From an uncultured Selenomonadales bacterium (GTDB lineage: Bacteria > Bacillota > Negativicutes > Acidaminococcales > Acidaminococcaceae): a DNA stretch of 64,000 nt. The position numbers were made by a program, and so were the translations under genes. Below the pieces are notes generated by a model. That model was not told the DNA's origin and made no database searches. It was given only the letters and a program-made list of their open reading frames with translations. The stretch covers positions 1 through 64,000 of the forward strand of contig ONAN01000004.1 in assembly GCA_900315805.1 (NCBI GenBank), given 5' to 3'. Shown one piece after another: positions 1 to 64,000 of the stretch (position 1 is its first letter; each line of letters opens with the position of its first letter).

Positions 1-120
1 CAAGACATCCCTAGCATTCAGAAGCCCAAACCAGGTTGTAACAGAGTATTTCTCAAATTCAAGAGTGTAACACATGTCTTGACAACCAAGACCTGTTTCT
101 GTGTTTCTGCAAAATTCCGC

Positions 121-149
121 TTTACAAATCCCGAAAACGTGCTTATAAT
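121..149 (+). promoter_or_regulatory. glnN promoter
   Basis: TTTACA at 121-126 and TATAAT at 144-149 with a 17-base spacer fit the sigma-A consensus well. Transcription would begin near 156. Three TGTAACA heptamers surround it (37, 66, 153). Confidence 0.65.
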
Positions 150-159
150 GAGTGTAACA

Positions 160-205
160 ACGAAGACGTTGAGGACTTTATGTCCGGGCGCCTTCGTTTT
201 TTTTT
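160..205 (+). terminator. Leader terminator/attenuator of glnN
   Basis: Bases 160-176 pair with 182-197 (one A-C mismatch, two G-U pairs and a small internal loop; loop TTTAT), followed directly by nine T residues (197-205). It lies only a few bases after the predicted transcription start, so most transcripts would stop before glnN unless the hairpin is prevented from forming. It could instead belong to an upstream gene outside the window. Confidence 0.6.
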
Positions 206-277
206 ATTTGTTTTTGATTTTCCGTACCGAGAGAAGGATACATCGACGGATGGTCAAGAGATAAGGAGGAGAGCACA

Positions 278-2365
278 ATGACGAATGTTCCGAAATTATT
301 TGGCAGCCTGGCATTTAACGAACGGGTCATGAAGGACCGCCTGCCGGCGAAAACCTATAAGGAGTTCCAGCGGGCCGTGGCGGCGGGCGAGCCGCTGAGC
401 CGCGAACTGGCCGACATGATGGCTTACGCCATGAAGGATTGGGCGCTGGAACACGGCTGCACCCACTACACCCACTGGTTCCAGCCTATGACGGGCATCA
501 CGGCCGAAAAACATGAAAGCTTCATCCAGCCCGCGGCGGATGGGCGCGTCATCATGGAATTTTCCGGCAAGGACCTGATCCAGGGCGAACCCGATGCGTC
601 GAGCTTCCCGTCCGGCGGCCTGCGCGCCACCTTCGAAGCCCGCGGCTACACCGCCTGGGACCCCACGTCGTACGCCTTCATCAAGGACAACTGCCTGTAT
701 ATCCCGACGGCGTTCTGCTCCTACACGGGCGATGTGCTGGACAAGAAGACGCCGCTCCTGCGTTCCATCGCCGCGTTGGATAAATCGGCCAAGCGCGTGC
801 TGGCCCTGTTCGGCATCCATACGGAACACATCGTCACGAACGTCGGGCCGGAACAGGAGTATTTCCTGGTCGACAAGAAGCTCTGGGAAAAACGCCGCGA
901 CCTGGTTTACTGCGGCCGTACCCTGTTCGGCGCCAAGGTGCCGAAAGGACAGGAAATGGAAGACCATTACTTTGGCGTCATCAAGCCGCGCGTGAAGGCC
1001 TTCATGGAAGAGCTGGACGAAGAACTGTGGAAGCTGGGCGTCCTTGCCAAGACCGAACATAACGAAGTGGCGCCGGCGCAGCACGAGCTGGCCCCCATCT
1101 TCTCGCCGGTCAACATCGCGACGGACCACAACCAGCTCATGATGGAATACATGAAACGCATCGCCCTGAAGCACGGCATGGTCTGCCTGCTCCATGAAAA
1201 GCCGTTCGAAGGCATCAATGGCAGCGGCAAGCACAACAACTGGTCCGTTTCCACGGCCGAAGGCAAGAACCTGTTCGACCCCGGCGACGACGTGTACCAC
1301 AACGACCAGTTCCTGCTGTTCCTGGCGGCCGTCCTGAAGGGCGTCGATGAATACCAGGATGTCATGCGCGCCACCGTGGCCAGCGCGGGCAACGATCACC
1401 GCCTGGGCGCCAACGAAGCGCCGCCGGCCATCGTCTCCGTCTTCCTGGGCACGGAACTGACGGGCGTCCTCGAAGCCATTGCCGCCGGCAAACCCTACAA
1501 GGCCCATCATGAAACCATGATGAAGCTGTCCGGCGAAACCGTGCCGGCCCTGGAAAAGGACAACACGGACCGCAACCGTACCTCGCCGTTCGCCTTCACG
1601 GGCAACAAGTTCGAATTCCGTATGCTCGGCTCCCAGGCTTCCATCGCCTGCACGAACGCCTACCTGAACACCATTTTCGCCGAAGAGCTCGACTGGGTCG
1701 CCGACGAACTGAAAGGCGTCAAACCGGCCGGCCTGGACAAGGCCGTCAAGGCCCTCGTCAAGAAGATCTACCTGGCCCACAAGCGCATCGTCTTCAACGG
1801 CAATGGCTACACGGACGAATGGGTGGCCGAAGCCGAAAAGCGCGGCCTGCTGAACCTCAAGTCCACGCCGGAAGCCCTGGCCGCCATGAGCGCCAAAAAG
1901 AACGTCGACCTGGTCGTGAAACACGGCATCTTCACGAAGTCCGAAGTCGAATCCCGCGTCGAAATCCAGTACGAACTGTACAACAAGACGCTGAACATCG
2001 AAGCACTCACCATGCTGGACATGCTGCATAAGGACCTGCTGCCGGCGGCGGAAAAGTACCTGAAGGACCTGACCACGACGGCCATGAACGAAAAGGCTCT
2101 GGGCATCAAGCCCGACACCACGTTCCTGGACAAGCTGAACAAAGCGACTATCCAGATGTTTGCCGACGGCACGAAGCTGGAAAAGGTGCTGCAGGCTGCC
2201 GAAAAGATCACGGACCAGAAGAAGGCCGGCACGGCCTACCACGACAAGGTGCTGGCCGCCATGGATACGCTGCGTGCCTCCGGCGATGCTGTCGAAGCCA
2301 TGCTGGGCGGCGATTACCTGCCGTATCCGACGTACGGCGACCTGCTGTACGGAATCAATGACTGA
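278..2365 (+). CDS. glnN: Type III glutamine synthetase
   Basis: ATP-dependent amidation of glutamate to glutamine, the main ammonium-assimilation step, in the cytoplasm. At 695 residues it matches the large GSIII (GlnN) class rather than the 440-470 residue GSI. Visible motifs are GPEQEYFLVD, EHNEVAPAQHELAPIF, GINGSGKHNNWS (ammonium/glutamate site), RLGANEAPPAI and DRNRTSPFAFTGNKFEFR (substrate arginines). The start has AAGGAGGA nine bases upstream. It is monocistronic, with a leader terminator before it and a terminator after it. An ANTAR two-component system lies 4 kb downstream; ANTAR proteins control nitrogen genes by antitermination in other Firmicutes, so it is a candidate regulator (inference). 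Confidence 0.96.
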   Translation: MTNVPKLFGSLAFNERVMKDRLPAKTYKEFQRAVAAGEPLSRELADMMAYAMKDWALEHGCTHYTHWFQPMTGITAEKHESFIQPAADGRVIMEFSGKDLIQGEPDASSFPSGGLRATFEARGYTAWDPTSYAFIKDNCLYIPTAFCSYTGDVLDKKTPLLRSIAALDKSAKRVLALFGIHTEHIVTNVGPEQEYFLVDKKLWEKRRDLVYCGRTLFGAKVPKGQEMEDHYFGVIKPRVKAFMEELDEELWKLGVLAKTEHNEVAPAQHELAPIFSPVNIATDHNQLMMEYMKRIALKHGMVCLLHEKPFEGINGSGKHNNWSVSTAEGKNLFDPGDDVYHNDQFLLFLAAVLKGVDEYQDVMRATVASAGNDHRLGANEAPPAIVSVFLGTELTGVLEAIAAGKPYKAHHETMMKLSGETVPALEKDNTDRNRTSPFAFTGNKFEFRMLGSQASIACTNAYLNTIFAEELDWVADELKGVKPAGLDKAVKALVKKIYLAHKRIVFNGNGYTDEWVAEAEKRGLLNLKSTPEALAAMSAKKNVDLVVKHGIFTKSEVESRVEIQYELYNKTLNIEALTMLDMLHKDLLPAAEKYLKDLTTTAMNEKALGIKPDTTFLDKLNKATIQMFADGTKLEKVLQAAEKITDQKKAGTAYHDKVLAAMDTLRASGDAVEAMLGGDYLPYPTYGDLLYGIND

Positions 2366-2540
2366 GCCGGAACTCCGGCTTGCGAAGGGTTGTGCGTGCA
2401 CAGCTGCCGCGCCGGCGGTTATCCTCCCTGCCGGGCGCGGATCGCTGAAAAGGGCCAATGAGGGGGCTGCGCTGTGCACCTGGAAATAAAAAAATAAAAC
2501 ATCTGCCAACCCGTTTGCTGCGTCACCCGATGCAACAGCG

Positions 2541-2593
2541 ATGCCTCTGGAACCAGCCTGCTTTTGCAGACCCCTTCCGGAGGCATTTTGTTT
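2541..2593 (+). terminator. glnN terminator
   Basis: ATGCCTCTGGAA pairs with TTCCGGAGGCAT (one G-U) around an inner CTGC/GCAG hairpin, followed by TTTTGTTT. The rest of the 313-base gap 2366-2678 holds only a small GCCGG/CCGGC hairpin just after the stop and the nagA promoter; no gene is seen. Confidence 0.7.
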
Positions 2594-2646
2594 CCCGTGA
2601 AACAGGCCCGCCTGATGTCATTTTTACGCCTGCCGCGGCCTGCGTA

Positions 2647-2655
2647 TGCTATAAT
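2647..2655 (+). promoter_or_regulatory. nagA extended -10 promoter
   Basis: TGCTATAAT at 2647-2655 is a perfect extended -10. No good -35 is seen, as is common for extended -10 promoters. The leader would be under 20 bases. Confidence 0.5.
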
Positions 2656-2678
2656 GTAGAAAAAACGGAGGCAGGAAA

Positions 2679-3911
2679 ATGCGGGCGATTGTACACGGAA
2701 AACTGATTTTGGAGGACGAAGTCCTGACGGGCTGCGTGCTCCTGTTCGATAAAAAAATCAAGGCCATTGTGACGGAAACGACCTTTTTTGCGGAATACGG
2801 GACGGCCGGCACGTGGCAGGGGCAGCCTGTCGAGGTGACGGACGCCGGGGGACGCTATGTGGCGCCGGGCTTCCTGAACCTGCATATACACGGCTGCCTG
2901 GGCAGGGATACCATGGACGCCGACCCGGAGGGGCTGGCCGCCATGAGCCGGTTCCAGGCACAGACGGGCGTCACGGCCTTTCTGCCGACGACCATGACCT
3001 ACGAATGGCCGGCTGTCTACAAGGCCCTCGACGCCGTCCGCACCGCCATGGCGCGGCAGGACGGGGCAGGGGAGGCCAAGGACGGGCCTGCCGGCGAAGG
3101 CGCGGCAGCCTTCCCGGGCGCCCGCATCCTGGGGGCGTATCTGGAAGGCCCCTTCGTAAGCGAAACCTATAAAGGCGCCCAGCGCGGCACGGCCATCTGC
3201 AAGGCCGACTTCGCCCGCCTGGAGCCTTATGCCGACATCATCCGCGTCGTCGTGCTGGCACCGGAAACGGTGGACGCGGCGGAGCGGGACCGCTTTATTG
3301 CCGCCTGCCGGGAACGGGACATCATCGTGTCCCTGGGGCACAGCGCCGCCACGTACGACGAAGCCCGGGCGGCTTTCGCGGCCGGCGCGGCGCACGTGAC
3401 GCACCTGTACAACGCCATGACGGGCTTCCATCACCGCCAGCCTGGCCTGGTGGGCGCCGCCTGGCAGAGCGGGGCCGTCTGCGAACTCATTGCGGACAAC
3501 CTGCACGTCCATGCGGCGGCGCAGGCTCTTTTGTACCGCCTGAAAGGCCCGGACCAGGTGGAACTGGTGACTGATTCGCTGCGCGCCTGCGGGCTCGGCG
3601 ACGGGCCGTCCGAACTGGGCGGGCAGGCGGTCTTCGTCCGGAACGGGGAGGCCCGCCTGGCCGACGGGACCCTGGCCGGCAGCGTCCTGACGCTGAACGA
3701 GGCCGTGCGCCATTTCAAGGAAAACACCGGCGCCGACTGGCCGTCGGTCCTGCGCACGGTGACCCAGGTGCCTGCGAAGGAACTGCACAAGGAAGGCGTG
3801 CTGGGTTCCATCCGGCCCGGCGCCCTGGCCGACATCACCCTGTTCGACGACGACGTGACCATTGCCTGCACCATCGTGCAGGGTGCCACGGTGTACCAAA
3901 ACATGGTATAA
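2679..3911 (+). CDS. nagA: N-acetylglucosamine-6-phosphate deacetylase
   Basis: Removes the acetyl group from GlcNAc-6-phosphate in amino-sugar catabolism and peptidoglycan recycling. The 410 residues fit the family. Amidohydrolase landmarks are the metal-site HIHG after VAPGFLNL, YLEGPF, SLGHSAATYDEA, HLYNAM, ELIADNLHVH and the catalytic-Asp segment LVTDSLRACG. GAGGCAGG precedes the ATG. The gene stands alone: no nagB or transporter adjoins it, and its last codons overlap the feoA promoter. Recycling rather than uptake is my guess for its role. Confidence 0.93.
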   Translation: MRAIVHGKLILEDEVLTGCVLLFDKKIKAIVTETTFFAEYGTAGTWQGQPVEVTDAGGRYVAPGFLNLHIHGCLGRDTMDADPEGLAAMSRFQAQTGVTAFLPTTMTYEWPAVYKALDAVRTAMARQDGAGEAKDGPAGEGAAAFPGARILGAYLEGPFVSETYKGAQRGTAICKADFARLEPYADIIRVVVLAPETVDAAERDRFIAACRERDIIVSLGHSAATYDEARAAFAAGAAHVTHLYNAMTGFHHRQPGLVGAAWQSGAVCELIADNLHVHAAAQALLYRLKGPDQVELVTDSLRACGLGDGPSELGGQAVFVRNGEARLADGTLAGSVLTLNEAVRHFKENTGADWPSVLRTVTQVPAKELHKEGVLGSIRPGALADITLFDDDVTIACTIVQGATVYQNMV

Positions 3912-3924
3912 TATAAGTTACCAT
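3903..3924. promoter_or_regulatory. feo promoter with inverted repeat
   Basis: An extended -10 (TGGTATAAT, 3904-3912) overlaps the nagA stop codon. It sits inside the inverted repeat ATGGTA-N10-TACCAT (3903-3924), which would block the promoter if a repressor bound. Iron-responsive control is expected for feo, but the sequence matches no Fur or DtxR consensus I know. Confidence 0.45.
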
Positions 3925-3964
3925 CTTTTTTATTTCATCTTTCTTTTATACAAGGAGTTACAAC

Positions 3965-4216
3965 ATGACACTGGATAAACTGCCGATCGGCTGGAGCGGG
4001 CGCATTACGGCGGTACTGGGCGAAGGAGCACTGCGCAACCGGCTGCTGGACATGGGCCTCATCCCCCATACGGTCGTCACGCTGCAGAAAACGGCGCCCA
4101 TGGGCGACCCCGTTGAAATCAAGGTGCGCGGCTACGAGCTGACTTTGCGGCTCGAAGAGGCACAGTACATCGTGCTCGATGACGCGTCACTGACGGAGGC
4201 GGAGGAAGAAGCATGA
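3965..4216 (+). CDS. feoA: Ferrous iron transport protein A
   Basis: Small SH3-like cytoplasmic partner of the FeoB ferrous iron transporter, 83 residues, a normal FeoA length. Typical features are the early glycine-containing turn (PIGWSGRI), RNRLLDMGLIPHTVV and the closing VKVRGYELTLRLEEA-like strand pattern. AAGGAG lies seven bases before the ATG. Its TGA overlaps the feoB ATG by four bases, indicating translational coupling. Confidence 0.95.
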   Translation: MTLDKLPIGWSGRITAVLGEGALRNRLLDMGLIPHTVVTLQKTAPMGDPVEIKVRGYELTLRLEEAQYIVLDDASLTEAEEEA

Positions 4217-6222
4217 TTTTTGCATTAGCGGGAAACCAGAACTGCGGCAAGACGACGCTCTTCAACGTACTGACCGGGTCGAACCAGCATGTGGGGAACT
4301 TTCCCGGCGTGACGGTGGACCAGAAGATCGGCGTCATCAAAGGGACGAACAGCAAGTGCGACGTCGTCGACCTGCCGGGCATTTATTCCCTGCGCCCGTA
4401 CACGCAGGAAGAGATTGTGACGCGGGATTTCATCATCAACGAAAAGCCTGACGCCATCATCAACATCGTCGACGCGACGAATATCGAGCGCAACCTCTAC
4501 CTGACGCTCCAGCTGCTGGAGCTGCAGGTACCGACGGTCCTCGCCCTCAACATGATGGACGAGCTGCGCGCTAACGGCGGCACCATCGACGTGGAAAAGA
4601 TCAGCGAGGCCCTGGGCATCCCCGTGGTGCCCATCAGCGCCGTGAAGAACGAAGGCGTGGCGGAACTCATCGACCATGCCGTCGAAGTGGCCCGCGGCAA
4701 GGTGCTGCCGCAGGTGACGGACTTCTGCGAAGCCGGTTCGCCGGTGCACCGCGCCATCCACGCCGTCATCCACCTGATTCAGGACCATGCGGACCGCCTG
4801 GGCATTCCGGCGCGTTTCTGCGCCACGAAGCTCATCGAAGGCGACAGCCACATGGATGACGAGCTGGGCCTCGACCAGAACGAAAAAGAACTGCTGGAAC
4901 ACATCATCGTCCAGATGGAGGACGAATCGGGACTGGACCGCAACGCCGCCCTGGCGGACATGCGCTACCGCTTCATCGAAAGCGTCGTGGCCGGCACGGT
5001 CGTCCATGCCCACGTGAGCAAGGAACACCTGCGCAGCATCCGCATGGACAAGATCCTGACGGGCAAGTACACGGCCATCCCGGTCTTCATCGGCGTCATG
5101 ATCCTCGTCTTCTGGCTGACCTTCAGCGTCATCGGCCAGGCCCTGTCGGACCTGCTGGCGGGCTGGATCGACGGCCTGGGGGACATGGTCTCCGCCGCCC
5201 TGCAGGGGTATGGCATCAACCCCGTCGTCCACAGCCTCATCAAGGACGGCATCTTCTCGGGCGTCGGAACGGTCATCTCGTTCCTGCCCATTATCGTGAC
5301 CCTGTTCTTCTTCCTGTCCGTCCTCGAAGATACGGGCTACATGGCCCGCGTGGCCTTCGTCATGGACCGCCTGCTGCGTAAAATCGGCCTGTCGGGCCGC
5401 AGCATCGTGCCCATGCTGATCGGCTTCGGCTGCAGCGTGCCTGCCGTCATGGCGACGCGCACCGTGTCGAGCGACCGCGACCGCCAGATGTCCCTGCTGC
5501 TCATCCCCTATATGAGCTGCTCGGCCAAGATCCCCATTTACGGCATCATGGTGGCGGCCTTCTTCCCGCACCACGCCGCCCTGGCCATGATTGTGATCTA
5601 TTTCACGGGTATCCTCATGGCGATCCTCGTATCGCTGCTCATGAAGAACACCGTGTTCCGCGGCAACCCCGTGCCCTTTGTCATGGAGCTGCCCAATTAC
5701 CGCTTCCCGTCGGCCAAAAGCGTCGGCCTGCTGCTGTGGGAAAAGGCGAGCGGCTTCTTGCAGCGCGCCTTCGGCGTCATCTTCGTCTGCACCCTCATCA
5801 TCTGGTTCCTCGGAACCTTTGACGCCCACCTGTTCCCCGTGGAAGACAACGCGAAGAGCCTTTTGGCCCTCATCGGCCAGAGCGTCGCGCCCGTGTTCGC
5901 CCCCCTGGGCTTTACGGACTGGCGCATGGCCACGGCCCTGCTGACGGGCTTTGCGGCCAAGGAAACCGTCGTGGCGACGACGACGGTCCTGACCAACGCC
6001 ACACCGGCCACCATGACGGCCATCCTTCAGGGCATCTTCACGCCCGCGACAGCGGCCTCCTTCCTGGCCTTCACCCTGCTCTACACGCCCTGCGTGGCAG
6101 CCATCGCGACCATCCGCAAGGAACTGGATTCGTCCCTGGGTGCCCTCGGCGTCGTCGTAGCGCAGTGCGTCATCGCCTGGATTGTCGGCATCGTCGTGTA
6201 TCACATCGCCCTCCTTTTCTGA
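4213..6222 (+). CDS. feoB: Ferrous iron transport protein B
   Basis: Inner-membrane Fe(II) transporter with an N-terminal G-protein domain. Visible GTPase motifs are G1 GNQNCGKTT, G2 region around NFPGVTVD, G3 DLPGIYS and G4 NMMD, followed by the helical regulator segment. From about residue 285 there are two Gate (nucleoside-recognition-like) membrane blocks with GFGCSVPA and YMSCSAKIPIY, whose cysteines are conserved in FeoB. At 669 residues it is a standard-length FeoB. It overlaps feoA and is followed by a small Cys-rich membrane protein. Confidence 0.97.
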   Translation: MIFALAGNQNCGKTTLFNVLTGSNQHVGNFPGVTVDQKIGVIKGTNSKCDVVDLPGIYSLRPYTQEEIVTRDFIINEKPDAIINIVDATNIERNLYLTLQLLELQVPTVLALNMMDELRANGGTIDVEKISEALGIPVVPISAVKNEGVAELIDHAVEVARGKVLPQVTDFCEAGSPVHRAIHAVIHLIQDHADRLGIPARFCATKLIEGDSHMDDELGLDQNEKELLEHIIVQMEDESGLDRNAALADMRYRFIESVVAGTVVHAHVSKEHLRSIRMDKILTGKYTAIPVFIGVMILVFWLTFSVIGQALSDLLAGWIDGLGDMVSAALQGYGINPVVHSLIKDGIFSGVGTVISFLPIIVTLFFFLSVLEDTGYMARVAFVMDRLLRKIGLSGRSIVPMLIGFGCSVPAVMATRTVSSDRDRQMSLLLIPYMSCSAKIPIYGIMVAAFFPHHAALAMIVIYFTGILMAILVSLLMKNTVFRGNPVPFVMELPNYRFPSAKSVGLLLWEKASGFLQRAFGVIFVCTLIIWFLGTFDAHLFPVEDNAKSLLALIGQSVAPVFAPLGFTDWRMATALLTGFAAKETVVATTTVLTNATPATMTAILQGIFTPATAASFLAFTLLYTPCVAAIATIRKELDSSLGALGVVVAQCVIAWIVGIVVYHIALLF

Positions 6223-6240
6223 GGGTACAGGAGTTTTACC

Positions 6241-6414
6241 ATGCAGAACCTCAACACCATAGACTGGATTTTACTGGGCCTCGTGGCCGTCCTGGCCATT
6301 CTCGCCGTGCGCTCCGTGCTGAAAAAGCCCGCCGGCGGCACCTGCGGCTCCGGCTGTGCCGGCTGCCCCTTCAGCGGCAAGGACGGAGCCTGCCAAAAAC
6401 GTAAGGAGGCCTGA
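6241..6414 (+). CDS. FeoB-associated Cys-rich membrane protein
   Basis: A 57-residue gene with one N-terminal membrane helix (IDWILLGLVAVLAILAV) followed by a short tail with the cysteine cluster CGSGCAGCPFSGKDGAC. This layout and the position right after feoB match the small FeoB-associated Cys-rich family (PF12669-like), thought to assist Fe(II) uptake. CAGGAG lies nine bases before the ATG, and the ribosome site of the next gene (AAGGAGGC) sits inside its last codons, so it links feo to the sensor kinase gene. Confidence 0.85.
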   Translation: MQNLNTIDWILLGLVAVLAILAVRSVLKKPAGGTCGSGCAGCPFSGKDGACQKRKEA

Positions 6415-6416
6415 TT

Positions 6417-7889
6417 ATGACCATCAAAGGGCTGACGGCGGAACAAGGGCGGATCCTGCGCGCCATGGAGGGCCTGCTGCCCCTGGCGGCGGACATCGCC
6501 CAGGCCAAAATCTCCCTCGTCCTGCCCGTGACGGAAGAGCGCGAAGCCCGCGTCCTGGCCGGCATCCAAGGCAGCACCGGCGCGGACGGCGAAGAGCTTT
6601 TCCTGGAAATCTGCGCCCAGGCCGAACCGCTGACCCGCGTGGACGATGTAGCGGACGAGCCGGCCGCCAATGCCATGGAGGACGGCAGCCGGGCCCTCGT
6701 ACCGGTCCGCCTGGCCGACGAACCGCTGACGGCGCAGACCCTGCGCGACAACCAAGTCACCGAAGGCATGCGGGAATTCATCCTGGGCCAGTACGCCCGC
6801 ATGAAGGTGTTCCCCGTGTGCGACGCCGCCGGCACCTGCTTTGCCGCGGCCGCCTTTGAAGACCGCGAAGCCGACGTCGTCTTCTGGGACGCCACCATGG
6901 ACTTTCTGCGCACCAGCACCGGCGTGGACAGCCGCAACGCCTGCTACCGCCGCATGGCCAGTATCGACGGCCTCGTGCTCATCAACGCGCGGAACAAGGA
7001 AATCCTGGCCGCCAACAACGCGGCACGCCACATTTACCGCGTGCTAGGCGTGGGCATGCTCGTCGGGCGGCGCACGAACAGCATGGACATCCACTGGAAC
7101 GGCGTCACGGAAGTGTGCAGCAGCGGCGAGGCCTACGAAGAGGAAATCCGCCAGAAAGGCCTGACCCTGGACATCCGCTTCCTGCCCCTCAACGACAGTT
7201 CGGGCCGGCCGCGGCAGCTCATCGCCATCATCGAAGATGTAACGCAGCTGAAGCTGAAGGACGAGGAACTGCGCGTCCAGTCGGCCATGATCAAGGAAAT
7301 CCACCACCGCGTGAAGAACAACCTGCAGACCATCGCCAGCCTGCTGCGCCTGGAGCAGCGCCGCGCCCGGAGCCAGGAAACGAAGACGGTCCTGAAGGAT
7401 TCCATCAACCGCATCAGCAGCATCGCCCTCGTGCACGAATACCTGTCCACGCAGGGCACGGAAGAAGTCGACATGGCCGCCCTGGGCAGGGACGTGTTCC
7501 GCACGGTCCTGAGCAGCATGGGCAACCCGGAACTGCACCTGCAGACCGCCTTTACGGCGGAATCCCTGCTGCTGCCGTCCCAGAAGGCCGCGAGCCTGGC
7601 CCTGGTCCTGAACGAACTGGTCCAGAACTCCCTCGAGCACGGCTTCGAAGGATGCACCCAGGGCACGCTGGCCGTCGACCTGTTCGAAACGCCGGGCAAC
7701 GTCATCCTGCGCGTGACCGACGACGGGACGGGCCTGCCGAAAGACTTTCAGCCCGGCCGTTCCAAGAGCCTGGGCCTGAAAATCGTCCAGACCGTCGTGA
7801 CGTCGGATTTAAAAGGCGTATTTTACCTGCACAACCGTACGGACGGCGTACGCGGCGCCATGGCGGAAGTCATTCTGCCGCGCGTCTGA
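6417..7889 (+). CDS. Sensor histidine kinase, HisKA_2 family, partner of an ANTAR regulator
   Basis: A 490-residue cytoplasmic kinase without membrane helices. Residues 1-140 resemble the N-terminal sensor domain found in EutW-type kinases. A PAS-like segment follows (ASIDGLVLINARNKEILAAN onward, about 180-285), then a HisKA_2 dimerisation domain with the phospho-acceptor region IHHRVKNNLQTIASLLRLEQ (His 296/297), then an ATPase domain with N-box ELVQNSLEHGF and DDGTGLP. It lies 27 bases before the ANTAR response regulator, the usual pairing. The signal is unknown; EutW-like kinases sense small molecules in the cytoplasm. Confidence 0.88.
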   Translation: MTIKGLTAEQGRILRAMEGLLPLAADIAQAKISLVLPVTEEREARVLAGIQGSTGADGEELFLEICAQAEPLTRVDDVADEPAANAMEDGSRALVPVRLADEPLTAQTLRDNQVTEGMREFILGQYARMKVFPVCDAAGTCFAAAAFEDREADVVFWDATMDFLRTSTGVDSRNACYRRMASIDGLVLINARNKEILAANNAARHIYRVLGVGMLVGRRTNSMDIHWNGVTEVCSSGEAYEEEIRQKGLTLDIRFLPLNDSSGRPRQLIAIIEDVTQLKLKDEELRVQSAMIKEIHHRVKNNLQTIASLLRLEQRRARSQETKTVLKDSINRISSIALVHEYLSTQGTEEVDMAALGRDVFRTVLSSMGNPELHLQTAFTAESLLLPSQKAASLALVLNELVQNSLEHGFEGCTQGTLAVDLFETPGNVILRVTDDGTGLPKDFQPGRSKSLGLKIVQTVVTSDLKGVFYLHNRTDGVRGAMAEVILPRV

Positions 7890-7916
7890 GGACATTGAAT
7901 CAGGAGGATAGATACT

Positions 7917-8534
7917 GTGAATAAGTTGAGAATACTGGTCGTGGACGACGAAGCCATCCTGCGCCTCGACCTGAGCGAAATGCTGGCCGAACGGGGCCAC
8001 GATGTCGTCGGCGAGGCTGATAACGGGGCCGATGCCGTCACCATGGCGCGGGACCTGAAACCGGACCTCGTCATCATGGACGTCAAAATGCCCGGCATGA
8101 GCGGCCTCGAAGCGTCCAAGATCATCGCCGACGAGCAGATCGCGCCCGTCCTGCTGCTGACCGCCTACAGCCAGCGCGATGTCGTGGAACAGGCCACGGA
8201 CTCCGGCGTCATGGCCTATCTGGTCAAGCCCATCCGCGAAGAGGAGCTGACCCCGGCCATCGAAATCGCCATCAACCGCTGGAACTCCTACAAAAACCTG
8301 CAGGGCGAGCTGGAAAAGGCCAAAGAGGACTTGGAAACGCGGAAACTCCTGGACCGCGCCAAAGGCATCCTCATGGACCAGCACGGCTTTTCCGAACACG
8401 ACGCCTTCCAGGCCATGCAGCATTTGAGCATGGACCGGCGCCTCTCCCTGAAAGCCGTCGCGCAGGCCGTCATCGCCGCCGCCGAAATCAACGGCCGGCA
8501 GGGCAAAACCTCCCGCCGCCGCGTGCGCAACTAA
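7917..8534 (+). CDS. ANTAR-domain response regulator (RNA-binding antiterminator)
   Basis: 205 residues. The receiver domain (about 1-120) shows VVDDE, the phospho-acceptor Asp55 in IMDVKMPG, the switch Thr in LLTAYS and the Lys in YLVKP. A short coiled linker leads to a C-terminal ANTAR domain (about 145-200, LDRAKGILMDQHGFSEHDAF and KAVAQAVI). When phosphorylated, such proteins bind paired hexaloop hairpins in nascent RNA and prevent terminator formation. It starts with GTG, five bases after AGGAGGATA. Relatives act on ethanolamine or nitrogen genes. Here glnN, with a leader terminator, is the obvious candidate target, though no perfect ANTAR hairpin pair was found. Confidence 0.93.
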   Translation: MNKLRILVVDDEAILRLDLSEMLAERGHDVVGEADNGADAVTMARDLKPDLVIMDVKMPGMSGLEASKIIADEQIAPVLLLTAYSQRDVVEQATDSGVMAYLVKPIREEELTPAIEIAINRWNSYKNLQGELEKAKEDLETRKLLDRAKGILMDQHGFSEHDAFQAMQHLSMDRRLSLKAVAQAVIAAAEINGRQGKTSRRRVRN

Positions 8535-8572
8535 AACACCATACGATGTCCTGCCCGTTCCAAGGCAAATTG

Positions 8573-8617
8573 AAAGGGCCTGTCCCGTACAACAGTCGTA
8601 CGGGGCAGGCCCTTTTT
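8573..8617 (+). terminator. Terminator after the ANTAR operon
   Basis: AAGGGCCTG-CCCGTAC pairs with GTACGGG-CAGGCCCTT and is followed by TTTTT. The reverse strand has only a short A/T stretch, so it mainly serves the plus strand. Confidence 0.85.
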
Positions 8618-8682
8618 CGAGGTGTCTCCCAACTACCCTTCGTTCTGTAGGATGATGATTTCAGTCTGATGGAATGCAGCGG

Positions 8683-9210
8683 TCACTTGCCGGTGGCCAG
8701 GGCCGTCACTTCGGCACGGGTCAGGGGCGTGTCCGTCAGATAAGCATAGGAATAGGTGCCGTCGCGCCAGATGATGGAACGGTACGCGTCCTTTTCGCCC
8801 CGGGCCGTGATCCGGCGTCCGTCGGCGCGCCAGGACTTGCGCACGTCGTAGCGGGTGTAGTCGCCGCTGATGTCCTGCTTTCCCCGGGCCATGCGGTACA
8901 TGGAACCGTCGGCAAAATCAATCTGCGCCGTATCGCCCGACAGCACATTCAGGGAGCGGATGCTCCGGTCCGCCAGGGCGGCGGGCAGCTGCACCGTAAA
9001 GCCCAGTTTGGCGCTCATTTCTTCCAGGGAACTGCAGGGCGTGAACGGGCTCGGCAGGCCAACCTGCTCCACGACGGCAGCCGGCGCGGGCTCCGCCGCG
9101 TGGGCCGAATGGATGATGGCTTCGCCGGCCGCGCAGGCGGCGGAAAAAGCAACACTCGAAGAGACCAGCACAGCGGCCAGCTTTTTCTTGAACGGGGAAA
9201 TCGTAAACAC
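8683..9210 (-). CDS. Exported DUF4367-like protein
   Basis: 175 residues if started at the GTG (9210) that follows AGAAGGTA; longer upstream frames lack a ribosome site. An N-terminal signal peptide is clear (FKKKLAAVLVSSSVAFSAA). The mature part carries a pattern typical of DUF4367 proteins in anaerobic Firmicutes: MSAKLGFTVQLPAAL, then ADGSMYRMARGKQDISGDYT and a final GTYSYAYLTDTPLTRAE. Function is unknown; related domains occur at the C-terminus of some anti-sigma proteins. It stands alone between two terminators. Confidence 0.7.
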   Translation of the reverse strand: MFTISPFKKKLAAVLVSSSVAFSAACAAGEAIIHSAHAAEPAPAAVVEQVGLPSPFTPCSSLEEMSAKLGFTVQLPAALADRSIRSLNVLSGDTAQIDFADGSMYRMARGKQDISGDYTRYDVRKSWRADGRRITARGEKDAYRSIIWRDGTYSYAYLTDTPLTRAEVTALATGK

Positions 9211-9373
9211 AACGTACCTTCTTTCTATCGGATACAGGGGCATTGCTGCACAGCGGCACCTGCCGCCGTACCGGCCCCGGATTCTTTCATGACTGTGCTC
9301 ATTGTACCATGGCCTCCCCGAAAAAGTTTGACAGTACTGTAACAAGTTTATTACGAAAGTTTGAACTGTTAAA

Positions 9374-9408
9374 AATAACCCGCAGGAAGAGCCTTCCCGC
9401 GGGTTATT
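9374..9408 (-). terminator. kor operon terminator
   Basis: AATAACCCGC/GCGGGTTATT with a nested GGAAG/CTTCC stem; on the minus strand it is followed by a T run (AAAAA on the plus strand at 9371-9375). Confidence 0.75.
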
Positions 9409-9431
9409 GCTTTTGCTGCTTGCTGCCTTAC

Positions 9432-9971
9432 TTATTTCGCAAACTGCTTGACCAGGTCCATGCCGGCTTTCAAGGCCTTCTTGTTGGCTTCTTCCGTTCC
9501 TTTCGGAACACGGCCCAGTACGGCGTTTTCAATGGACTTGTCCGTGACGCAGTGGGTCAGGCCCACAATGGCGCCCAGGGCCACGATGTTCGCAAACAGG
9601 GTCTTGCCGCACTGTTCCACCGCCGTATGGGTGATGGGCAGGTCGATGCGCTGTTTGTGCTTGCCGGGAACGTCCTTGACGAACAGGCTGTCCGTCACGA
9701 CGATGCTGTTCTCATCGGTGTCGCCGGTGTACTTGTTGGCTGCTTCCTGGCTCATGACGAGGAGCACGTCGGGGCAGACCACGCGGTTGAACCAGATCTT
9801 GTCGTCGGAAATGATGCAGTCCGCCTTGGAAGAGCCGCCGCGGGCTTCCGGGCCGTAGGACTGGGACTGGACGGCTTCCTTGTTATCTTCGATGGCGGCT
9901 TCTGCCAGAATGATGGCAGCCGTGATCAGACCCTGACCGCCGGTGCCGGCAAAACGGAAATTATGTCTCAT
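9432..9971 (-). CDS. korC: 2-oxoacid:ferredoxin oxidoreductase, gamma subunit
   Basis: 179 residues, the gamma-domain subunit of a ferredoxin-dependent 2-oxoacid oxidoreductase. The family hallmarks FAGTGGQGLITAAIILAEAA at the N-terminus and SQSYGPEARGGSSKAD are intact. It is last in the korD-A-B-C order, two bases after korB, with GGAGGT before its ATG. 2-Oxoglutarate is the likeliest substrate by resemblance to KorC, but branched-chain 2-oxoacids (Vor type) cannot be excluded. Confidence 0.92.
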   Translation of the reverse strand: MRHNFRFAGTGGQGLITAAIILAEAAIEDNKEAVQSQSYGPEARGGSSKADCIISDDKIWFNRVVCPDVLLVMSQEAANKYTGDTDENSIVVTDSLFVKDVPGKHKQRIDLPITHTAVEQCGKTLFANIVALGAIVGLTHCVTDKSIENAVLGRVPKGTEEANKKALKAGMDLVKQFAK

Positions 9972-9973
9972 GA

Positions 9974-10816
9974 TTATTTACCTCCCTGCGCCCGTTTGAT
10001 CAGATCGTCATAGGCTTCCGTGTATTCCTGGACATCGTTGTTTTCATACAGGACGCCGATGGGGAACTTGCCGTCGGCAATCGCCTTGGCGCGGGTTTCT
10101 TCGTCCATCCGGTTCCAGGCACCGACCATGACGGCGTGATCCCGCTGCCATTCCATCATCTTGGGAGCCGCGCCCATCCGGTTCTGGCGGCCGAAGTTGG
10201 TCGGGCAGGCCGAGACGCATTCAATGATGGAGAAGCCTTTGTGCTGGATGCCCTTGGCGATGCAGTCCACCATGTTCTGTACATGGAAGGTGGTGGAGCG
10301 GGCCACGAAGGTGGCGCCGGCAGCCTTGGCCAGGTCCAGCAGGTTGAAGGCCGGTTCGATGGTCAGGTACGGAGCGGTGGTCGCCTTGGATCCCTTCGGG
10401 GTCATGGGGGAGTACTGGCCGCCGGTCATACCGTAAATGCTGTTGTTGTAAACGACCAGGGTGAGGTCGATGTTGCGGCGTGCCGCATGAATCAGGTGGT
10501 TGCCGCCGATGGCGGTGGCGTCGCCGTCGCCGGAGGGGACAATGACCTTCAGTTTCGGGTTGGCCATCTTCAGGCCGCTGGCAATCGGCAGGGCACGGCC
10601 GTGCAGCGTGTTGGCCGTGTTGAAGTCCAGATAGCCCGAGGCACGGCTGGAGCAGCCGATACCGGAGATGACGGCGACCTCGTCCTTGGACAGGCCCAGT
10701 TTATCTACTGCTTTTACAATGGCGCCGGTGATGATGCCGTGGCCACAGCCGGGGCACCAGATATGAGGCAGGCGGCCCGGACGGAAATATTTTTCAACTA
10801 ATTGTTCCATTCCCAT
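9974..10816 (-). CDS. korB: 2-oxoacid:ferredoxin oxidoreductase, beta (thiamine-PP) subunit
   Basis: 280 residues. It contains the thiamine-diphosphate domain: HIWCPGCGHG near the start, SGIGCSSR, HGRALPIASGLKMANP, and GDGDATAIGGNHLIHAARRN with the metal-binding GDG and VVYNNSIYG. I chose the ATG at 10816, nine bases after GGAAAGGAGC; an in-frame ATG eight codons earlier would overlap the korA stop but has no ribosome site. Together with KorA, KorC and the ferredoxin-like KorD it makes the acyl-CoA-forming enzyme complex. Confidence 0.94.
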   Translation of the reverse strand: MGMEQLVEKYFRPGRLPHIWCPGCGHGIITGAIVKAVDKLGLSKDEVAVISGIGCSSRASGYLDFNTANTLHGRALPIASGLKMANPKLKVIVPSGDGDATAIGGNHLIHAARRNIDLTLVVYNNSIYGMTGGQYSPMTPKGSKATTAPYLTIEPAFNLLDLAKAAGATFVARSTTFHVQNMVDCIAKGIQHKGFSIIECVSACPTNFGRQNRMGAAPKMMEWQRDHAVMVGAWNRMDEETRAKAIADGKFPIGVLYENNDVQEYTEAYDDLIKRAQGGK

Positions 10817-10836
10817 GGTGATATGCTCCTTTCCTC

Positions 10837-11976
10837 TCAACGGCCCGTGTGTTTCTTCAGTTCAGCCAGCAGCTGCTGCGGCGTGGCGGACGAATTGTCG
10901 TACTTGCCGTACAGCCAGACCGGGCACTTGCCGGATACGACGCGTTCCACTTCCAGTACGTACTGGCCGTAGTTCAGTTCGTGTACCAGGATGCCTTTGA
11001 CTTTGCCGGCCAGGGCTTTGACCTGTTTTTCCGGGAAAGGCCAGATGGTGATGGCACGGAACAGGCCGACCTTGATGCCTTCCTTGCGGGCCATGTCGAC
11101 CGTATCGTAAGCCGTACGGGCGGCGCCGCCGAAGGACAGGATCGCGTATTCCGCGTCTTCCATCTTGTATTCTTCGAAGGTGACGATGTCGTCGAGGTTG
11201 TTGTAGATCTTGTCATGCAGGCGGTTCAGGGCGTTGACCGTGCCTTCCGGCGTCCCTTTCGGGAAGCCCGTGTCGTCGTGGATCAGGCCCGTCACATGCC
11301 AGCGGTAGCCGCTGCCGAAGTCCGCCATGGGCGGTACCAGGTCGTCGCCGGTCGTGCCGTAGGCCAGGTAGTCTTCCGGCTTGCAGGTCGGGCGCTTGCG
11401 CTCCACCGTCTTGATGGTGCTGTAATCGTCCGGCAGTTCGATCTTTTCCCGCATATGACCGACCACTTCGTCCATGAGGATGATGACCGGCACGCGGTAT
11501 TTTTCCGCCAGGTTGACGGCGCGGATGGTCAGCCAGAAGCATTCCGGAACGGAAACGGGGCTGACGACGATGACCCAGTGGTCGCCGTGGGTGCCCCAGC
11601 GGCTCATCATGACTTCGCCCTGGGCCGGGGAAGTGGGCTGGCCCGTTGCCGGACCCACGCGCTGTACATCGACGATGACGACGGGGATTTCCGCCGTGCA
11701 GGCCAGGCCGAGCATTTCCTGCTTCAGGGAGAAGCCCGGGCCGGACGTGGCCGTCATAGCCTTTTTACCGCCCATGGAAGCGCCCACGGCGGCACCGAGG
11801 CCGGCCAGTTCGTCTTCGGTCTGCATGAACTTGCCGCCTACCTGGGGCAGACGGGCCGATAACTGTTCCGCGATTTCAGTAGAAGGGGTGATGGGGTAAC
11901 CGCCGTAGAACTTTACGCCGGCCGCAATAGCACCTTCCACTACTGCCTGGTTGCCTTGTAACAACTTGATGGACAT
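10837..11976 (-). CDS. korA: 2-oxoacid:ferredoxin oxidoreductase, alpha subunit
   Basis: 379 residues. The N-terminal pyruvate-flavodoxin-oxidoreductase-like domain is recognisable by NQAVVEGAIAAG, FYGGYPITPSTEI, MQTEDELAGLGAAVGASMGG and TATSGPGFSLKQE, followed by VDVQRVGPATGQPT. The C-terminal domain II ends with NYGQYVLEVERV. I start at the ATG at 11976, eight bases after AAGGAG, not the GTG at 11985 that overlaps the ribosome site. It is the second gene of the kor operon. Confidence 0.94.
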   Translation of the reverse strand: MSIKLLQGNQAVVEGAIAAGVKFYGGYPITPSTEIAEQLSARLPQVGGKFMQTEDELAGLGAAVGASMGGKKAMTATSGPGFSLKQEMLGLACTAEIPVVIVDVQRVGPATGQPTSPAQGEVMMSRWGTHGDHWVIVVSPVSVPECFWLTIRAVNLAEKYRVPVIILMDEVVGHMREKIELPDDYSTIKTVERKRPTCKPEDYLAYGTTGDDLVPPMADFGSGYRWHVTGLIHDDTGFPKGTPEGTVNALNRLHDKIYNNLDDIVTFEEYKMEDAEYAILSFGGAARTAYDTVDMARKEGIKVGLFRAITIWPFPEKQVKALAGKVKGILVHELNYGQYVLEVERVVSGKCPVWLYGKYDNSSATPQQLLAELKKHTGR

Positions 11977-11991
11977 TTTCTTCACTCCTTC

Positions 11992-12183
11992 TTATTTGTC
12001 TTTCTCCACGAAAATTGCATAGTCCGGGCAGCGCATCTCGCACTGGCCGCACTGGATGCAGTCCTTTTCCTTGCCTGCGATGATCGCGCACTTGCCGACT
12101 TCCGTCACTTCCAACACCTTCTTGGGGCAGAAGTTCACACAGATGCCGCAGCCTTTGCACCGTTTCGACACGAGTTTCAGCAT
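11992..12183 (-). CDS. korD: 2-oxoacid oxidoreductase delta subunit, 2x[4Fe-4S] ferredoxin
   Basis: 63 residues with two complete four-cysteine clusters, CKGCGICVNFCP and CIQCGQCEMRCP, each able to hold a [4Fe-4S] centre. It passes electrons from the thiamine site to free ferredoxin. First gene of the operon; AAGGAGGTA precedes the ATG. Its leader on the minus strand contains a GAGCGGG/CCCGCTC hairpin (12241-12263). Confidence 0.93.
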   Translation of the reverse strand: MLKLVSKRCKGCGICVNFCPKKVLEVTEVGKCAIIAGKEKDCIQCGQCEMRCPDYAIFVEKDK

Positions 12184-12273
12184 ACGAAGATACCTCCTTG
12201 TTTATTCCTGAATTTCCAAAGGATAGAAAAGACTGGAAAGGAGCGGGCATAAGCATCCCGCTCAGGTAACTTA

Positions 12274-12301
12274 ATTATACCGTATAATGTAAGGAATTCA
12301 A
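12274..12301 (-). promoter_or_regulatory. kor operon promoter
   Basis: On the minus strand TTGAAT (12301-12296), a 16-base spacer and TATAAT (12279-12274). A TetR-type operator half-palindrome lies directly upstream at 12312-12325. Confidence 0.55.
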
Positions 12302-12311
12302 AGAAAAAAAC

Positions 12312-12325
12312 ACTGACCGGTTGAA
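12312..12325. promoter_or_regulatory. TetR-type operator, kor-proximal
   Basis: ACTGACCGGTTGAA shares its first ten bases with the better palindrome exactly 100 bp away at 12412, and lies just upstream of the kor -35. Confidence 0.5.
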
Positions 12326-12411
12326 ATTGCCGCCCCAAAAGATGTCCCTTTTTACCCGGTCCGCAAATTTCTCCGGACGGGAAATTTTCCTGTTTGTCAT
12401 TACAAAAAGTG

Positions 12412-12444
12412 ACTGACCGGTCTGTACGAAACCGCAATTATAAT
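12412..12444 (+). promoter_or_regulatory. tetR promoter with overlapping operator
   Basis: ACTGACCGGTCTGT (12412-12425) is palindromic at 12 of 14 positions and covers the -35 region of a TATAAT at 12439-12444. Autorepression by the downstream TetR protein is the natural reading. Confidence 0.55.
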
Positions 12445-12503
12445 GTATAATGTTTTTATTATCATTCGGAAAAAAGGTGCCGCAGGGCACCGTGGAGGAA
12501 AAC

Positions 12504-13247
12504 ATGCCAACGAGAGCAGAAAGGGAACGAGACAAGAAAGCCGCCCTGCTGGCCGCGGCAGAGCAGGTGTTCTCCCACAGCGGCTACGCCCAGGCGACGC
12601 TGGACGACGTGATCCGCGTGGCCGACACGGGCAAGGGGACGGTGTACCGGTATTTCGGCAGCAAGGACAACCTGTTTTACGCCCTGGTGCTGCAAAAGCA
12701 CCGCAAGCTCGTGGACGAGTTCTGGGCCATCGCCCGCGATGAAAAAAAGACCGTGGCCCGGAAGCTGCGCGACATCGCCCTGGCCTGGATCCGGTTTTTG
12801 GCGGACAACCTGATTTTGTGGCAGGTCGTCCAGTTCGAAATGACCGGCATGAACCGCGGCATCATCTGCGTGCCCCGGGACGACGGCTCCCTGGAACTGC
12901 GCGTCAAATGGGGCGAACTGCCGCCGCCGGAACGGTGCGAAGAAATCAAACGCTACCACGCCATGCTGCTGGAAGAAGCGGAACCCATGGCCAGCGTCTA
13001 CGGCGAAGGCCTGCGGCAGGGTATCTTCCGCGCCACGGCGGACCACCGCGACATTGCCGAGCACTGGTTCTTCGGCATCTCCATGGTGGTCTTCATGAGC
13101 CCGAACCCGAAATACGACTTCCTGGGCGGCACCATGACCATGGAACAGCTGGCCGACAACATCGCCGTCCATTTCCTGTTCGGCCTGGTGGCACCGTCCA
13201 AACGGCAGAAAATTGCGGACGAACTGCACCGCTACATCGACTTTTAA
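12504..13247 (+). CDS. TetR/AcrR family transcriptional regulator
   Basis: 247 residues. The N-terminal helix-turn-helix is typical of TetR (AAEQVFSHSGYAQATLDDVI, then TGKGTVYRYFGSKDNLFYAL). The rest is a helical ligand-binding domain that I cannot match to a specific subgroup. The ATG follows GTGGAGGAAA; a longer frame from 12450 has no ribosome site. It is divergent from korDABC, and two similar palindromes occupy both promoters, so it probably represses itself and the kor operon. The ligand may be an acyl-CoA or 2-oxoacid (inference only). Confidence 0.88.
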   Translation: MPTRAERERDKKAALLAAAEQVFSHSGYAQATLDDVIRVADTGKGTVYRYFGSKDNLFYALVLQKHRKLVDEFWAIARDEKKTVARKLRDIALAWIRFLADNLILWQVVQFEMTGMNRGIICVPRDDGSLELRVKWGELPPPERCEEIKRYHAMLLEEAEPMASVYGEGLRQGIFRATADHRDIAEHWFFGISMVVFMSPNPKYDFLGGTMTMEQLADNIAVHFLFGLVAPSKRQKIADELHRYIDF

Positions 13248-13256
13248 ACAACGAAA

Positions 13257-13320
13257 AACCCCGGCTTCCGCCGGCAGCCCGGACATACGGGCCGCCGGAA
13301 GAGGACCGGGGTTGTTTTTT
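13257..13320 (+). terminator. tetR terminator
   Basis: AACCCCGG/CCGGGGTT with an inner CCGCCGG-type stem, followed by GTTTTTTT. Confidence 0.8.
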
Positions 13321-13325
13321 TGCCG

Positions 13326-13988
13326 TCAGGAAATCTTCGTCTTGTTGAGTTTCTTCGACACGGCGTTGCCGAGGGCCTGGACGCCCTGCACCAGGATGAT
13401 GAGGACGATGACCGTGGCAATCATGACATCGGTCTGGAAACGCTGGTAGCCGTAGCGGATGGCCAAGTCGCCCAGGCCGCCGCCGCCCAGGGCACCGGCC
13501 ATGGCGGATGCGCCGATGAGGGAAATGAGGGCCAGCGTGATGCCCAGGGTCACGGAATGGAGCGATTCCGGCAGCATGACTTTCCAGATGATCTGCCAGG
13601 GGCTGGCGCCCATGGACTGGGCCATTTCGATGACGCCGGGGTCGATTTCCAGCATGGACGATTCGATGATGCGCGAAATGAAGGGCGCGCAGGTGATGGT
13701 CAGGGGAACGATGGCGGCCGTCGTGCCGATGGACGAGCCTACGACGAGGCGCGTGAAGGGGATGATGGCGACCATGAGGATGATGAAGGGGACGGAACGG
13801 ATGGCGTTGACGATGGCGCCGAGCACGTTATGGACCGCCGCGTTGGGCAGGATATGGTCCTTGCGGGTGATTGTGAGGATGATGCCCAGGGGGATGCCGA
13901 TGAGGCAGGCGATGAGGATGGCCACGACGACCATGTAGATCGTTTCGCCCAGGGAGGTTAACAGTAATTCCATCAGATTATTTGACAT
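13326..13988 (-). CDS. metI: Methionine ABC transporter permease
   Basis: 220 residues with five to six membrane helices and the ABC coupling motif (EMAQSMGASPWQIIWKVMLP). Very close to the MetI pattern: SVPFIILMVAIIPFTRLVVG and SLIGASAMAGALGGGGLGD. The ATG follows GGAGGTGC and overlaps the metN stop by 11 bases. It imports D/L-methionine with MetN. No metQ substrate-binding gene follows; a terminator-bearing region with tetR does. Confidence 0.95.
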   Translation of the reverse strand: MSNNLMELLLTSLGETIYMVVVAILIACLIGIPLGIILTITRKDHILPNAAVHNVLGAIVNAIRSVPFIILMVAIIPFTRLVVGSSIGTTAAIVPLTITCAPFISRIIESSMLEIDPGVIEMAQSMGASPWQIIWKVMLPESLHSVTLGITLALISLIGASAMAGALGGGGLGDLAIRYGYQRFQTDVMIATVIVLIILVQGVQALGNAVSKKLNKTKIS

Positions 13989-15057
13989 AGCCCAGCACCT
14001 CCAGCTTTACTTTGACTTCGTTCAGATAGGCGAGGGAATCCTGAATGGCCTTTTCCCCGCCGATGATTTCCACCAGCAGCGTCCCGTAGGGCGTGTCCTT
14101 CAGGTAGTCGACCTTGCCGGAAATGATGTTGACGTCGACACCGAACTTCTTGACGAGGGCCGACACGACGGGCTGGTCCGCCTCGGCGGTATCGCTCTTC
14201 TTGTCAGGATGCTGCGCCGCGTCGGGGTCGCTCAGAAATTCCAGGTTGGCCAGCAGGCACGAGCCGGGGAAGTAGTCCGGCTTCATGTCCGCCGTGTCGA
14301 TGATGGGCGGAATCTTGATGTCGTTGACCGTGCGGACGAACTCCTTCGTCGTCTCTTCCTGCGGTTCCGTGAAGACCTTGTACATGGAACCCTGCTCGAT
14401 GATGTGCCCGTTCTCGATGACGGCCACGCGGTCGCAGATTTCCTTGACGACCTCCATCTGGTGGGTAATCATGACGATGGTCAGGTTCAGCTTCTTATTG
14501 ATGTCCTTCAGCAGGGCCAGGATGGATTTCGTGGTCTGCGGGTCCAGGGCGCTCGTCGCTTCGTCGGACAGGAGCACCTTCGGGTTCGAGGCCAGGGCGC
14601 GGGCGATGCCGACGCGCTGTTTCTGGCCGCCGGACAGCTGGCTCGGATAGTAGTCCCGCCGTTCGTCGAGCTGGACCAGCTTCAGCAGCTCGTCGACGCG
14701 GCTCTTGATCTGGTCCTTGGGCAGGCCCTGGATTTCCAGGGGGAAGGCCACGTTCTGGGCGACCGTGCGGGTGGCCAGCAGGTTGAAGTGCTGGAAGATC
14801 ATGCCGATGTTCTGGCGTGCCTTGCGCAGTTCCGCGCCGTGCAGGGCCGTCATTTCCTTGCCGTCGACGAAGACCTGCCCGCCCGTGGGCACCTCGAGCA
14901 TGTTGATGCAGCGGATGAGCGTCGATTTGCCGGCGCCGGATAAGCCGATGATGCCGAAGATTTCGCCGTCCCGGATTTCGAGGTTCGTCTTCTTCAGGGC
15001 TGCGATGTCGCCGGCTTTGCTGTAGTATGTTTTTTCTACGTTGACCAGTTTGATCAT
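13978..15057 (-). CDS. metN: Methionine ABC transporter ATP-binding protein
   Basis: 359 residues. ABC domain with Walker A GLSGAGKST, Q-loop, signature LSGGQKQRV and Walker B VLLSDEATSALD, then the C-terminal regulatory NIL domain (about 270-359, PVVSALVKKFGVDVNIISG onward) that binds methionine for trans-inhibition. I start at MIKLVNVEKTYY. The nearest good ribosome site (AAGGAGGG) is about 45 bases upstream, with a hairpin carrying a GCAA loop between it and the ATG. The gene lies under a SAM-I riboswitch. Confidence 0.93.
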   Translation of the reverse strand: MIKLVNVEKTYYSKAGDIAALKKTNLEIRDGEIFGIIGLSGAGKSTLIRCINMLEVPTGGQVFVDGKEMTALHGAELRKARQNIGMIFQHFNLLATRTVAQNVAFPLEIQGLPKDQIKSRVDELLKLVQLDERRDYYPSQLSGGQKQRVGIARALASNPKVLLSDEATSALDPQTTKSILALLKDINKKLNLTIVMITHQMEVVKEICDRVAVIENGHIIEQGSMYKVFTEPQEETTKEFVRTVNDIKIPPIIDTADMKPDYFPGSCLLANLEFLSDPDAAQHPDKKSDTAEADQPVVSALVKKFGVDVNIISGKVDYLKDTPYGTLLVEIIGGEKAIQDSLAYLNEVKVKLEVLGYVK

Positions 15058-15152
15058 ATGTGGTTCGCGTCCGTCTGTCCTTGCGGACGGGACGCGTCCC
15101 TCCTTTCTGCGCAATGGCGGTAATGGGCCGGAGGGCCTGTTCCGACATAACT

Positions 15153-15303
15153 AAAACAGGCCCTTCACCGATTGATGAAGGGCCTTACTTTTCTGGTAGA
15201 AACCGTTTCATCTTCCGGAGAATTCCCGCTGGATTTGGCACCGTTCCTTCCGGATGGTTGCCGTGGCGTCATAGGGCCAGTCCCTCTGCCAACTCTTGAT
15301 GAA
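15153..15303 (-). promoter_or_regulatory. SAM-I (S-box) riboswitch of metNI
   Basis: On the minus strand the aptamer runs from P1 (TTCATC at 15303-15298) through the conserved core AGAGGGACTGGCCC, TATGA, CGGCAACC and GGTGCCAAATCC, back to GATGAA (15212-15207). The downstream terminator AGGCCCTTCA/TGAAGGGCCT (15185-15158) ends in TTTT. S-box RNAs terminate transcription when S-adenosylmethionine is abundant, so metNI should be off when methionine is plentiful. Confidence 0.93.
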
Positions 15304-15375
15304 GTGAAGAAGTTTTAAGGAATTTTGTAATAATAATACTCGCAATGCGTATACTTGTCAACTAAAAATTGATTG

Positions 15376-15393
15376 ACTTTTATAATATAAAGT
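15376..15393. promoter_or_regulatory. Promoter region of the yerC-his operon
   Basis: TATAAT at 15381-15386 lies within the AT-rich inverted repeat ACTTT-N8-AAAGT (15376-15393). No consensus -35 at 17 bases is seen. The repeat could be the operator of the TrpR-like product (guess). Confidence 0.4.
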
Positions 15394-15431
15394 GGTAAAT
15401 TGATAAATACAGAAATTAAAGGAGGTTCATC

Positions 15432-15824
15432 ATGGCAGAGAAAATCGAAAACAACCTGACAGAACAGTTGTGTGAAGCGATCCTCTCTTTAAAGGATAAA
15501 CGCGAAATTTCCAATTTCCTGGAAGATGTCTGCACCATCAGCGAATACCGTGCCCTGGCGCAGCGCTTCGAAGTGGCGCGCCTGCTGGACGAGGGCGTCA
15601 AGTACGAGGAGATCGTGGCCCGGACCGGCGCGAGCACGGCGACGATTTCCCGCGTGAAACGCTGCCTGGTCTACGGCAAGGACGGCTACTCCACGGCCCT
15701 GGCCAACCTGAACGCCGGGCGACACGGGGACCGGTCACCCCGGGTACAACGCAAAGTGCAGTTTGAAAAAGAACGGGCCGAAATCAAGCGCCAGATGCAT
15801 GAGAGGGCAGGGAAAGAGCAATGA
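15432..15824 (+). CDS. TrpR/YerC-YecD family DNA-binding regulator
   Basis: 130 residues. Residues 1-95 match the YerC-like TrpR fold (NFLEDVCTISEYRALAQRFE, then a helix-turn-helix TGASTATISRVKRCLVYG). A basic, charged tail of about 35 residues follows. AAAGGAGG precedes the ATG, and the stop overlaps hisZ by four bases. YerC-type genes often precede histidine operons in Firmicutes and have been proposed as their regulators, so control of the his genes here is likely but unproven. Confidence 0.88.
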   Translation: MAEKIENNLTEQLCEAILSLKDKREISNFLEDVCTISEYRALAQRFEVARLLDEGVKYEEIVARTGASTATISRVKRCLVYGKDGYSTALANLNAGRHGDRSPRVQRKVQFEKERAEIKRQMHERAGKEQ

Positions 15825-16996
15825 GCGACAAAATACTGAAGGTGCCCTACGGCACCCGCGACATCCTCCCCGGCGAAGGGGCAGTGCGGCGCGGCCTGGA
15901 AGACCGCATCGGCCGCCTGTTCAATGCCTGGGGTTACGACGAAGTCGACACGCCGACCTTTGAATATGTCGACACGTTTTCCAATGCAGGGAACCCGGAT
16001 CTGACGGCGTTCAAGTTCCTGGACCGCAACGGCCATTCCCTCATGCTCCGCACGGACATGACGGCGCCCATCGCCCGCATGGTGGCGACGCGCTTCCGCC
16101 GCGACACGGGCGTGAAACGGCTGTCCTACCGGTCCCGCCTGTTCCGCTACGAAGAGGCCCAGGCCGGCCGCCTGTGCGAATTCACGCAGTGCGGCATCGA
16201 AATGATGGGCGCCGCCGGCGCCGAAGCCGATGCCGAAGTCATCGCCCTGGCCGTGCAGACGCTGCTCGAAGTCGGGCTGCAGGATTTCTCCATCAGCCTG
16301 GGCCAGATGGAATTCATCAACGGCCTCATCGAAGCCGCCGCCCTGAACGAAAGCCAGGCGCGGGACATCAAGCAGTGCCTCATCAAGCGCAACGTCGTGG
16401 GCCTCGGCGAGACCGTCGCGGCCGCAGGCATTCCCAAACAGCTGGCGGACATTTTCCGGGAACTGCTCTTTCTGCACGGCGGCGTGGAATTGCTGGACGA
16501 CATGCAGGGCCGCGTCCTGAGCCGGCGCTGCTGGAACGCCCTGGAAAACCTGCGCAAGATCTACGACCTGTGCCGGGAATACGGCGTGGAGCAGTATTTG
16601 AGCTTCGACCTGGGCCTGACGCGCAGCCTCGATTACTACACAGGCATGCTTTTTGAAGGCTACGCCGCGGGCATGGGCTATTCCCTCATCGGCGGCGGCC
16701 GCTACGACACCATGATGCAGCAGTTCGGCTCGCCTTGTCCCGCCACGGGCTTCGCCCTGGGCATCGAGCGCATCCTGCTCACGCTGCAGCGGCAGGAGAC
16801 CGTGCAGCTGACCGTGCCGCCGGCCCTGTTCATCGCCTACGCGCCCGGCAGGACGGCCGACGCCATCCGCCTGGCCATGCAGCTGCGCCGTCAGGGCCAG
16901 CGCGTCAAAGTCGCCACATTCGCCATGGACGAGGCCGAAGTGCAGAACCAGGCCCGCATCAATAAATGTGACACGTTCCGCTACGTGAAGGAGTGA
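15821..16996 (+). CDS. hisZ: ATP phosphoribosyltransferase regulatory subunit
   Basis: 391 residues, a catalytically inactive histidyl-tRNA-synthetase paralogue that makes the short HisG active and histidine-sensitive. Class II synthetase remnants are visible: YGTRDILPGEG, MLRTDMTAPIARMVATR, RLFRYEEAQAGR and IGGGRYDTMM with ATGFALGIERILL. It lacks the C-terminal anticodon-binding domain of real HisRS in full form. Its presence agrees with the short-form hisG that follows four bases later. Confidence 0.93.
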   Translation: MSDKILKVPYGTRDILPGEGAVRRGLEDRIGRLFNAWGYDEVDTPTFEYVDTFSNAGNPDLTAFKFLDRNGHSLMLRTDMTAPIARMVATRFRRDTGVKRLSYRSRLFRYEEAQAGRLCEFTQCGIEMMGAAGAEADAEVIALAVQTLLEVGLQDFSISLGQMEFINGLIEAAALNESQARDIKQCLIKRNVVGLGETVAAAGIPKQLADIFRELLFLHGGVELLDDMQGRVLSRRCWNALENLRKIYDLCREYGVEQYLSFDLGLTRSLDYYTGMLFEGYAAGMGYSLIGGGRYDTMMQQFGSPCPATGFALGIERILLTLQRQETVQLTVPPALFIAYAPGRTADAIRLAMQLRRQGQRVKVATFAMDEAEVQNQARINKCDTFRYVKE

Positions 16997-17000
16997 TACC

Positions 17001-17672
17001 ATGAACGACTACATCACCATCGCGCTGCCCAAGGGCAAGCTCTTCGACCGCAGCGCATCCCTCCTGGCCAAAGTCGGCTGGGAGGCCGAGGGCGTGTCCG
17101 AAGATTCCCGCAAGCTGGTCATCGCCAACGAGGAAAAAAAGATCCGCTTCATCATCACGAAACCCGTCGACCTGCCGACCTACGTGGAATACGGCGCGGC
17201 GGACATCGGCATCATCGGGAAAGATGTCCTGCGCGAAGAGCAGAAAGATGTCTACGAACTGCTGGACCTGGGCTTCGGCAAGTGCCGCCTCATGATGGCC
17301 GTGCCGGAAGCGAAGCTGCGTCCGGAAATGGAAGACTACGCGCACCTGCGCGTGGCGACCAAGTATCCCCGCTGCGCCAAGGAGTTCTTTGACGCCCAGG
17401 GCATCCAGATGGACATCGTCAAACTGAACGGTTCCATCGAGCTGGGCCCCCTCATCGGCCTGGCGGAATGCATCGTCGATATCGTGGAAACGGGGACGAC
17501 CATCCGGGAAAACAAGCTCGTCGAAGTGGCGCGCATCTTCCCGTCGACGGCGCGGCTCATCGCCAACCCCGTCAGTTTCAAATTGAAGTTCGACCGGCTG
17601 CACGGCCTCGTGGAAGACCTGCAGCGGGTTTTGCAGGAAGAAAAGGAAGGAAAAGAGGTACCGCAGAAATGA
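17001..17672 (+). CDS. hisG: ATP phosphoribosyltransferase, short form
   Basis: First committed step of histidine synthesis, ATP + PRPP to phosphoribosyl-ATP + PPi. The 223 residues lack the regulatory domain of long HisG and so need HisZ. Visible are ALPKGKLFDRS, YGAADIGIIGKDVL and the PRPP loop DIVETGTTIREN. AAGGAG precedes the ATG; the TGA overlaps the hisD ATG. Confidence 0.96.
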   Translation: MNDYITIALPKGKLFDRSASLLAKVGWEAEGVSEDSRKLVIANEEKKIRFIITKPVDLPTYVEYGAADIGIIGKDVLREEQKDVYELLDLGFGKCRLMMAVPEAKLRPEMEDYAHLRVATKYPRCAKEFFDAQGIQMDIVKLNGSIELGPLIGLAECIVDIVETGTTIRENKLVEVARIFPSTARLIANPVSFKLKFDRLHGLVEDLQRVLQEEKEGKEVPQK

Positions 17673-19021
17673 AGATTACCGATGCCAGAAAAATGAGCCC
17701 CGCGGAAATCGCGGCGCTTTTGAAGAAAAAGGCTTTTGACGAACAGGAACTGGCCCCGCGTGTCCAGGCAGGCTGTGACGCCATGTGGGGCGAGCATCTG
17801 TCGGCGGCGCAGATCGTGGACCGCATCGTGAACGCCGTCCGCAGCGGCGGCGACGAAGCGCTGCTGCACTTTACGAACACCATCGACCATGCCGGCCTGA
17901 CGGCGGACACCCTGCGCGTCACGGAAAAGGAATTCGACGAAGCCCGCACCCTCGTCGACCCGGCCGTCGTGGACTCCATCACGCGGGCCATCGCCAACGT
18001 GCGGCGCTTCCACGAAGAGCAGATGCCGAAATCCTGGTTCACGCCCCGGGCCCACGGCTCCCTGCTGGGCCAGAAAATGACGCCCCTCGACAGCGTGGGC
18101 ATCTACGTGCCGGGCGGCACGGCGGCCTATCCGTCGTCCGTCATCATGAACGCCGTACCGGCCAAAGTGGCCGGCGTGCCCCGCATCGTCATGGCGGCGC
18201 CTCCCGGACGGAACGGCAAACTGAACCCCTACGTGCTCGTGACGGCGGAAAAGATCGGCATCAAGGAAATCTACAAGATGGGCGGCGCCCAGGCCATCGC
18301 GGCCCTGGCCTTCGGCACGGAATCGGTGCCCAAGGTGAACAAGATCACGGGCCCCGGCAACATTTTCGTGACCCTGGCCAAAAAGGCCGTCTACGGGCAC
18401 GTGGACATCGACATGCTCGCCGGCCCCTCGGAAATCCTCATCGTGGCCGATGACTCGGCCAACCCCGTCTACCTGGCGGCGGACCTGCTGAGCCAGGCCG
18501 AACACGATCCCCTGGCCTCGGCCATCCTCATCACGGACAGCGAGCGCATCGCCCGCACCGTGGCCACGGAAGTGGAAGACCAGCTCAAGGAACTGCCCCG
18601 CGAGGAAATCGCCGCGGCATCCCTGCAGAACATGGGCAAAATCATCCTGGCGAAAGACATGGAAACGGTCGTCGCCATGGCCAACATCAGCGCGCCGGAA
18701 CACCTGGAAATCATGACGAAGGAACCCTTCCGCCTCATGCCGCTGCTGCGCAACTGCGGCGCCATGTTCCTGGGACAGGATTCCCCGGAACCCTTGGGCG
18801 ACTACTTCGCCGGCCCGAACCATATCCTGCCGACCGGCGGCACGGCGAAATTCTACAGCGTCCTCAACGTGGAGACCTTCATGAAGAAGACGAGCATCAT
18901 CTCCTACACGCACGACGCCCTCATGGAAGCGGCGGACGACATCATCAACATGGCCGAGGCCGAAGGCCTGCGCGCCCATGCCAACGCCATCCGCAAGCGC
19001 AAAGAAAACAGTAAGAAGTAA
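17669..19021 (+). CDS. hisD: Histidinol dehydrogenase
   Basis: 450 residues. NAD-dependent four-electron oxidation of histidinol to histidine, the last pathway step. I start at MKITDARKMSP, overlapping the hisG stop by three bases. Family motifs: YVPGGTAAYPSSVIM, MGGAQAIAALAFGT, ITGPGNIFV, MLAGPSEILIVAD (signature), LLSQAEHDP and the catalytic/Zn region SAPEHLEI, plus GPNHILPTGGTAKF. Confidence 0.96.
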   Translation: MKITDARKMSPAEIAALLKKKAFDEQELAPRVQAGCDAMWGEHLSAAQIVDRIVNAVRSGGDEALLHFTNTIDHAGLTADTLRVTEKEFDEARTLVDPAVVDSITRAIANVRRFHEEQMPKSWFTPRAHGSLLGQKMTPLDSVGIYVPGGTAAYPSSVIMNAVPAKVAGVPRIVMAAPPGRNGKLNPYVLVTAEKIGIKEIYKMGGAQAIAALAFGTESVPKVNKITGPGNIFVTLAKKAVYGHVDIDMLAGPSEILIVADDSANPVYLAADLLSQAEHDPLASAILITDSERIARTVATEVEDQLKELPREEIAAASLQNMGKIILAKDMETVVAMANISAPEHLEIMTKEPFRLMPLLRNCGAMFLGQDSPEPLGDYFAGPNHILPTGGTAKFYSVLNVETFMKKTSIISYTHDALMEAADDIINMAEAEGLRAHANAIRKRKENSKK

Positions 19022-19058
19022 CGGGCCGTTTCGCAGGAAACGGGGAAGGAGGCTCCCA

Positions 19059-20270
19059 ATGGCTGATTTTACGGTCCGCCCCAGCCTGGCGGACTTGGAA
19101 GAATACGAAGTGGAGACCATCGACGCCGACATCGTCGTCAACGCCAATGAGTCCAATTATAATTTGCCCGACGAGGTGCGCCGGGACATCGCCGCCAAAA
19201 CGGCGGAATTCGCGTTCAACCGCTACCCGCCCATGAAATGCGAGAACCTGTGCGCCGTCATCGCGAAAAGCCTCGGCGTCGACATGGACAAAGTGCGCGT
19301 CGGCAACGGCTCGAGCGAGCTGCTGCAGATGGCCTGCTACGCTTTCGGCGGCCCCGGCAAGAAGATCGCCGTGCCGTACCCGTCGTTCTCCATGTACGGC
19401 GTGTACGCGCAGATGTCCGACAGCGAGGTCCTGCGCTATCCCCTGAACGTGGAAGGTTACCTGGACGCCGACGCCGTGCTGCAGTTCTGCGCCGACAACC
19501 GGCCGGACCTGCTCATCATCAACAACCCGAACAACCCCACGGGCAACTACAACCCGCTGCCCGTCGTCGAAAAGATCATCGCCGGCGCGGGCTGCCCCGT
19601 CATCGTCGACGAAGCCTACATGGAATTCGCCAAGGGCGAAGGCGTGGATCCCCGCGACCTGCGGCCCCTGGACCAGCTCAAACTCGTGGCCGGGTCCGCC
19701 CTGGCCCTGCTGTACAAATACAGCAACTTCCTCGTCTACAAGACCTTCTCGAAAGCGTACAGCATGGCCGGCATGCGCGTCGGCTACGCCGTCGGCAGCA
19801 GCCTCATGACGGGCATCCTGGGCAAGACCCTGCTGCCGTACCACGTCAACGCCTACACACTGATGTGCGCCATCGAATGCTACGAACACCGCGACGCCTT
19901 CGCGCCGCAGATTGCCGAAATCCGCAGCCAGCGCGACCTCATGGCCCAGAACCTGGAAGACATGGGCATGCGCGTCTGGCCGTCGCAGAGCAACTTCCTG
20001 TGCTACCGCCCCGAAGGGCGCCTGCAGGAAGCCCTGGCCCGGGCCTACGACAAAAAGTACGGCCCCAGCAACCTGAGCCAGGCGTCGAAAGCCGGCAAAT
20101 TCCTCTTCAAATACATGCTCGAGCAGAAGATCCTGCTGCGCGACTTCACGGAACATCCGGCCCTGCAGGGCTGCATCCGCGAATCCGTCGGCCTGCCCGA
20201 AGAAAACGGCATCATTATGGGCAAACTGCGGAACATCTGCCGCGAAATCCTGGGAAGCGAGGCAATCTGA
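19059..20270 (+). CDS. hisC: Histidinol-phosphate aminotransferase
   Basis: PLP enzyme transferring the amino group from glutamate to imidazole acetol phosphate. Visible: VNANESNYNLP, NGSSELL, NNPNNPTGNY, VIVDEAYMEF and the PLP lysine in TFSKAYSMAGMRVGYA. GAAGGAGG precedes the ATG. At 403 residues it is 30-50 longer than most HisC; the extra part is between the C-terminal-domain start and the end (EALARAYDKKYGPSNLSQAS, then KFLFKYMLEQKILLRDF), a lysine-rich loop before the substrate-arginine region. Confidence 0.92.
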   Translation: MADFTVRPSLADLEEYEVETIDADIVVNANESNYNLPDEVRRDIAAKTAEFAFNRYPPMKCENLCAVIAKSLGVDMDKVRVGNGSSELLQMACYAFGGPGKKIAVPYPSFSMYGVYAQMSDSEVLRYPLNVEGYLDADAVLQFCADNRPDLLIINNPNNPTGNYNPLPVVEKIIAGAGCPVIVDEAYMEFAKGEGVDPRDLRPLDQLKLVAGSALALLYKYSNFLVYKTFSKAYSMAGMRVGYAVGSSLMTGILGKTLLPYHVNAYTLMCAIECYEHRDAFAPQIAEIRSQRDLMAQNLEDMGMRVWPSQSNFLCYRPEGRLQEALARAYDKKYGPSNLSQASKAGKFLFKYMLEQKILLRDFTEHPALQGCIRESVGLPEENGIIMGKLRNICREILGSEAI

Positions 20271-20271
20271 T

Positions 20272-20874
20272 ATGACAGCGAACAAAACAGGCCGCCGCGC
20301 CGCCCTGGAACGCAGCACGGCGGAAACGCAGGTCCGGCTCTCCCTGAACCTGGACGGGGCAGGGAAGGCGGACATCGACACCGGCGTCGGCTTTCTCGAC
20401 CACATGCTGACCCTGCTGGCCAAACACGGCTTTCTGGACCTGTCCGTCCAGGCCCGGGGCGACCTGCAGGTCGACAGCCACCACACCGTCGAAGACATCG
20501 GCATCGTCCTCGGCGACGCCCTCGCCGAAGCCCTGGGCAGCAAGGAAGGCATCCACCGCTACGGCAACTGCTTCCTGCCCATGGACGAAACGCTGGCCCA
20601 GGTCTGCCTGGACTTTTCCGGCCGGCCCTTCCTCGTCTTCGACGCCGATATCCCCAAAGTGAAACTGGGCAATTACGACGCCGAAATGACGGAAGAATTC
20701 TTCCGCGCCGTCGCCATGCACTGCGGCCTGACCCTGCACATCCGCGTGCTCTACGGCCGCAACGTGCACCACATCGTCGAAGCCATCTTCAAAGCCTTTG
20801 CCCGGGCCCTGTCCGAAGCCGTGGCGCACGACCCGCGCGTGCACGGCGTCATGAGCAGCAAAGGCGTGTTGTGA
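20272..20874 (+). CDS. hisB: Imidazoleglycerol-phosphate dehydratase
   Basis: 200 residues, single-function dehydratase without the phosphatase half found in E. coli HisB. Mn-binding and catalytic motifs: GVGFLDHMLTLLAKHG, DSHHTVEDIGI, HCGLTLHI and NVHHIVEAIFKAFARAL. It starts one base after the hisC stop with only a weak ribosome site, so translation is probably coupled. No histidinol-phosphatase gene lies in this cluster. Confidence 0.96.
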   Translation: MTANKTGRRAALERSTAETQVRLSLNLDGAGKADIDTGVGFLDHMLTLLAKHGFLDLSVQARGDLQVDSHHTVEDIGIVLGDALAEALGSKEGIHRYGNCFLPMDETLAQVCLDFSGRPFLVFDADIPKVKLGNYDAEMTEEFFRAVAMHCGLTLHIRVLYGRNVHHIVEAIFKAFARALSEAVAHDPRVHGVMSSKGVL

Positions 20875-20918
20875 ACGATGTCCCCTCCGGGGGCACGCAA
20901 ATTTCATGGGAGGTCCCT

Positions 20919-21524
20919 ATGACAAAACAAGTGATCATCGTCGATTACGGCATGGGCAACCTGCACAGCGTGCGCAAAGCCATTGCCGCGGCGGGCGGCG
21001 AACCGGTCGTCACGGGGGACGCCGCCGTCGTGGCGGCAGCGGACAAAGTGTTCCTGCCCGGCGTCGGCGCTTTCGGCGACTGCATGCGGAACCTGAAGCA
21101 GTCCGGCCTCATCCCCGTGCTGCAGGAGCACATACGTCAGGACAAGCCCTTCCTGGGCATCTGCCTCGGCATGCAGGTCCTTTTCGAAGCAAGCGAAGAA
21201 TCGCCCGGCGTGCCGGGCCTCGGCATCCTGCCAGGCAAAGTCATCCGCATCCCCACGCAGCTCAAGATTCCCCACATGGGCTGGAACAGCCTCGAACTCA
21301 AAGCCCCCTGTCCCTTGCTGGACGGGGCCGGCGGAAAATACGTCTACTTTGTCCACAGTTACTGCTGCGAACCGGCGGACAAGAGCCTCGTCACCGCTGT
21401 GACGGACTACGGATACCCCGTCGTGGCCGCCGTACAGAAAGGCCGCGTCATGGGGTTCCAGTTCCATCCGGAAAAATCCAGCGCCGTCGGCCTGGAAATG
21501 CTGCGCAAGTTCATCAACATGTAA
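20919..21524 (+). CDS. hisH: Imidazole glycerol phosphate synthase, glutaminase subunit
   Basis: 201 residues, class I glutamine amidotransferase supplying ammonia to HisF. Nucleophile in FLGICLGMQVLFE, oxyanion region PGVGAFGDCM, and catalytic His/Glu in QFHPEKS. I start at MTKQVIIVDYGMGN after GGGAGGTCCC; an earlier frame from 20871 lacks a ribosome site. Confidence 0.95.
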   Translation: MTKQVIIVDYGMGNLHSVRKAIAAAGGEPVVTGDAAVVAAADKVFLPGVGAFGDCMRNLKQSGLIPVLQEHIRQDKPFLGICLGMQVLFEASEESPGVPGLGILPGKVIRIPTQLKIPHMGWNSLELKAPCPLLDGAGGKYVYFVHSYCCEPADKSLVTAVTDYGYPVVAAVQKGRVMGFQFHPEKSSAVGLEMLRKFINM

Positions 21525-21537
21525 AGGAGTATTCCTC

Positions 21538-22269
21538 ATGATCATCTTTCCGGCCATCGACCTGCGGGGCGGCAAATGCGTGCGCCTCGTGGAAGGCCGT
21601 TTCGACAAGGAAACCGTGTACGCCGACGACCCGGCGGACATGGCCGATACATTCCGCGAAGCCGGCGCCGCCTGGCTCCACGTCGTCGACCTCGACGGCG
21701 CCCTGGCCGGCGAAAGCCGCAACCGCGCCGTCATCCGCCGCATCCTGGACCACGCCGGTCCCATGCACGTCGAAGTCGGCGGCGGCATCCGCTCCCTCGA
21801 AGCCGCGGCATCTCTGCTGGACATGGGCGTGTCCCGCGTCATTTTAGGCAGCCTCGCCGCCCGCAATCCCAAGGCCGCCCAGGCCATCGCCCGGGCCTTT
21901 CCCGGCCGGGTGGTCGCCGGCATCGACGCCAAAAACGGCATCGTCGCCGTCGACGGCTGGGGCGTGAGCGGCGGCATGCACTACCTGGAACTCGGCAAAG
22001 CCATGGCCGCCATCGGCATTGAACACATCATTTTCACCGACATCAGCCGCGACGGAAAGCTCGAAGGCCTCAACGTGGACGCCACGGCCGAACTGGCCCG
22101 CACCGCCGGCGTCAAAGTCATCGCCTCCGGCGGCGTCGCCAGCCTCGACGACATCCGCCGCGCCAAAGCGCGCGAAGCAGACGGCATCGAAGGCGTCATC
22201 ATCGGCAAAGCCCTCTACACGGGGCGCGTGGACCTGCACCAGGCCCTGGCCGTCGCGGCCGGCAAGTGA
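21538..22269 (+). CDS. hisA: ProFAR isomerase
   Basis: 243 residues, (beta/alpha)8 barrel that opens the ribose of ProFAR. N-terminal catalytic Asp in PAIDLRGGKCVRLVEG, phosphate-binding VGGGIR and IASGGVASLDDI near the C-terminus. AAAGGAG precedes the ATG. It lies 13 bases after hisH and 88 bases before hisF. Confidence 0.96.
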   Translation: MIIFPAIDLRGGKCVRLVEGRFDKETVYADDPADMADTFREAGAAWLHVVDLDGALAGESRNRAVIRRILDHAGPMHVEVGGGIRSLEAAASLLDMGVSRVILGSLAARNPKAAQAIARAFPGRVVAGIDAKNGIVAVDGWGVSGGMHYLELGKAMAAIGIEHIIFTDISRDGKLEGLNVDATAELARTAGVKVIASGGVASLDDIRRAKAREADGIEGVIIGKALYTGRVDLHQALAVAAGK

Positions 22270-22357
22270 CAGCAGCAGCCACCGGCAGCGGCCGCGCGTA
22301 TTTGCGCTCCCCTGCTGAACCCTCAGTCCGCAAGTGTTATAATAGGAGGTAGGTTCC

Positions 22358-23116
22358 ATGCTTACCAAACGCATCATCCCCTGTCTCGACGTCAAAGAAG
22401 GCAGGGTCGTCAAAGGGACGAACTTCATCGGCCTGCGCGACGCCGGCGACCCCGTGGAACTGGCCTCGTACTATGACCGCGAAGGCGCCGACGAACTCGT
22501 CTTCCTCGATATCACCGCCAGCGTGGAAAAACGCAAATCCATGCTCGATGTCATCGACCGCACCGCCAGCCGCGTCTTCATGCCCCTCACCGTGGGCGGC
22601 GGCATCTCTTCCGCCGCAGACATGCGCGGCTGCCTCAACGCCGGAGCCGATAAGACATCCCTCAACACGGCGGCCGTCCGCGATCCGTCCCTCCTCTCGC
22701 AGGGCGCGGAACTCTTCGGCAACCAGTGCGTCGTCCTCGCCCTGGACGCCAAGCGCTGCGGCCAGGATAAATGGGAAGTCTACGTCAACGGCGGCCGCAC
22801 CCCCACGGGCCTCGACGCCGTCGCCTGGGCCAAAAAGGCCGTCTCCCTCGGAGCCGGTGAAATTTTGCTCACCAGCATGGACGCCGACGGCACCAAAAAC
22901 GGCTACGACATCCCCCTCACACGGGCCGTCGCCGAAGCCGTCCCCGTACCCGTCATCGCCTCCGGCGGCGCAGGTACCCTCGAACATTTTTACGATGTAC
23001 TGACACTGGGCAAGGCCGATGCCGTATTGGCCGCCTCGGTGTTCCATTATAAGCAGTTCACGATCCGCCAGGTCAAGGAATACCTGCGCGGACGTGGCGT
23101 GGAAGTGAGGTTATAG
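22358..23116 (+). CDS. hisF: Imidazole glycerol phosphate synthase, cyclase subunit
   Basis: 252 residues, barrel paralogue of HisA. Signature [40 protein letters not shown] (catalytic Asp) and [22 protein letters not shown] precedes the ATG. A TATAAT (22338-22343) just upstream has no matching -35, so I treat hisF as part of the same operon. Confidence 0.96.
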
Positions 23117-23117
23117 A

Positions 23118-23786
23118 ATGAAATTAGACGTTTCCAACCTGAAATTTGATGCCCATGGCCTGATTCCGGCCATCGTGCAGGATGTGTACAGCGACGAGGT
23201 CCTCATGCTCGCCTACATGAACGGCGAATCCCTCGCCAAGACCGTCGAAACCGGCTACACCTGGTTCTGGAGCCGCAGCCGCCAGGAACTGTGGAACAAA
23301 GGCGCCACCAGCGGCCACGTCCAGAAAGTCGCCTCCATCACCTATGACTGCGACGGCGACGCCCTCCTCGTCAAAGTCGACCAGACCGGGGCCGCCTGCC
23401 ATACGGGCCACCGCTCCTGCTTCTTCAACCCCCTGTGGAACGAAGGCGAAGGCAAGAACCTGCCCGTGCCCGAAAACGAAGGCATCTACGGCGTCCTCGC
23501 CGAACTCTACCGCGTCATCCTCTACAAACGCGCCCACGGCGGCGAAAAATCCTACACCAAATACCTCTTCAACAGCGGCCAGGACAAGATTCTCAAGAAA
23601 GTTGGCGAAGAAGCGGCCGAGACCATCATCGCCTCCAAGAACAACAGCAAACGCGAAGTCATCTACGAAATGAGCGACCTGTGGTACCACTGCATGGTCC
23701 TCCTCGCCTGGCACGGCATCACCCCGGCCGAACTGCTCGAAGAACTGAGCGGCCGCCGCAAAAAAGAGAACAACAGCAAGTATTGA
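23118..23786 (+). CDS. hisIE: Bifunctional PR-AMP cyclohydrolase / PR-ATP pyrophosphatase
   Basis: 222 residues, two fused enzymes for steps 2 and 3. HisI part (about 1-115): [28 protein letters not shown] and the zinc cysteines in [13 protein letters not shown]. HisE part (about 120-215): [24 protein letters not shown] and [17 protein letters not shown]. It releases PPi, which the next gene product hydrolyses. Confidence 0.95.
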
Positions 23787-23802
23787 TCGCAAGGTAACCA
23801 AC

Positions 23803-25452
23803 ATGCCAAACAAAGACAAACCCGTCTGGATCATCGGCCACCGCAACCCCGACACGGACTCCGTGTGCTCCGCCATCGCCTACGCCTACCTCAAGCGGCA
23901 GCTCGGCCTCAACGCCCAGCCCGCCCGCGCCGGCAAACTCAACGAAGAAACACGCTACGTGCTCGACCGTTTCGGCTTCGAAGAACCACGGCTCATCAAC
24001 TATTTCTATCCGACCCTCGAGGACATCGACCTCTACGACGCACCCACCGTCACGCCCGCTGAAACCCTGCGCAACGTGGGCCGCCTCTTCGTCGAAAACC
24101 CGCACCTCAAATCCGTCCCCGTCGTCGACGCCGATGACGCCGTCGTCGGTATCATCACCGTCGGAGACCTCGCCAAACGCTACTACCAGGACGACTCCAT
24201 CCGCGAACTCGAAAACGGCGAAACCACCTTCGAAAACATCATCCGCACCCTCGAAGGCACCCTCGTCACCGGCGATGCCACGGGCCTTTTCCACGGCAAA
24301 ATCAAAATCGGCGCCTCCCAGGCCGCCACACTCGCCGCCGACGTCGCCCCCGGCGACCTCGTCATCCTCGGGGACCGGGAAGATGTCCAACTCGCTCTGC
24401 TGCAAACGGGCCGTATCTGTCTCGTCCTCACGCGCAACACGCCCGTTTCCGCCGCCGTCCAGGCTGCAGCAAAAGCCAACGGCAGCCTCATCATCACCAC
24501 GCCCTACAACACCTATACCACGGCGCGCATGATCAACCAGAGCATTTCCGTGCGCCTCCTCATGACCCGCAACGTCGTATCCTTCAACACCACCGACCTG
24601 CTGCAGGATGTCAAACAGAAGATCGTCAACGCCAAATACGTCAGCTACCCCGTCCTCCAGAAAGGACGCTACAAAGGCGTCATCGACCGCGGCATGATGC
24701 TCGAGCCCCAGCGCCAGCAAGTCATCCTCGTCGACCACAACGAACGGTCCCAGGCCGTCGAAGGCATCGAAGAGACCCAGATTCTCGAAATCATCGACCA
24801 TCACCGTCTCGGCGGACTCACCACCGGGGCCCCCATCTATATCCGGCAGGAACCCGTCGGCTCTTCCGCCACCATCGTGGCCAACATGTTCCAGAGCCGC
24901 GGCGTCGACATCCCGCCCCAATACGCCGGACTCCTCTTTTCCGCCATCGTCTCCGACACCCTCTACTTCCGGTCGCCCACAACCACGCCCATTGACAAGG
25001 CCACAGCCAGCCGCCTCGCCCAGATCGCCGGCATTGCCGACCCCGAAGCCCTCGCCATGGCCGTCCTGCGCGCCGGCAGCGTGCTCAACCGCATGTCCCC
25101 GGCCGCCCTCATCCGCAACGATTTCAAAGAATTCGACTTCGGCGACTTCCGCGTCACCGTCAGCCAGATCAACATCATGGACCGCACCCAGGCCCGGGAA
25201 AAAATGCCCGCCCTGCAGGAAGCCCTCGACACCTTCCGCGCCAAAGAAGGCTACGGCATGTGCCTGCTCATGCTCACCGACGTCCTCGGCGAAAGCACCG
25301 ACCTCATGGAATCGGGCAACCGCGACGGCCTTCTCGACCGCATCTTCGGCGAACGACAGCCCGGCGGCTTCTACTTTCTGCCCGGTGTCCTGAGCCGCAA
25401 GAAGCAGATTATTCCGCCGTTGACGGAGGCGATTAAGCAGGAGAATAACTGA
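23803..25452 (+). CDS. Class II (Mn-dependent) inorganic pyrophosphatase with CBS and DRTGG domains
   Basis: 549 residues. The DHH-superfamily catalytic core is split by an insert of about 250 residues, as in the nucleotide-regulated CBS-PPases of Clostridium and Moorella. N-terminal GHRNPDTDSVCSAIAYA; first CBS (TVTPAETLRNVGRL to VVGIITVGDL); DRTGG-like segment (GLFHGKIKIGASQ, GDREDVQLALLQTG); second CBS (LMTRNVVSFNTTDLLQD); then VDHNE and IIDHHRLGG and a C-terminal DHHA2 with SRKKQIIPPL. It lies 16 bases after hisIE, so PPi from HisG and HisE is removed by an operon-mate. Adenine nucleotides likely modulate it. Confidence 0.93.
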   Translation: MPNKDKPVWIIGHRNPDTDSVCSAIAYAYLKRQLGLNAQPARAGKLNEETRYVLDRFGFEEPRLINYFYPTLEDIDLYDAPTVTPAETLRNVGRLFVENPHLKSVPVVDADDAVVGIITVGDLAKRYYQDDSIRELENGETTFENIIRTLEGTLVTGDATGLFHGKIKIGASQAATLAADVAPGDLVILGDREDVQLALLQTGRICLVLTRNTPVSAAVQAAAKANGSLIITTPYNTYTTARMINQSISVRLLMTRNVVSFNTTDLLQDVKQKIVNAKYVSYPVLQKGRYKGVIDRGMMLEPQRQQVILVDHNERSQAVEGIEETQILEIIDHHRLGGLTTGAPIYIRQEPVGSSATIVANMFQSRGVDIPPQYAGLLFSAIVSDTLYFRSPTTTPIDKATASRLAQIAGIADPEALAMAVLRAGSVLNRMSPAALIRNDFKEFDFGDFRVTVSQINIMDRTQAREKMPALQEALDTFRAKEGYGMCLLMLTDVLGESTDLMESGNRDGLLDRIFGERQPGGFYFLPGVLSRKKQIIPPLTEAIKQENN

Positions 25453-25836
25453 TTATCGTTCCCCATGCACTCAACACAGAATCAGACAACCCGCGTCAGC
25501 CATTTTTGGGACACGTCCACACGGTCCGAACATCCCAAAAATTGCCGCCGCGGGCATTTTTATGCGCCGGGGAACGGCGTAATTTTACCGTTGCTTCTTT
25601 CCTGTTCCTATCCGTCCAAGGCGGAACACAGCAACGAAAACCACAAGACAACGCGATGACAAAGCACTATCCACGTCAGCAATTTCTGCCATACCAACGC
25701 CAGAACCTGCCGCCGTGGATTTTTTTGTGCGCACAACCCCGTGGGGGCACCATCCGGCGAACTGCATCCAACACCCATATGGACGCAAATCTGCCAAAGC
25801 AGGCTTGGGGTATATCCTTACGACCGTATCGCCGTT
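25453..25836. other. Gene-free region with degenerate repeats
   Basis: No credible gene. It contains an inverted repeat ATTTTTGGGA-N21-TCCCAAAAAT (25502-25542) and two loosely similar segments about 175 bases apart, each starting CGTCAGC.ATTT and continuing with GCCGCCG.GG, a T-rich run and TGCGC (near 25497-25575 and 25674-25732). Confidence 0.5.
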
Positions 25837-25957
25837 ACCCCGCGTCAGTCCTTGTACCCCGCATCAGTTCTTGTACTTCACGTCAGTTCTTGCACCCCGC
25901 GTCAGTTCTTGCACTCGCATCAGTTCTTGTACTCGCATCAGTTCCTGTACTTCGCAT
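25837..25957. repeat. Six-copy 18-19 bp tandem repeat array
   Basis: The core TCAGTTCTTGTAC (or close variants) recurs with TCAG at 25845, 25864, 25883, 25902, 25920 and 25938, spacings 19, 19, 19, 18, 18. It ends at the large inverted repeat that follows. Not CRISPR: there are no unique spacers. Confidence 0.85.
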
Positions 25958-26013
25958 GGGTGGGCCGCTGAACTGTAGGAATGCGTGGACGTGTGAAGCG
26001 GCCCACCCATGCG
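25953..26013. repeat. 17-bp perfect inverted repeat
   Basis: CGCATGGGTGGGCCGCT (25953-25969) and its exact complement (25997-26013) flank a 27-base loop. There is no T run after it, so it is not a standard terminator; the csoR promoter starts eight bases later. Confidence 0.85.
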
Positions 26014-26020
26014 GCCCCCC

Positions 26021-26083
26021 TTGACAAAAATTACCCCATGGGGGTATAATGCAATTGCTGAAAGGAAACCCCACCGGGGTATA
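26021..26083 (+). promoter_or_regulatory. csoR-copA promoter with two CsoR-type operators
   Basis: TTGACA (26021-26026), 18-base spacer, TATAAT (26045-26050). TACCCCATGGGGGTA fills the spacer up to the -10 and fits the CsoR pattern of C/G-tract palindromes flanked by TA. A second copy, ACCCCACCGGGGTAT, follows at about 26068-26082. Confidence 0.8.
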
Positions 26084-26106
26084 TTGATAAAGCGAGGTGC
26101 CACAAA

Positions 26107-26472
26107 ATGTCAGAAACAAAACAAGCCAAAATGACCTGCAGCATGCAGGATTGCGGCGGCAGCGGCAAAAGCTCCTGCCAGGACTGCTTCAAACATAAAC
26201 ACCGTGACAAAGACGGCGAAACCTACAAACGCATGATGGCCCGCCTCAAACGCATCGAAGGGCAGGTGCGGGGCATCGAGAAAATGGTCGAGGACGACCG
26301 CTACTGCATCGATATCCTGACGCAGGTCACGGCCATCCAGAGCGCCCTGGCCGCATTCAACAAGGAACTGCTGGCCGACCACATCCGCACCTGTGTCGTC
26401 GACGATGTCCGTGAAGGCAAGGAAGAAGCCGTCGATGAACTGGTAACGACGCTGCAGAAACTGGTCAAGTAA
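26107..26472 (+). CDS. csoR: Copper-sensing repressor CsoR
   Basis: 121 residues. The DUF156 helical core starts near residue 38 ([20 protein letters not shown]) and has the Cu(I) ligands Cys67 (DRYCIDIL), His92 and Cys96 (DHIRTC). Cu(I) binding releases it from the operators seen just upstream. Unusual is an N-terminal extension with extra potential ligands: Cys11, Cys16, Cys24, Cys27, His30, His32. It is 14 bases before copA. Confidence 0.94.
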
Positions 26473-26486
26473 GGAAGTCGGTGAAG

Positions 26487-29183
26487 ATGAAAAAAGAGAA
26501 ATATGTTGTCACGGGCATGTCGTGCAGTGCCTGCTCGAGCCGCGTGGAAAAAGCGGTGAGCAAGCTGGACGGCATGCAGAAAGCGAGTGTGAACCTGCTG
26601 ACGAATTCCATGCAGGTGGAATATGACGAAAGCAAATTGTCGGAACAGCAGATCGTGAAGGCGGTCGAAGATGCCGGCTACGGCGCAAGCCGCCTCGAAG
26701 GCTTCGGGGCAGCGGCCCATGTGGCGGGCAGCGCGTCCGCGGCCGGTGCGGGTGCAACGGACGGAACGCCCGGCGTGAGCCCGGCGGTCCAGGCGGCCCG
26801 CGATGCCATTGCGCAGCTGCGGCACCGTCTGGTGTGGTCCCTGGTCTTCCTGATCCCGACCATGATCCTGTCCATGACGCCCATGTTCTGCCGGATGGCG
26901 GGCGTGGCAGTCCCGGACATCCTGGCCCGGTATTTTTACGGACCGGAAAACGCGCTGATGCTGGCCTTTACGGAGCTGCTCCTCGTGTTCCCGATCCTCA
27001 TCATCAATAAGCACTTCTTCACGAGCGGCTTCAAGAGCCTCTTCATGGGCGGCCCGAACATGGACACGCTGGTGGCGGTGGGCTCGGGCGCCGCGCTGGT
27101 CTACGGCATCTTCGCCATCTACCGCATCGGCTGGGGCCTGGGCCACGGTGACGCGGCCCTCGTGGAAATGTACCGCACGAATCTCTATTTCGAGTCGGCG
27201 GGCATGATTACGACGCTCATCACCTTCGGCAAATGGCTGGAGGCGCGTTCGAAAGGACGCACGTCGTCGGCCATTGAAAAGCTGATGGACCTGGCGCCGA
27301 AGCAGGCGACGGTCCTCCGGAACGGGGAAGAAGTCAAGATCCGCGCGGAGGAACTGGTACCGGGGGACGAAGTGGTCGTCCGGCCCGGCGAGAGCATCCC
27401 GGCGGACGGCATCATCACGAGCGGCACGACGAGCATTGACGAGGCGGCCATCACGGGCGAGAGCATCCCCGTGGAGAAGCAGGTGGGGGACAAGGTCATC
27501 AGCGCCACGCTGAACAAGACGGGCTTCATCCACTTTACGGCGCAGCGCGTCGGTGCGGACAGCACCATCAGCCAGATCATCCGCCTGGTGGACGAGGCGT
27601 CGTCGAGCAAGGCGCCCATCGCGCACATGGCGGACAAGATCGCCGGCGTCTTTGTGCCGGTGGTCATGCTCATCGCCCTGGCGGTGACGATCTTCTGGCT
27701 CCTCATGGGGGCCGGCTTTGAATTCGCCTTCTCGACGGGCATCAGCGTGCTCGTTATCAGCTGCCCCTGCGCCCTGGGCCTGGCAACGCCGGTGGCCATC
27801 ATGGTCGGCACGGGCAAAGGCGCGGAAAACGGCATTTTGATCAAATCGGGCGAAGCGCTGGAAACGGCGCATCACATCGATACGGTCGTGCTGGACAAGA
27901 CGGGCACTATTACGGAAGGAAAGCCCCGTGTGACGGACATGATCCTGGCGGGCGAGGGCGGCGAAGGCAGCCCGGCCTGGCAGGCACTGTGGACGGCGGC
28001 GGCCGGCCTGGAGCAGGGCAGCAGCCATCCCCTGGCGGGCGCGGTCATGGCCTACGCTGCGGAAAAAGGCGTGCAGGCCCCTGCCATGGAACAGTTTGAG
28101 ACGATCTTCGGCAAGGGCGTCCGGGCACAGCTCGGCGGCAGCACGTACTACGGCGGCAACACGAAACTCATGGCCGACGCCGGCGTGGACATTTCCGCCT
28201 ACGAAGATGTCCTGAACCGCCTGGCGGATGAGGGCAAGACGCCCCTCCTGTTCGCGAAGGACCGCGAACTGCTGGGCCTGGTGGCAGCGGCCGACGTGGA
28301 AAAACCGACGAGCCGCAAGGCCATTGCCGATTTCGCGAAGATGGGCATCAAGGTCATCATGCTGACCGGTGACAACCAGCGCACGGCCGAAGCCATCCGC
28401 AAGCGCATGAACATCCCCGAAGTCATCGCCGGCGTCCTGCCGGACGGCAAGGAAAAGGTCGTGGCCCGGCTGCAGTCCGAAGGCCACAAAGTCGCCATGG
28501 TGGGCGACGGCATCAACGACGCGCCGGCCCTGGCGCGGGCCGACGTGGGCATCGCCATCGGCGCCGGTACGGATGTCGCCATCGACAGCGCGGACATCGT
28601 CCTCATGAAGAGCGACCTGATGGACGCCGTCGACGCTGTCCGCCTGTCCAAAGCGGTCATCCGCAAAATCAAGGAAGGCTTGTTCTGGGCCTTCTTCTAC
28701 AACGTCATCTGCATTCCCATCGCGGCAGGCGCCCTCATGCCCTGGGGCATCCACCTGAACCCCATGTTCGGCGCCCTGGCCATGAGCCTGAGCTCTGTCA
28801 CGGTCGTGACCAACGCCCTGCGCCTGAAAAGTTTCCGGCCCAGCGACAAAGGGACATCGTCCACCGAAGGAACCGCAGCGGCGGTGCAGATCGGCCATAT
28901 CGTTTCCGAACGGCACGGGGCGGCAGCGGCTGCCCGGCCGGTTGAAAATAAAGTTGCAGATTCGAAAGGAGCAAAAATTATGGAAAAAGTATTGAAAGTC
29001 GAAGGTATGATGTGTGCCCATTGCCAGAAACACGTGCACGACGCCCTGGCCAAGATGGCCGGTGTCACCGGTGTCGACGTGAGCCTGGAAAAGAAGACGG
29101 CTACCGTGCAGGAAGACCGCGACATCCCCATGGACGAATTCGCGAAGGTCATTGCCGACGCCGGCTACGAACTGGTAAAATAA
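26487..29183 (+). CDS. copA: Copper-exporting P1B-type ATPase with C-terminal CopZ-like domain
   Basis: 898 residues. N-terminal heavy-metal domain with [15 protein letters not shown], eight membrane helices, CPC motif in helix 6 (Cys426-Pro-Cys428), phosphorylation site DKTGT (Asp470), [13 protein letters not shown] and [15 protein letters not shown]. After the last helix, a low-complexity linker of about 45 residues leads to a second metal domain (from Met832, [20 protein letters not shown]). C-terminal placement is unusual, and that domain has its own ribosome site and ATG. The ATG at 26487 has AAGGAAG at proper distance; the GTG six bases earlier is too close. Confidence 0.96.
28980..29183 (+). 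CDS. copZ: Internal start within copA: CopZ-like copper chaperone (67 aa)
   Basis: In frame with copA (831 codons downstream of its start). A perfect AAAGGAG (28965-28971) lies eight bases before ATG 28980, in a locally AT-rich stretch unlike the surrounding GC-rich coding sequence. The product [15 protein letters not shown]... is a complete heavy-metal-associated domain of CopZ length with the MxCxxC copper site. The simplest reading is that separate copA and copZ genes became fused by loss of the copA stop while keeping the copZ start, so both a fused pump and a free chaperone may be made. Confidence 0.65.
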
Positions 29184-29197
29184 AAGATGTCCTGCAA

Positions 29198-29228
29198 GGC
29201 CCGGTGGGAAATCCCGCCGGGCTTTTTT
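29198..29228 (+). terminator. csoR-copA terminator
   Basis: GCCCGGTGGGA/TCCCGCCGGGC with an AA loop, then TTTTTT. Confidence 0.9.
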
Positions 29229-29247
29229 GCTGTCCGCCGCCCCGTCC

Positions 29248-29276
29248 TTGTCAATCCGCCGCAAACAGGGTATGAT
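29248..29276 (+). promoter_or_regulatory. murI promoter
   Basis: TTGTCA (29248-29253), 17-base spacer, TATGAT (29271-29276). Confidence 0.55.
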
Positions 29277-29325
29277 TAAATGTTAGAGATAGTATCTGGA
29301 TCGGATGCGAAGGAGGGGACGAATC

Positions 29326-30111
29326 ATGAAGATTGCCTTTTTTGATTCCGGCATCGGCGGCCTGACGGTGCTGCACCAGGCCATGAAGCTGCTGCCGGGC
29401 GAACAGTTCGTGTTCCTGGCCGACGAAGACCACGTGCCCTACGGCGTGAAACCGCGGGAAGAAGTGCTGGGCTATGTGCTGGATATTGCGGATTTCCTGG
29501 TGAAGAAGAACGTCAAGGCCATCGTCATCGCCTGCAACACGGCGACGAGCGTGGGCATTGAGGAACTGCACCGCCGCTACACCCTGCCGATTTTCGGCAT
29601 GGAACCGGCCGTCGCCAAAGCCCTGGACCGGGATCCGGACCACCGGGTGCTCGTCATCGCCACGAACATCACGTGCAAAGGGAAGATGCTCCAGGACCAG
29701 ATCGCCCGCGTCGACAAGAAGGGCCTCGTGGACACGCTGCCCATGCCGCAGCTCGTGGAGTTCGCCGAAGCCATGAACTTCAACGGGCCCGAAGTGAAAG
29801 CCTACATCGAGAAGCAGTTCGCGCCGTACGACTTCAGCAAATACAGCACCCTGGTGCTGGGCTGCACGCACTTCAACTACTTTAAGGACACCCTGCGCCA
29901 GGTCCTGCCCGCCAACGTGCACATGACCGACGCCTGCGACATCGTACTCGGCCGCCTGGTCCACACCCTGGAAGAAAAGGGCCTGCTGGAACAGCTGCCC
30001 AAAGCCGAGCCCGAATATTACTACACCAACCGCCGCGTCACGGACCCGAAGGAACTGGCCCGCCTGCAGGCCTACCTGGACCGCCTGGAACAGGTCGACA
30101 AAATAAAATGA
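29326..30111 (+). CDS. murI: Glutamate racemase
   Basis: 261 residues. Converts L- to D-glutamate for peptidoglycan. Both catalytic cysteines are present, in IACNTATS and LGCTHF, with the N-terminal FFDSGIGGLTVL. I start at MKIAFFDSG after AAGGAGGGG. Sequence details (GYVLDIADFLVKKNVKAIVIA) are of the MurI/YrpC type. Followed by a tRNA gene. Confidence 0.93.
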   Translation: MKIAFFDSGIGGLTVLHQAMKLLPGEQFVFLADEDHVPYGVKPREEVLGYVLDIADFLVKKNVKAIVIACNTATSVGIEELHRRYTLPIFGMEPAVAKALDRDPDHRVLVIATNITCKGKMLQDQIARVDKKGLVDTLPMPQLVEFAEAMNFNGPEVKAYIEKQFAPYDFSKYSTLVLGCTHFNYFKDTLRQVLPANVHMTDACDIVLGRLVHTLEEKGLLEQLPKAEPEYYYTNRRVTDPKELARLQAYLDRLEQVDKIK

Positions 30112-30181
30112 AATTTCCTGTTGACGGAATCGACTTTTTTCTGTACAATAGACATATCGCGAAAGCGATACCAATTGAATC

Positions 30182-30257
<76 letters not shown>

Positions 30258-30267
30258 CCGATGACAC

Positions 30268-30303
30268 AATTCCCATGTGGTTCTGCCACATGGGAATTTT
30301 TTT
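30268..30303 (+). terminator. Terminator after tRNA-Ala
   Basis: AATTCCCATGTGG/CCACATGGGAATT, loop TTCTG, then a T run. Thirteen perfect base pairs. Confidence 0.92.
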
Positions 30304-30455
30304 GTGCTTTTTTAAATTTTTCCAGGGCGACGCCAAATCTGTCTACCGGACTTGGTACAATGACAATGGTGTTGATGATGATCAACACTGTAGTCGTGTT
30401 GTTCTCCTTTCTTGGCTTGGTTTTTCTTTTTTCTTACTCCTTTCTATTGTGTGTA

Positions 30456-30488
30456 GGGCGCTGGCGTAACGTCGGCGCCCTTTTTGTT
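30456..30488 (+). terminator. Terminator-like hairpin in the 30.3-30.6 kb gap
   Basis: GGGCGC/GCGCCC followed by TTTTTGTTTTT. What it would terminate is unclear: the stretch 30304-30455 holds no gene I can support, only a short hydrophobic reading frame from ATG 30358 without a ribosome site. Confidence 0.6.
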
Positions 30489-30519
30489 TTTGATTGCCCG
30501 ACAGGGGATTTTCCATGTA

Positions 30520-30605
30520 TTGCGCAAAACGAAAAAAATTTCAATATTGCGCAATAGAATTGCCTTTTTATTGAGCAAAATCGAAAAAATATTGTTTTTG
30601 CGCAA
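30520..30605. promoter_or_regulatory. Four TTGCGCAA-type palindromes upstream of the DUF4143 ATPase
   Basis: TTGCGCAA at 30520, 30547 and 30598 and TTGAGCAA at 30571, spacings 27, 24, 27. The block behaves as two direct copies of a 51-base unit in very AT-rich sequence. Probable operator array for autoregulation. Confidence 0.6.
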
Positions 30606-30674
30606 TAAAAATGGTAGGATAAAGAAAAGATGTCCGGTCATTGCCGGTGCCGGAAGGGAAGCGGGGTGGCGGTT

Positions 30675-31868
30675 ATGAAGCTGATTGAACGGCGCGGTTA
30701 TCTGGAAAAATTGAAGAGTGCCATCGGGACGCCCGATATCAAGGTCATCACGGGGGTGCGCCGCAGCGGCAAATCCAAGCTGTTGGAAGCGCTGGCGGCC
30801 TATGTGCGGGACCAGGTTCCGGACAGCTGTGTCATCCATGTCAATTTCAACCTGCTGGAGTTTGAGGCGCTGCAGGAATACCACGCGTTGTACCGGTACA
30901 TCAACGACCGCTGCGAACCGGGCAAGGCTAACTTCGTTTTCATTGACGAGGTGCAGCTGTGCCAGGGTTTCGAAAAGGCGGTGAACAGCCTCCATGCCAG
31001 CGAAAAGTTCGACATCTTCCTGACCGGTTCGAATGCGTTCCTGTTGAGTTCCGACCTGGCGACGCTGTTTACGGGACGCACCTTCGAAATCCAGGTGTTT
31101 CCTTTCTCTTTTGCGGAATTCAATCAGTATTACGGGACGACGGATTTGCAGAAAGCCCTGGACCGGTACATCGTGCAGGGAGGGCTGGCCGGGTCTTACG
31201 TGTACCAGGAGCGGGAAGCGCGGTACGACTACATTGCCGATGTGTTCGACACCTTGATTCTGCGGGATATCAAGCAGAAATACCGGGTGCGCTATCCGGT
31301 CACGCTGGAAAACATCAGCGAATTCCTGATGGACAACGTGGGAAACCTGGCTTCGGGCCGGTCGATTGCCAAGGCGCTGCTGGCCGGTCAGGACAAGGCT
31401 GCCCCGAACACGGTCCGCAATTATCTGCAGTATTTGTGCAATGCCTTTGCTTTTTACAAGGTGCGGCGGTACGACATCCGCGGGAAGAAGTACCTGGCCG
31501 CCAGTGAGAAATATTATTTGAGCGACCCGGCGTTCCGGTATGCGAAGCTCGGGACGAAGAACCTGGACACGGGCCGTATTTTGGAGAATATCGTGGCCTT
31601 GGAACTGCTGCGGCGCGGGTATGAGATTTATGCCGGCGTGCTCTATAAAACGGAAATCGACTTTGTCGCCCTGAAACGGGATGAAAAGCTCTATATCCAG
31701 GTGGCGGGGGATATTTCGGCGGAAGAGACACTGCAGCGGGAAGTCCGCCCGCTGTTGGCAATCCGGGACGCCTATCCCAAGATCCTGCTGGCGCGGACGA
31801 GGCAGGGCCCCGGCAGCTACGAGGGAATCCAGATTCTTGATCTGGCGGAATGGCTGGCCCAATCATAA
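30675..31868 (+). CDS. AAA_14/DUF4143 family ATPase
   Basis: 397 residues. N-terminal AAA domain with Walker A TGVRRSGKSKLL and Walker B FVFIDEVQ, arginine-region TGSNAFLL, and PFSFAEFNQYYG; C-terminal DUF4143 domain with YYLSDPAFRYAKLG, LENIVALELLRRGYEIYAG and TEIDFVA, the latter resembling a nuclease-like fold. Physiological role is unknown for the family. I start at MKLIERRGYLEKL with a modest G-rich ribosome site. It stands alone behind a four-palindrome array and before a terminator. Typical accessory gene, variably present in gut anaerobes. Confidence 0.85.
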   Translation: MKLIERRGYLEKLKSAIGTPDIKVITGVRRSGKSKLLEALAAYVRDQVPDSCVIHVNFNLLEFEALQEYHALYRYINDRCEPGKANFVFIDEVQLCQGFEKAVNSLHASEKFDIFLTGSNAFLLSSDLATLFTGRTFEIQVFPFSFAEFNQYYGTTDLQKALDRYIVQGGLAGSYVYQEREARYDYIADVFDTLILRDIKQKYRVRYPVTLENISEFLMDNVGNLASGRSIAKALLAGQDKAAPNTVRNYLQYLCNAFAFYKVRRYDIRGKKYLAASEKYYLSDPAFRYAKLGTKNLDTGRILENIVALELLRRGYEIYAGVLYKTEIDFVALKRDEKLYIQVAGDISAEETLQREVRPLLAIRDAYPKILLARTRQGPGSYEGIQILDLAEWLAQS

Positions 31869-31872
31869 AAGC

Positions 31873-31911
31873 AGACGCAAAACCGGAATTTCCGGCTTTG
31901 CGTCTTTTTTT
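31873..31911 (+). terminator. Terminator after the DUF4143 ATPase
   Basis: AGACGCAAA..CCGG/CCGG..TTTGCGTCT followed by a run of T. Confidence 0.88.
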
Positions 31912-31954
31912 GCCGGTGATTGACTTTCGGCAGGCCTTACGATAAACTGAAACC

Positions 31955-32005
31955 AATAAGTGAAATATAAAAGTAAAATTTCACTTATGCCGCAATAAGT
32001 GAAAT
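31955..32005. promoter_or_regulatory. Three AATAAGTGAAAT boxes upstream of the AlbA_2 gene
   Basis: Direct copies at 31955-31966 and 31994-32005 flank an inverted copy (ATTTCACTTAT, 31978-31988). The arrangement looks like a self-specific operator. Confidence 0.6.
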
Positions 32006-32032
32006 TCACGGAGAGAAAGGAGGCGGGGCGCC

Positions 32033-33484
32033 ATGACACAGGATGAGTTCCGGGCCCTGCTGGACCGGATCCAGCAGACGCGGTGCGAAACGGCCACGCT
32101 GGAGTTGAAGGCGGCTGCGGCCGGCTGTCCGCAGCGTCTGTACGACACCTTGTCCGCTTTTTCCAACCAGGACGACGGCGGCTGCATCGTCTTCGGCGTC
32201 GATGAGGCGCACGGCTTTGCGGAGACAGGGGTGTACGATGCCCAGGACTTACAGAAGAAGGTGCAGGAGCAGTGCCTCCAGATGGAGCCGGTCGTGCGGC
32301 CGCTGCTGACAGTGCTGGCCCGGGACGGAAGGACCTTCGTGGCCGCGGAGATACCGGGCCTCGATGCGGCAGACCGTCCCTGCCATTACAAAGGCCGGGG
32401 CCGCCTGCATGGTTCCTATGTGCGCTGCGGCGACAGCGACCAGCCCATGACGGAATACGAAGTCTACAGTTACGAGGCGTTCCGGAAAAAGTACCAGGAC
32501 GAGCTGCGTACGGTTCCCGGTGTGACGACGGCCGATTTGGACCGGAAAAGCCTGGATACGTGGCTGCAGAAGCTGAAGCGGGACAAACCGCACCTGGCGC
32601 AGCTGCCGGATGCGCAGATCTGCCGCCTCATGGGCCTCGAAAAGGACGGCGAAGCGGCCCTGTGGGCGGTGCTGCTTTTCAGTCCCTACCCGCAGGCCTG
32701 GTTCCCGCAGCTCGCCATCATCGCGACGGCGCTGCCCGGCACGGCGGCAGCCGACGGCGCGCGCTTTCTCGACAACCAGCGCATCGAGGGCCCACTGCCC
32801 GAGATGCTCGAAACGGCGCTGCAGTTCTGCTGGCGGAACCTGAAAAAGCGCAGTGTCATCGACGCCCGCACGGGGAAACGGGACGATGTCCTGGAATACC
32901 CGCCGGAAACCATCCGCGAGGCCCTGATCAACGCGCTCGTCCACCGGGATTACAGCATCCATACGGAAGGCATGCCCGTCCAGCTGCAGCTGTATCCGGA
33001 CCGGCTGGAAATCTGCAGCCCCGGCGGCCTGTACGGACGGCTCGGCATCGACCAGCTGGGGCACTGCCAGCCTGATACGCGCAACCCGAAGATCGCCACG
33101 GCGATGGAACTGCTCGGCTATGCGGAAAACCGCTATTCCGGCATTCCCCTCATGCGGCGCCAGATGCACGAACGGCACCTGCCGGCACCGGATTTTTCCA
33201 GTCACGGCGGCATGTTCCGCGTGATCCTGCGGGAACAGGAAACCTATGCGCCGGGCAGCCGGGAGTTCCGCGTGCAGGAAGAAGTACACGGCGCGGAGAC
33301 ACTGGCGGCGTTCTGCAGCGTGCCCCGCAGCCGCGAAGAAATTGCCGCCTTTTTGGGCATCGCCAGCGTACCCTACGCCCTGCGGCGCTATGTGCGGCCC
33401 CTCGTGGCGCAGGGCGTGCTGCGGATGACCGTGCCGGACCGCCCGCGGAGCCGGCAGCAGCGCTATGTGCGCGACGAACCGTAA
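32033..33484 (+). CDS. AlbA_2 DNA-binding domain protein with HATPase_c_4 module
   Basis: 483 residues. N-terminal AlbA_2/Schlafen-like domain (about 12-135: TLELKAAAAGCPQRLYDTLS, AFSNQDDGGCIVFGV, YVRCGDSDQPMT). A GHKL-type ATP-binding module follows in the middle (REALINALVHRDYSI, LEICSPGGLYG). The last 60 residues look like a winged helix (SREEIAAFLGI). Such proteins are often annotated as RecG-like regulators; the true role is unknown. GAAAGGAGGC precedes the ATG. Autoregulation through the upstream boxes is inferred. Confidence 0.85.
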   Translation: MTQDEFRALLDRIQQTRCETATLELKAAAAGCPQRLYDTLSAFSNQDDGGCIVFGVDEAHGFAETGVYDAQDLQKKVQEQCLQMEPVVRPLLTVLARDGRTFVAAEIPGLDAADRPCHYKGRGRLHGSYVRCGDSDQPMTEYEVYSYEAFRKKYQDELRTVPGVTTADLDRKSLDTWLQKLKRDKPHLAQLPDAQICRLMGLEKDGEAALWAVLLFSPYPQAWFPQLAIIATALPGTAAADGARFLDNQRIEGPLPEMLETALQFCWRNLKKRSVIDARTGKRDDVLEYPPETIREALINALVHRDYSIHTEGMPVQLQLYPDRLEICSPGGLYGRLGIDQLGHCQPDTRNPKIATAMELLGYAENRYSGIPLMRRQMHERHLPAPDFSSHGGMFRVILREQETYAPGSREFRVQEEVHGAETLAAFCSVPRSREEIAAFLGIASVPYALRRYVRPLVAQGVLRMTVPDRPRSRQQRYVRDEP

Positions 33485-33496
33485 GGAGGTGCAGCC

Positions 33497-33946
33497 ATGC
33501 GGATCATGGTGAGCGCGTGCCTGTTGGGCACGAACTGCAAATACACGGGCGGGAACAACGCCCATGCCAAAGTGCTGGCCCTGGCGCGGGATCCGGCCAA
33601 TGAGATCATTCCCGTCTGCCCCGAAGTGATGGGCGGCCTGCCGACACCGCGTCCGCCGGCCGAAGTACAGCCCGGCGGCCGGGTCGTGACGCAGGACGGG
33701 CGCGATGTGACGCGGGAGTACCGGGCGGGCGCGGAGCACTGTCTGGCCCTGGCCCGGAAATACCAGCCGGACCGCATCATTCTCCAGTCGCGCAGCCCGA
33801 GCTGCGGCGTCCGGGAGCGCTACGACGGCACCTTCACGCACACGCGGGTGCCCGGCCAGGGCGTGACGGCCGCGCTGCTCGTACAAAATGGATTTTCCGT
33901 GGAAGATGTCCAGGACATCGGACCGGAAGGGTGTTCTGACAGATGA
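33497..33946 (+). CDS. DUF523 / TudS-like [4Fe-4S] protein
   Basis: 149 residues. Conserved features of DUF523 are the N-terminal VSACLLGTNCKYTGG, VCPEVMGGLPTPRPPAE and LQSRSPSCG, giving the three cysteines that hold a [4Fe-4S] cluster in the thiouracil desulfidase TudS. TAAGGAGG starts at the previous stop codon, so it may be co-transcribed with the AlbA_2 gene. Desulfuration of a thio-base is a reasonable but untested role; the xanthine salvage genes next door are compatible with nucleobase metabolism. Confidence 0.85.
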   Translation: MRIMVSACLLGTNCKYTGGNNAHAKVLALARDPANEIIPVCPEVMGGLPTPRPPAEVQPGGRVVTQDGRDVTREYRAGAEHCLALARKYQPDRIILQSRSPSCGVRERYDGTFTHTRVPGQGVTAALLVQNGFSVEDVQDIGPEGCSDR

Positions 33947-33964
33947 CCGTTTTTGTGATATAAT
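33936..33964 (+). promoter_or_regulatory. xpt promoter
   Basis: CTGACA (33936-33941), 17-base spacer, TATAAT (33959-33964), overlapping the end of the DUF523 gene. No purine riboswitch is visible in the short leader. Confidence 0.6.
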
Positions 33965-33994
33965 TCGGGTTATATATGAAGGAGGGGCATTCCC

Positions 33995-34579
33995 ATGGCA
34001 GAACTCAATTTGTTGCAGAAGAAGATTTTGGCCGACGGTGTCATCAAGAGCGGCGATGTGCTGAAGGTGGACAGTTTCCTGAATCACCAGATCGATGTAC
34101 CGTTCATCAGCGAGCTGGGCAAGCAGTTCAAGAAGCTCTTTGCCAACCGGCCCGTCAATAAGATCCTGACCATCGAGGCATCGGGCATCGGCGTGGCCTG
34201 CCTGACGGCGGTGCACATGGGGGTGCCGGTACTGTTCGCGAAAAAGTCCGCCGGCAGCAACATGGATGCCGATGTGTACGCCACGGAGATCAAGTCGTTC
34301 ACGCATAACAATGTGAACCACGTCGTCGTGTCCAAAAAGTACTTGAACGCGGCGGACCACGTGCTCATCATCGACGATTTCCTGGCCAACGGCTGCGCCA
34401 TCGAGGGCCTCATGGACCTGGCGGGGCAGGCGGGTGCCACGGTGGAAGGCGTCGGTATCTGCATCGAGAAGGGTTTCCAGGGGGGCGGCGATGCCCTGCG
34501 CAAGAAGGGCGTCAACCTGAAGAGCCTGGCCATCATTGATAAGATGGACGCCAAGACCGGTACCATCGTGTTCCGCTGA
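33995..34579 (+). CDS. xpt: Xanthine phosphoribosyltransferase
   Basis: 194 residues, converts xanthine and PRPP to XMP. PRPP site VLIIDDFLANGCAIEGL, N-terminal LKVDSFLNHQIDV and ILTIEASGIGVA are standard for Xpt. GAAGGAGGGG precedes the ATG. It is 15 bases before the permease, the classic xpt-pbuX salvage pair of Firmicutes. Confidence 0.95.
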   Translation: MAELNLLQKKILADGVIKSGDVLKVDSFLNHQIDVPFISELGKQFKKLFANRPVNKILTIEASGIGVACLTAVHMGVPVLFAKKSAGSNMDADVYATEIKSFTHNNVNHVVVSKKYLNAADHVLIIDDFLANGCAIEGLMDLAGQAGATVEGVGICIEKGFQGGGDALRKKGVNLKSLAIIDKMDAKTGTIVFR

Positions 34580-34594
34580 TTCCCGGAGGCCATC

Positions 34595-35989
34595 ATGACT
34601 GAAGAAAAACGCCTTGACCCGGAACCGGCGGCGCAGACCGCCGGCCGGGATGCCATTTACGAGCTGGACGGCAGCATTTCGGTGCAGAAGGCCGTCCCCT
34701 TCGGCCTGCAGCATGTCCTGGCCATGTTCGTGGCCAACATCGCGCCTATTTTGATTGTGGCCGGCGTGGTACATCTGAGTACGGAAGAGACGGGCAGTCT
34801 CGTCCAGACGGCCATGATCATCGCCGGCATCGGCTCCCTGCTGCAGCTGTTCCCCATCGGGCCGCTGGGCAGCCGGCTGCCCATTGTCATGGGCATCAGC
34901 TTCACCTTCGTCTCGACGTTCTGTGTCATCGGCGGCAAGTACGGCTACGGCGCCATCCTGGGTGCCGCCCTCATCGGCGGCTGCCTCGAAGGCTTTCTGG
35001 GCCTGGGTGCGCGGTGGTGGCGCCGCTTTGTGCCGCCCATCGTGTCGGCCAGCGTCGTGACGGCCATCGGCTTCTCCCTGCTCGGCATCGGCGCCAATTC
35101 CTTTGGCGGCGGCTTCGGCAATCCCCACTTCGGCGAAGCGAAGTACCTGATCGTCGGCACCATCACCCTGGTGGCGTGCCTTGTGTTCCACATCCGCGCC
35201 CAGGGGTTCTACAAGCAGCTGTCCGTCCTGTTCGGCCTCATCGTCGGCTATGTGGCGGCCTACTTTTTCGGCATGGTCGACCTGAGCAAGATCTGGTCGG
35301 CGGGCTTTTTCTCCCTGCCGCATTTTCTGCCGTACCAGATGGAGTTCCGGCCGGACGCCATCTTCTCGGTCTTTTTGATTTTCCTCGTGTCCGCCACGGA
35401 AACACTGGGCGACACGTCGGCCCTGTCCGTCATGGGCCTGGGGCGCCTGGTGCGCGATAAGGAAGTGTCCGGCTCCATTGCCGTGGACGGCTTCATCAGC
35501 GCCTTGTCGTCCCTGTTCGGCTGCCTGCCTATCACCTCGTTCAGCCAGAACGTCGGCCTCGTGGCCATGACGCACGTCGTCAACCGGAAAGCCATCGCCA
35601 GCGGCGCCGTCCTCATGATTCTGGCCGGCCTGATTCCGGCCCTGGGCGTCATCCTGGCCTCCCTGCCCGACGCCGTCCTCGGCGGCTGCACCCTCATGAT
35701 GTTCGGCTCCATCGTCGTCAGCGGCGTCCGCATGCTCGGCGACTGCGGCTTCTCGTCCCGCAACATGAGTATCGCCGCCCTGTCCCTGTCCATCGGCATC
35801 GGCTTTACGCAGGCGCCGGCCATCTTCAAGATTTTCCCGACCCTGATCAAATCCGTCTTTGCGGAAAACTGCGTCGCCGTCGTCTTCCTCGTCGCCTTCG
35901 TCCTGAACCTGGTCTTCCCTTCCGAGGAAGCCTTCCAGCGCGACGAATGGGAGCACGAAGAAAAGCAGAAACAGGCGCAGGCCCGCTGA
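34595..35989 (+). CDS. pbuX: Xanthine/uric acid permease (NCS2 family)
   Basis: 464 residues, 12-14 membrane segments. NCS2 features: FGLQHVLAMFVANIAP near the N-terminus, the SATETLGDTSAL segment carrying the substrate-binding glutamate, and ITSFSQNVGLVAMT. Pairs with xpt to bring in and trap purine bases. The short N- and C-termini are charged (EHEEKQKQAQAR). Confidence 0.92.
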   Translation: MTEEKRLDPEPAAQTAGRDAIYELDGSISVQKAVPFGLQHVLAMFVANIAPILIVAGVVHLSTEETGSLVQTAMIIAGIGSLLQLFPIGPLGSRLPIVMGISFTFVSTFCVIGGKYGYGAILGAALIGGCLEGFLGLGARWWRRFVPPIVSASVVTAIGFSLLGIGANSFGGGFGNPHFGEAKYLIVGTITLVACLVFHIRAQGFYKQLSVLFGLIVGYVAAYFFGMVDLSKIWSAGFFSLPHFLPYQMEFRPDAIFSVFLIFLVSATETLGDTSALSVMGLGRLVRDKEVSGSIAVDGFISALSSLFGCLPITSFSQNVGLVAMTHVVNRKAIASGAVLMILAGLIPALGVILASLPDAVLGGCTLMMFGSIVVSGVRMLGDCGFSSRNMSIAALSLSIGIGFTQAPAIFKIFPTLIKSVFAENCVAVVFLVAFVLNLVFPSEEAFQRDEWEHEEKQKQAQAR

Positions 35990-36036
35990 GGCAATGAAAT
36001 TTATATTAAGTAGAAAAATGGAAAAGAGGCGATACG

Positions 36037-36567
36037 ATGGACTTTTTTGCAGGTACTTATCCCGAAACATACGAACCCTATGGCGACGAAACCTTTGTCC
36101 GGCGCTATTTTTCGTTCCGCGGCCGCTTGAACCGGAAGCGGTACTGGGCACGCCAGATCCTGGTCTGGCTTGTTTCCTATGTCAGCAGTGCGCTCCTGGA
36201 AAGCTATATCTACACGCCGGAACCGACGCCGCTGCCGGCGCCGAACGTGTGGGAATCGGTGTTCCACTGGGCCGGCGGCACGGCGTACGCCGCTTCGTCC
36301 GTCCTGCCCGTGTCCGCGTCCTACTTCACGCTGAGCGTCTTCACGGCTGTCTACTTCGTCATCACCATCGGCTGCAGCCTGGCCAGCGTGATGCTCAATA
36401 TCCGCCGCGTCCACGACCGGGACCACAGCGGCTGGTATCTGCTGCTCTGCCTCATTCCCATCGTGAACTTCTTCATTATGTTCCAGCTCGTCTTTTTGCG
36501 GGGGACCCGCGGTCCGAACCGCTTCGGGCCCGACCCGGTGGAGCAGCCGGAACGGCCGTTGCTCTGA
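36037..36567 (+). CDS. DUF805 family membrane protein
   Basis: 176 residues. FSFRGRLNRKRYWAR, a run of three to four membrane segments and the closing pattern RRVHDRDHSGWYLLLCLIPIV are diagnostic of DUF805. A polar insertion of about 35 residues (TPEPTPLPAPNVWES) sits between the first two helices. Function unknown. GGAAAAGAGGCG precedes the ATG. Confidence 0.88.
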   Translation: MDFFAGTYPETYEPYGDETFVRRYFSFRGRLNRKRYWARQILVWLVSYVSSALLESYIYTPEPTPLPAPNVWESVFHWAGGTAYAASSVLPVSASYFTLSVFTAVYFVITIGCSLASVMLNIRRVHDRDHSGWYLLLCLIPIVNFFIMFQLVFLRGTRGPNRFGPDPVEQPERPLL

Positions 36568-36595
36568 TTTTCTGTAATGTTTGTTACAGAATCGA

Positions 36596-36623
36596 TTGAC
36601 ATCGGCGGCAGGATAAGTATAAT
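36596..36623 (+). promoter_or_regulatory. Promoter of the 33-aa peptide gene
   Basis: Consensus TTGACA (36596-36601), 16-base spacer, TATAAT (36618-36623). Confidence 0.75.
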
Positions 36624-36631
36624 GAAAGTGA

Positions 36632-36704
36632 AGAGGAAATATGTCCTCTGACTGTGTATCTTTAAAAATTACGGGTCGTTCGCCCGCCAGTACCGGCGTT
36701 TGGG
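36632..36704 (+). ncRNA. Two-hairpin leader of the 33-aa peptide gene
   Basis: AGAGGA-AATATG-TCCTCT (36632-36649) and CGCC-AGTACC-GGCG (36685-36698, extended by CCC/GGG to 36704): two stems with six-base loops, both starting with A. ANTAR target hairpins also come in pairs with hexaloops, but need G at loop position 4, which is A here. Confidence 0.4.
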
Positions 36705-36720
36705 TGAAAGGAGGAGTATC

Positions 36721-36822
36721 ATGGTTTCCTATAAAACTTTCATTGCCTGCTACAAAGAAGACATCGTGAAATTCGTAGCGCTGATCGCCGTCGTGGCGGT
36801 CGTCGTCATCCTGTTCCACTGA
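36721..36822 (+). CDS. 33-residue single-helix membrane peptide
   Basis: A short polar start (MVSYKTFIACYKEDIVK) followed by one membrane helix (FVALIAVVAVVVILF) ending in His. GAAAGGAGGAG precedes the ATG at ideal spacing, and the gene has its own consensus promoter, a structured 90-base leader and its own terminator, which argues that it is real. No family recognised. It could be a small membrane regulator or a toxin-like peptide; neither can be decided from sequence. Confidence 0.7.
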   Translation: MVSYKTFIACYKEDIVKFVALIAVVAVVVILFH

Positions 36823-36837
36823 GTCAGGAACTTTCTT

Positions 36838-36869
36838 CCGTGCGGCTGCGGGCCGCACGGATTTTTTTT
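36838..36869 (+). terminator. Terminator of the 33-aa peptide gene
   Basis: CCGTGCGGC/GCCGCACGG, loop of five, then eight T. Confidence 0.9.
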
Positions 36870-36885
36870 ATGTTGCGGACAGGCA

Positions 36886-36916
36886 TAAAAAAACGGATGG
36901 CCTTGACGGCCATCCG
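36886..36916 (-). terminator. Terminator of the first sstT
   Basis: CGGATGGCC/GGCCATCCG with TTGAC loop; the plus-strand A run 36886-36893 gives the T run on the minus strand. Confidence 0.85.
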
Positions 36917-36935
36917 GCAGGATACATCTTCGGAT

Positions 36936-38201
36936 TTAGTTTTCCACGATATCGCGGGGACGCATGTCCTCGGCGCGCAGGGTGCCTTTTTTGCGGCGTT
37001 CGGCAAATTCCGCCGTGGCGGTGAAGAGCACGTCGCTGGAGCTGTTGAGCGCGGTTTCGCAGGCGTCTTCCAGGACGGAGATGATGAAACCGACGCCGAC
37101 GACCTGCATGGAGAGGTCGTTGCTGATGCCGAAGGAGGCGCAGGCCACGGGGATCAGCAGCAGGGAACCGCCGGCCACGCCCGAGGTGCCGCAGGCGCCC
37201 AGGGACGAGACGATGCACAGCAGGAAGGCTGTGGGCAGGTCGACGGGGATGTTCAGGGTGTAGGCGGCTGCCAGGGCCAGGACGGAGATCGTGATGGAGG
37301 CGCCGGCCATGTTGATGGTGGAGCCCAGGGGAATGGAAATGGTGAACAGGTCAGGGTTCAGGCGCAGGCGCTTGCACAGCGTCAGGTTGACGGGAATGTT
37401 GGCGGCGGAGCTGCGGGTGAAGAAGGCGTAGACGGCGCTTTCCCGCAGGGTGGCCCAGACGAGGGGGTAGGGGTTCTTGCGCGTCTTGCAGAACACGATG
37501 AGGGGGTTCATGACGAGGGCTACCAGCAGGTAGGATACAATCAGGACGCCTAACAGGTGGGCGTAGCCCACGAGGGCGGATACACCGGCCGTGCCGACGG
37601 AATCGGCCACGAGGCCCATGATGCCGAGGGGGGCGAAGTGGATGACCCAGCTGACGACGATGGTGATGGCCTGGGAAAAGTCCTGGAGCCACGTGCTCGT
37701 CGAACCGTGGGAGGCCCGGCGCAGGGCGATGCCCAGGATGATGGCCCAGGCGAGGATGCCGATGTAGTTGGCGTTCATGAGGGCCGTGACGGGGTTGTCC
37801 ACGATGGACAGGATCAGGTTGTGCAGAACCTGCACGATGCCGCTGGGCGGCGCGAGTTTCGTGTCCGGTGCCACCTGCAGCATGAGGCGCGTCGGGAAGA
37901 GGAAGGACATGACGACGCCTACGATGGAGGCACAGAACGTACCGAGGATATAGAGTTCGACGACCGGTTTGATGCTGCCCGATTCACTTTCCTTTTTCTG
38001 GGACATGGCGTTCATGACGAGGAAGAAGACCAGGACCGGGGCGACGCCTTTCAGGGCTTTGACGAAGAGGTCGCCGAAGATTTTGACGACGGGGATGACC
38101 GACGGGAAGAACACGGCGATGATGATGCCGATGACCAGGCCGACGGCGATTTGCTTGATGAGCGCGACGCTCGTAAGGATTTTCTGGATTTTGCTGAACA
38201 A
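36936..38201 (-). CDS. sstT: Sodium:serine/threonine symporter (DAACS family), copy 1
   Basis: 421 residues with SstT-like membrane topology (8 helices and two re-entrant hairpins). Substrate-site features: [12 protein letters not shown] (serine-rich hairpin), [17 protein letters not shown] and [17 protein letters not shown]. Start is the TTG at 38201, seven bases after GGGAGGTATCATC; an ATG nine codons upstream lacks a ribosome site. Minus-strand promoter TTGCAA (38266-38261), 17-base spacer, TATACT (38243-38238). It imports serine/threonine with Na+, fuel for amino-acid fermentation. Confidence 0.92.
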
Positions 38202-38272
38202 GATGATACCTCCCTGAACTGAAAACAATATAAAAATAGTATACGCTATTACAGGAAATATTGCAACATAAA

Positions 38273-38303
38273 ACCGCCCTGCACGGAGTCCGTACAGGGC
38301 GGT
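38273..38303 (-). terminator. Terminator of the second sstT
   Basis: ACCGCCCTG/CAGGGCGGT around an ACGGAGTCCGT element, followed by TTTTATG on the minus strand. It separates the two sstT transcripts. Confidence 0.7.
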
Positions 38304-38344
38304 CGTTGCGTTTTGGAGTTATTGCGTGGCAGGACTATAGGAGG

Positions 38345-39601
38345 TCAGGCCTTCTGGGGAACCATATCTTCGGGGCGCAGGGTGCCGTTCTTGCGGCGTT
38401 CGGCGAATTCCGCCGTGGCCGTGAAGAGCACGTCGCTGGAGCTGTTGAGGGCCGTTTCGCTGGCGTCTTCCAGGACGGAGACGATGAAGCCAACGCCGAC
38501 GACCTGCATGGCGATGTCGTTGCCGATGCCGAAGGAAGCGCAGGCCACGGGAATCAGCAGCAGGGACCCGCCGGCCACGCCCGAAGCGCCGCAGGCGCCG
38601 ACCGTGGAGACGATGCACAGCAGCAGGGCCGTGGGCAGGTCAACGGCTACATGCAGCGTGTTGGCTGCCGCCAGGGCCAGGACGGAAATGGTGATGGCCG
38701 CGCCGGCCATGTTGATGGTGGCGCCCAGGGGAATGGAAATGGTGTACGTGTCCGGGTTCAGGCCCAGGCGTTTGCACAGGGACAGATTGACGGGAATATT
38801 GGCTGCGGAACTGCGGGTGAAGAAGGCGTACACGCCGCTTTCGCGGATGGTCGTCCAGACCAGCGGGTACGGGTTGCAGCGCAGCTTGTAGAATACGATG
38901 AGGGGGTTCATGACGAAGAAGACCAGGCAGTACGACCCGATGAGGGCGGCCAGCAGGTGGACGTACCCGACGAGGGCGGACACGCCGGCCGTGCCGACGG
39001 AGTCGGCTACGAGGCCCATGATGCCGAGGGGTGCGAAGCGGATGACCCACGTGACGACCTTCGTCACGGCTTTGGCCGTGTCGCCCAGGCAGCTCTTCAT
39101 GTGTTCGCCGGCGCAGGTGCGGAAGGCGATGCCGAAGATGATGGCCCAGGCCAGGATCCCGATGTAGTTGGCGCTCAGCAGGGCGTTGACGGGGTTATCC
39201 ACGACGGAGAGGATCAGGTTGTGCAGCACCTGCACGATGCCGCTGGGCGGCGCCAGCTTCGTGTCCGGCGCGACCTGCAGCTGCAGGGTCGTGGGGAACA
39301 GGAAGGAGATGGTGACGCCTACGAGGGACGCCAGGAAGGTGCCGGCCACGTAGAGCATGATGATGGGTTTCATGCTGCCGCTGGAATCATCTTTTTTCTG
39401 GGACATGGCGTTCATGACCAGGAAGAAGACCAGGATGGGGGCTATGCCTTTCAGGGCTTTGACGAAGAGGTCGCCGAAAATCTTGACGGCGGGAATGGCG
39501 GCGGGGAAGCAGACGGCAATGAGGATGCCGATGACCAGGCCGACGGCAATCTGTTTAATCAGGGGCACTTTGCCCAGGGTGTCGGAAATGCGGGTTAACA
39601 C
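38345..39601 (-). CDS. sstT: Sodium:serine/threonine symporter (DAACS family), copy 2
   Basis: 418 residues, clearly a tandem duplicate of the neighbouring sstT; long stretches are identical (for example [48 protein letters not shown]). It begins with GTG at 39601 after GGAGGTATCATC, the same twelve bases that precede the TTG of copy 1. Its promoter on the minus strand is TTGCAA (39693-39688), 17-base spacer, TATAAT (39670-39665). Substrate preference may have diverged from copy 1. Confidence 0.92.
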
Positions 39602-39745
39602 GATGATACCTCCAGAGTTCGAAATCGTTGGCGCCGTTCCCAACCGGGGCGCGCGCACTTCCCTATTATACATGTACTTGCCAAAAATTGCAAATGTCTT
39701 TCGTACGTGGACATACAGGGCCCGTGTCCACGGAGCGGCAACGCG

Positions 39746-39844
39746 TTGCACTTTCGGCCGCCTAAGGATATAATGGAAACATGTTGAAAATTTGCAAGCC
39801 GGGCCTGCCCAATACATCTTCCTTGTAGGCTGGAAGCGGCCCGG
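39746..39844 (+). promoter_or_regulatory. DASS transporter promoter and leader hairpin
   Basis: TTGCAC (39746-39751), 17-base spacer, TATAAT (39769-39774). The leader can fold into CCGGGCC (39799-39805)/GGCCCGG (39838-39844) with an inner GCC..TACA/TGTAGGC stem. It has no T run. Confidence 0.6.
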
Positions 39845-39869
39845 ACAACGCGGAAATCGAGGCGGGAGT

Positions 39870-41303
39870 ATGGAAGCACGGCACGATGCAATCATGACAC
39901 ACAAGCTGGCGAAGACCTTGTTGGGCCCCCTGGGCTTTCTGGCGGCGGGATTGCTGCTGGCGCCCGTGCTGGGGACCAAGGGGGGCCTGGCCGTCGGCAC
40001 GGCGGTCTGGATGGCCATCTGGTGGATTTTCCGGCCCGTGCACATCGCCGTTACATCGCTCCTGCCCATTGCGGTCAACGCGGCGTTCACGCTGGTGCCC
40101 AACGCCCATGTCATTGCGCGCTACTTTACGGATATCGTCGTCCTGCTGCTGGGCGCGGACCTGATCTGCCTCGGCTGGTCCGCCACGGGCCTGGACCGGC
40201 GCATTTCCCTGCGCGCCCTGTGCCTCATCGGGCCGTCCCTGAAGAGCCAGATCCTCGTGTGGCTCGGCGCGTCCGTCGTGCTGTCGGCCTTTCTGCCCAA
40301 TACGGTCGTGGCGACCATTTTCTGCCCCATTGCCGTGGGCATGCTCAAGTTCGTCGGGGAAAAGTACATTACGGAGAGCAAGCTGGCCGTGCCCATCCTG
40401 CTGGCCATTTCCTGGGGCAGCGGCATCGGCGGCCTCGGTTCGCCCATCGGCAGTCCGGCCAACCTCGTCGCCATCCAGTACATGGAGCAGTTGACGGGCC
40501 ATGAATTCATGTACATCCAATGGATCGGGCGGTTCGTGCCGATTTTGTTCGTCCTGTTCCTCCTCAACCTGTTCTTCCTGTGGCACCTGGACATGCCCGT
40601 CAAGTCCTTCAACGGCACGCGGGAGGAATTCCGCAAAATGTACGATGCGCTCGGCCCCATGCGGACCGGCGAAAAGTGGTGCTTCTGGATTTTCGCCCTC
40701 GCCATCGTCCTGGCCTTTGTCCGGCCGTTGTACGCGGCGTATCTGCCGGGCCTGAAGCCGGCTTACGTGTTCCTCATCCTCGGCATGCTGATGTTCGTCC
40801 TCCGCGACGAGGAGCACCACGAAATCCTGACCTGGAATTTCGCGGAAAAGAATGCCATGTGGGGCATCATGATCATGGCGTCGTCGGGCCTGGCCCTGGG
40901 GACTATGATCATCGAGACCGGCGCCGTGGCCAAAATGGCGCAGCTTTTGGGGTCCCTGGAACTGACGGGCGGCTTCGTCACCATGTTCATTTTCTGCGCC
41001 TTCGCCTGCTTCATGTCGGAGATGTCGAGCAATACGGGCGCGGCATCCATCTGCATACCGATTGTCATTTCCATCTGCGGCGCCCTGCACCTGAACCCCG
41101 TGCCGTACGTGCTGGCCGTGACGGCGGCCTGCTCCAGCGCCTATGTGCTGCCTGTCACGACGCGGGCCATTCCCGTCGGCTTCGGCCTCGACGCGGGTCT
41201 GCAGATGCGCTACGGCTTCAAGCTGACCCTGCTCTGCATGGTGGTCAACGCCGTGTTGTGCTGGGCTTTGATGGAATACCTGCCCTTGTTCTCGCACTTG
41301 TGA
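39870..41303 (+). CDS. DASS/SLC13-family anion (dicarboxylate) transporter
   Basis: 477 residues, 11-13 membrane segments, sodium-coupled dicarboxylate or related anion transport. Both DASS substrate/Na+ signatures are visible: [18 protein letters not shown] and [17 protein letters not shown]. The ATG at 39870 follows GAGGCGGGAG; an internal ATG eight codons later is possible. It is divergent from sstT copy 2. The specific substrate (succinate, malate, citrate, tartrate) cannot be read from sequence. Confidence 0.88.
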
Positions 41304-41314
41304 TATATAAAGGA

Positions 41315-41361
41315 AAGCGGGTGGTTTCGGGAGTCGGACTCCCGGAATCACCCGCTTTTTT
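41315..41361 (+). terminator. DASS transporter terminator
   Basis: AAGCGGGTG..TCGGGAGTC/GACTCCCG..CACCCGCTT followed by TTTTTT. Confidence 0.88.
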
Positions 41362-41376
41362 GCTGCGATTTTCCGC

Positions 41377-42159
41377 TTAGAACGAAATTTCCGCCTTGGA
41401 ATAGAGCACGGCATAGCCGGCCATGGAAATGCGTCCATTTTCGAGGTGGCAGTAGAGGACGCCCGTCCGTTTCGACGCCTGGAAGGCGACCAGGTCGTTC
41501 TTGCCCAGTTTGGCCGCCATGACGGGAATGATATGACAGTGGCCGGAACCGCACACGGGGTCTTCCGCCACGTTCAGTTTGGGGGCGAAGGAGCGGCTCA
41601 CGCAGTCGTATTCGCGACCCGGCGCCGTGATGTTGCAGGTCAGGCCGTCGAGCTGTTTCACCTTTTCCATGTCGGGCTGGCAGTTCCGCACCTGGTCTTC
41701 CGAAGCAAAGACGCAGACCAGGTCCCGCGCCAGCCAGGCTTCCACGGGCCGCACGCCGAAGGCTTCGGCCATGGCGTCCGTCACGGGGATGCGCTTCATG
41801 TCGTAGGCCGGCAGATCCATGGAGAACAGATCCCCTTGGTGCGTCACCGTCAGTTCGCCCGATTTGGTGTGAAAGTGAAAGGCGGCTGCGCCGGGCTCGT
41901 AAAAATGTGCCAGTACGTACGATGTCCCCAGGGTGGCATGGCCGCAAAGGTCGATTTCCCCGCCCGGCGTGAACCAGCGCAGGCCGTAGCCGTTGCCTTC
42001 CTTGACGGCGAAGGCCGTTTCGGAGAAGTTGTTTTCAATGGCGATGTGCTGCATGACATCGGCGGGCAGCCACTGGTCCATCACGCAGACCGCGGCGGGA
42101 TTCCCCTTGAAGACTTCCTTTGTGAAGGCATCGGCGATATACATTTTCAACGTAGTCAT
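41377..42159 (-). CDS. PhzF-family isomerase/epimerase-like protein
   Basis: 260 residues, two pseudo-symmetric diaminopimelate-epimerase-like domains. Family marks: ADAFTKEVFKGNPAAVCV, NNFSETAFAV (catalytic-type Glu), WFTPGGEIDLCGHATLGTS and PVCGSGHCH. Members other than PhzF have mostly unknown substrates, so no phenazine role is implied. GGGAGAGAG precedes the ATG. It diverges from a MocR regulator that could control it. Confidence 0.88.
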   Translation of the reverse strand: MTTLKMYIADAFTKEVFKGNPAAVCVMDQWLPADVMQHIAIENNFSETAFAVKEGNGYGLRWFTPGGEIDLCGHATLGTSYVLAHFYEPGAAAFHFHTKSGELTVTHQGDLFSMDLPAYDMKRIPVTDAMAEAFGVRPVEAWLARDLVCVFASEDQVRNCQPDMEKVKQLDGLTCNITAPGREYDCVSRSFAPKLNVAEDPVCGSGHCHIIPVMAAKLGKNDLVAFQASKRTGVLYCHLENGRISMAGYAVLYSKAEISF

Positions 42160-42262
42160 AACTCTCTCTCCCTTTCATTTATTCATTTGCGTCGTATCGG
42201 AAATTACATCTTGCATTTTCCTTGCTGTTATGGTACTACGTAACTGAAAACCAATCAATTAT

Positions 42263-42285
42263 AAAATTGTATGTAAAACAATTTT
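42263..42285. promoter_or_regulatory. Candidate MocR operator
   Basis: AAAATTGT-N7-ACAATTTT, a perfect 8-bp inverted repeat just before the MocR ribosome site in the divergent phzF-mocR region. Confidence 0.4.
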
Positions 42286-42299
42286 CGGGAGGGATTTCG

Positions 42300-43694
42300 A
42301 TGCCGGTCAATTCCTTTGATCAATATCCGCTGACGTGGAAGCCGGACAAGGCGGCGCTGAAGCGGCCCTATTACCGGTCGCTGGCGGCCGACCTGGAGGA
42401 CAAGATCCGCCGCGGCGTGCTCCAGGCGGGAACGAAACTGCCGCCGCAGCGGGAAATCGCCGATTTCCTGGATTTGAATTACACGACCATCACGCGGGTC
42501 TACGAGGCGTGCCGCAAGAAGGGCCTCATTTACGGCATCACGGGGCGGGGGACTTTTGTGTCGCCCCACGCGGAAGAGGACACGACGCTCGTGTCGGAAA
42601 CGCTCCGGGACGATGTCATCGACCTGGGGGCCGTCAATGGGTACAGCGAGCACAGCCTGCTCGTGGAGAGGGCGACGGAGGCGGTGGTGCGGAAGGGCTA
42701 TCTGCGCCATCTGTACGAGTACGACTGCCCGGCAGGGTATCCGCACCAGCTGGCGGCGGGCGTGCGCTGGCTGGAGCAGGTCGGCGTCCACACGGCGGCG
42801 GAACGGACGGCGGTCTTTTCGGGCGCGCAGAACGCCCTGACCGTGGCCCTGCTTTCGCTGTTCGACCCGGGCGACCGCATCGCCGTGGACCCCTACACGT
42901 ATTCGAACTTCATCGAACTGGCCAAGCTGATGCACCTGGTCCTGGTGCCGGTCAAGGGCGACGGGGCGGGCATGCTGCCGGAGGAGCTGGAGCGGCAGTG
43001 CCGCCTGAACCGCGTGAAAGGCATCTACCTGATGCCGGCCTTTGCCAACCCGACGACGGTCTCCATCCCCCTGGCGCGGCGGCGGGAGCTGGCCGCCGTC
43101 ATCCGGGACTGCGGGCTGATCCTGCTGGAAGACGATATCGGCGCCTGGATGGCCGCCGCGGGCGGCGTGACCGTGCCGTCCCTCTTTGATTTGCTGCACG
43201 GGGAGAGCCTTTACATCTGCGGCATGACGAAGAGCCTCTGTCCGGGCCTGCGGATCGCCTTCATGACCTATGGCGGCCGTTTCCGGAAGCAGATTCTGCA
43301 CGGCCTGTCCAACATCAATATCAAGACGTCGTCCCTGGACGCGGAAATCATCACGGAGCTGATTCTGAACGGTGACGCCTACCGCATTGCGAAGGAAAAG
43401 CGCGCCCTGGCGGAAAAGGCGGGGCAGCTCTTTGCGGCGCTCTTTGCCGGCCGCTGTCCCCGGGCGGCGGAACCGGGCTATTTCCGCTGGCTTCCCCTGG
43501 GCACAAAAAAAGATCCCGCCCGGGTGGAGGGGGATCTGCTGCGGCGCGGCGTGCGCGTGTATCATTCGGGCCGGTTTGCCGTGCAGGCCGGCGCGGCGCA
43601 GGATTACCTGCGCGTCTCCCTTTCGTCGGCAGGCGACTTCCGCCACCTGCAGAAAGGGCTGGAACGGCTGCGGGATTATTTGGAGGAAATCTAA
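42300..43694 (+). CDS. MocR-type regulator (GntR helix-turn-helix plus aminotransferase-like domain)
   Basis: 464 residues. N-terminal GntR winged helix (about 20-85: LEDKIRRGVLQAGTKLPPQR, LNYTTITRVYEACRKKGLI) followed by a fold-type I aminotransferase domain with VFSGAQNALTVAL, MPAFANPTT, LLEDDIGAWM and the PLP-lysine region CGMTKSLCPGLRIAF. MocR proteins sense PLP or amino-compound ligands. The ATG follows GGGAGGGA. Likely regulator of the divergent phzF-like gene and itself (inference). Confidence 0.92.
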   Translation: MPVNSFDQYPLTWKPDKAALKRPYYRSLAADLEDKIRRGVLQAGTKLPPQREIADFLDLNYTTITRVYEACRKKGLIYGITGRGTFVSPHAEEDTTLVSETLRDDVIDLGAVNGYSEHSLLVERATEAVVRKGYLRHLYEYDCPAGYPHQLAAGVRWLEQVGVHTAAERTAVFSGAQNALTVALLSLFDPGDRIAVDPYTYSNFIELAKLMHLVLVPVKGDGAGMLPEELERQCRLNRVKGIYLMPAFANPTTVSIPLARRRELAAVIRDCGLILLEDDIGAWMAAAGGVTVPSLFDLLHGESLYICGMTKSLCPGLRIAFMTYGGRFRKQILHGLSNINIKTSSLDAEIITELILNGDAYRIAKEKRALAEKAGQLFAALFAGRCPRAAEPGYFRWLPLGTKKDPARVEGDLLRRGVRVYHSGRFAVQAGAAQDYLRVSLSSAGDFRHLQKGLERLRDYLEEI

Positions 43695-43697
43695 AGG

Positions 43698-43731
43698 AAG
43701 GGCCCCGTTCTGCGGAACGGGGCCCTTTCTT
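43698..43731. terminator. Bidirectional terminator
   Basis: AAGGGCCCCGTTC/GAACGGGGCCCTT with TGCG loop lies between the convergent mocR and ugp operons; TTTCTTC follows on plus, CTTCCTTT on minus. Confidence 0.8.
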
Positions 43732-43755
43732 CGTATCTGTTCAATTGGTTTCCGG

Positions 43756-44589
43756 TCAACGGTCCGTGCGGCCTATGCGGCCCATGACATCGGCCAGGTG
43801 GTCCGCCAGGCCCGCGGCATCGGCGAAGGTGCCGTTGGCGTATTCAAAGACGCAGTCAGCGTCCGGCGTGTACTTTTTGACGGCGGCGAGAACGGGGCCC
43901 CAGGGAATGGTGCCTTTGCCGACGGGCTGGTGCGTGTCGCCGGAACCGTCGTTGTCATGGACGTGGTAGGAGACGAGACGGTCTCCCAGGGCTTCGATGA
44001 CGCGGCACAGATCCCACCCGTTGACGTGGGCGTGGCCCAGGTCGAGCAGGGCGGCGCAGTACGGGAAGGAACGGATCAGTTCCACGTATTCCTGCTCGTT
44101 GAAGAGCATGTTGCGGTGCAGGCCCACGTTCTCGATGACCAGCTGGGGCAGGATGCCCGTACCGGCCTGCTGCCGGACGGCGGCCGCGATGTTTTCAATT
44201 TCCCGGAGGCGGGAGCGGACCAGGTCCTGTGCGGCCCGGAGGGCCTTGCCGTCGGCGCGCTGTTCCGGCGTCAGGCTTTCGTTCGTGTGGACGACGACGT
44301 GGCGCGCGCCCAGCCGGGCGGCCAGACGGAACGTGTCCGCATAGGACTGGCGGTAGAGGCTGTCCTCCGGATTGGCCAGGTTGACGGACACGCAGGGTCC
44401 GTGGACGGTCAGCAGGCGGCCCGTGCCGTTCGGTTTGCCCAGGGGCACGCCCAGGCGCGGCAGCAGGTTCTGCCAGTAGCTTTCCGTACCGAATTCCGTA
44501 AAGATTTCCAGGCCGTAACCGGCCGGCAGTTTTCCCATTTCCGGCTTGTTGAAGGCCGGGAAGACCAGATCACTGACAAAGAACTGCAT
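43756..44589 (-). CDS. Sugar phosphate isomerase/epimerase-like TIM-barrel protein
   Basis: 277 residues, xylose-isomerase-like/AP endonuclease family 2 barrel. Metal-site features are VVHTNES, LVIENVG, ALLDLGHAHV, YHVHDNDGSGDTHQPVGKG and a final VFEYAN. Last gene of the ABC importer operon, 33 bases after the ATPase gene, so it probably acts on the imported carbohydrate. GAAGGTTA precedes the ATG. Substrate unknown. Confidence 0.82.
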   Translation of the reverse strand: MQFFVSDLVFPAFNKPEMGKLPAGYGLEIFTEFGTESYWQNLLPRLGVPLGKPNGTGRLLTVHGPCVSVNLANPEDSLYRQSYADTFRLAARLGARHVVVHTNESLTPEQRADGKALRAAQDLVRSRLREIENIAAAVRQQAGTGILPQLVIENVGLHRNMLFNEQEYVELIRSFPYCAALLDLGHAHVNGWDLCRVIEALGDRLVSYHVHDNDGSGDTHQPVGKGTIPWGPVLAAVKKYTPDADCVFEYANGTFADAAGLADHLADVMGRIGRTDR

Positions 44590-44622
44590 GAATGTAACCT
44601 TCCTTTCGTGTAGACGGGCGTC

Positions 44623-45708
<1,086 letters not shown>

Positions 45709-45720
45709 ACCACACCTCAC

Positions 45721-46545
45721 TCAGCCTTTGATACCGGCCTGCATGAACGAATCCAGGATGAACCGCTGGAAGAACAGGTACAAGATCAGCGGGGGCAGGC
45801 TGGTCACGACCGCGACGGCCATGGCGACGCCCCATTCGCTGCCGCCCTCGGCGCTGATGAACATCTGCATCGCCAGGGACAGGGTGTACTGCGATTTATC
45901 CTTCAGGACCAGCAAAGGCCAGAAATATTCATTCCACGAATTGATGAAGAACATGATGCCCGCGGCAATCAGGGGCGAGCGGACCAGGGGCAGGCACAGG
46001 CGGCGCAGGACCGTCATGGCGCCGGCGCCTTCGAGGGCCGCCGTCTCAAAGAGCGGCTTCGGGATGCCGCGCATGGCCTGGCGCATGAGGAAGATGCCCA
46101 TGCCGTCGACGATTTCCGGCAGGATGACGCCGTAGGGCGTGTTCAACAGGCCCAGTTTCGACATGAACAGGTAGTTCGGCATGATGAGGACCGTCGTCGG
46201 GATGAAGAAGGTCAGCAGCATGGAGTTGAACAGCCATTCCCGCCCTTTGAAGCGGTAATAGACGAAGGCGAAACCGGCCAGGATGCTCGTCACCAGCTTG
46301 AAGAGGGTGACGAAGAAGGCGATGAAGAACGTGTTGCCCACGAAGCGGAACACGTTGAAACGGCCCAGCACGTCGATGTAGTTATCCAGCGTCGGCGGGT
46401 AGGGGAAGGGGTTCAGGGGACTGGAAAAGACCTGGCTCAGGTCCTTGAAGGACGCCGACAGCATGAAGACGACGGGCCACAGGGACACGATGATGAGCGC
46501 AATGATGAGGATGTGGAAAAAGATTTCCGAACGTTCAGTTTTCAT
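45721..46545 (-). CDS. ugpE: CUT1-family ABC transporter permease (UgpE-like)
   Basis: 274 residues, six membrane helices. The coupling motif ETAALEGAGAMTVLRRLCLP is of the EAA type. N-terminal IVSLWPVVFMLSASFK and INSWNEYFWPLLVL are typical of the second permease of CUT1 systems. It overlaps the upstream permease gene by 11 bases. Confidence 0.9.
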   Translation of the reverse strand: MKTERSEIFFHILIIALIIVSLWPVVFMLSASFKDLSQVFSSPLNPFPYPPTLDNYIDVLGRFNVFRFVGNTFFIAFFVTLFKLVTSILAGFAFVYYRFKGREWLFNSMLLTFFIPTTVLIMPNYLFMSKLGLLNTPYGVILPEIVDGMGIFLMRQAMRGIPKPLFETAALEGAGAMTVLRRLCLPLVRSPLIAAGIMFFINSWNEYFWPLLVLKDKSQYTLSLAMQMFISAEGGSEWGVAMAVAVVTSLPPLILYLFFQRFILDSFMQAGIKG

Positions 46546-47413
46546 AGTAGACCCCCTTTTCGGCCACTTTGCCGCGCCACAGCAGGAACAGGGCGAAGAG
46601 GATGATGGTCAGGACGGCGAAGGCCGCCGACCGGCCGGCCTGGAAAAAGACGAAGGCGTACTGGTAGATCACGTAGCTCAGGTTGGCGCTGTGCTGGTCC
46701 GGCCCGCCCTGGGTCAGCATGTTGATGGGGACCATGACATACTGGAGGGCGAAGACGATGGTCAGGACGAAGACATACATGGCGGCCGACGAGGTCTGGG
46801 GCACGATGATGTCCTTCAAAATGGTCCACTTCGACGCGTTTTCCAGTTCGGCGGCCTCGATCATCTCTTTCGGCACGGAGACCATGGCGGCCAGCAGGTA
46901 GATCAGGTTGTAGCCGAAGAACTTCCAGCCCACGATGGTGCTGATGGCGAGCAGCACGTAGTAGGGCGTCTTGAACCAGCGCGGCGACTCGATGTGGAAC
47001 CAGCCCAGGATTTCACTCATGGGACCCGCGATGGGGTTGTAGATCCACAAAAAGATGATGCTCGTCACGGCCAGGCTCAATAAGGACGGCAGGAAGAGCA
47101 GCACGCGGTAGGTCATCTGCCCGTGGTGCAGCACGTGGGACAGGACGAAGGAAAAGAAATAGGGGAGCAGGAAATCGAAGACCAGCAGGAACACGATGTA
47201 CAGCACCGTGTTGACGATGACCTTCTGGAATTCGCTGCTCTGCAGGATGGCCTGGTAATTGGCGAAGCCGACGAACCGCATGCGCGGGCTGATCATATTC
47301 CAGGAAAAGAAGCTCACGACGCCGTTCATGACCAGAGGCCAGTAGTAAAAGAGCAGAAACACCAGGGAAGCAGGCAGGAAATAGAGGCTGCCTGCGCGTG
47401 TCAGACGGTTCAC
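46535..47413 (-). CDS. ugpA: CUT1-family ABC transporter permease (UgpA-like)
   Basis: 292 residues, six membrane helices; coupling segment MIEAAELENASKWTILKDII. I start at the GTG at 47413, seven bases after AAGGAG, rather than the TTG six bases upstream that touches the ribosome site. A long extracellular loop contains SFFSWNMISPRMRFVGFANY, the usual UgpA/MalF-like pattern. Confidence 0.9.
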   Translation of the reverse strand: MNRLTRAGSLYFLPASLVFLLFYYWPLVMNGVVSFFSWNMISPRMRFVGFANYQAILQSSEFQKVIVNTVLYIVFLLVFDFLLPYFFSFVLSHVLHHGQMTYRVLLFLPSLLSLAVTSIIFLWIYNPIAGPMSEILGWFHIESPRWFKTPYYVLLAISTIVGWKFFGYNLIYLLAAMVSVPKEMIEAAELENASKWTILKDIIVPQTSSAAMYVFVLTIVFALQYVMVPINMLTQGGPDQHSANLSYVIYQYAFVFFQAGRSAAFAVLTIILFALFLLWRGKVAEKGVYYEN

Positions 47414-47451
47414 GGTCAATCTCCTTTGACAATCTCGTAAATATCACAAGA

Positions 47452-47482
47452 GCCCGGGACGGAAAGTCACCTTCCCGGCCCG
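47452..47482 (-). other. Intercistronic stem-loop between ugpB and ugpA
   Basis: CCGGG..GGAAAG/CTTTCC-like arms form a stable hairpin without a strong T run in the 104-base gap after the binding-protein gene. Such hairpins commonly stabilise the upstream message so that binding protein exceeds permease. Confidence 0.55.
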
Positions 47483-47517
47483 GTACTCCGCGTGTCCGTT
47501 ATTTGGTTTTCAAGGCA

Positions 47518-48828
47518 TCAGCCCTGCAGCAGGCTGTTGATCTTCTGGGCCGCTTCGTGCAGGGCGTCCTTGGCGGACTTGGTACCGCCCATGATGACGT
47601 CGCGGGCGTCGATCAGCACCTGTTCGCACTGCAGGCCGTTGTTGCCGGGGAAGGAAACCCAGGGCACCACATGGGGCAGTGTGGCCATGGCGTTCTTGAC
47701 GTTGGCGTTTTCATCCATGAGCTTCTTGTACGGGCCGTACGTGTCCATGCCCTTGCGGGGCGGCAGGTAGCCCGTGCCCGTATCCCACTTGTACAGGCTT
47801 TCGGCCGATTCCAGGTAGGCGATGAATTCCGCCGCGGCCTTCTGCTTGGCTTCGTCCTTGGACAGGATCATGAGGAAGTTGCCGCCGGCCGGAACCTTGA
47901 CTTCTTTATTGCCGAAGGCAGGGAACGAAGTCATGGAAACTTTGAATTTGGAACTCTTTTCAAAGTTGGCGCGTTTGCCGATGGTCGTGCAGACCATGGC
48001 CAGGTTGCCGGACGTGTAGGCCTGGAAGCCTTCTTCGTTGGTGGCGTGCAGGGCGGAACCGTCCTTGACCATGTCGGCCAGCATCTGGTACGCGTAATGG
48101 CCTTCCGGCGTATCGAAGCCGGCCTGCCACTTGCCGTCCTTCTTGACGAGCATCGTGCCGCCGTTGGATTCTACGCAGGCCTGGTTGGTCCAGGTGTCGG
48201 CGTATTCCTGCATGAAGAAGGCCGGTTTGCCGGTTGCGGCTTTAATCTTCTTGGCATAGGCGTGAACCTCATCCCAAGTCTTAGGCGGTTTGGAGGCATC
48301 CAGGCCGGCTTTTTGGAACAACTCCGGATTATAGTAAAGCACGGGAACAGATAAGGAGTAAGGAACACCGACCTGGACACCATCTGCTGTCTGTGCGAGT
48401 TTGGCAATGTTGTCGGCGTAGGTTTCCTTCACGAAATCTTTTTTGCCGGCTTTTTCGAAAATCTTGTTGATATCGTCATGCTTGAAGTTGGCATCGGCGT
48501 AGTAGAGGAAATCCCAGCCCATCTGTACCACGTCGGGCGTCTGGTTGGACGCGATGGCCGCCTGCAGGTTCTGCGTCAGGCCTTTGTACATGTCGGGGTT
48601 GAACTTTTCCTTGACTTCGATGTTCGGATGTTTTTCATTGAAGTCCTTGACGAGTTCGCGGACCATCTTGCCGCCGAAGCTGTCCGAAGCGACGTGCCAG
48701 TATTCGATGGTCACTTTCTGGCCGCTCTGGGCCGGAGCCTGTTTCTTGTTGTCCGAACCGCAGCCGCTCACAGCCGCCACGGCGAGCACACCTGCTGCTG
48801 CGCAGCACAGGGCTTTCTTGAATTCCAT
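47518..48828 (-). CDS. ugpB: ABC transporter substrate-binding lipoprotein (UgpB-like)
   Basis: 436 residues. Lipoprotein signal MEFKKALCCAAAGVLAVAAV followed by the lipobox VSGC. The mature protein is a cluster B-type binding protein (ITIEYWH-like start, QTPDVVQMGWDFLYYADANF, YNPELFQKAGLDASKPPKTW, AYLESAESLYKWDTGTGYLP). Best resemblance is to sn-glycerol-3-phosphate/oligosaccharide binding proteins; the true ligand is uncertain. GAGGAGGAGA precedes the ATG. First gene of the operon. Confidence 0.88.
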   Translation of the reverse strand: MEFKKALCCAAAGVLAVAAVSGCGSDNKKQAPAQSGQKVTIEYWHVASDSFGGKMVRELVKDFNEKHPNIEVKEKFNPDMYKGLTQNLQAAIASNQTPDVVQMGWDFLYYADANFKHDDINKIFEKAGKKDFVKETYADNIAKLAQTADGVQVGVPYSLSVPVLYYNPELFQKAGLDASKPPKTWDEVHAYAKKIKAATGKPAFFMQEYADTWTNQACVESNGGTMLVKKDGKWQAGFDTPEGHYAYQMLADMVKDGSALHATNEEGFQAYTSGNLAMVCTTIGKRANFEKSSKFKVSMTSFPAFGNKEVKVPAGGNFLMILSKDEAKQKAAAEFIAYLESAESLYKWDTGTGYLPPRKGMDTYGPYKKLMDENANVKNAMATLPHVVPWVSFPGNNGLQCEQVLIDARDVIMGGTKSAKDALHEAAQKINSLLQG

Positions 48829-48921
48829 GTGAATCTCCTCCTCTTGTAATCCGGGGTGCTTTCCCAATGCTTTTTTTGCGTTTTCATTCAACGTGCCTTT
48901 ATCCTAACACCCCCTTGTAAG

Positions 48922-48939
48922 CGTTCCGTATAACGAACG
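48922..48939. promoter_or_regulatory. Candidate operator upstream of the ugp operon
   Basis: CGTTCCGTATAACGAACG is palindromic at 14 of 18 positions and lies about 95 bases before ugpB, in the otherwise featureless 48829-49050 gap. No regulator is encoded next to it. The promoter itself could not be placed with confidence. Confidence 0.35.
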
Positions 48940-49045
48940 TAAAGTTTTGTAAAATTACAGCATCCCCCGCCAACAGAAAGATGTATTGTAACTGTCCCTT
49001 AGAAAATAAAATGAATTGTCTATTTTAAAATGTACAGTGAGGGCT

Positions 49046-49102
49046 TATACTGAATCTGTGCCCCGCTGTCCGGAACAACGGCGGGGCCGGGGAACAGATT
49101 CA
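49046..49102 (+). promoter_or_regulatory. Promoter and large stem-loop before the ECF S gene
   Basis: TATACT at 49046-49051 overlaps the first arm of TGAATCTGT-GCCCCGC (49051-49066), which pairs with GCGGGGC..ACAGATTCA (49081-49102), giving 9 + 7 base pairs with an asymmetric CGGGGA bulge. It has no T run and matches no riboswitch known to me. Confidence 0.5.
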
Positions 49103-49122
49103 AGGGAAAGAAGGAACCTGAT

Positions 49123-49698
49123 ATGAGAGACAACAAGATAACGAAACTGACGCTGGCCGGCATGTTCGCCGCCCTGGCGTTCTGCTGCTTTTCCTATTTG
49201 CGCATCGAGGTGCCCATGGGGCTGGGCCTGACGGGCAAAATCTACATCGGCCACGCCTTCATCATTTTGTCGGCCCTCGTCGTGGGGGCCAAATACGGCG
49301 CCCTGTCCGGGGCCATCGGCCTGACCCTGGCCGATGTGCTGGCCGGGTACACGACGTCGGCGCCGCCGACCTTCGCGGCCAAGTTCATTTTAGGCTGGTC
49401 CGTGGCCTTTTTAGCCCATTCGGTGATGCACCTGCGCGACGCCGCGCCGGACAAAAAGGACCGCATCGTCGTGGCGGCCGCCGTGGGCGGGTCCGTCGTC
49501 AACGTGGTGACGGAACCGCTGATCCGTTTCAGCTTCAAGTATTTCGTCCTCGGCTACGCGCGCCAGGTGGCGTACGTGAGCGCCCTCAACTGCGCCGTGT
49601 CCATGGCCCTGAGCGCCATTCCCTCCGTCCTCGTGGCCGTGGTGCTCTACAAAGTGCTGCAGCGCGGCGCCCTGCGGAACATGGGCCTGGAAAGCTGA
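49123..49698 (+). CDS. ECF transporter S component
   Basis: 191 residues, six membrane helices, substrate-binding subunit of an energy-coupling-factor vitamin transporter. The N-terminus TKLTLAGMFAALAFCCFSYL carries the AxxxA helix used to dock to EcfT; GALSGAIGLTLADVLAGY is typical of the group. GAAGGAACC precedes the ATG. It stands alone, so it would share the general EcfA-EcfA-EcfT module. Vitamin unknown; folate- or riboflavin-type S proteins are similar in size. Confidence 0.82.
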   Translation: MRDNKITKLTLAGMFAALAFCCFSYLRIEVPMGLGLTGKIYIGHAFIILSALVVGAKYGALSGAIGLTLADVLAGYTTSAPPTFAAKFILGWSVAFLAHSVMHLRDAAPDKKDRIVVAAAVGGSVVNVVTEPLIRFSFKYFVLGYARQVAYVSALNCAVSMALSAIPSVLVAVVLYKVLQRGALRNMGLES

Positions 49699-49789
49699 CG
49701 GCTGCATATTTTATGAATATTTTGCATGAATTGTATAAAAATTAGCTTTGCGCCGGTTCCGTGAAAACGGGCCGGAGCGGGCAGTGCTA

Positions 49790-49834
49790 AAGAAGTTCGG
49801 ATTGCCGGCGTGGCAAGACCGGACTTCTTTTTTT
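49790..49834 (+). terminator. Terminator after the ECF S gene
   Basis: AAGAAGTTCGG/CCGGACTTCTT with inner TTGCC/GGCAA, then a long T run. Confidence 0.85.
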
Positions 49835-49877
49835 TGCATACGGAAGGGAAAATATTACTAAAAATGCAAATTTATAC

Positions 49878-49986
49878 TTGACTTTTGTTTTAAATATGCA
49901 TATTATAGATTACAAAGCCCAAGCGGAAAAATTTCTTCCCCGAAAGGGGATTTTTGCTTTTCATTGCGGGAATATTCCCATATAAT
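49878..49986 (+). promoter_or_regulatory. arg operon promoter region
   Basis: An upstream promoter TTGACT-17-TATTAT (about 49878-49906) is followed by a small attenuator-like hairpin CCCC-GAAA-GGGG with A/T flanks and ATTTTTGCTTTT (about 49938-49960). A second TATAAT (49981-49986) is preceded directly by the perfect palindrome GGGAATATTCCC (49968-49979). Confidence 0.5.
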
Positions 49987-50026
49987 GAGGGTAGAAAAAC
50001 AAGGGCGGATAAAGGAGGAATGGACC

Positions 50027-50950
50027 ATGACGAAAGTTTTCATCGACGGCAGCTCCGGTACGACGGGACTGCGTATTTATGAACGGATTTCGGCCCGGCC
50101 GGATATCGAGCGGATCCACCTGGACGAGGCCGTCCGCAAGGACCCGGCGGCCCGGCGCGACGCCATTGCTCGGGCCGATGTGGCGTTCCTCTGCCTGCCC
50201 GACGCGGCGGCGGTGGAAGCGGTGCAGCTGGCCGAAGGGACGGACACGGTGCTCATCGACACGTCGACGGCGCACCGCACGGCGCCCGGCTGGGTCTACG
50301 GGTTCGCGGAACTGCCCGGCCAGAAGGCGAAGATTGCCGCATCCAGGCGCATCGCCAACCCCGGCTGCCACGCCAGCGGTTTCATTTCCCTGGCGGCGCC
50401 CCTCGTGGCGGCAGGCCTGATCGCGCCCGACACGGCGCTGACCTGCTTCTCCCTGACGGGCTATTCCGGCGGCGGTAAAAAGATGATCGCCCAGTACGAG
50501 GCCGACCCGCGCGACCCGCTGCTGAAGGGCCCGCGCCAGTACGGCCTGGCCCAGCACCACAAGCACCTGCCGGAAATGGCGAAGGTCTGCGGCCTTACCG
50601 TGGATCCCGTCTTCTGCCCCATTGTGGCGGACTTTTACGCCGGCATGGAAGTGACGGTGCCCCTCTTCCGCAAGGACCTGCACGGCACGGCCGCCGATAT
50701 CCGCAAGGTCTACGCCGAGTGGTACCACGGACCGGTCGTGCGGTATAAGGAAGACGCCGATGAGGACGGGTTCCTGTCGGCGGCGTCGTATTCCGGCAAG
50801 GACGGCATGGAGATCGCCGTGTTCGGCAATGACGACCGCATCCTGCTCGTGTCGCGCTTCGACAACCTGGGCAAGGGAGCCAGCGGGGCGGCCATCCAGA
50901 ACATGAACATCGTCCTGGGCACGGACGAAACAACGGGACTGGTATTGTAA
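50027..50950 (+). CDS. argC: N-acetyl-gamma-glutamyl-phosphate reductase, short (type 2) form
   Basis: 307 residues, NADPH-dependent third step of arginine synthesis. N-terminal FIDGSSGTTGLRIYERI and catalytic cysteine in NPGCHASGF, then TGYSGGGKKMI. The roughly 310-residue form differs from the 345-residue type 1 enzyme of E. coli. AAAGGAGGA precedes the ATG. First gene of argCJBD. Confidence 0.94.
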   Translation: MTKVFIDGSSGTTGLRIYERISARPDIERIHLDEAVRKDPAARRDAIARADVAFLCLPDAAAVEAVQLAEGTDTVLIDTSTAHRTAPGWVYGFAELPGQKAKIAASRRIANPGCHASGFISLAAPLVAAGLIAPDTALTCFSLTGYSGGGKKMIAQYEADPRDPLLKGPRQYGLAQHHKHLPEMAKVCGLTVDPVFCPIVADFYAGMEVTVPLFRKDLHGTAADIRKVYAEWYHGPVVRYKEDADEDGFLSAASYSGKDGMEIAVFGNDDRILLVSRFDNLGKGASGAAIQNMNIVLGTDETTGLVL

Positions 50951-51004
50951 TTTAAATAGAAAGCATAAGGGTAAAAGCATAAGGGTAATTTTGGAGGCTC
51001 TGCT

Positions 51005-52246
51005 ATGGAAAATACGACGATGAAACTCATCAGCGGCGGTGTCTGCGCGGCCAAGGGCTTCAAGGCCAACGGCATCCACGTCGGCATCCGCAAGTCGAAA
51101 TCGGGCAAGAAGGATGTCGCCCTCATTTACAGCGAAGTACCGGCCCATGCGGCGGCGGTCTACACGACGAACCTCGTCAAAGGCGCCCCGCTGAAGGTGA
51201 CGAAACGGCACCTGGCCGACGGCCTCGCCCAGGCGGTCATCTGCAACAGCGGCAATGCCAACACGTGCAACGCGAACGGCATCGACGTGGCGGAAGAGAT
51301 GTCGGATCTGGTGGGCCGCGAACTGGGCATCAACCCCCATGACGTGGTCGTCGGCTCGACGGGCGTCATCGGCCAGCCCCTCGACATTTCGCCCATCCGC
51401 AACAACATCCACACCCTCGCCGCCGGCCTGACGGCGGACGAAGCCGGTTCCGACAATGCGGCCCAGGCCATCATGACGACGGATACGGTGAAGAAGGAGT
51501 TCGCCGTGCAGTTCGAACTGGGCGGCAAGACCTGCACCCTGGGCGGCATCGGCAAGGGCAGCGGCATGATCCATCCCAACATGGCCACCATGCTCGTCTT
51601 CCTGACGACGGACGCGGCCATTTCCGCGGACCTGCTGCGCACCGCCCTGAGCATGGACGTGCGCAAGACCTTCAACATGCTGAGCGTCGACGGCGACACG
51701 TCGACGAACGACATGGTCGTCATCATGGCGAACGGACTTGCGGGCAACGCCGAAGTGACGAATCCCCGCTCGGCGGAGTTCCAGACCTTCATGAAGGCCC
51801 TGAACACCCTCACGATCCAGCTCTGCCGCACCATCGCGGGCGACGGCGAAGGCGCGACGAAGCTGCTGGAATGCCACGTCAAAGGCGCGGACAGCCCGGA
51901 TATCGCCAAAGTGGCCGCCAAGAGCGTCATCACGTCGAGCCTGGTGAAGGCCGCCATGTTCGGGTCCGACGCCAACTGGGGCCGCGTGCTCTGCGCCCTG
52001 GGTTACTGCGGTGCCGACCTCGACGTCGACACCATCGATGTCTCCTTCCAGTCGAAGGCGGGCCGCGTCGATGTCTGCAAGGACGGCGCCGGCATCCCCT
52101 TCTCGGAGGACGAGGCCAAGAAGGTCCTGTCCGAAAAGGAAATCGACATCCTCGTCAGCCTGGGCGACGGCGACTACACGGCCACGGCCTGGGGCTGCGA
52201 CCTGACCTATGACTACGTGAAGATCAATGGAGATTACCGGACCTGA
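51005..52246 (+). CDS. argJ: Bifunctional ornithine acetyltransferase / N-acetylglutamate synthase
   Basis: 413 residues. Recycles the acetyl group from N-acetylornithine to glutamate. The autoprocessing site is in MIHPNMATMLVFLTTDA (cleavage before Thr gives alpha and beta chains). VICNSGNANTCNA, STGVIGQPL and FGSDANWGRV are conserved. GGAGGCTC precedes the ATG. Presence of ArgJ means no argA/argE is required. Confidence 0.95.
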   Translation: MENTTMKLISGGVCAAKGFKANGIHVGIRKSKSGKKDVALIYSEVPAHAAAVYTTNLVKGAPLKVTKRHLADGLAQAVICNSGNANTCNANGIDVAEEMSDLVGRELGINPHDVVVGSTGVIGQPLDISPIRNNIHTLAAGLTADEAGSDNAAQAIMTTDTVKKEFAVQFELGGKTCTLGGIGKGSGMIHPNMATMLVFLTTDAAISADLLRTALSMDVRKTFNMLSVDGDTSTNDMVVIMANGLAGNAEVTNPRSAEFQTFMKALNTLTIQLCRTIAGDGEGATKLLECHVKGADSPDIAKVAAKSVITSSLVKAAMFGSDANWGRVLCALGYCGADLDVDTIDVSFQSKAGRVDVCKDGAGIPFSEDEAKKVLSEKEIDILVSLGDGDYTATAWGCDLTYDYVKINGDYRT

Positions 52247-52261
52247 CGGGAGGGACATCGT

Positions 52262-53131
52262 ATGAAGAATTTCATTTCCAACGCGGAACGGGCCCAGATT
52301 CTGGTCCAGGCCCTGCCGTACATCGATAAATACCACAACAAGGTCGTCGTCGTGAAATACGGCGGCAACGCCATGGTCAACGAGCGCCTGAAACAGCAGG
52401 TCATGGAGGACATCGTCCTGCTCTGGCTCATTGGCATCAAGGTCGTCCTCGTCCACGGGGGCGGGCCGGAGATCAGCGCCCTCATGACCAAGCTGGGCAA
52501 GAAACCGACCTTCGTCGACGGCCTGCGCGTCACGGACCAGGAGACCATCGACATTGTGCAGATGGTCCTGGCCGGCAAGGTCAACAGCACCCTGGTCAAC
52601 CTGCTGGAAAAGAACGGCGGCCAGGCCCTGGGCGTTTCTGGCGCCGACGGACGCCTCATCGAGGCGAAGATCAAGGACCCGAAGCTCGGCTACGTGGGCG
52701 AAGTGACGAACGTCAACATCAAGCCCGTCCTCGACCTCCTGGAAAAGGACTACATTCCGGTCATCTCGACCATCGGCTGTGACAAGGACGGCAACATGTA
52801 CAACATCAATGGCGACACGGCGGCCGCCTACATCGCGGGGGCCCTCAACGCCGAACGCCTCATCATGATGACCGATGTACCCGGCGTGCTGCGGGACAAG
52901 AACGACCCGGAGACCCTGCTGCCGGACATCACCCTGGAAGAAATCAAGGCGCTGCGCGAAGACGGCACCATCAACGGCGGCATGATCCCGAAGGTGGAAT
53001 GCTGCGAGCGGGCCATCGCCATGGGCGTCAAGAACGTCGTCATCATGGACGGCCGCATTCCGCACTCCATCCTGATTGAAATCCTGACGGACGAGGGCGC
53101 CGGCACCATGATCAGCAGCGGCGAGCTCTGA
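52262..53131 (+). CDS. argB: Acetylglutamate kinase
   Basis: 289 residues. Phosphorylates N-acetylglutamate; amino-acid-kinase motifs VVVKYGGNAM, LVHGGGPEIS and INGDTAAAYIAGAL. The N-terminal helix (ISNAERAQILVQALPYIDKY) is of the type that in arginine-inhibited NAGKs forms the hexamer interface, so feedback inhibition is likely. GGGAGG precedes the ATG. Confidence 0.95.
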   Translation: MKNFISNAERAQILVQALPYIDKYHNKVVVVKYGGNAMVNERLKQQVMEDIVLLWLIGIKVVLVHGGGPEISALMTKLGKKPTFVDGLRVTDQETIDIVQMVLAGKVNSTLVNLLEKNGGQALGVSGADGRLIEAKIKDPKLGYVGEVTNVNIKPVLDLLEKDYIPVISTIGCDKDGNMYNINGDTAAAYIAGALNAERLIMMTDVPGVLRDKNDPETLLPDITLEEIKALREDGTINGGMIPKVECCERAIAMGVKNVVIMDGRIPHSILIEILTDEGAGTMISSGEL

Positions 53132-53160
53132 GGCGCGATGCAGAATCTGGAGGAACGCAA

Positions 53161-54330
53161 ATGGACAAGAAGTTACAAGCGATAGATCACGAATATGTGG
53201 CCAACACCTACGGCCGCTTCCCCGTGGAGATCGTGTCCGGCAAGGGCGCCATCGCCAAGGACGAAACGGGGAAGGAATATATCGACATGGGCGCCGGCAT
53301 CGGCGTCACGAGTTTCGGGTACTGCGACGATGTGTGGAAGGCGGCGGTCATCGCCCAGCTCGACAAGGTGCAGCACACGTCGAACCTGTATTACACGGAG
53401 CCCTGCGCCCTTCTGGCGCAGAAACTCTGCCAGAAGACGGGCATGAAGAAGGTCTTCTTCGGCAATTCCGGCGCCGAGGCCAACGAGTGCGCCATCAAGG
53501 TGGCCCGCAAATACGCGGCGGAAAAGAAGGGCCCGGACCATTACACGATCCTCACGCTGTGGAACAGCTTCCACGGCCGTACCCTGACGACGCTGGCGGC
53601 GACGGGCCAGGACCACTACCACGAACTGTTCCAGCCCCTGACGCCGGGCTTCCACATGGTCCACGCCGGGGATTTCGAAGAATTCCGCAAGGCCTGCGAA
53701 GACCTGAAGGCGGCGGGCATCCTCTTGGAATGCATCCAGGGCGAAGGCGGCGTCTGCGACGTGCCGGCGGACTATATCAAGGCCGTGGCTGCCTACTGCA
53801 AGGAGCACGACATCGTCCTCATGATTGACGAAGTGCAGACGGGCAACGGCCGCACGGGCAAACTCTACGCGTACATGCATTACGGGATCGAACCCGATGT
53901 GGTTTCGACGGCCAAGGGCATCGGCGGCGGCCTGCCGCTGGGCGCCTGCCTCATGGGCGAAAAGGTGCAGCACGTGCTGGGCGCCGGGGACCACGGGTCC
54001 ACCTTCGGCGGCAACCCCATTGCCTGCGCCGGGGCCATCAGCATCATCGACCGCCTGGACGACAAGTTCCTGGCCGAAGTGGAAGCCAAGGGCGCCAAGG
54101 CCCGGGCTGCCTTTACGGGGGCCAAAGGCATCGAAGGCGTGAGCGGCAAGGGCCTCATGTTCGGCCTCAAGACGACGAAGCCTGCCGGCGATGTCGTCAA
54201 AGCCTGCATCGACAAGGGCGTCCTGTGCCTGACGGCCAAGGACAAAGTGCGCCTGCTGCCGCCCCTGAACATTCCGGAAGAGGTCCTGATGAAGGCCGTT
54301 TCCATCATCAAGGAAGTCTGCGCGGAATGA
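53161..54330 (+). CDS. argD: Acetylornithine aminotransferase
   Basis: 389 residues, PLP enzyme. Seen: FFGNSGAEANECAIKVARKY, SFHGRTLTTLAATGQ, MIDEVQTGNGRTG and the PLP lysine in STAKGIGGGLPLGA. GGAGGAACGC precedes the ATG. No argF, argG or argH is in the window, so the pathway stops here at ornithine. Confidence 0.95.
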   Translation: MDKKLQAIDHEYVANTYGRFPVEIVSGKGAIAKDETGKEYIDMGAGIGVTSFGYCDDVWKAAVIAQLDKVQHTSNLYYTEPCALLAQKLCQKTGMKKVFFGNSGAEANECAIKVARKYAAEKKGPDHYTILTLWNSFHGRTLTTLAATGQDHYHELFQPLTPGFHMVHAGDFEEFRKACEDLKAAGILLECIQGEGGVCDVPADYIKAVAAYCKEHDIVLMIDEVQTGNGRTGKLYAYMHYGIEPDVVSTAKGIGGGLPLGACLMGEKVQHVLGAGDHGSTFGGNPIACAGAISIIDRLDDKFLAEVEAKGAKARAAFTGAKGIEGVSGKGLMFGLKTTKPAGDVVKACIDKGVLCLTAKDKVRLLPPLNIPEEVLMKAVSIIKEVCAE

Positions 54331-54350
54331 GCGCGAACTGAGGTATGTAC

Positions 54351-55550
54351 ATGGCAACGCAAGAGAAACTCCATTTTTCCGTCTATTACCTGGCCTTAGG
54401 CCATCTGGCCGTGGACTGGTCCCAGGGCGCCATTCCGGCCCTGCTGCCCTTCTTCATCCAGAATTACGGCCTGAGCTACGAACGGGCGGCCTTCATCGTC
54501 TTCCTCAACCTGCTTATTTCGTCCGTCACGCAGCCCGTCCTCGGCTACTACGCGGACCGCTTCTCCAAGCCCTGGCTCGTGCCGCTGGGCCCGGTCCTGT
54601 GCGGCGCGGCCATCGCCAGCATCGGCTTTACGGGTTCCTATCCCGCCATTTTGTGCGCGTCCATGCTCAGCGGCCTCGGCAGCGCCATTTATCACCCCGA
54701 AGGGGCCCTCATGGTCAACCATGTGGCCGGAAACCAGAAAGGACGGGCCCTGGGACTGTTCTCCGTCGGCGGCAACGCCGGCTTCGCCGTGGGCCCCATG
54801 CTGGCAGGCCTCTGCGCCTACAAGCTGGGCATCCGCTGCCTCGTGGCCTTCCTCATTGTGAACCTGATCCTCGCCGCGGCCATCTACCTGCATATGCCGG
54901 CCATCTTGCAGAAGGCGGCGGAAAACACGCAGGAAGAAAAGCGCGAGAACCCCGGTTACGAACCGCGCAACGACTGGAAGAGCTTCGGCAAGCTCATGTT
55001 CCCCATCTGCGCGCGTTCCATGGGCTTCACCCTGAGCAACACCTTCATCCCCATGTTCTGGATCACCATCCTGATGGCGACGCCCACGCAGGGCACGTCG
55101 GCCCTGACCATCCTCTTCACGCTGGGCGCTGTCCTGACCTATGTGGGCGGTGTCATTTCCGACCGCATCGGCTTCGTGAAGATGCTCCGCATCGCCATGC
55201 TCGTCGGCGTGCCGTCGTTCTTCTTCCTGACGCACACGACGAACGTCTGGATTGCGACGGCCCTGCTCGTGCCCCTGGCCGTCGCCCTCTTCATGGCCTA
55301 CAGCCCTATCGTGGCCCTGGGCCAGCAGTACCTGGCCAAGAACGTGGGCTTCGCCTCGGGCGTCACCCTCGGCCTGACGACGACCCTGGGCGGTCTCACG
55401 GCGCCGTTCGTCGGCCGCCTGGCGGACAATTACGGTCTCGTGACGGCCCTGCAGGTCCTCTGGATTGCCGCCGCCATTGGCGCGGTGGCTTCCTTCGCCC
55501 TGCCCCTGGACCGCAAGATGCCCCGGACGATCGTCCTCAAAAAACACTGA
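54351..55550 (+). CDS. MFS transporter, fosmidomycin-resistance (Fsr) type
   Basis: 399 residues, 12 membrane helices. HLAVDWSQGAIPALLPFFIQ, YYADRFSKPW, GLGSAIYHPEGALMVN and SVGGNAGFAVGPMLAG resemble Fsr-like exporters. I start at MATQEKLHFS, six bases after TGAGGT; an ATG six bases earlier is too close to the ribosome site. Twenty bases after argD, so it may export an arginine-pathway metabolite or be merely co-transcribed. Confidence 0.82.
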   Translation: MATQEKLHFSVYYLALGHLAVDWSQGAIPALLPFFIQNYGLSYERAAFIVFLNLLISSVTQPVLGYYADRFSKPWLVPLGPVLCGAAIASIGFTGSYPAILCASMLSGLGSAIYHPEGALMVNHVAGNQKGRALGLFSVGGNAGFAVGPMLAGLCAYKLGIRCLVAFLIVNLILAAAIYLHMPAILQKAAENTQEEKRENPGYEPRNDWKSFGKLMFPICARSMGFTLSNTFIPMFWITILMATPTQGTSALTILFTLGAVLTYVGGVISDRIGFVKMLRIAMLVGVPSFFFLTHTTNVWIATALLVPLAVALFMAYSPIVALGQQYLAKNVGFASGVTLGLTTTLGGLTAPFVGRLADNYGLVTALQVLWIAAAIGAVASFALPLDRKMPRTIVLKKH

Positions 55551-55628
55551 CCGTCCCGCGTTTGGCACGCAATTGTAAAATGACTGTGAACACGGCAGGA
55601 GTTTCCTTTAAATCAGAGAACTATAGAA

Positions 55629-55664
55629 GCAGGTGGTCTGGACGCCGGACCACCTGCCATTTTT
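55629..55664 (+). terminator. argCJBD-MFS terminator
   Basis: GCAGGTGGTC/GACCACCTGC then CATTTTTG. Confidence 0.85.
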
Positions 55665-55692
55665 GTATAACCGGCAGAAGGAGGGAATCACC

Positions 55693-56028
55693 ATGCCATA
55701 TGTCAATATCAAGATCACCAGGGAAGGCCATGTGACGGCCGCCCAGAAAAAGGCGCTCATCGCCGGCGTGACGCAGCTCATCGGCGACGTGCTGCACAAG
55801 AACACGAAGAGCCTCGTCGTCACCATCGACGAAGTCGACATGGACAACTGGGGCATCGGCGGCGTGCCTGTGACGGAAATCCGCAAGGCTGCGGCCAAGG
55901 CCGCCAAAGAGGCGGAAAAGGCCCGCAAGGAAGCGGAGAAGGCCGCGGCGAAAGCAGAAAAGGAAGCAGCCCGCGCGAAAAGCAAAGCGAAAAAGAAGGC
56001 TGCCAAAGAAGAAAAACAGAAAAAGTAA
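55693..56028 (+). CDS. 4-oxalocrotonate tautomerase-family protein with a Lys/Ala-rich tail
   Basis: 111 residues. Residues 1-65 are a complete 4-OT fold monomer (MPYVNIKITREG with catalytic Pro after Met removal, IDEVDMDNWGIGGVPVTE). Residues 66-111 form an unusual tail of nearly only Lys, Ala, Glu and Arg (AKEAEKARKEAEKAAAKAEK, then KSKAKKKAAKEEKQKK), probably a long charged helix with a very basic end, like nucleic-acid-binding tails. Ordinary 4-OT proteins stop near residue 62-75. GAAGGAGGG precedes the ATG. Substrate unknown. Confidence 0.85.
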   Translation: MPYVNIKITREGHVTAAQKKALIAGVTQLIGDVLHKNTKSLVVTIDEVDMDNWGIGGVPVTEIRKAAAKAAKEAEKARKEAEKAAAKAEKEAARAKSKAKKKAAKEEKQKK

Positions 56029-56070
56029 GGCCTCGCTCGAAGGGACCTTGTAGGATACAAGGGGGCGTTC

Positions 56071-57492
56071 ATGATGGATTTTGCGAAACTCTTTATTGAC
56101 GGGAAATGGGTAGACAGCGCGTCGGGACAGTGGATCGACGTCATCAACCCGGCCACCCGGAAGGCCTTTGCCCGGGTGCCCGCAGGCAACGCGGACGATG
56201 TGGACCGGGCGGCCCGCGCGGCCGCGGCGGCTTTTCCGGCCTGGGCGGCAACGAGCCTGGCCGAACGGAAGGAGCTCATGGAGAAGTTCCTGGCCATCTT
56301 CCGCAGCCAGGAGGACGAACTGATCGACATCACCGTGCAGGAACTGGGTTCGCCCTGGGCCTTCACGAAGGCGTCCCAGGTGGAATACCAGTACACGCGC
56401 ACGCGGTCCTATATCGACCTGTCCGACAAGGTGCCCATGGTGGAGCACATGGAAGCTTCCACGACCTACCGCGAACCTGTCGGCGTCGTGGGCTGCATCA
56501 CGCCGTGGAACTATCCGCTGGGCCAGGTCATCCAGAAGATCGTGCCGGCCCTGCTGATGGGCAACACCATCGTCCTGAAACCGAGCCAGCACACGCCCTT
56601 GTCCGCCTACTGGCTGGCCGATGCCTTTGCCAAGGCCGGCTTCCCCCACGGTACCTTCAACCTGGTGACGGGCCGCGGCGGCGAAGTGGGCAATGCCCTG
56701 AGCGACCATCCGCTGGTGGACATGATTTCCTTTACAGGGTCCACGTCGGGCGGCATCACCGTTTCCAAGCACGCCCTGGAACACGTGAAACGCATCAGCC
56801 TGGAACTGGGCGGCAAATCGCCCTATATCCTGCTGCCCGGGCAGAAGGACTACACGGAACCGATCCATTTGTGCTTCAACAGCATCTTTTTGAATTCCGG
56901 CCAGACCTGCACGGCTTTTTCGCGCCTGTTGATTCCGAAGGCGGAACAGGCGGCCATTGAAAAGGAGCTCGTGCAGATTGCCAAGGAATATACCGTCGGC
57001 GACCCGACGGACCATGCGGTGAAGCTGGGCCCCGTCGCTTCGCAGGCCCAGTTCACGAAGATCAAGGGCTTCATTGAAAAAGGCATTGCCGAAGGCGCCC
57101 GCCTGCTGACAGGCGGCGTGCCCGACGAAAGCAAAGGCTGGTTCGTGGCGCCGACCATCTTCAGCGATGTCGACAACGCCCGGATGGAAATCGCCCGCAA
57201 GGAAATCTTCGGGCCCGTCCTGTGCGTCATTCCCTACGACACGGTGGACGAAGCCGTCCGCATCGCCAACGATACGGATTACGGCCTCAACGCCGCCGTC
57301 TACGGCGACAAGGCGGAAGCCATCTACGTGGCGCACCGCATCCAGGCCGGCAACGTCTACATCAATGCCAGCCCGCGGGACTGCGCGGCGCCCTTCGGCG
57401 GGTACAAGATGAGCGGTATCGGCCGCGAAGGCGGTACGTACGGCATGATGGAATTCACGCAGCAAAAGGCCCTGTTCGACACGGGCAAGTGA
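56071..57492 (+). CDS. NAD(P)-dependent aldehyde dehydrogenase
   Basis: 473 residues, class of general aldehyde dehydrogenases. Motifs: TPWNYPLGQVIQKIVPALL, SFTGSTSGG, catalytic-type Glu in LELGGKSP, nucleophile Cys280 in NSGQTCTAFSRLLIP, EIFGPVLCVIPYD and GGYKMSGIGREGG. AAGGGGG precedes two consecutive ATG codons; either may be used. 42 bases after the tautomerase gene, so the two may share a transcript. Substrate unknown. Confidence 0.9.
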   Translation: MMDFAKLFIDGKWVDSASGQWIDVINPATRKAFARVPAGNADDVDRAARAAAAAFPAWAATSLAERKELMEKFLAIFRSQEDELIDITVQELGSPWAFTKASQVEYQYTRTRSYIDLSDKVPMVEHMEASTTYREPVGVVGCITPWNYPLGQVIQKIVPALLMGNTIVLKPSQHTPLSAYWLADAFAKAGFPHGTFNLVTGRGGEVGNALSDHPLVDMISFTGSTSGGITVSKHALEHVKRISLELGGKSPYILLPGQKDYTEPIHLCFNSIFLNSGQTCTAFSRLLIPKAEQAAIEKELVQIAKEYTVGDPTDHAVKLGPVASQAQFTKIKGFIEKGIAEGARLLTGGVPDESKGWFVAPTIFSDVDNARMEIARKEIFGPVLCVIPYDTVDEAVRIANDTDYGLNAAVYGDKAEAIYVAHRIQAGNVYINASPRDCAAPFGGYKMSGIGREGGTYGMMEFTQQKALFDTGK

Positions 57493-57508
57493 TGGCAGGG
57501 AATCATCG

Positions 57509-57533
57509 GGGGCGCCGCAGGGCGCCCCTTTTT
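57509..57533 (+). terminator. Terminator after aldehyde dehydrogenase
   Basis: GGGGCGCC/GGCGCCCC, GCAG loop, TTTTT. Confidence 0.9.
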
Positions 57534-57607
57534 CTGTGTGACCCGATTACGGACGGGACGTGCCGCCCGTGATACAATCAGGACAGAACAACGAGGAGGT
57601 GTGCGGC

Positions 57608-58507
57608 ATGGGAAAAATTCTCATCATCGGCAGCGGGCCGGCGGGCATTTCGGCCGCCCTGTACGCGAAACGCGGCGGTGCCGATGTGACGGTGTTCACG
57701 AAAGGGACCGGCGCCCTGGCCAAGGCGGAACGCAACGAAAACTATTACGGCCTGCCCGAACCGGTGTCGGGCGAAACGCTGAACCGGAACGGTATCGCCG
57801 GTGCCAGGCGGCTCGGCGTGCAGTTCGTCCAGGGCGAGGTCGTGGGCCTCGGCATGGATGACACGTGGACCCGGTTCACCGTGGCGACGGCGGACGCGTC
57901 CTATACGGGCGACAGCGTGATCCTGGCGGCCGGTGCGTCGCGGATCGTGCCGCCCCTGCCGGGCCTGGCGGAACTGGAAGGGCACGGCGTCAGCTACTGC
58001 GCCGTCTGCGACGCCGCCTTCTACAAAAAGAAGGTCACGGGCGTCCTGGGCAACGGGGCCTACGCCCTCCACGAGGCCGAAGTGCTGCGTCCCCACGCGG
58101 CCAAAGTCATCCTGCTGACGGACGGCAAAGAGATGACCGTGCCGGTGCCGCCGGACTTTGCGGTGCGCACGGAAAAACTGACGGAACTGCAGAGTACGAC
58201 GGAAAACGGCCGCACGCGCATCCGCGGCGTCCGCCTGGAGAACGGCGAAGTGCTGGCTCTGGACGGCCTCTTCGTCGCCCTGGGTACGGCGGGCAGCACG
58301 GAACTGGCACGGAAAATGGGCGCCCGCGTGGAAGCGGGCCATGTGCAGGTCGACCGCCATATGGCGACGAACGTGCCGGGCCTCTTCGCGGCCGGCGATT
58401 GCACGGGCGGCCTGCTGCAGGTCGTCAAGGCGGCGTACGAAGGCGCCGAGGCGGGGCTGTCGGCCCTGCGGTATGTGCGGAATAAGGAAAAAGGGACGAA
58501 GGCATGA
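57608..58507 (+). CDS. Thioredoxin-reductase-like FAD/NAD(P)H oxidoreductase
   Basis: 299 residues. FAD-binding GSGPAGISAALYAKRGG, redox-active CAVC (Cys131/Cys134 in YCAVCDAAFYKKK), NAD-binding GNGAYALHEAEVL, and the C-terminal GLFAAGDCTGG. The layout is that of low-molecular-weight TrxB, but the second dinucleotide motif GNGAYA departs from the usual GGGDSA, so the partner or cofactor may differ from canonical TrxB. GAGGAGG precedes the ATG. Its TGA overlaps a Crp/Fnr regulator gene. Confidence 0.88.
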   Translation: MGKILIIGSGPAGISAALYAKRGGADVTVFTKGTGALAKAERNENYYGLPEPVSGETLNRNGIAGARRLGVQFVQGEVVGLGMDDTWTRFTVATADASYTGDSVILAAGASRIVPPLPGLAELEGHGVSYCAVCDAAFYKKKVTGVLGNGAYALHEAEVLRPHAAKVILLTDGKEMTVPVPPDFAVRTEKLTELQSTTENGRTRIRGVRLENGEVLALDGLFVALGTAGSTELARKMGARVEAGHVQVDRHMATNVPGLFAAGDCTGGLLQVVKAAYEGAEAGLSALRYVRNKEKGTKA

Positions 58508-59214
58508 CGGACACGAAGGCAAACAATACGGTACAACCGAGGGAAGGGGATTTTTCGGACCTCTATATCCGGCACTTCTCTTTCTGGAATCACCTGACGA
58601 ACGCACAGAAGGAACTCCTCAACAACCACACCCATGTCCGGCGCTTCGCCAAGGGGACGCTCCTGTTCGGCGGCGAGGACGACTGCCTCGGCGTCGTCCT
58701 CGTGAAAAAGGGCGGCCTGCGGGTCTACACCTTGTCCGACGACGGGCGCGATGTGACGCTGTACCGCGTGTTCCCCGGCGAGGTGGAGGTCCTGACGGCG
58801 ACGTGCACCCTGAAGAATGTGACCTACCAGGTCTTCGTCGAGGCCGACGAGGACACGGAGGTGCTCCTGACGGATTCGGCCACCTTCGGCCAGGTGACGG
58901 AGGCGAACATCTACGCCCGCTGCGCCGCCTACGAACGGGCTACGGCACGGCTGTCGGAGATGCTCTGGTCCCTGCAGCAGATTCTGTTTTTGAGCGCCGA
59001 CAAGCGGCTGGCCCGCTTTTTGCTGGACGAAAGCGGCAAGCTGCAGTCGGACGAACTGAAGCTGACGCAGGAGCAGATCGCCCGCTACATGGGCAGCGCC
59101 CGCGAGGTCGTGAGCCGCCTGCTGAAGTATTTCTCCGAGGCGGGCATGGTCCGTTCGGGCCGCGGCACCGTGACCATCACGGACCGGGAAAAACTGCAGC
59201 GGCTGGCCCGCTGA
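58504..59214 (+). CDS. Crp/Fnr family transcriptional regulator
   Basis: 236 residues. N-terminal cyclic-nucleotide-binding-like domain (about 25-145, HVRRFAKGTLLFGGEDDCLG, VFPGEVEVLTATC), coupling helix, and C-terminal Crp-type winged helix (LTQEQIARYMGSAREVVSRL, SGRGTVTITD). There is no N-terminal Fnr cysteine cluster; isolated cysteines (62, ~99, ~101, 140) could sense redox or small molecules. Start overlaps the TrxB-like stop by four bases, so the pair is translationally coupled and probably functionally linked to thiol redox. Confidence 0.9.
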   Translation: MTDTKANNTVQPREGDFSDLYIRHFSFWNHLTNAQKELLNNHTHVRRFAKGTLLFGGEDDCLGVVLVKKGGLRVYTLSDDGRDVTLYRVFPGEVEVLTATCTLKNVTYQVFVEADEDTEVLLTDSATFGQVTEANIYARCAAYERATARLSEMLWSLQQILFLSADKRLARFLLDESGKLQSDELKLTQEQIARYMGSAREVVSRLLKYFSEAGMVRSGRGTVTITDREKLQRLAR

Positions 59215-59228
59215 ATCAAGACATAAAA

Positions 59229-59264
59229 AAGGAACCGCAGCGGCTGCGCTGCGGTTCCTTTCGT
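59229..59264. terminator. Terminator between crp-like gene and trxA
   Basis: GGAACCGCAGCG/CGCTGCGGTTCC flanked by A runs on one side and CTTTC on the other; serves converging genes, strongest on minus (TTTTTTATG). Confidence 0.82.
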
Positions 59265-59272
59265 TTGTTTTG

Positions 59273-59581
59273 TCACTTGAACATGGCCAGGACATCTTCC
59301 GCCGGCTGGTAGCCGATGGTCGTGCCGATGAGCTTGCCGCCTTTGAAGGCCAGCAGGGTGGGGATGCTCATGATGCCGAACTTTTCCGCCAGTTCCTGGC
59401 TGTCGTCGGTGTTGACTTTGCAGACGTGCAGTTCCGGATGGGTTTCGGCGATTTCTTCCACGATGGGGGCCATCATGCGGCAGGGGCCGCACCAGGAGGC
59501 CCAAAAGTCCACCAGGACGGGTTTGTCGGATTTCAGTACTTCCTGTTCAAAATTGGCAGCGGTTACTTCTACGGGTTTCAT
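59273..59581 (-). CDS. trxA: Thioredoxin
   Basis: 102 residues with the canonical active site WASWCGPCRMMAP, the buried Asp in VLVDFWA and cis-Pro in MSIPTLLAFKGGK. General dithiol reductant; partner of a thioredoxin reductase such as the TrxB-like protein 0.8 kb away. GAAGGAGGAA precedes the ATG. Confidence 0.95.
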   Translation of the reverse strand: MKPVEVTAANFEQEVLKSDKPVLVDFWASWCGPCRMMAPIVEEIAETHPELHVCKVNTDDSQELAEKFGIMSIPTLLAFKGGKLIGTTIGYQPAEDVLAMFK

Positions 59582-59702
59582 AGGGATTCCTCCTTCTATC
59601 GTCATTGATTCATTGTTTGGTTGTGCAGGGCTTTCCTGCATCTTCAGTATAGCGGAAAAGCGCGGCGCGTTCCGTAACCGGGTCACAGAAGGCGGATTTT
59701 TT

Positions 59703-60362
59703 TCAGACGAGGGAGAGCAGGCGTTCCAGGTCGTCCCGCGTGCGCAGGCCCGTGGAGCGCCGCACGGACTTGCCGTTGCGGAAGGCCACCGTCGTGGGCG
59801 GCATGAGGATGTTGTATTTCACCATCAGGTCGGGATGCTCCTCGCAATCCACTTTGCAGATTTTCAGGTCTTCGTGCTTGTCGAGCAGGTATTGGAGCTC
59901 CGGCATCTGCATTTTGGAGACCCGGTCGCCGCCGGCGTAGAAGAGGACCAGGACGGGGCCCGCTGCCTGCAGCACCTCGGCGTCGAAGGTGTCTTCCGCC
60001 ACTTCGAGGAGGGTGTGCAGCTTGTCTTCCTGGAAATCGGCGGGCAGCATCTTTTCCAGGACTTCGCTCGTGCGCAAGCCCGTGGCGCGGCACAGGGACT
60101 GGCCCTGGTAGTAGCAGATGGTGGTGGGCATCATAAGGACGCGGCACTGCGCCATGAGTTCCGGGTAGTCGCCGCCGTCCACCTTGCACAGTTTGACGCC
60201 CGGATGGCGGTCCTGCACGTATTCGAGCTCCGTGATGGCCATTTTCGACGGTTTGTGCCAGCTCGTGCAGAAGAGCAGCAGGACCGGCGACTTGGCTTCC
60301 AGGACTTCGGCCCGGAAATTTTCCGGCGTGATGGGCATCAGGCGGTCATGAAATATTCCCAT
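59703..60362 (-). CDS. Tandem thioredoxin-fold protein lacking both CxxC motifs
   Basis: 219 residues consisting of two thioredoxin-like domains (about 9-105 and 112-219). The cis-Pro loops remain (LMMPTTICYY, LMPPTTVAFRNGK) and so do the strand/helix patterns, but the active sites read HKPS (SWHKPSK) and DRVS (GGDRVSK) where CGPC is expected. It cannot do dithiol exchange at those sites. Likely a binding or scaffold protein. It sits between trxA and an M48 protease gene, which starts two bases upstream of it in the same orientation. Confidence 0.82.
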   Translation of the reverse strand: MGIFHDRLMPITPENFRAEVLEAKSPVLLLFCTSWHKPSKMAITELEYVQDRHPGVKLCKVDGGDYPELMAQCRVLMMPTTICYYQGQSLCRATGLRTSEVLEKMLPADFQEDKLHTLLEVAEDTFDAEVLQAAGPVLVLFYAGGDRVSKMQMPELQYLLDKHEDLKICKVDCEEHPDLMVKYNILMPPTTVAFRNGKSVRRSTGLRTRDDLERLLSLV

Positions 60363-60364
60363 GA

Positions 60365-61279
60365 TTAACGAATCTCCTTTTCCTTATTGACGTAGGCGGC
60401 GATGCGGCGCAGCCGTTCCTGCGTGTCCGGGTGGTCCGAGTGGATGCGCTGCCACCAGCTGAGGCGCCCTTCCGACTGGGTGATGACGGCCAGGCCGTTG
60501 TAGAGGCCGCGGCCCAGGCCGATTTCGCAGGCGTAGCGGTCGGCGTCGTATTCCTGCTGGCGGTTGCCCATGAGGTTGATGAGATGCAGCGGCCCGTCGA
60601 GGATGATGAGGATCAGATAGTTGATGCCGTTCAGGAAGAAGAACAGCCGGTTCAGGATGGGCCCGACGAACGGAATGAGCAACGATAGGTACTGAAGCGC
60701 CGAGAGGACGAAGCCGTAGATGTTGAGCACCGTGTGCCCCAGGATGGACAGAGTCGTGAGGACCAGGGACTGCGATGTGTCGCCGTGTTCCAGGTGGCCC
60801 ATTTCGTGGGCGATGATGCCGGCGACCTGTTCCGGCCCGAGCTGCAGCAGGGGCAGCGTCACGAGGATGGAATGGCGGCCGATGGACATGGCGTTCAGCT
60901 GGTCCATTTTGAGAACGTACAGGCGGTAGTCCTTGCGCCGTTTGCCGGCCATGCGGCACACGGCGTCCATGAGCTGGTCCAGGTAGGCGCGGACCTGCGG
61001 GGCGGGACGCCGGCCGCCGAGGGTCCAGCAGCAGTAGCGTTCCATGATGCCCGTGTGCGAGAACAGGCAGGGGATGACGACGACGAGGAAGCCCAGCACG
61101 AGGATCCGGGTCTGCACCGTGTACGGCAGTCCCAGCCGCAAAATCAGCTCCTGCAGCCAGGGCAGTTCGGGCCGGACGATGTCCAGGACGAAACTGACCA
61201 ACGTACAGACGATGGCATAGTTGATGACGAAGTTCAGCGCCAGGATGAACAAGTAAGCGATTTTTTTAAAGAGGAACAA
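60365..61279 (-). CDS. M48-family zinc metallopeptidase (HtpX-like), membrane bound
   Basis: 304 residues. Two N-terminal membrane helices, zinc-binding HEMGH (IIAHEMGHLEHGD), a hydrophobic hairpin, and the third ligand region QEYDADRYACEIGLG. Degrades damaged or misfolded membrane proteins in related systems. GGAGGTTC precedes the ATG. It leads a small operon with the redox-dead tandem thioredoxin (gap of two bases). Confidence 0.88.
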   Translation of the reverse strand: MFLFKKIAYLFILALNFVINYAIVCTLVSFVLDIVRPELPWLQELILRLGLPYTVQTRILVLGFLVVVIPCLFSHTGIMERYCCWTLGGRRPAPQVRAYLDQLMDAVCRMAGKRRKDYRLYVLKMDQLNAMSIGRHSILVTLPLLQLGPEQVAGIIAHEMGHLEHGDTSQSLVLTTLSILGHTVLNIYGFVLSALQYLSLLIPFVGPILNRLFFFLNGINYLILIILDGPLHLINLMGNRQQEYDADRYACEIGLGRGLYNGLAVITQSEGRLSWWQRIHSDHPDTQERLRRIAAYVNKEKEIR

Positions 61280-61292
61280 GACAGAACCTCCT

Positions 61293-62210
61293 TTAACGGG
61301 ACATGCGGCGGTACCAGAGGATGCGGCCCGGCACCTGGGCGGTCAGGACGCCGGCGAACATGATGGCGGCACCCGTGAGTTCCCGCGCCGTCATGGTTTC
61401 GCCCAGGAACAGGGCTCCCGAAAGGGCGCCGAAAATCATTTCCATGGACAGGAGCATGGACGCTTCCGTCGGCGGCACGCCTTCCTGTCCGATGATCTGC
61501 AGGGCGTAGGCGACGCCGCTGGACATGATGCCGGCGTACAGCAGGGGAATGGCCGTGGCGGACACGGCCTGCCAGGTCAGGTCTTCCCCGGTCAGGAACA
61601 CGGCGGCCAGGCCCAGGACGCAGTCCACGGCCAGCTGCCCGTCGGCCAGGTAAATGCCGGGATGCCACTCGACGAACCGGTCGACGGCGATGATATGGAG
61701 GGCCCAGAAGAGGACGCCTGCAAAGGCCAGCAGGTCGCCGAAATTGAAGGCTTCGCCGCCGCCTTGGTACGTGAGCAGGTAGAGGCCCGCGCTGCCCAGG
61801 GCGCAGCCGAGCACGTGGGTGAGGCGCAGCGGGCGGTACAGGACGAGGCCCAGGATGGGCACAAGGACGATGTAGAGGGCCGTGATGAAGGCAGCTTTGC
61901 CGGCCGTCGTGTAGATGAGGGCCGCCTGCTGCAGGGCCGACCCGGCGAAGAGGATGCAGCCGATGATGACGCAGCAGACCCAGAGCGGCCAGCCTTTGCG
62001 GCCTGGCGGCGGGACATCGTTCCCGGAACGGGCCCGCAGGGCCTTTTTATGCCGGTAGAACAAGAGGATGGGCAGCACGGCCAGGGCGCCCAGCAGCGAC
62101 CGGATGGTGATGAAGGAAAAGGTGCCGATGGTTCCCGTGCTGACGCGCTGGAAGAGGAAGGTCGTCCCCCAGATGAGGGCGGCCGTCAGCAGGCAGATAC
62201 GGTTTTTCAT
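61293..62210 (-). CDS. EamA/DMT-family transporter
   Basis: 305 residues, ten membrane helices in two EamA repeats (ALIWGTTFLFQRVS at the N-terminus; second repeat from about 150 with GVLFWALHIIAVDRF and PTEASMLLSMEMIFGALSGA). Such proteins export amino acids or other metabolites. AAGGAGCC precedes the ATG. 14 bases before the M48 gene, same orientation. Substrate unknown. Confidence 0.88.
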   Translation of the reverse strand: MKNRICLLTAALIWGTTFLFQRVSTGTIGTFSFITIRSLLGALAVLPILLFYRHKKALRARSGNDVPPPGRKGWPLWVCCVIIGCILFAGSALQQAALIYTTAGKAAFITALYIVLVPILGLVLYRPLRLTHVLGCALGSAGLYLLTYQGGGEAFNFGDLLAFAGVLFWALHIIAVDRFVEWHPGIYLADGQLAVDCVLGLAAVFLTGEDLTWQAVSATAIPLLYAGIMSSGVAYALQIIGQEGVPPTEASMLLSMEMIFGALSGALFLGETMTARELTGAAIMFAGVLTAQVPGRILWYRRMSR

Positions 62211-62441
62211 AAAACAAGGCTCCTTTTCCGCGGGATATCGCAGGATAGCGTCTGAAACATGGAAATATTATACTATATAGCAAATAAATATTCAAACGGC
62301 GGCCCTGCGGGGCGCGCGGGCCTTTCCGCGCAACCTGCGGATTGACAGTGTTTTCCTATAATGGTACACTTTCCCTATATCGAAAGTACAAGCATACAGA
62401 GCGTGTGACTCTGTGGATTATGTGGGAAAGCAGGCGTTTTT

Positions 62442-63056
62442 ATGGAACAATGGAAAGAGATGGCGGCACCGGGCGCGCCCGTGCCGCACGAAGAGACGGT
62501 CCCGCCCCTGACGCGGGTGGAGGCCGGCCAGCAGGGGTACCGGTGGGTGGCCATCACGGCCATGCTGTACGCCATCGGCATCATCCTGCACACGGTCAGT
62601 CCCAATGTGGGCGGTGTCACCATCAACTGGACCATCGCCATGTACTGCATCGTCATCAATTTGACCAAACCGGGCCTGAAACGGGCCATCGGCATGGGCT
62701 TCATCGCGGGAATCACCCTGATTCCGTCGTCGAAATCGGCCTTCCCCCTGGGCAACCTGGCCAGCGAAATCTGCGGCGCTTCCACGTGCTGCCTGCTGCT
62801 CAAGGCCATGGCCCTGGTGCGGCTCCAGGATTCGCGCCTCGCGCCGCTTGTGACGGGCTTCTGCTCGACCTTCGTGTCCGGCGGCGTGTTCACCTTCATT
62901 TTGAAGCTGATCCTCGGCCTGCCGCTCGCCGTCTGGACCCATGTCATGCTGCCCGTCGTGGCCGTCGTCGGCATCCTCAACGGCGTCGTCACCTTCGGCC
63001 TCTTCGGGCCTGTCAAGAAGCTGTTCTTTGCCCAGGAAGGGGGTAAGGAACAATGA
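62442..63056 (+). CDS. ECF transporter S component
   Basis: 204 residues; an N-terminal polar stretch of about 30 residues, then six membrane helices. AITAMLYAIGIILHTVSPNV carries the small-residue docking helix; GASTCCLLLKAMALVRLQDS and TGFCSTFVSGGVFTFILK follow. Its last four bases overlap the first EcfA gene. Ribosome site weak (AAAGCAGG). Ligand unknown, and I see no riboswitch in the 231-base region 62211-62441, only a TTGACA (62342) too close to a TATAAT (62357). Confidence 0.8.
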   Translation: MEQWKEMAAPGAPVPHEETVPPLTRVEAGQQGYRWVAITAMLYAIGIILHTVSPNVGGVTINWTIAMYCIVINLTKPGLKRAIGMGFIAGITLIPSSKSAFPLGNLASEICGASTCCLLLKAMALVRLQDSRLAPLVTGFCSTFVSGGVFTFILKLILGLPLAVWTHVMLPVVAVVGILNGVVTFGLFGPVKKLFFAQEGGKEQ

Positions 63057-63919
63057 ATCCCGTCATCGAATTTGACCACTACTATTTCCAATACATCAAC
63101 GGGAAGGAGCCGGTCCTGCGGAACATCAACCTGCAGATTGAAAAAGGTTCCTTCACGGTCCTCATCGGGCCCAGCGGCGCCGGCAAAACGACGCTGTGCA
63201 AGTCCATGACGGGCATCCTGCCGTACTACATGGGCGGCAGCTATGCCGGCGAGGTGCGCGTCCTCGGCGCGTCGACGAAGGGCAAGAAGGTTTCGGACCT
63301 GGCCATGCAGGTCGGGTTCATGATGGAAGACTACGAAAGCCAGCTCGTCTCCCTGACGGCGGCGGAAGAAGTGGCCTTCGCCCTGGTCAACCACGGCTTC
63401 CCGCCGGAAGAGACGGGGGCACGCGTGAGCCGCGCCCTGGCCGAAGTCGGCCTGCCGGGCCGCGAAAACTACCAGCTCGACGAGCTGTCGGGCGGGCAGC
63501 GGCAGCGCCTGGCCCTGGCCTCCCTGCTGGCGGTCCATCCGGACATCATCGTCCTCGACGAACCGGTCAGCGCCATGGACCCCGACGGCGGCGAAAGCCT
63601 CTACGCCCTCATCCATAAAATCCACGAAACCCACGGCACGACCTTCATCGTCGTCGAACACCGCGTGGAATTCGTGCTGCCTTATATGACGGACCTCGTC
63701 GCCGTGCAGGATGGCCGCATCGCGGCCGCCGGCAAGTGCGAAGATGTCGTGCCCGCCCTGTACGCAAATCCCGTCCTGCGGCCCCTGCTGCCCGACCTGT
63801 GGCAGATCAAGGGCGGCCTCGAAGCCCGCACGGGCCGCCATTTCGGCTTGTGGCGCAACGTGGCCGAAGCCGTGGACGAACTGCACGCCCAGAACATCCG
63901 GAAGGAGGGGAGACCATGA
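63053..63919 (+). CDS. ecfA: ECF transporter ATPase
   Basis: 288 residues. ABC ATPase with Walker A IGPSGAGKTTL, Q-loop GFMMEDYESQLVSLTAAEEV, signature LSGGQRQRLALASLL and Walker B IIVLDEPVSAMDPDG, and switch His in VVEHR. The pattern PYYMGGSYAGEV is typical of EcfA of anaerobes. GTAAGGAA precedes the ATG. A second ATPase follows. Confidence 0.9.
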   Translation: MNPVIEFDHYYFQYINGKEPVLRNINLQIEKGSFTVLIGPSGAGKTTLCKSMTGILPYYMGGSYAGEVRVLGASTKGKKVSDLAMQVGFMMEDYESQLVSLTAAEEVAFALVNHGFPPEETGARVSRALAEVGLPGRENYQLDELSGGQRQRLALASLLAVHPDIIVLDEPVSAMDPDGGESLYALIHKIHETHGTTFIVVEHRVEFVLPYMTDLVAVQDGRIAAAGKCEDVVPALYANPVLRPLLPDLWQIKGGLEARTGRHFGLWRNVAEAVDELHAQNIRKEGRP

Positions 63920-64000
63920 TTGAAGCGAAAAACATCAACTTCGCCTACCGGCGCGGCATCCCTGTCCTGACGGACATTGACTGCACTATCGGCGACGGCG
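63916..64000 (+). CDS. Second ECF transporter ATPase (cut by window end)
   Basis: Only 28 residues are present, MIEAKNINFAYRRGIPVLTD onward, the usual start of an ABC domain before Walker A. GAAGGAGGGG precedes the ATG, which overlaps the previous stop by four bases. An ecfT gene is expected beyond the window. Confidence 0.8.
   Translation, partial: MIEAKNINFAYRRGIPVLTDIDCTIGDG

Follow-up and report, generated by a model that had tools for sequence, protein, structure and literature searches.

The glnN locus and its neighbourhood

The window, i.e. the whole analysed stretch of 64,000 nucleotides from an uncultured Selenomonadales bacterium of the family Acidaminococcaceae, starts at the first base of its contig, and the assembly (genome size 2.0 Mb) contains no further DNA upstream of it. 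Its first genes are arranged in the order glnN, nagA-like amidohydrolase, feoB, histidine kinase and ANTAR response regulator (Table 1). As originally predicted, glnN is preceded by a promoter which is directly followed by a strong hairpin and nine T. The promoter scores 11 of 12 matches, which on its own is weak since 0.7 matches of at least 9/12 are expected per 3 kb. All 19 scanned glnN leaders of the Acidaminococcaceae, however, possess a promoter with 10-11 of 12 matches and a 17-nt spacer, and the distance between the end of the -10 box and the hairpin is 8-13 nt throughout. Transcription is predicted to start at about position 156.

The terminator fold reaches -18.3 kcal/mol (z -3.6), and one out of 200 shuffled sequences folded equally well. 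A simple terminator scan did not detect it in the glnN leader, presumably due to the internal loops of the hairpin. The loop of its apical hairpin is not a hexaloop and varies among relatives.

Table 1. Predicted features of the glnN leader and the regulatory genes in the window, and hexaloop elements preceding candidate non-coding RNAs in related genomes
Feature	Position	Strand	Description
Sigma-70-type promoter	121-149	+	TTTACA 121-126, 17-nt spacer, TATAAT 144-149; sequence and relatives' leaders
Alternative hairpin (putative antiterminator)	158-171	+	stem CAAC 158-161 / GTTG 168-171, hexaloop GAAGAC 162-167
Intrinsic terminator hairpin	159-198	+	basal stem 159-165 with 192-198
Apical hairpin GGAC-TTTAT-GTCC	173-185	+	fits both folds
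U-tract	197-205	+	nine T, read from sequence
Ribosome-binding site of glnN	263-269	+	AAGGAGG, sequence
glnN, type III glutamine synthetase	278-2365	+	Pfam GSIII_N, Gln-synt_C, Gln-synt_C-ter
Sensor histidine kinase	6417-7889	+	HisKA_2, HATPase; presumed partner kinase
Response regulator with ANTAR output domain	7917-8534	+	PF00072, PF03861; presumed antiterminator protein
Element and candidate non-coding RNA	L109 1990-2240	-	
Element and candidate non-coding RNA	L098 1494-1745	+	
Element and candidate non-coding RNA	L086 1300-1551	-	
Element and candidate non-coding RNA	L220 1335-1585	-	
Element and candidate non-coding RNA	L223 504-750	+	
Element and candidate non-coding RNA	L221 555-790	+	
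Element and candidate non-coding RNA	L222 1340-1576	-	

Elsewhere in the window a SAM riboswitch (S box) was detected at 15205-15305 on the minus strand (79.8 bits), upstream of a gene encoding an ABC transporter ATPase with a NIL domain (13978-15114) that is probably part of a methionine transporter.

The ANTAR regulator and its presumed partner kinase

The presence of an ANTAR regulator in the window, which had been proposed from the sequence, was confirmed by profile matches above the cut-off to both the receiver domain (PF00072, 96.2 bits) and the ANTAR domain (PF03861, 74.6 bits). Matches in the PDB include Rv1626 (1s8n) and EutV (6wsh/6ww6). Most of the residues by which EutV contacts RNA are kept: R142, K143, K149, E160, M172 and R175 are identical, while K147R, Y164F, R168Q, N173D and R177S are changed, mostly so in Rv1626 as well. 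The protein is the sole ANTAR protein in its genome. Across the class, 38 out of 41 genomes encode at least one such protein; in genome G020, which carries the leader element described below, no ANTAR gene was found. Directly after the regulator gene follows an ORF of 222 aa (8674-9342, plus strand) without a match in Pfam or NCBIfam.

The neighbouring kinase had been called EutW-like. It possesses the HisKA_2 and HATPase domains of the EutW/PdtaS-type kinases, but seems closer to the soluble PdtaS type (GAF-PAS-HisKA_2) than to EutW specifically. Its N-terminal part matches PAS_4 and GAF_PdtaS weakly (GAF_PdtaS: E 0.006, 16.9 bits vs a cut-off of 23.7).

An alternative hexaloop hairpin in the glnN leader

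The terminator loop TTTAT had been noted to lack the hexaloop of ANTAR target sites. This is correct for the terminator loop itself, which we rejected as an ANTAR site, but a hexaloop is present in the leader: it is part of the alternative hairpin 158-171, which arises by refolding of the 5' arm of the terminator, so that both structures are mutually exclusive. In a simulation of the growing transcript this hairpin coexists with the apical hairpin up to about base 193; from base 195 onwards the fold switches to the terminator. In the full-length leader, imposing the hairpin carries a penalty of about 9 kcal/mol and abolishes the basal stem of the terminator. The modelled geometry is the usual layout of an antiterminator. 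Sites of the form CAAC-N3-G-N2-GTTG elsewhere in the genome of the window were in no case accompanied by such a terminator.

Position 4 of the hexaloop is G (165), as expected for an ANTAR target, whereas position 1 is G (162) and not the expected A. In the simulated transcript of the window G1 is predicted to pair with C6 inside the hairpin, which would leave a tetraloop, and the site of the window's clade may therefore be weaker. Carriers of G1 are the window, its two nearest relatives (G004, G009) and G047, the leader of which is nearly identical to leader L140. Although G1 recurs in other leaders it is not above background outside the family; it was thus rejected as a general alternative to A1 and represents a caveat for the window rather than a second loop rule.

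Conservation of the element within the Acidaminococcaceae

Leaders of glnN orthologues were gathered by gene position, and the resulting family set of 41 leaders comprises sequences upstream of glnN, glmS and dapL as well as two without a coding gene. All 41 leaders have G at position 4 of the hexaloop, and 37 have A at position 1, the window and three others having G, in a set of which five leaders came from a search pattern requiring A1/G4 and one (L059) was chosen by eye, while the rest were collected without a loop condition. The remaining positions vary more, with A prevailing at position 2. A search of 61 genomes with a pattern that leaves the loop free recovered the same sites and a few strays; the reversed control pattern gave two matches.

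The RNAalifold consensus of 37 aligned leaders is the hexaloop hairpin, obtained unaided and with 97.8% of the cells paired, and three of the five pairs of its stem show compensatory changes. When the leaders of the relatives are folded as terminators, most of the 3' arm GTTG lies in bulges or stays single-stranded; hence the terminator pairing alone cannot explain the conservation of GTTG. According to a covariance model the element occurs in nearly every glnN-bearing genome of the family and once in the genome of the window, namely in the glnN leader.

In sister species the operon has the order promoter, element, dapL, element, glmS and glnN, in which the second element lacks a promoter of its own. 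This dapL-glmS-glnN operon with two hexaloop terminators is found at L061 220-3700 and at the equivalent loci L062-L068. Further sites were identified at amt in G042, in a nifV region and at a porin gene in G037, and, in several genera, in the interval separating glnN from amt. Gene names were assigned by reading the translations; only amt, glnN and the GlnA-like genes were identified by family or protein searches.

The same loop rule in other taxa

Eighty glnN loci, one from the Acidaminococcaceae and the remainder mostly from Clostridia with some from Spirochaetes, contained 49 hexaloop hairpins overlapping a terminator, 39 of which have A1/G4. The stems of these A1/G4 hairpins include CAGC/GCTG, AAGC/GCTT, CGGC/GTCG and GAGAC/GTCTC. 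Upstream of amt in Negativicutes, A1/G4 was found in 32 of 53 such hexaloops, and 27 of the 30 amt loci L278-L307 possess the A1 or G1 form together with G4. Several amt loci (L279, L280, L290, L291, L292, L294) carry two attenuators in series. When 1.3 Mb of other sequence was scanned in the same way, a background of 36/400 (9%) was obtained; the Fisher p-values are 4e-26 (glnN) and 1e-16 (amt) and overstate the significance since the species are not independent. Among the Clostridial genomes, an ANTAR gene is present in 23 of 24 with the element vs 17 of 24 without it (p 0.048); this co-occurrence is only weakly significant because nearly all of these genomes encode an ANTAR protein.

Single versus dual hexaloops

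The glnN leader does not carry the dual-hexaloop motif of the eut, nas and ami systems; it is a single-hexaloop site without a second hexaloop within a short linker. Between the hairpin and the U-tract a second A1/G4 hexaloop with at least three pairs was detected in one of 40 family leaders (1.9 expected), and upstream in none of 39 Clostridial glnN elements (1.1 expected) and in one of 31 amt elements (0.9 expected), in a search that is without a positive control since none of the dual hexaloops found in the eut/pdu regions of five Clostridia was combined with a convincing terminator. In the family leaders the position of the promoter moreover leaves no space for an upstream hexaloop. To our knowledge, ANTAR studies since 2012 have treated the target as a pair of hexaloops, neither of which is dispensable. 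An overlooked second hexaloop would make the leader an ordinary dual site, and the published models of ANTAR targets (PMC3369931, PMC8164766) as well as the membership of the regulator in the same protein family speak for it; considering the chance-level counts and the lack of upstream room, we regard this as highly improbable.

EutV antitermination was shown experimentally to require both hexaloops, and changes of A1 to U lowered the EutV induction (PMC3369931). In the EutV-RNA crystal structure published in 2022, one hexaloop is bound per dimer, G4 is contacted and stacks on Tyr164, and A1 has no specific contact; its authors called for bioinformatic and experimental work on the extent to which single-hexaloop motifs are used (PMC8934654). 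A description of single-hexaloop leaders was not found in a search of the open-access literature.

The system resembles EutV/EutW of the Enterococcus faecalis eut operons in its ANTAR response regulator and histidine kinase, its terminator-overlapping hexaloop and the conserved G4. However, the eut leaders have two hexaloops, the recruiting P1 and the terminator-overlapping P2, whereas the glnN leader has only the latter, located at the start of the RNA. NasR/nasF of Klebsiella and AmiR/amiE of Pseudomonas likewise combine an A1/G4 hexaloop with a leader terminator on nitrogen genes, but involve dual hexaloops and regulators with other input domains (PMC3369936). The putative glnN switch would act like the eut, nas and ami switches, yet lacks the two hexaloops by which they are defined. 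Closest by sequence among the solved regulators is PdtaR of the Mycobacterium tuberculosis PdtaS/PdtaR pair (Rv3220c/Rv1626; 1s8n, E 6e-59), which shares a Phe at the position of EutV Tyr164 with the window regulator; the window kinase matches GAF_PdtaS weakly, below the cut-off. The actinobacterial ANTAR targets were described as dual stem-loops at different genes (PMC8164766). Single short hairpins are also bound by the light-gated ANTAR protein NmPAL, but these are mostly artificial SELEX aptamers, and its natural RNA target is given as unknown in PMC10966536. In Clostridium saccharobutylicum the ANTAR protein NitR induces the GS/GOGAT genes, including those for glutamine synthetase, under nitrogen limitation, as cited in PMC6316151; that system concerns different genes and a different taxon, and the likeness considered here is that of the regulator.

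Proposed regulation of glnN and alternative explanations

Taking the comparative evidence together, the glnN leader probably attenuates transcription, and the neighbouring ANTAR two-component regulator would relieve this attenuation through one hexaloop. The link between the nearby ANTAR system and relief of the terminator, originally put forward as tentative, is well supported by the conserved hexaloop, its covariation and the loop rule. With regard to signal, phosphorylation, protein binding and direction of regulation we infer the following steps. RNA polymerase would start at about position 156, and the hairpin 158-171 would fold first, followed by the apical hairpin. Unless the former is held, the 3' arm 192-198 would capture its 5' arm and loop, resulting in the terminator and in glnN being switched off. 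Presumably at nitrogen shortage, the kinase would phosphorylate the response regulator, the ANTAR dimer would grip the hexaloop via G4, and the basal stem could not close, allowing readthrough into glnN.

A constitutive attenuator or an RNA-stabilising 5' hairpin, which would merely lower glnN expression without a regulating protein, would account for a strong terminator directly after the promoter. It leaves unexplained, however, why G4 never varies, why the unpaired GTTG arm is conserved, why the alternative stem shows compensatory changes and why the loop rule recurs upstream of amt, glmS and glnN in other orders, and appears very unlikely. The palindrome CAAC-N6-GTTG might instead be a DNA operator binding a repressor at the start site, the RNA hairpin being incidental; in favour of this, the repeat and the predicted start site overlap upstream of both glnN and dapL. 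This reading was rejected as barely probable because the operon-internal copies before glmS have no promoter, which argues for an RNA element, and because the variation among taxa is wide in the stems but not at loop positions 1 and 4; furthermore, an overlapping terminator is coupled to every copy.

A promoter-proximal conditional terminator on a biosynthetic gene would also be compatible with a ligand-binding riboswitch, a T-box or a leader-peptide attenuator. Rfam 15 revealed no match of the leader at the gathering score and, at relaxed thresholds, a single sub-threshold match to 23S-methyl (E 1.1). The approximately 50 nt ahead of the U-tract cannot hold an aptamer or a leader peptide of typical length, making this the most improbable of the alternatives considered.

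A putative nitrogen regulon

Returning to the single-hexaloop attenuator, the kinase and regulator encoded nearby probably make the control of glnN responsive to nitrogen. The occurrence of the element in front of the nitrogen genes glnN, amt, glmS and dapL and in a nifV region is best read as pointing to control by the ANTAR protein. It seems reasonably likely that a widespread natural class of ANTAR antiterminators needs only one hexaloop inside the 5' arm of the terminator and governs a nitrogen-assimilation regulon, including a non-coding RNA, in Negativicutes and Clostridia. If so, the model of two hexaloops contacted successively would not be general. The roughly one hundred natural single-hexaloop candidates are RNAs of about 50 nt with strong built-in terminators in hosts mostly encoding one ANTAR protein, and the question is therefore directly testable. 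The leaders suggest a route for the control of glutamine synthetase and ammonium uptake in Acidaminococcaceae and in gut and rumen Clostridia.

In seven relatives from four genera the element is located 5' of a predicted transcript of about 150 nt without an ORF (Table 1), a candidate for an ANTAR-controlled nitrogen sRNA. It contains the conserved core GGAAGCGGCCAAAUGAGGGGA, mostly within an outer stem GCGUGAC/GUCACGC, and a terminator of its own. An Rfam search with this RNA gave no match above the cut-off, and a search for its core allowing three mismatches was too noisy for use.

Directly 3' of glnN, in the region 2390-2480 of the window, lies the 13-mer GGCCAATGAGGGG (2453-2465), flanked by the inverted-repeat arms GTGCACAGC and GCTGTGCAC. 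The same 13-mer occurs in the L098 candidate sRNA; in relatives, similar AATGAGGGG stretches were detected near glnN or glmS. The GGCCAATGAGGGG stretch may be an embedded copy of the candidate sRNA or be due to chance.

An amt copy in G021 (G021:C46:23018-24193) contains two in-frame TGA codons and one in G053 (G053:C2:20732-21916) contains a single one; these are possibly pseudogenes or sequence errors. Upstream of GlnA-like genes, whose products of about 640 residues do not reach the TIGR00653 cut-off in any genome, L310 and L313 carry the hexaloop terminators GAGTC[AAAGAA]GACTC and GAGTC[AACGAA]GACTC, which resemble the leaders preceding glnN in G033 and G037.
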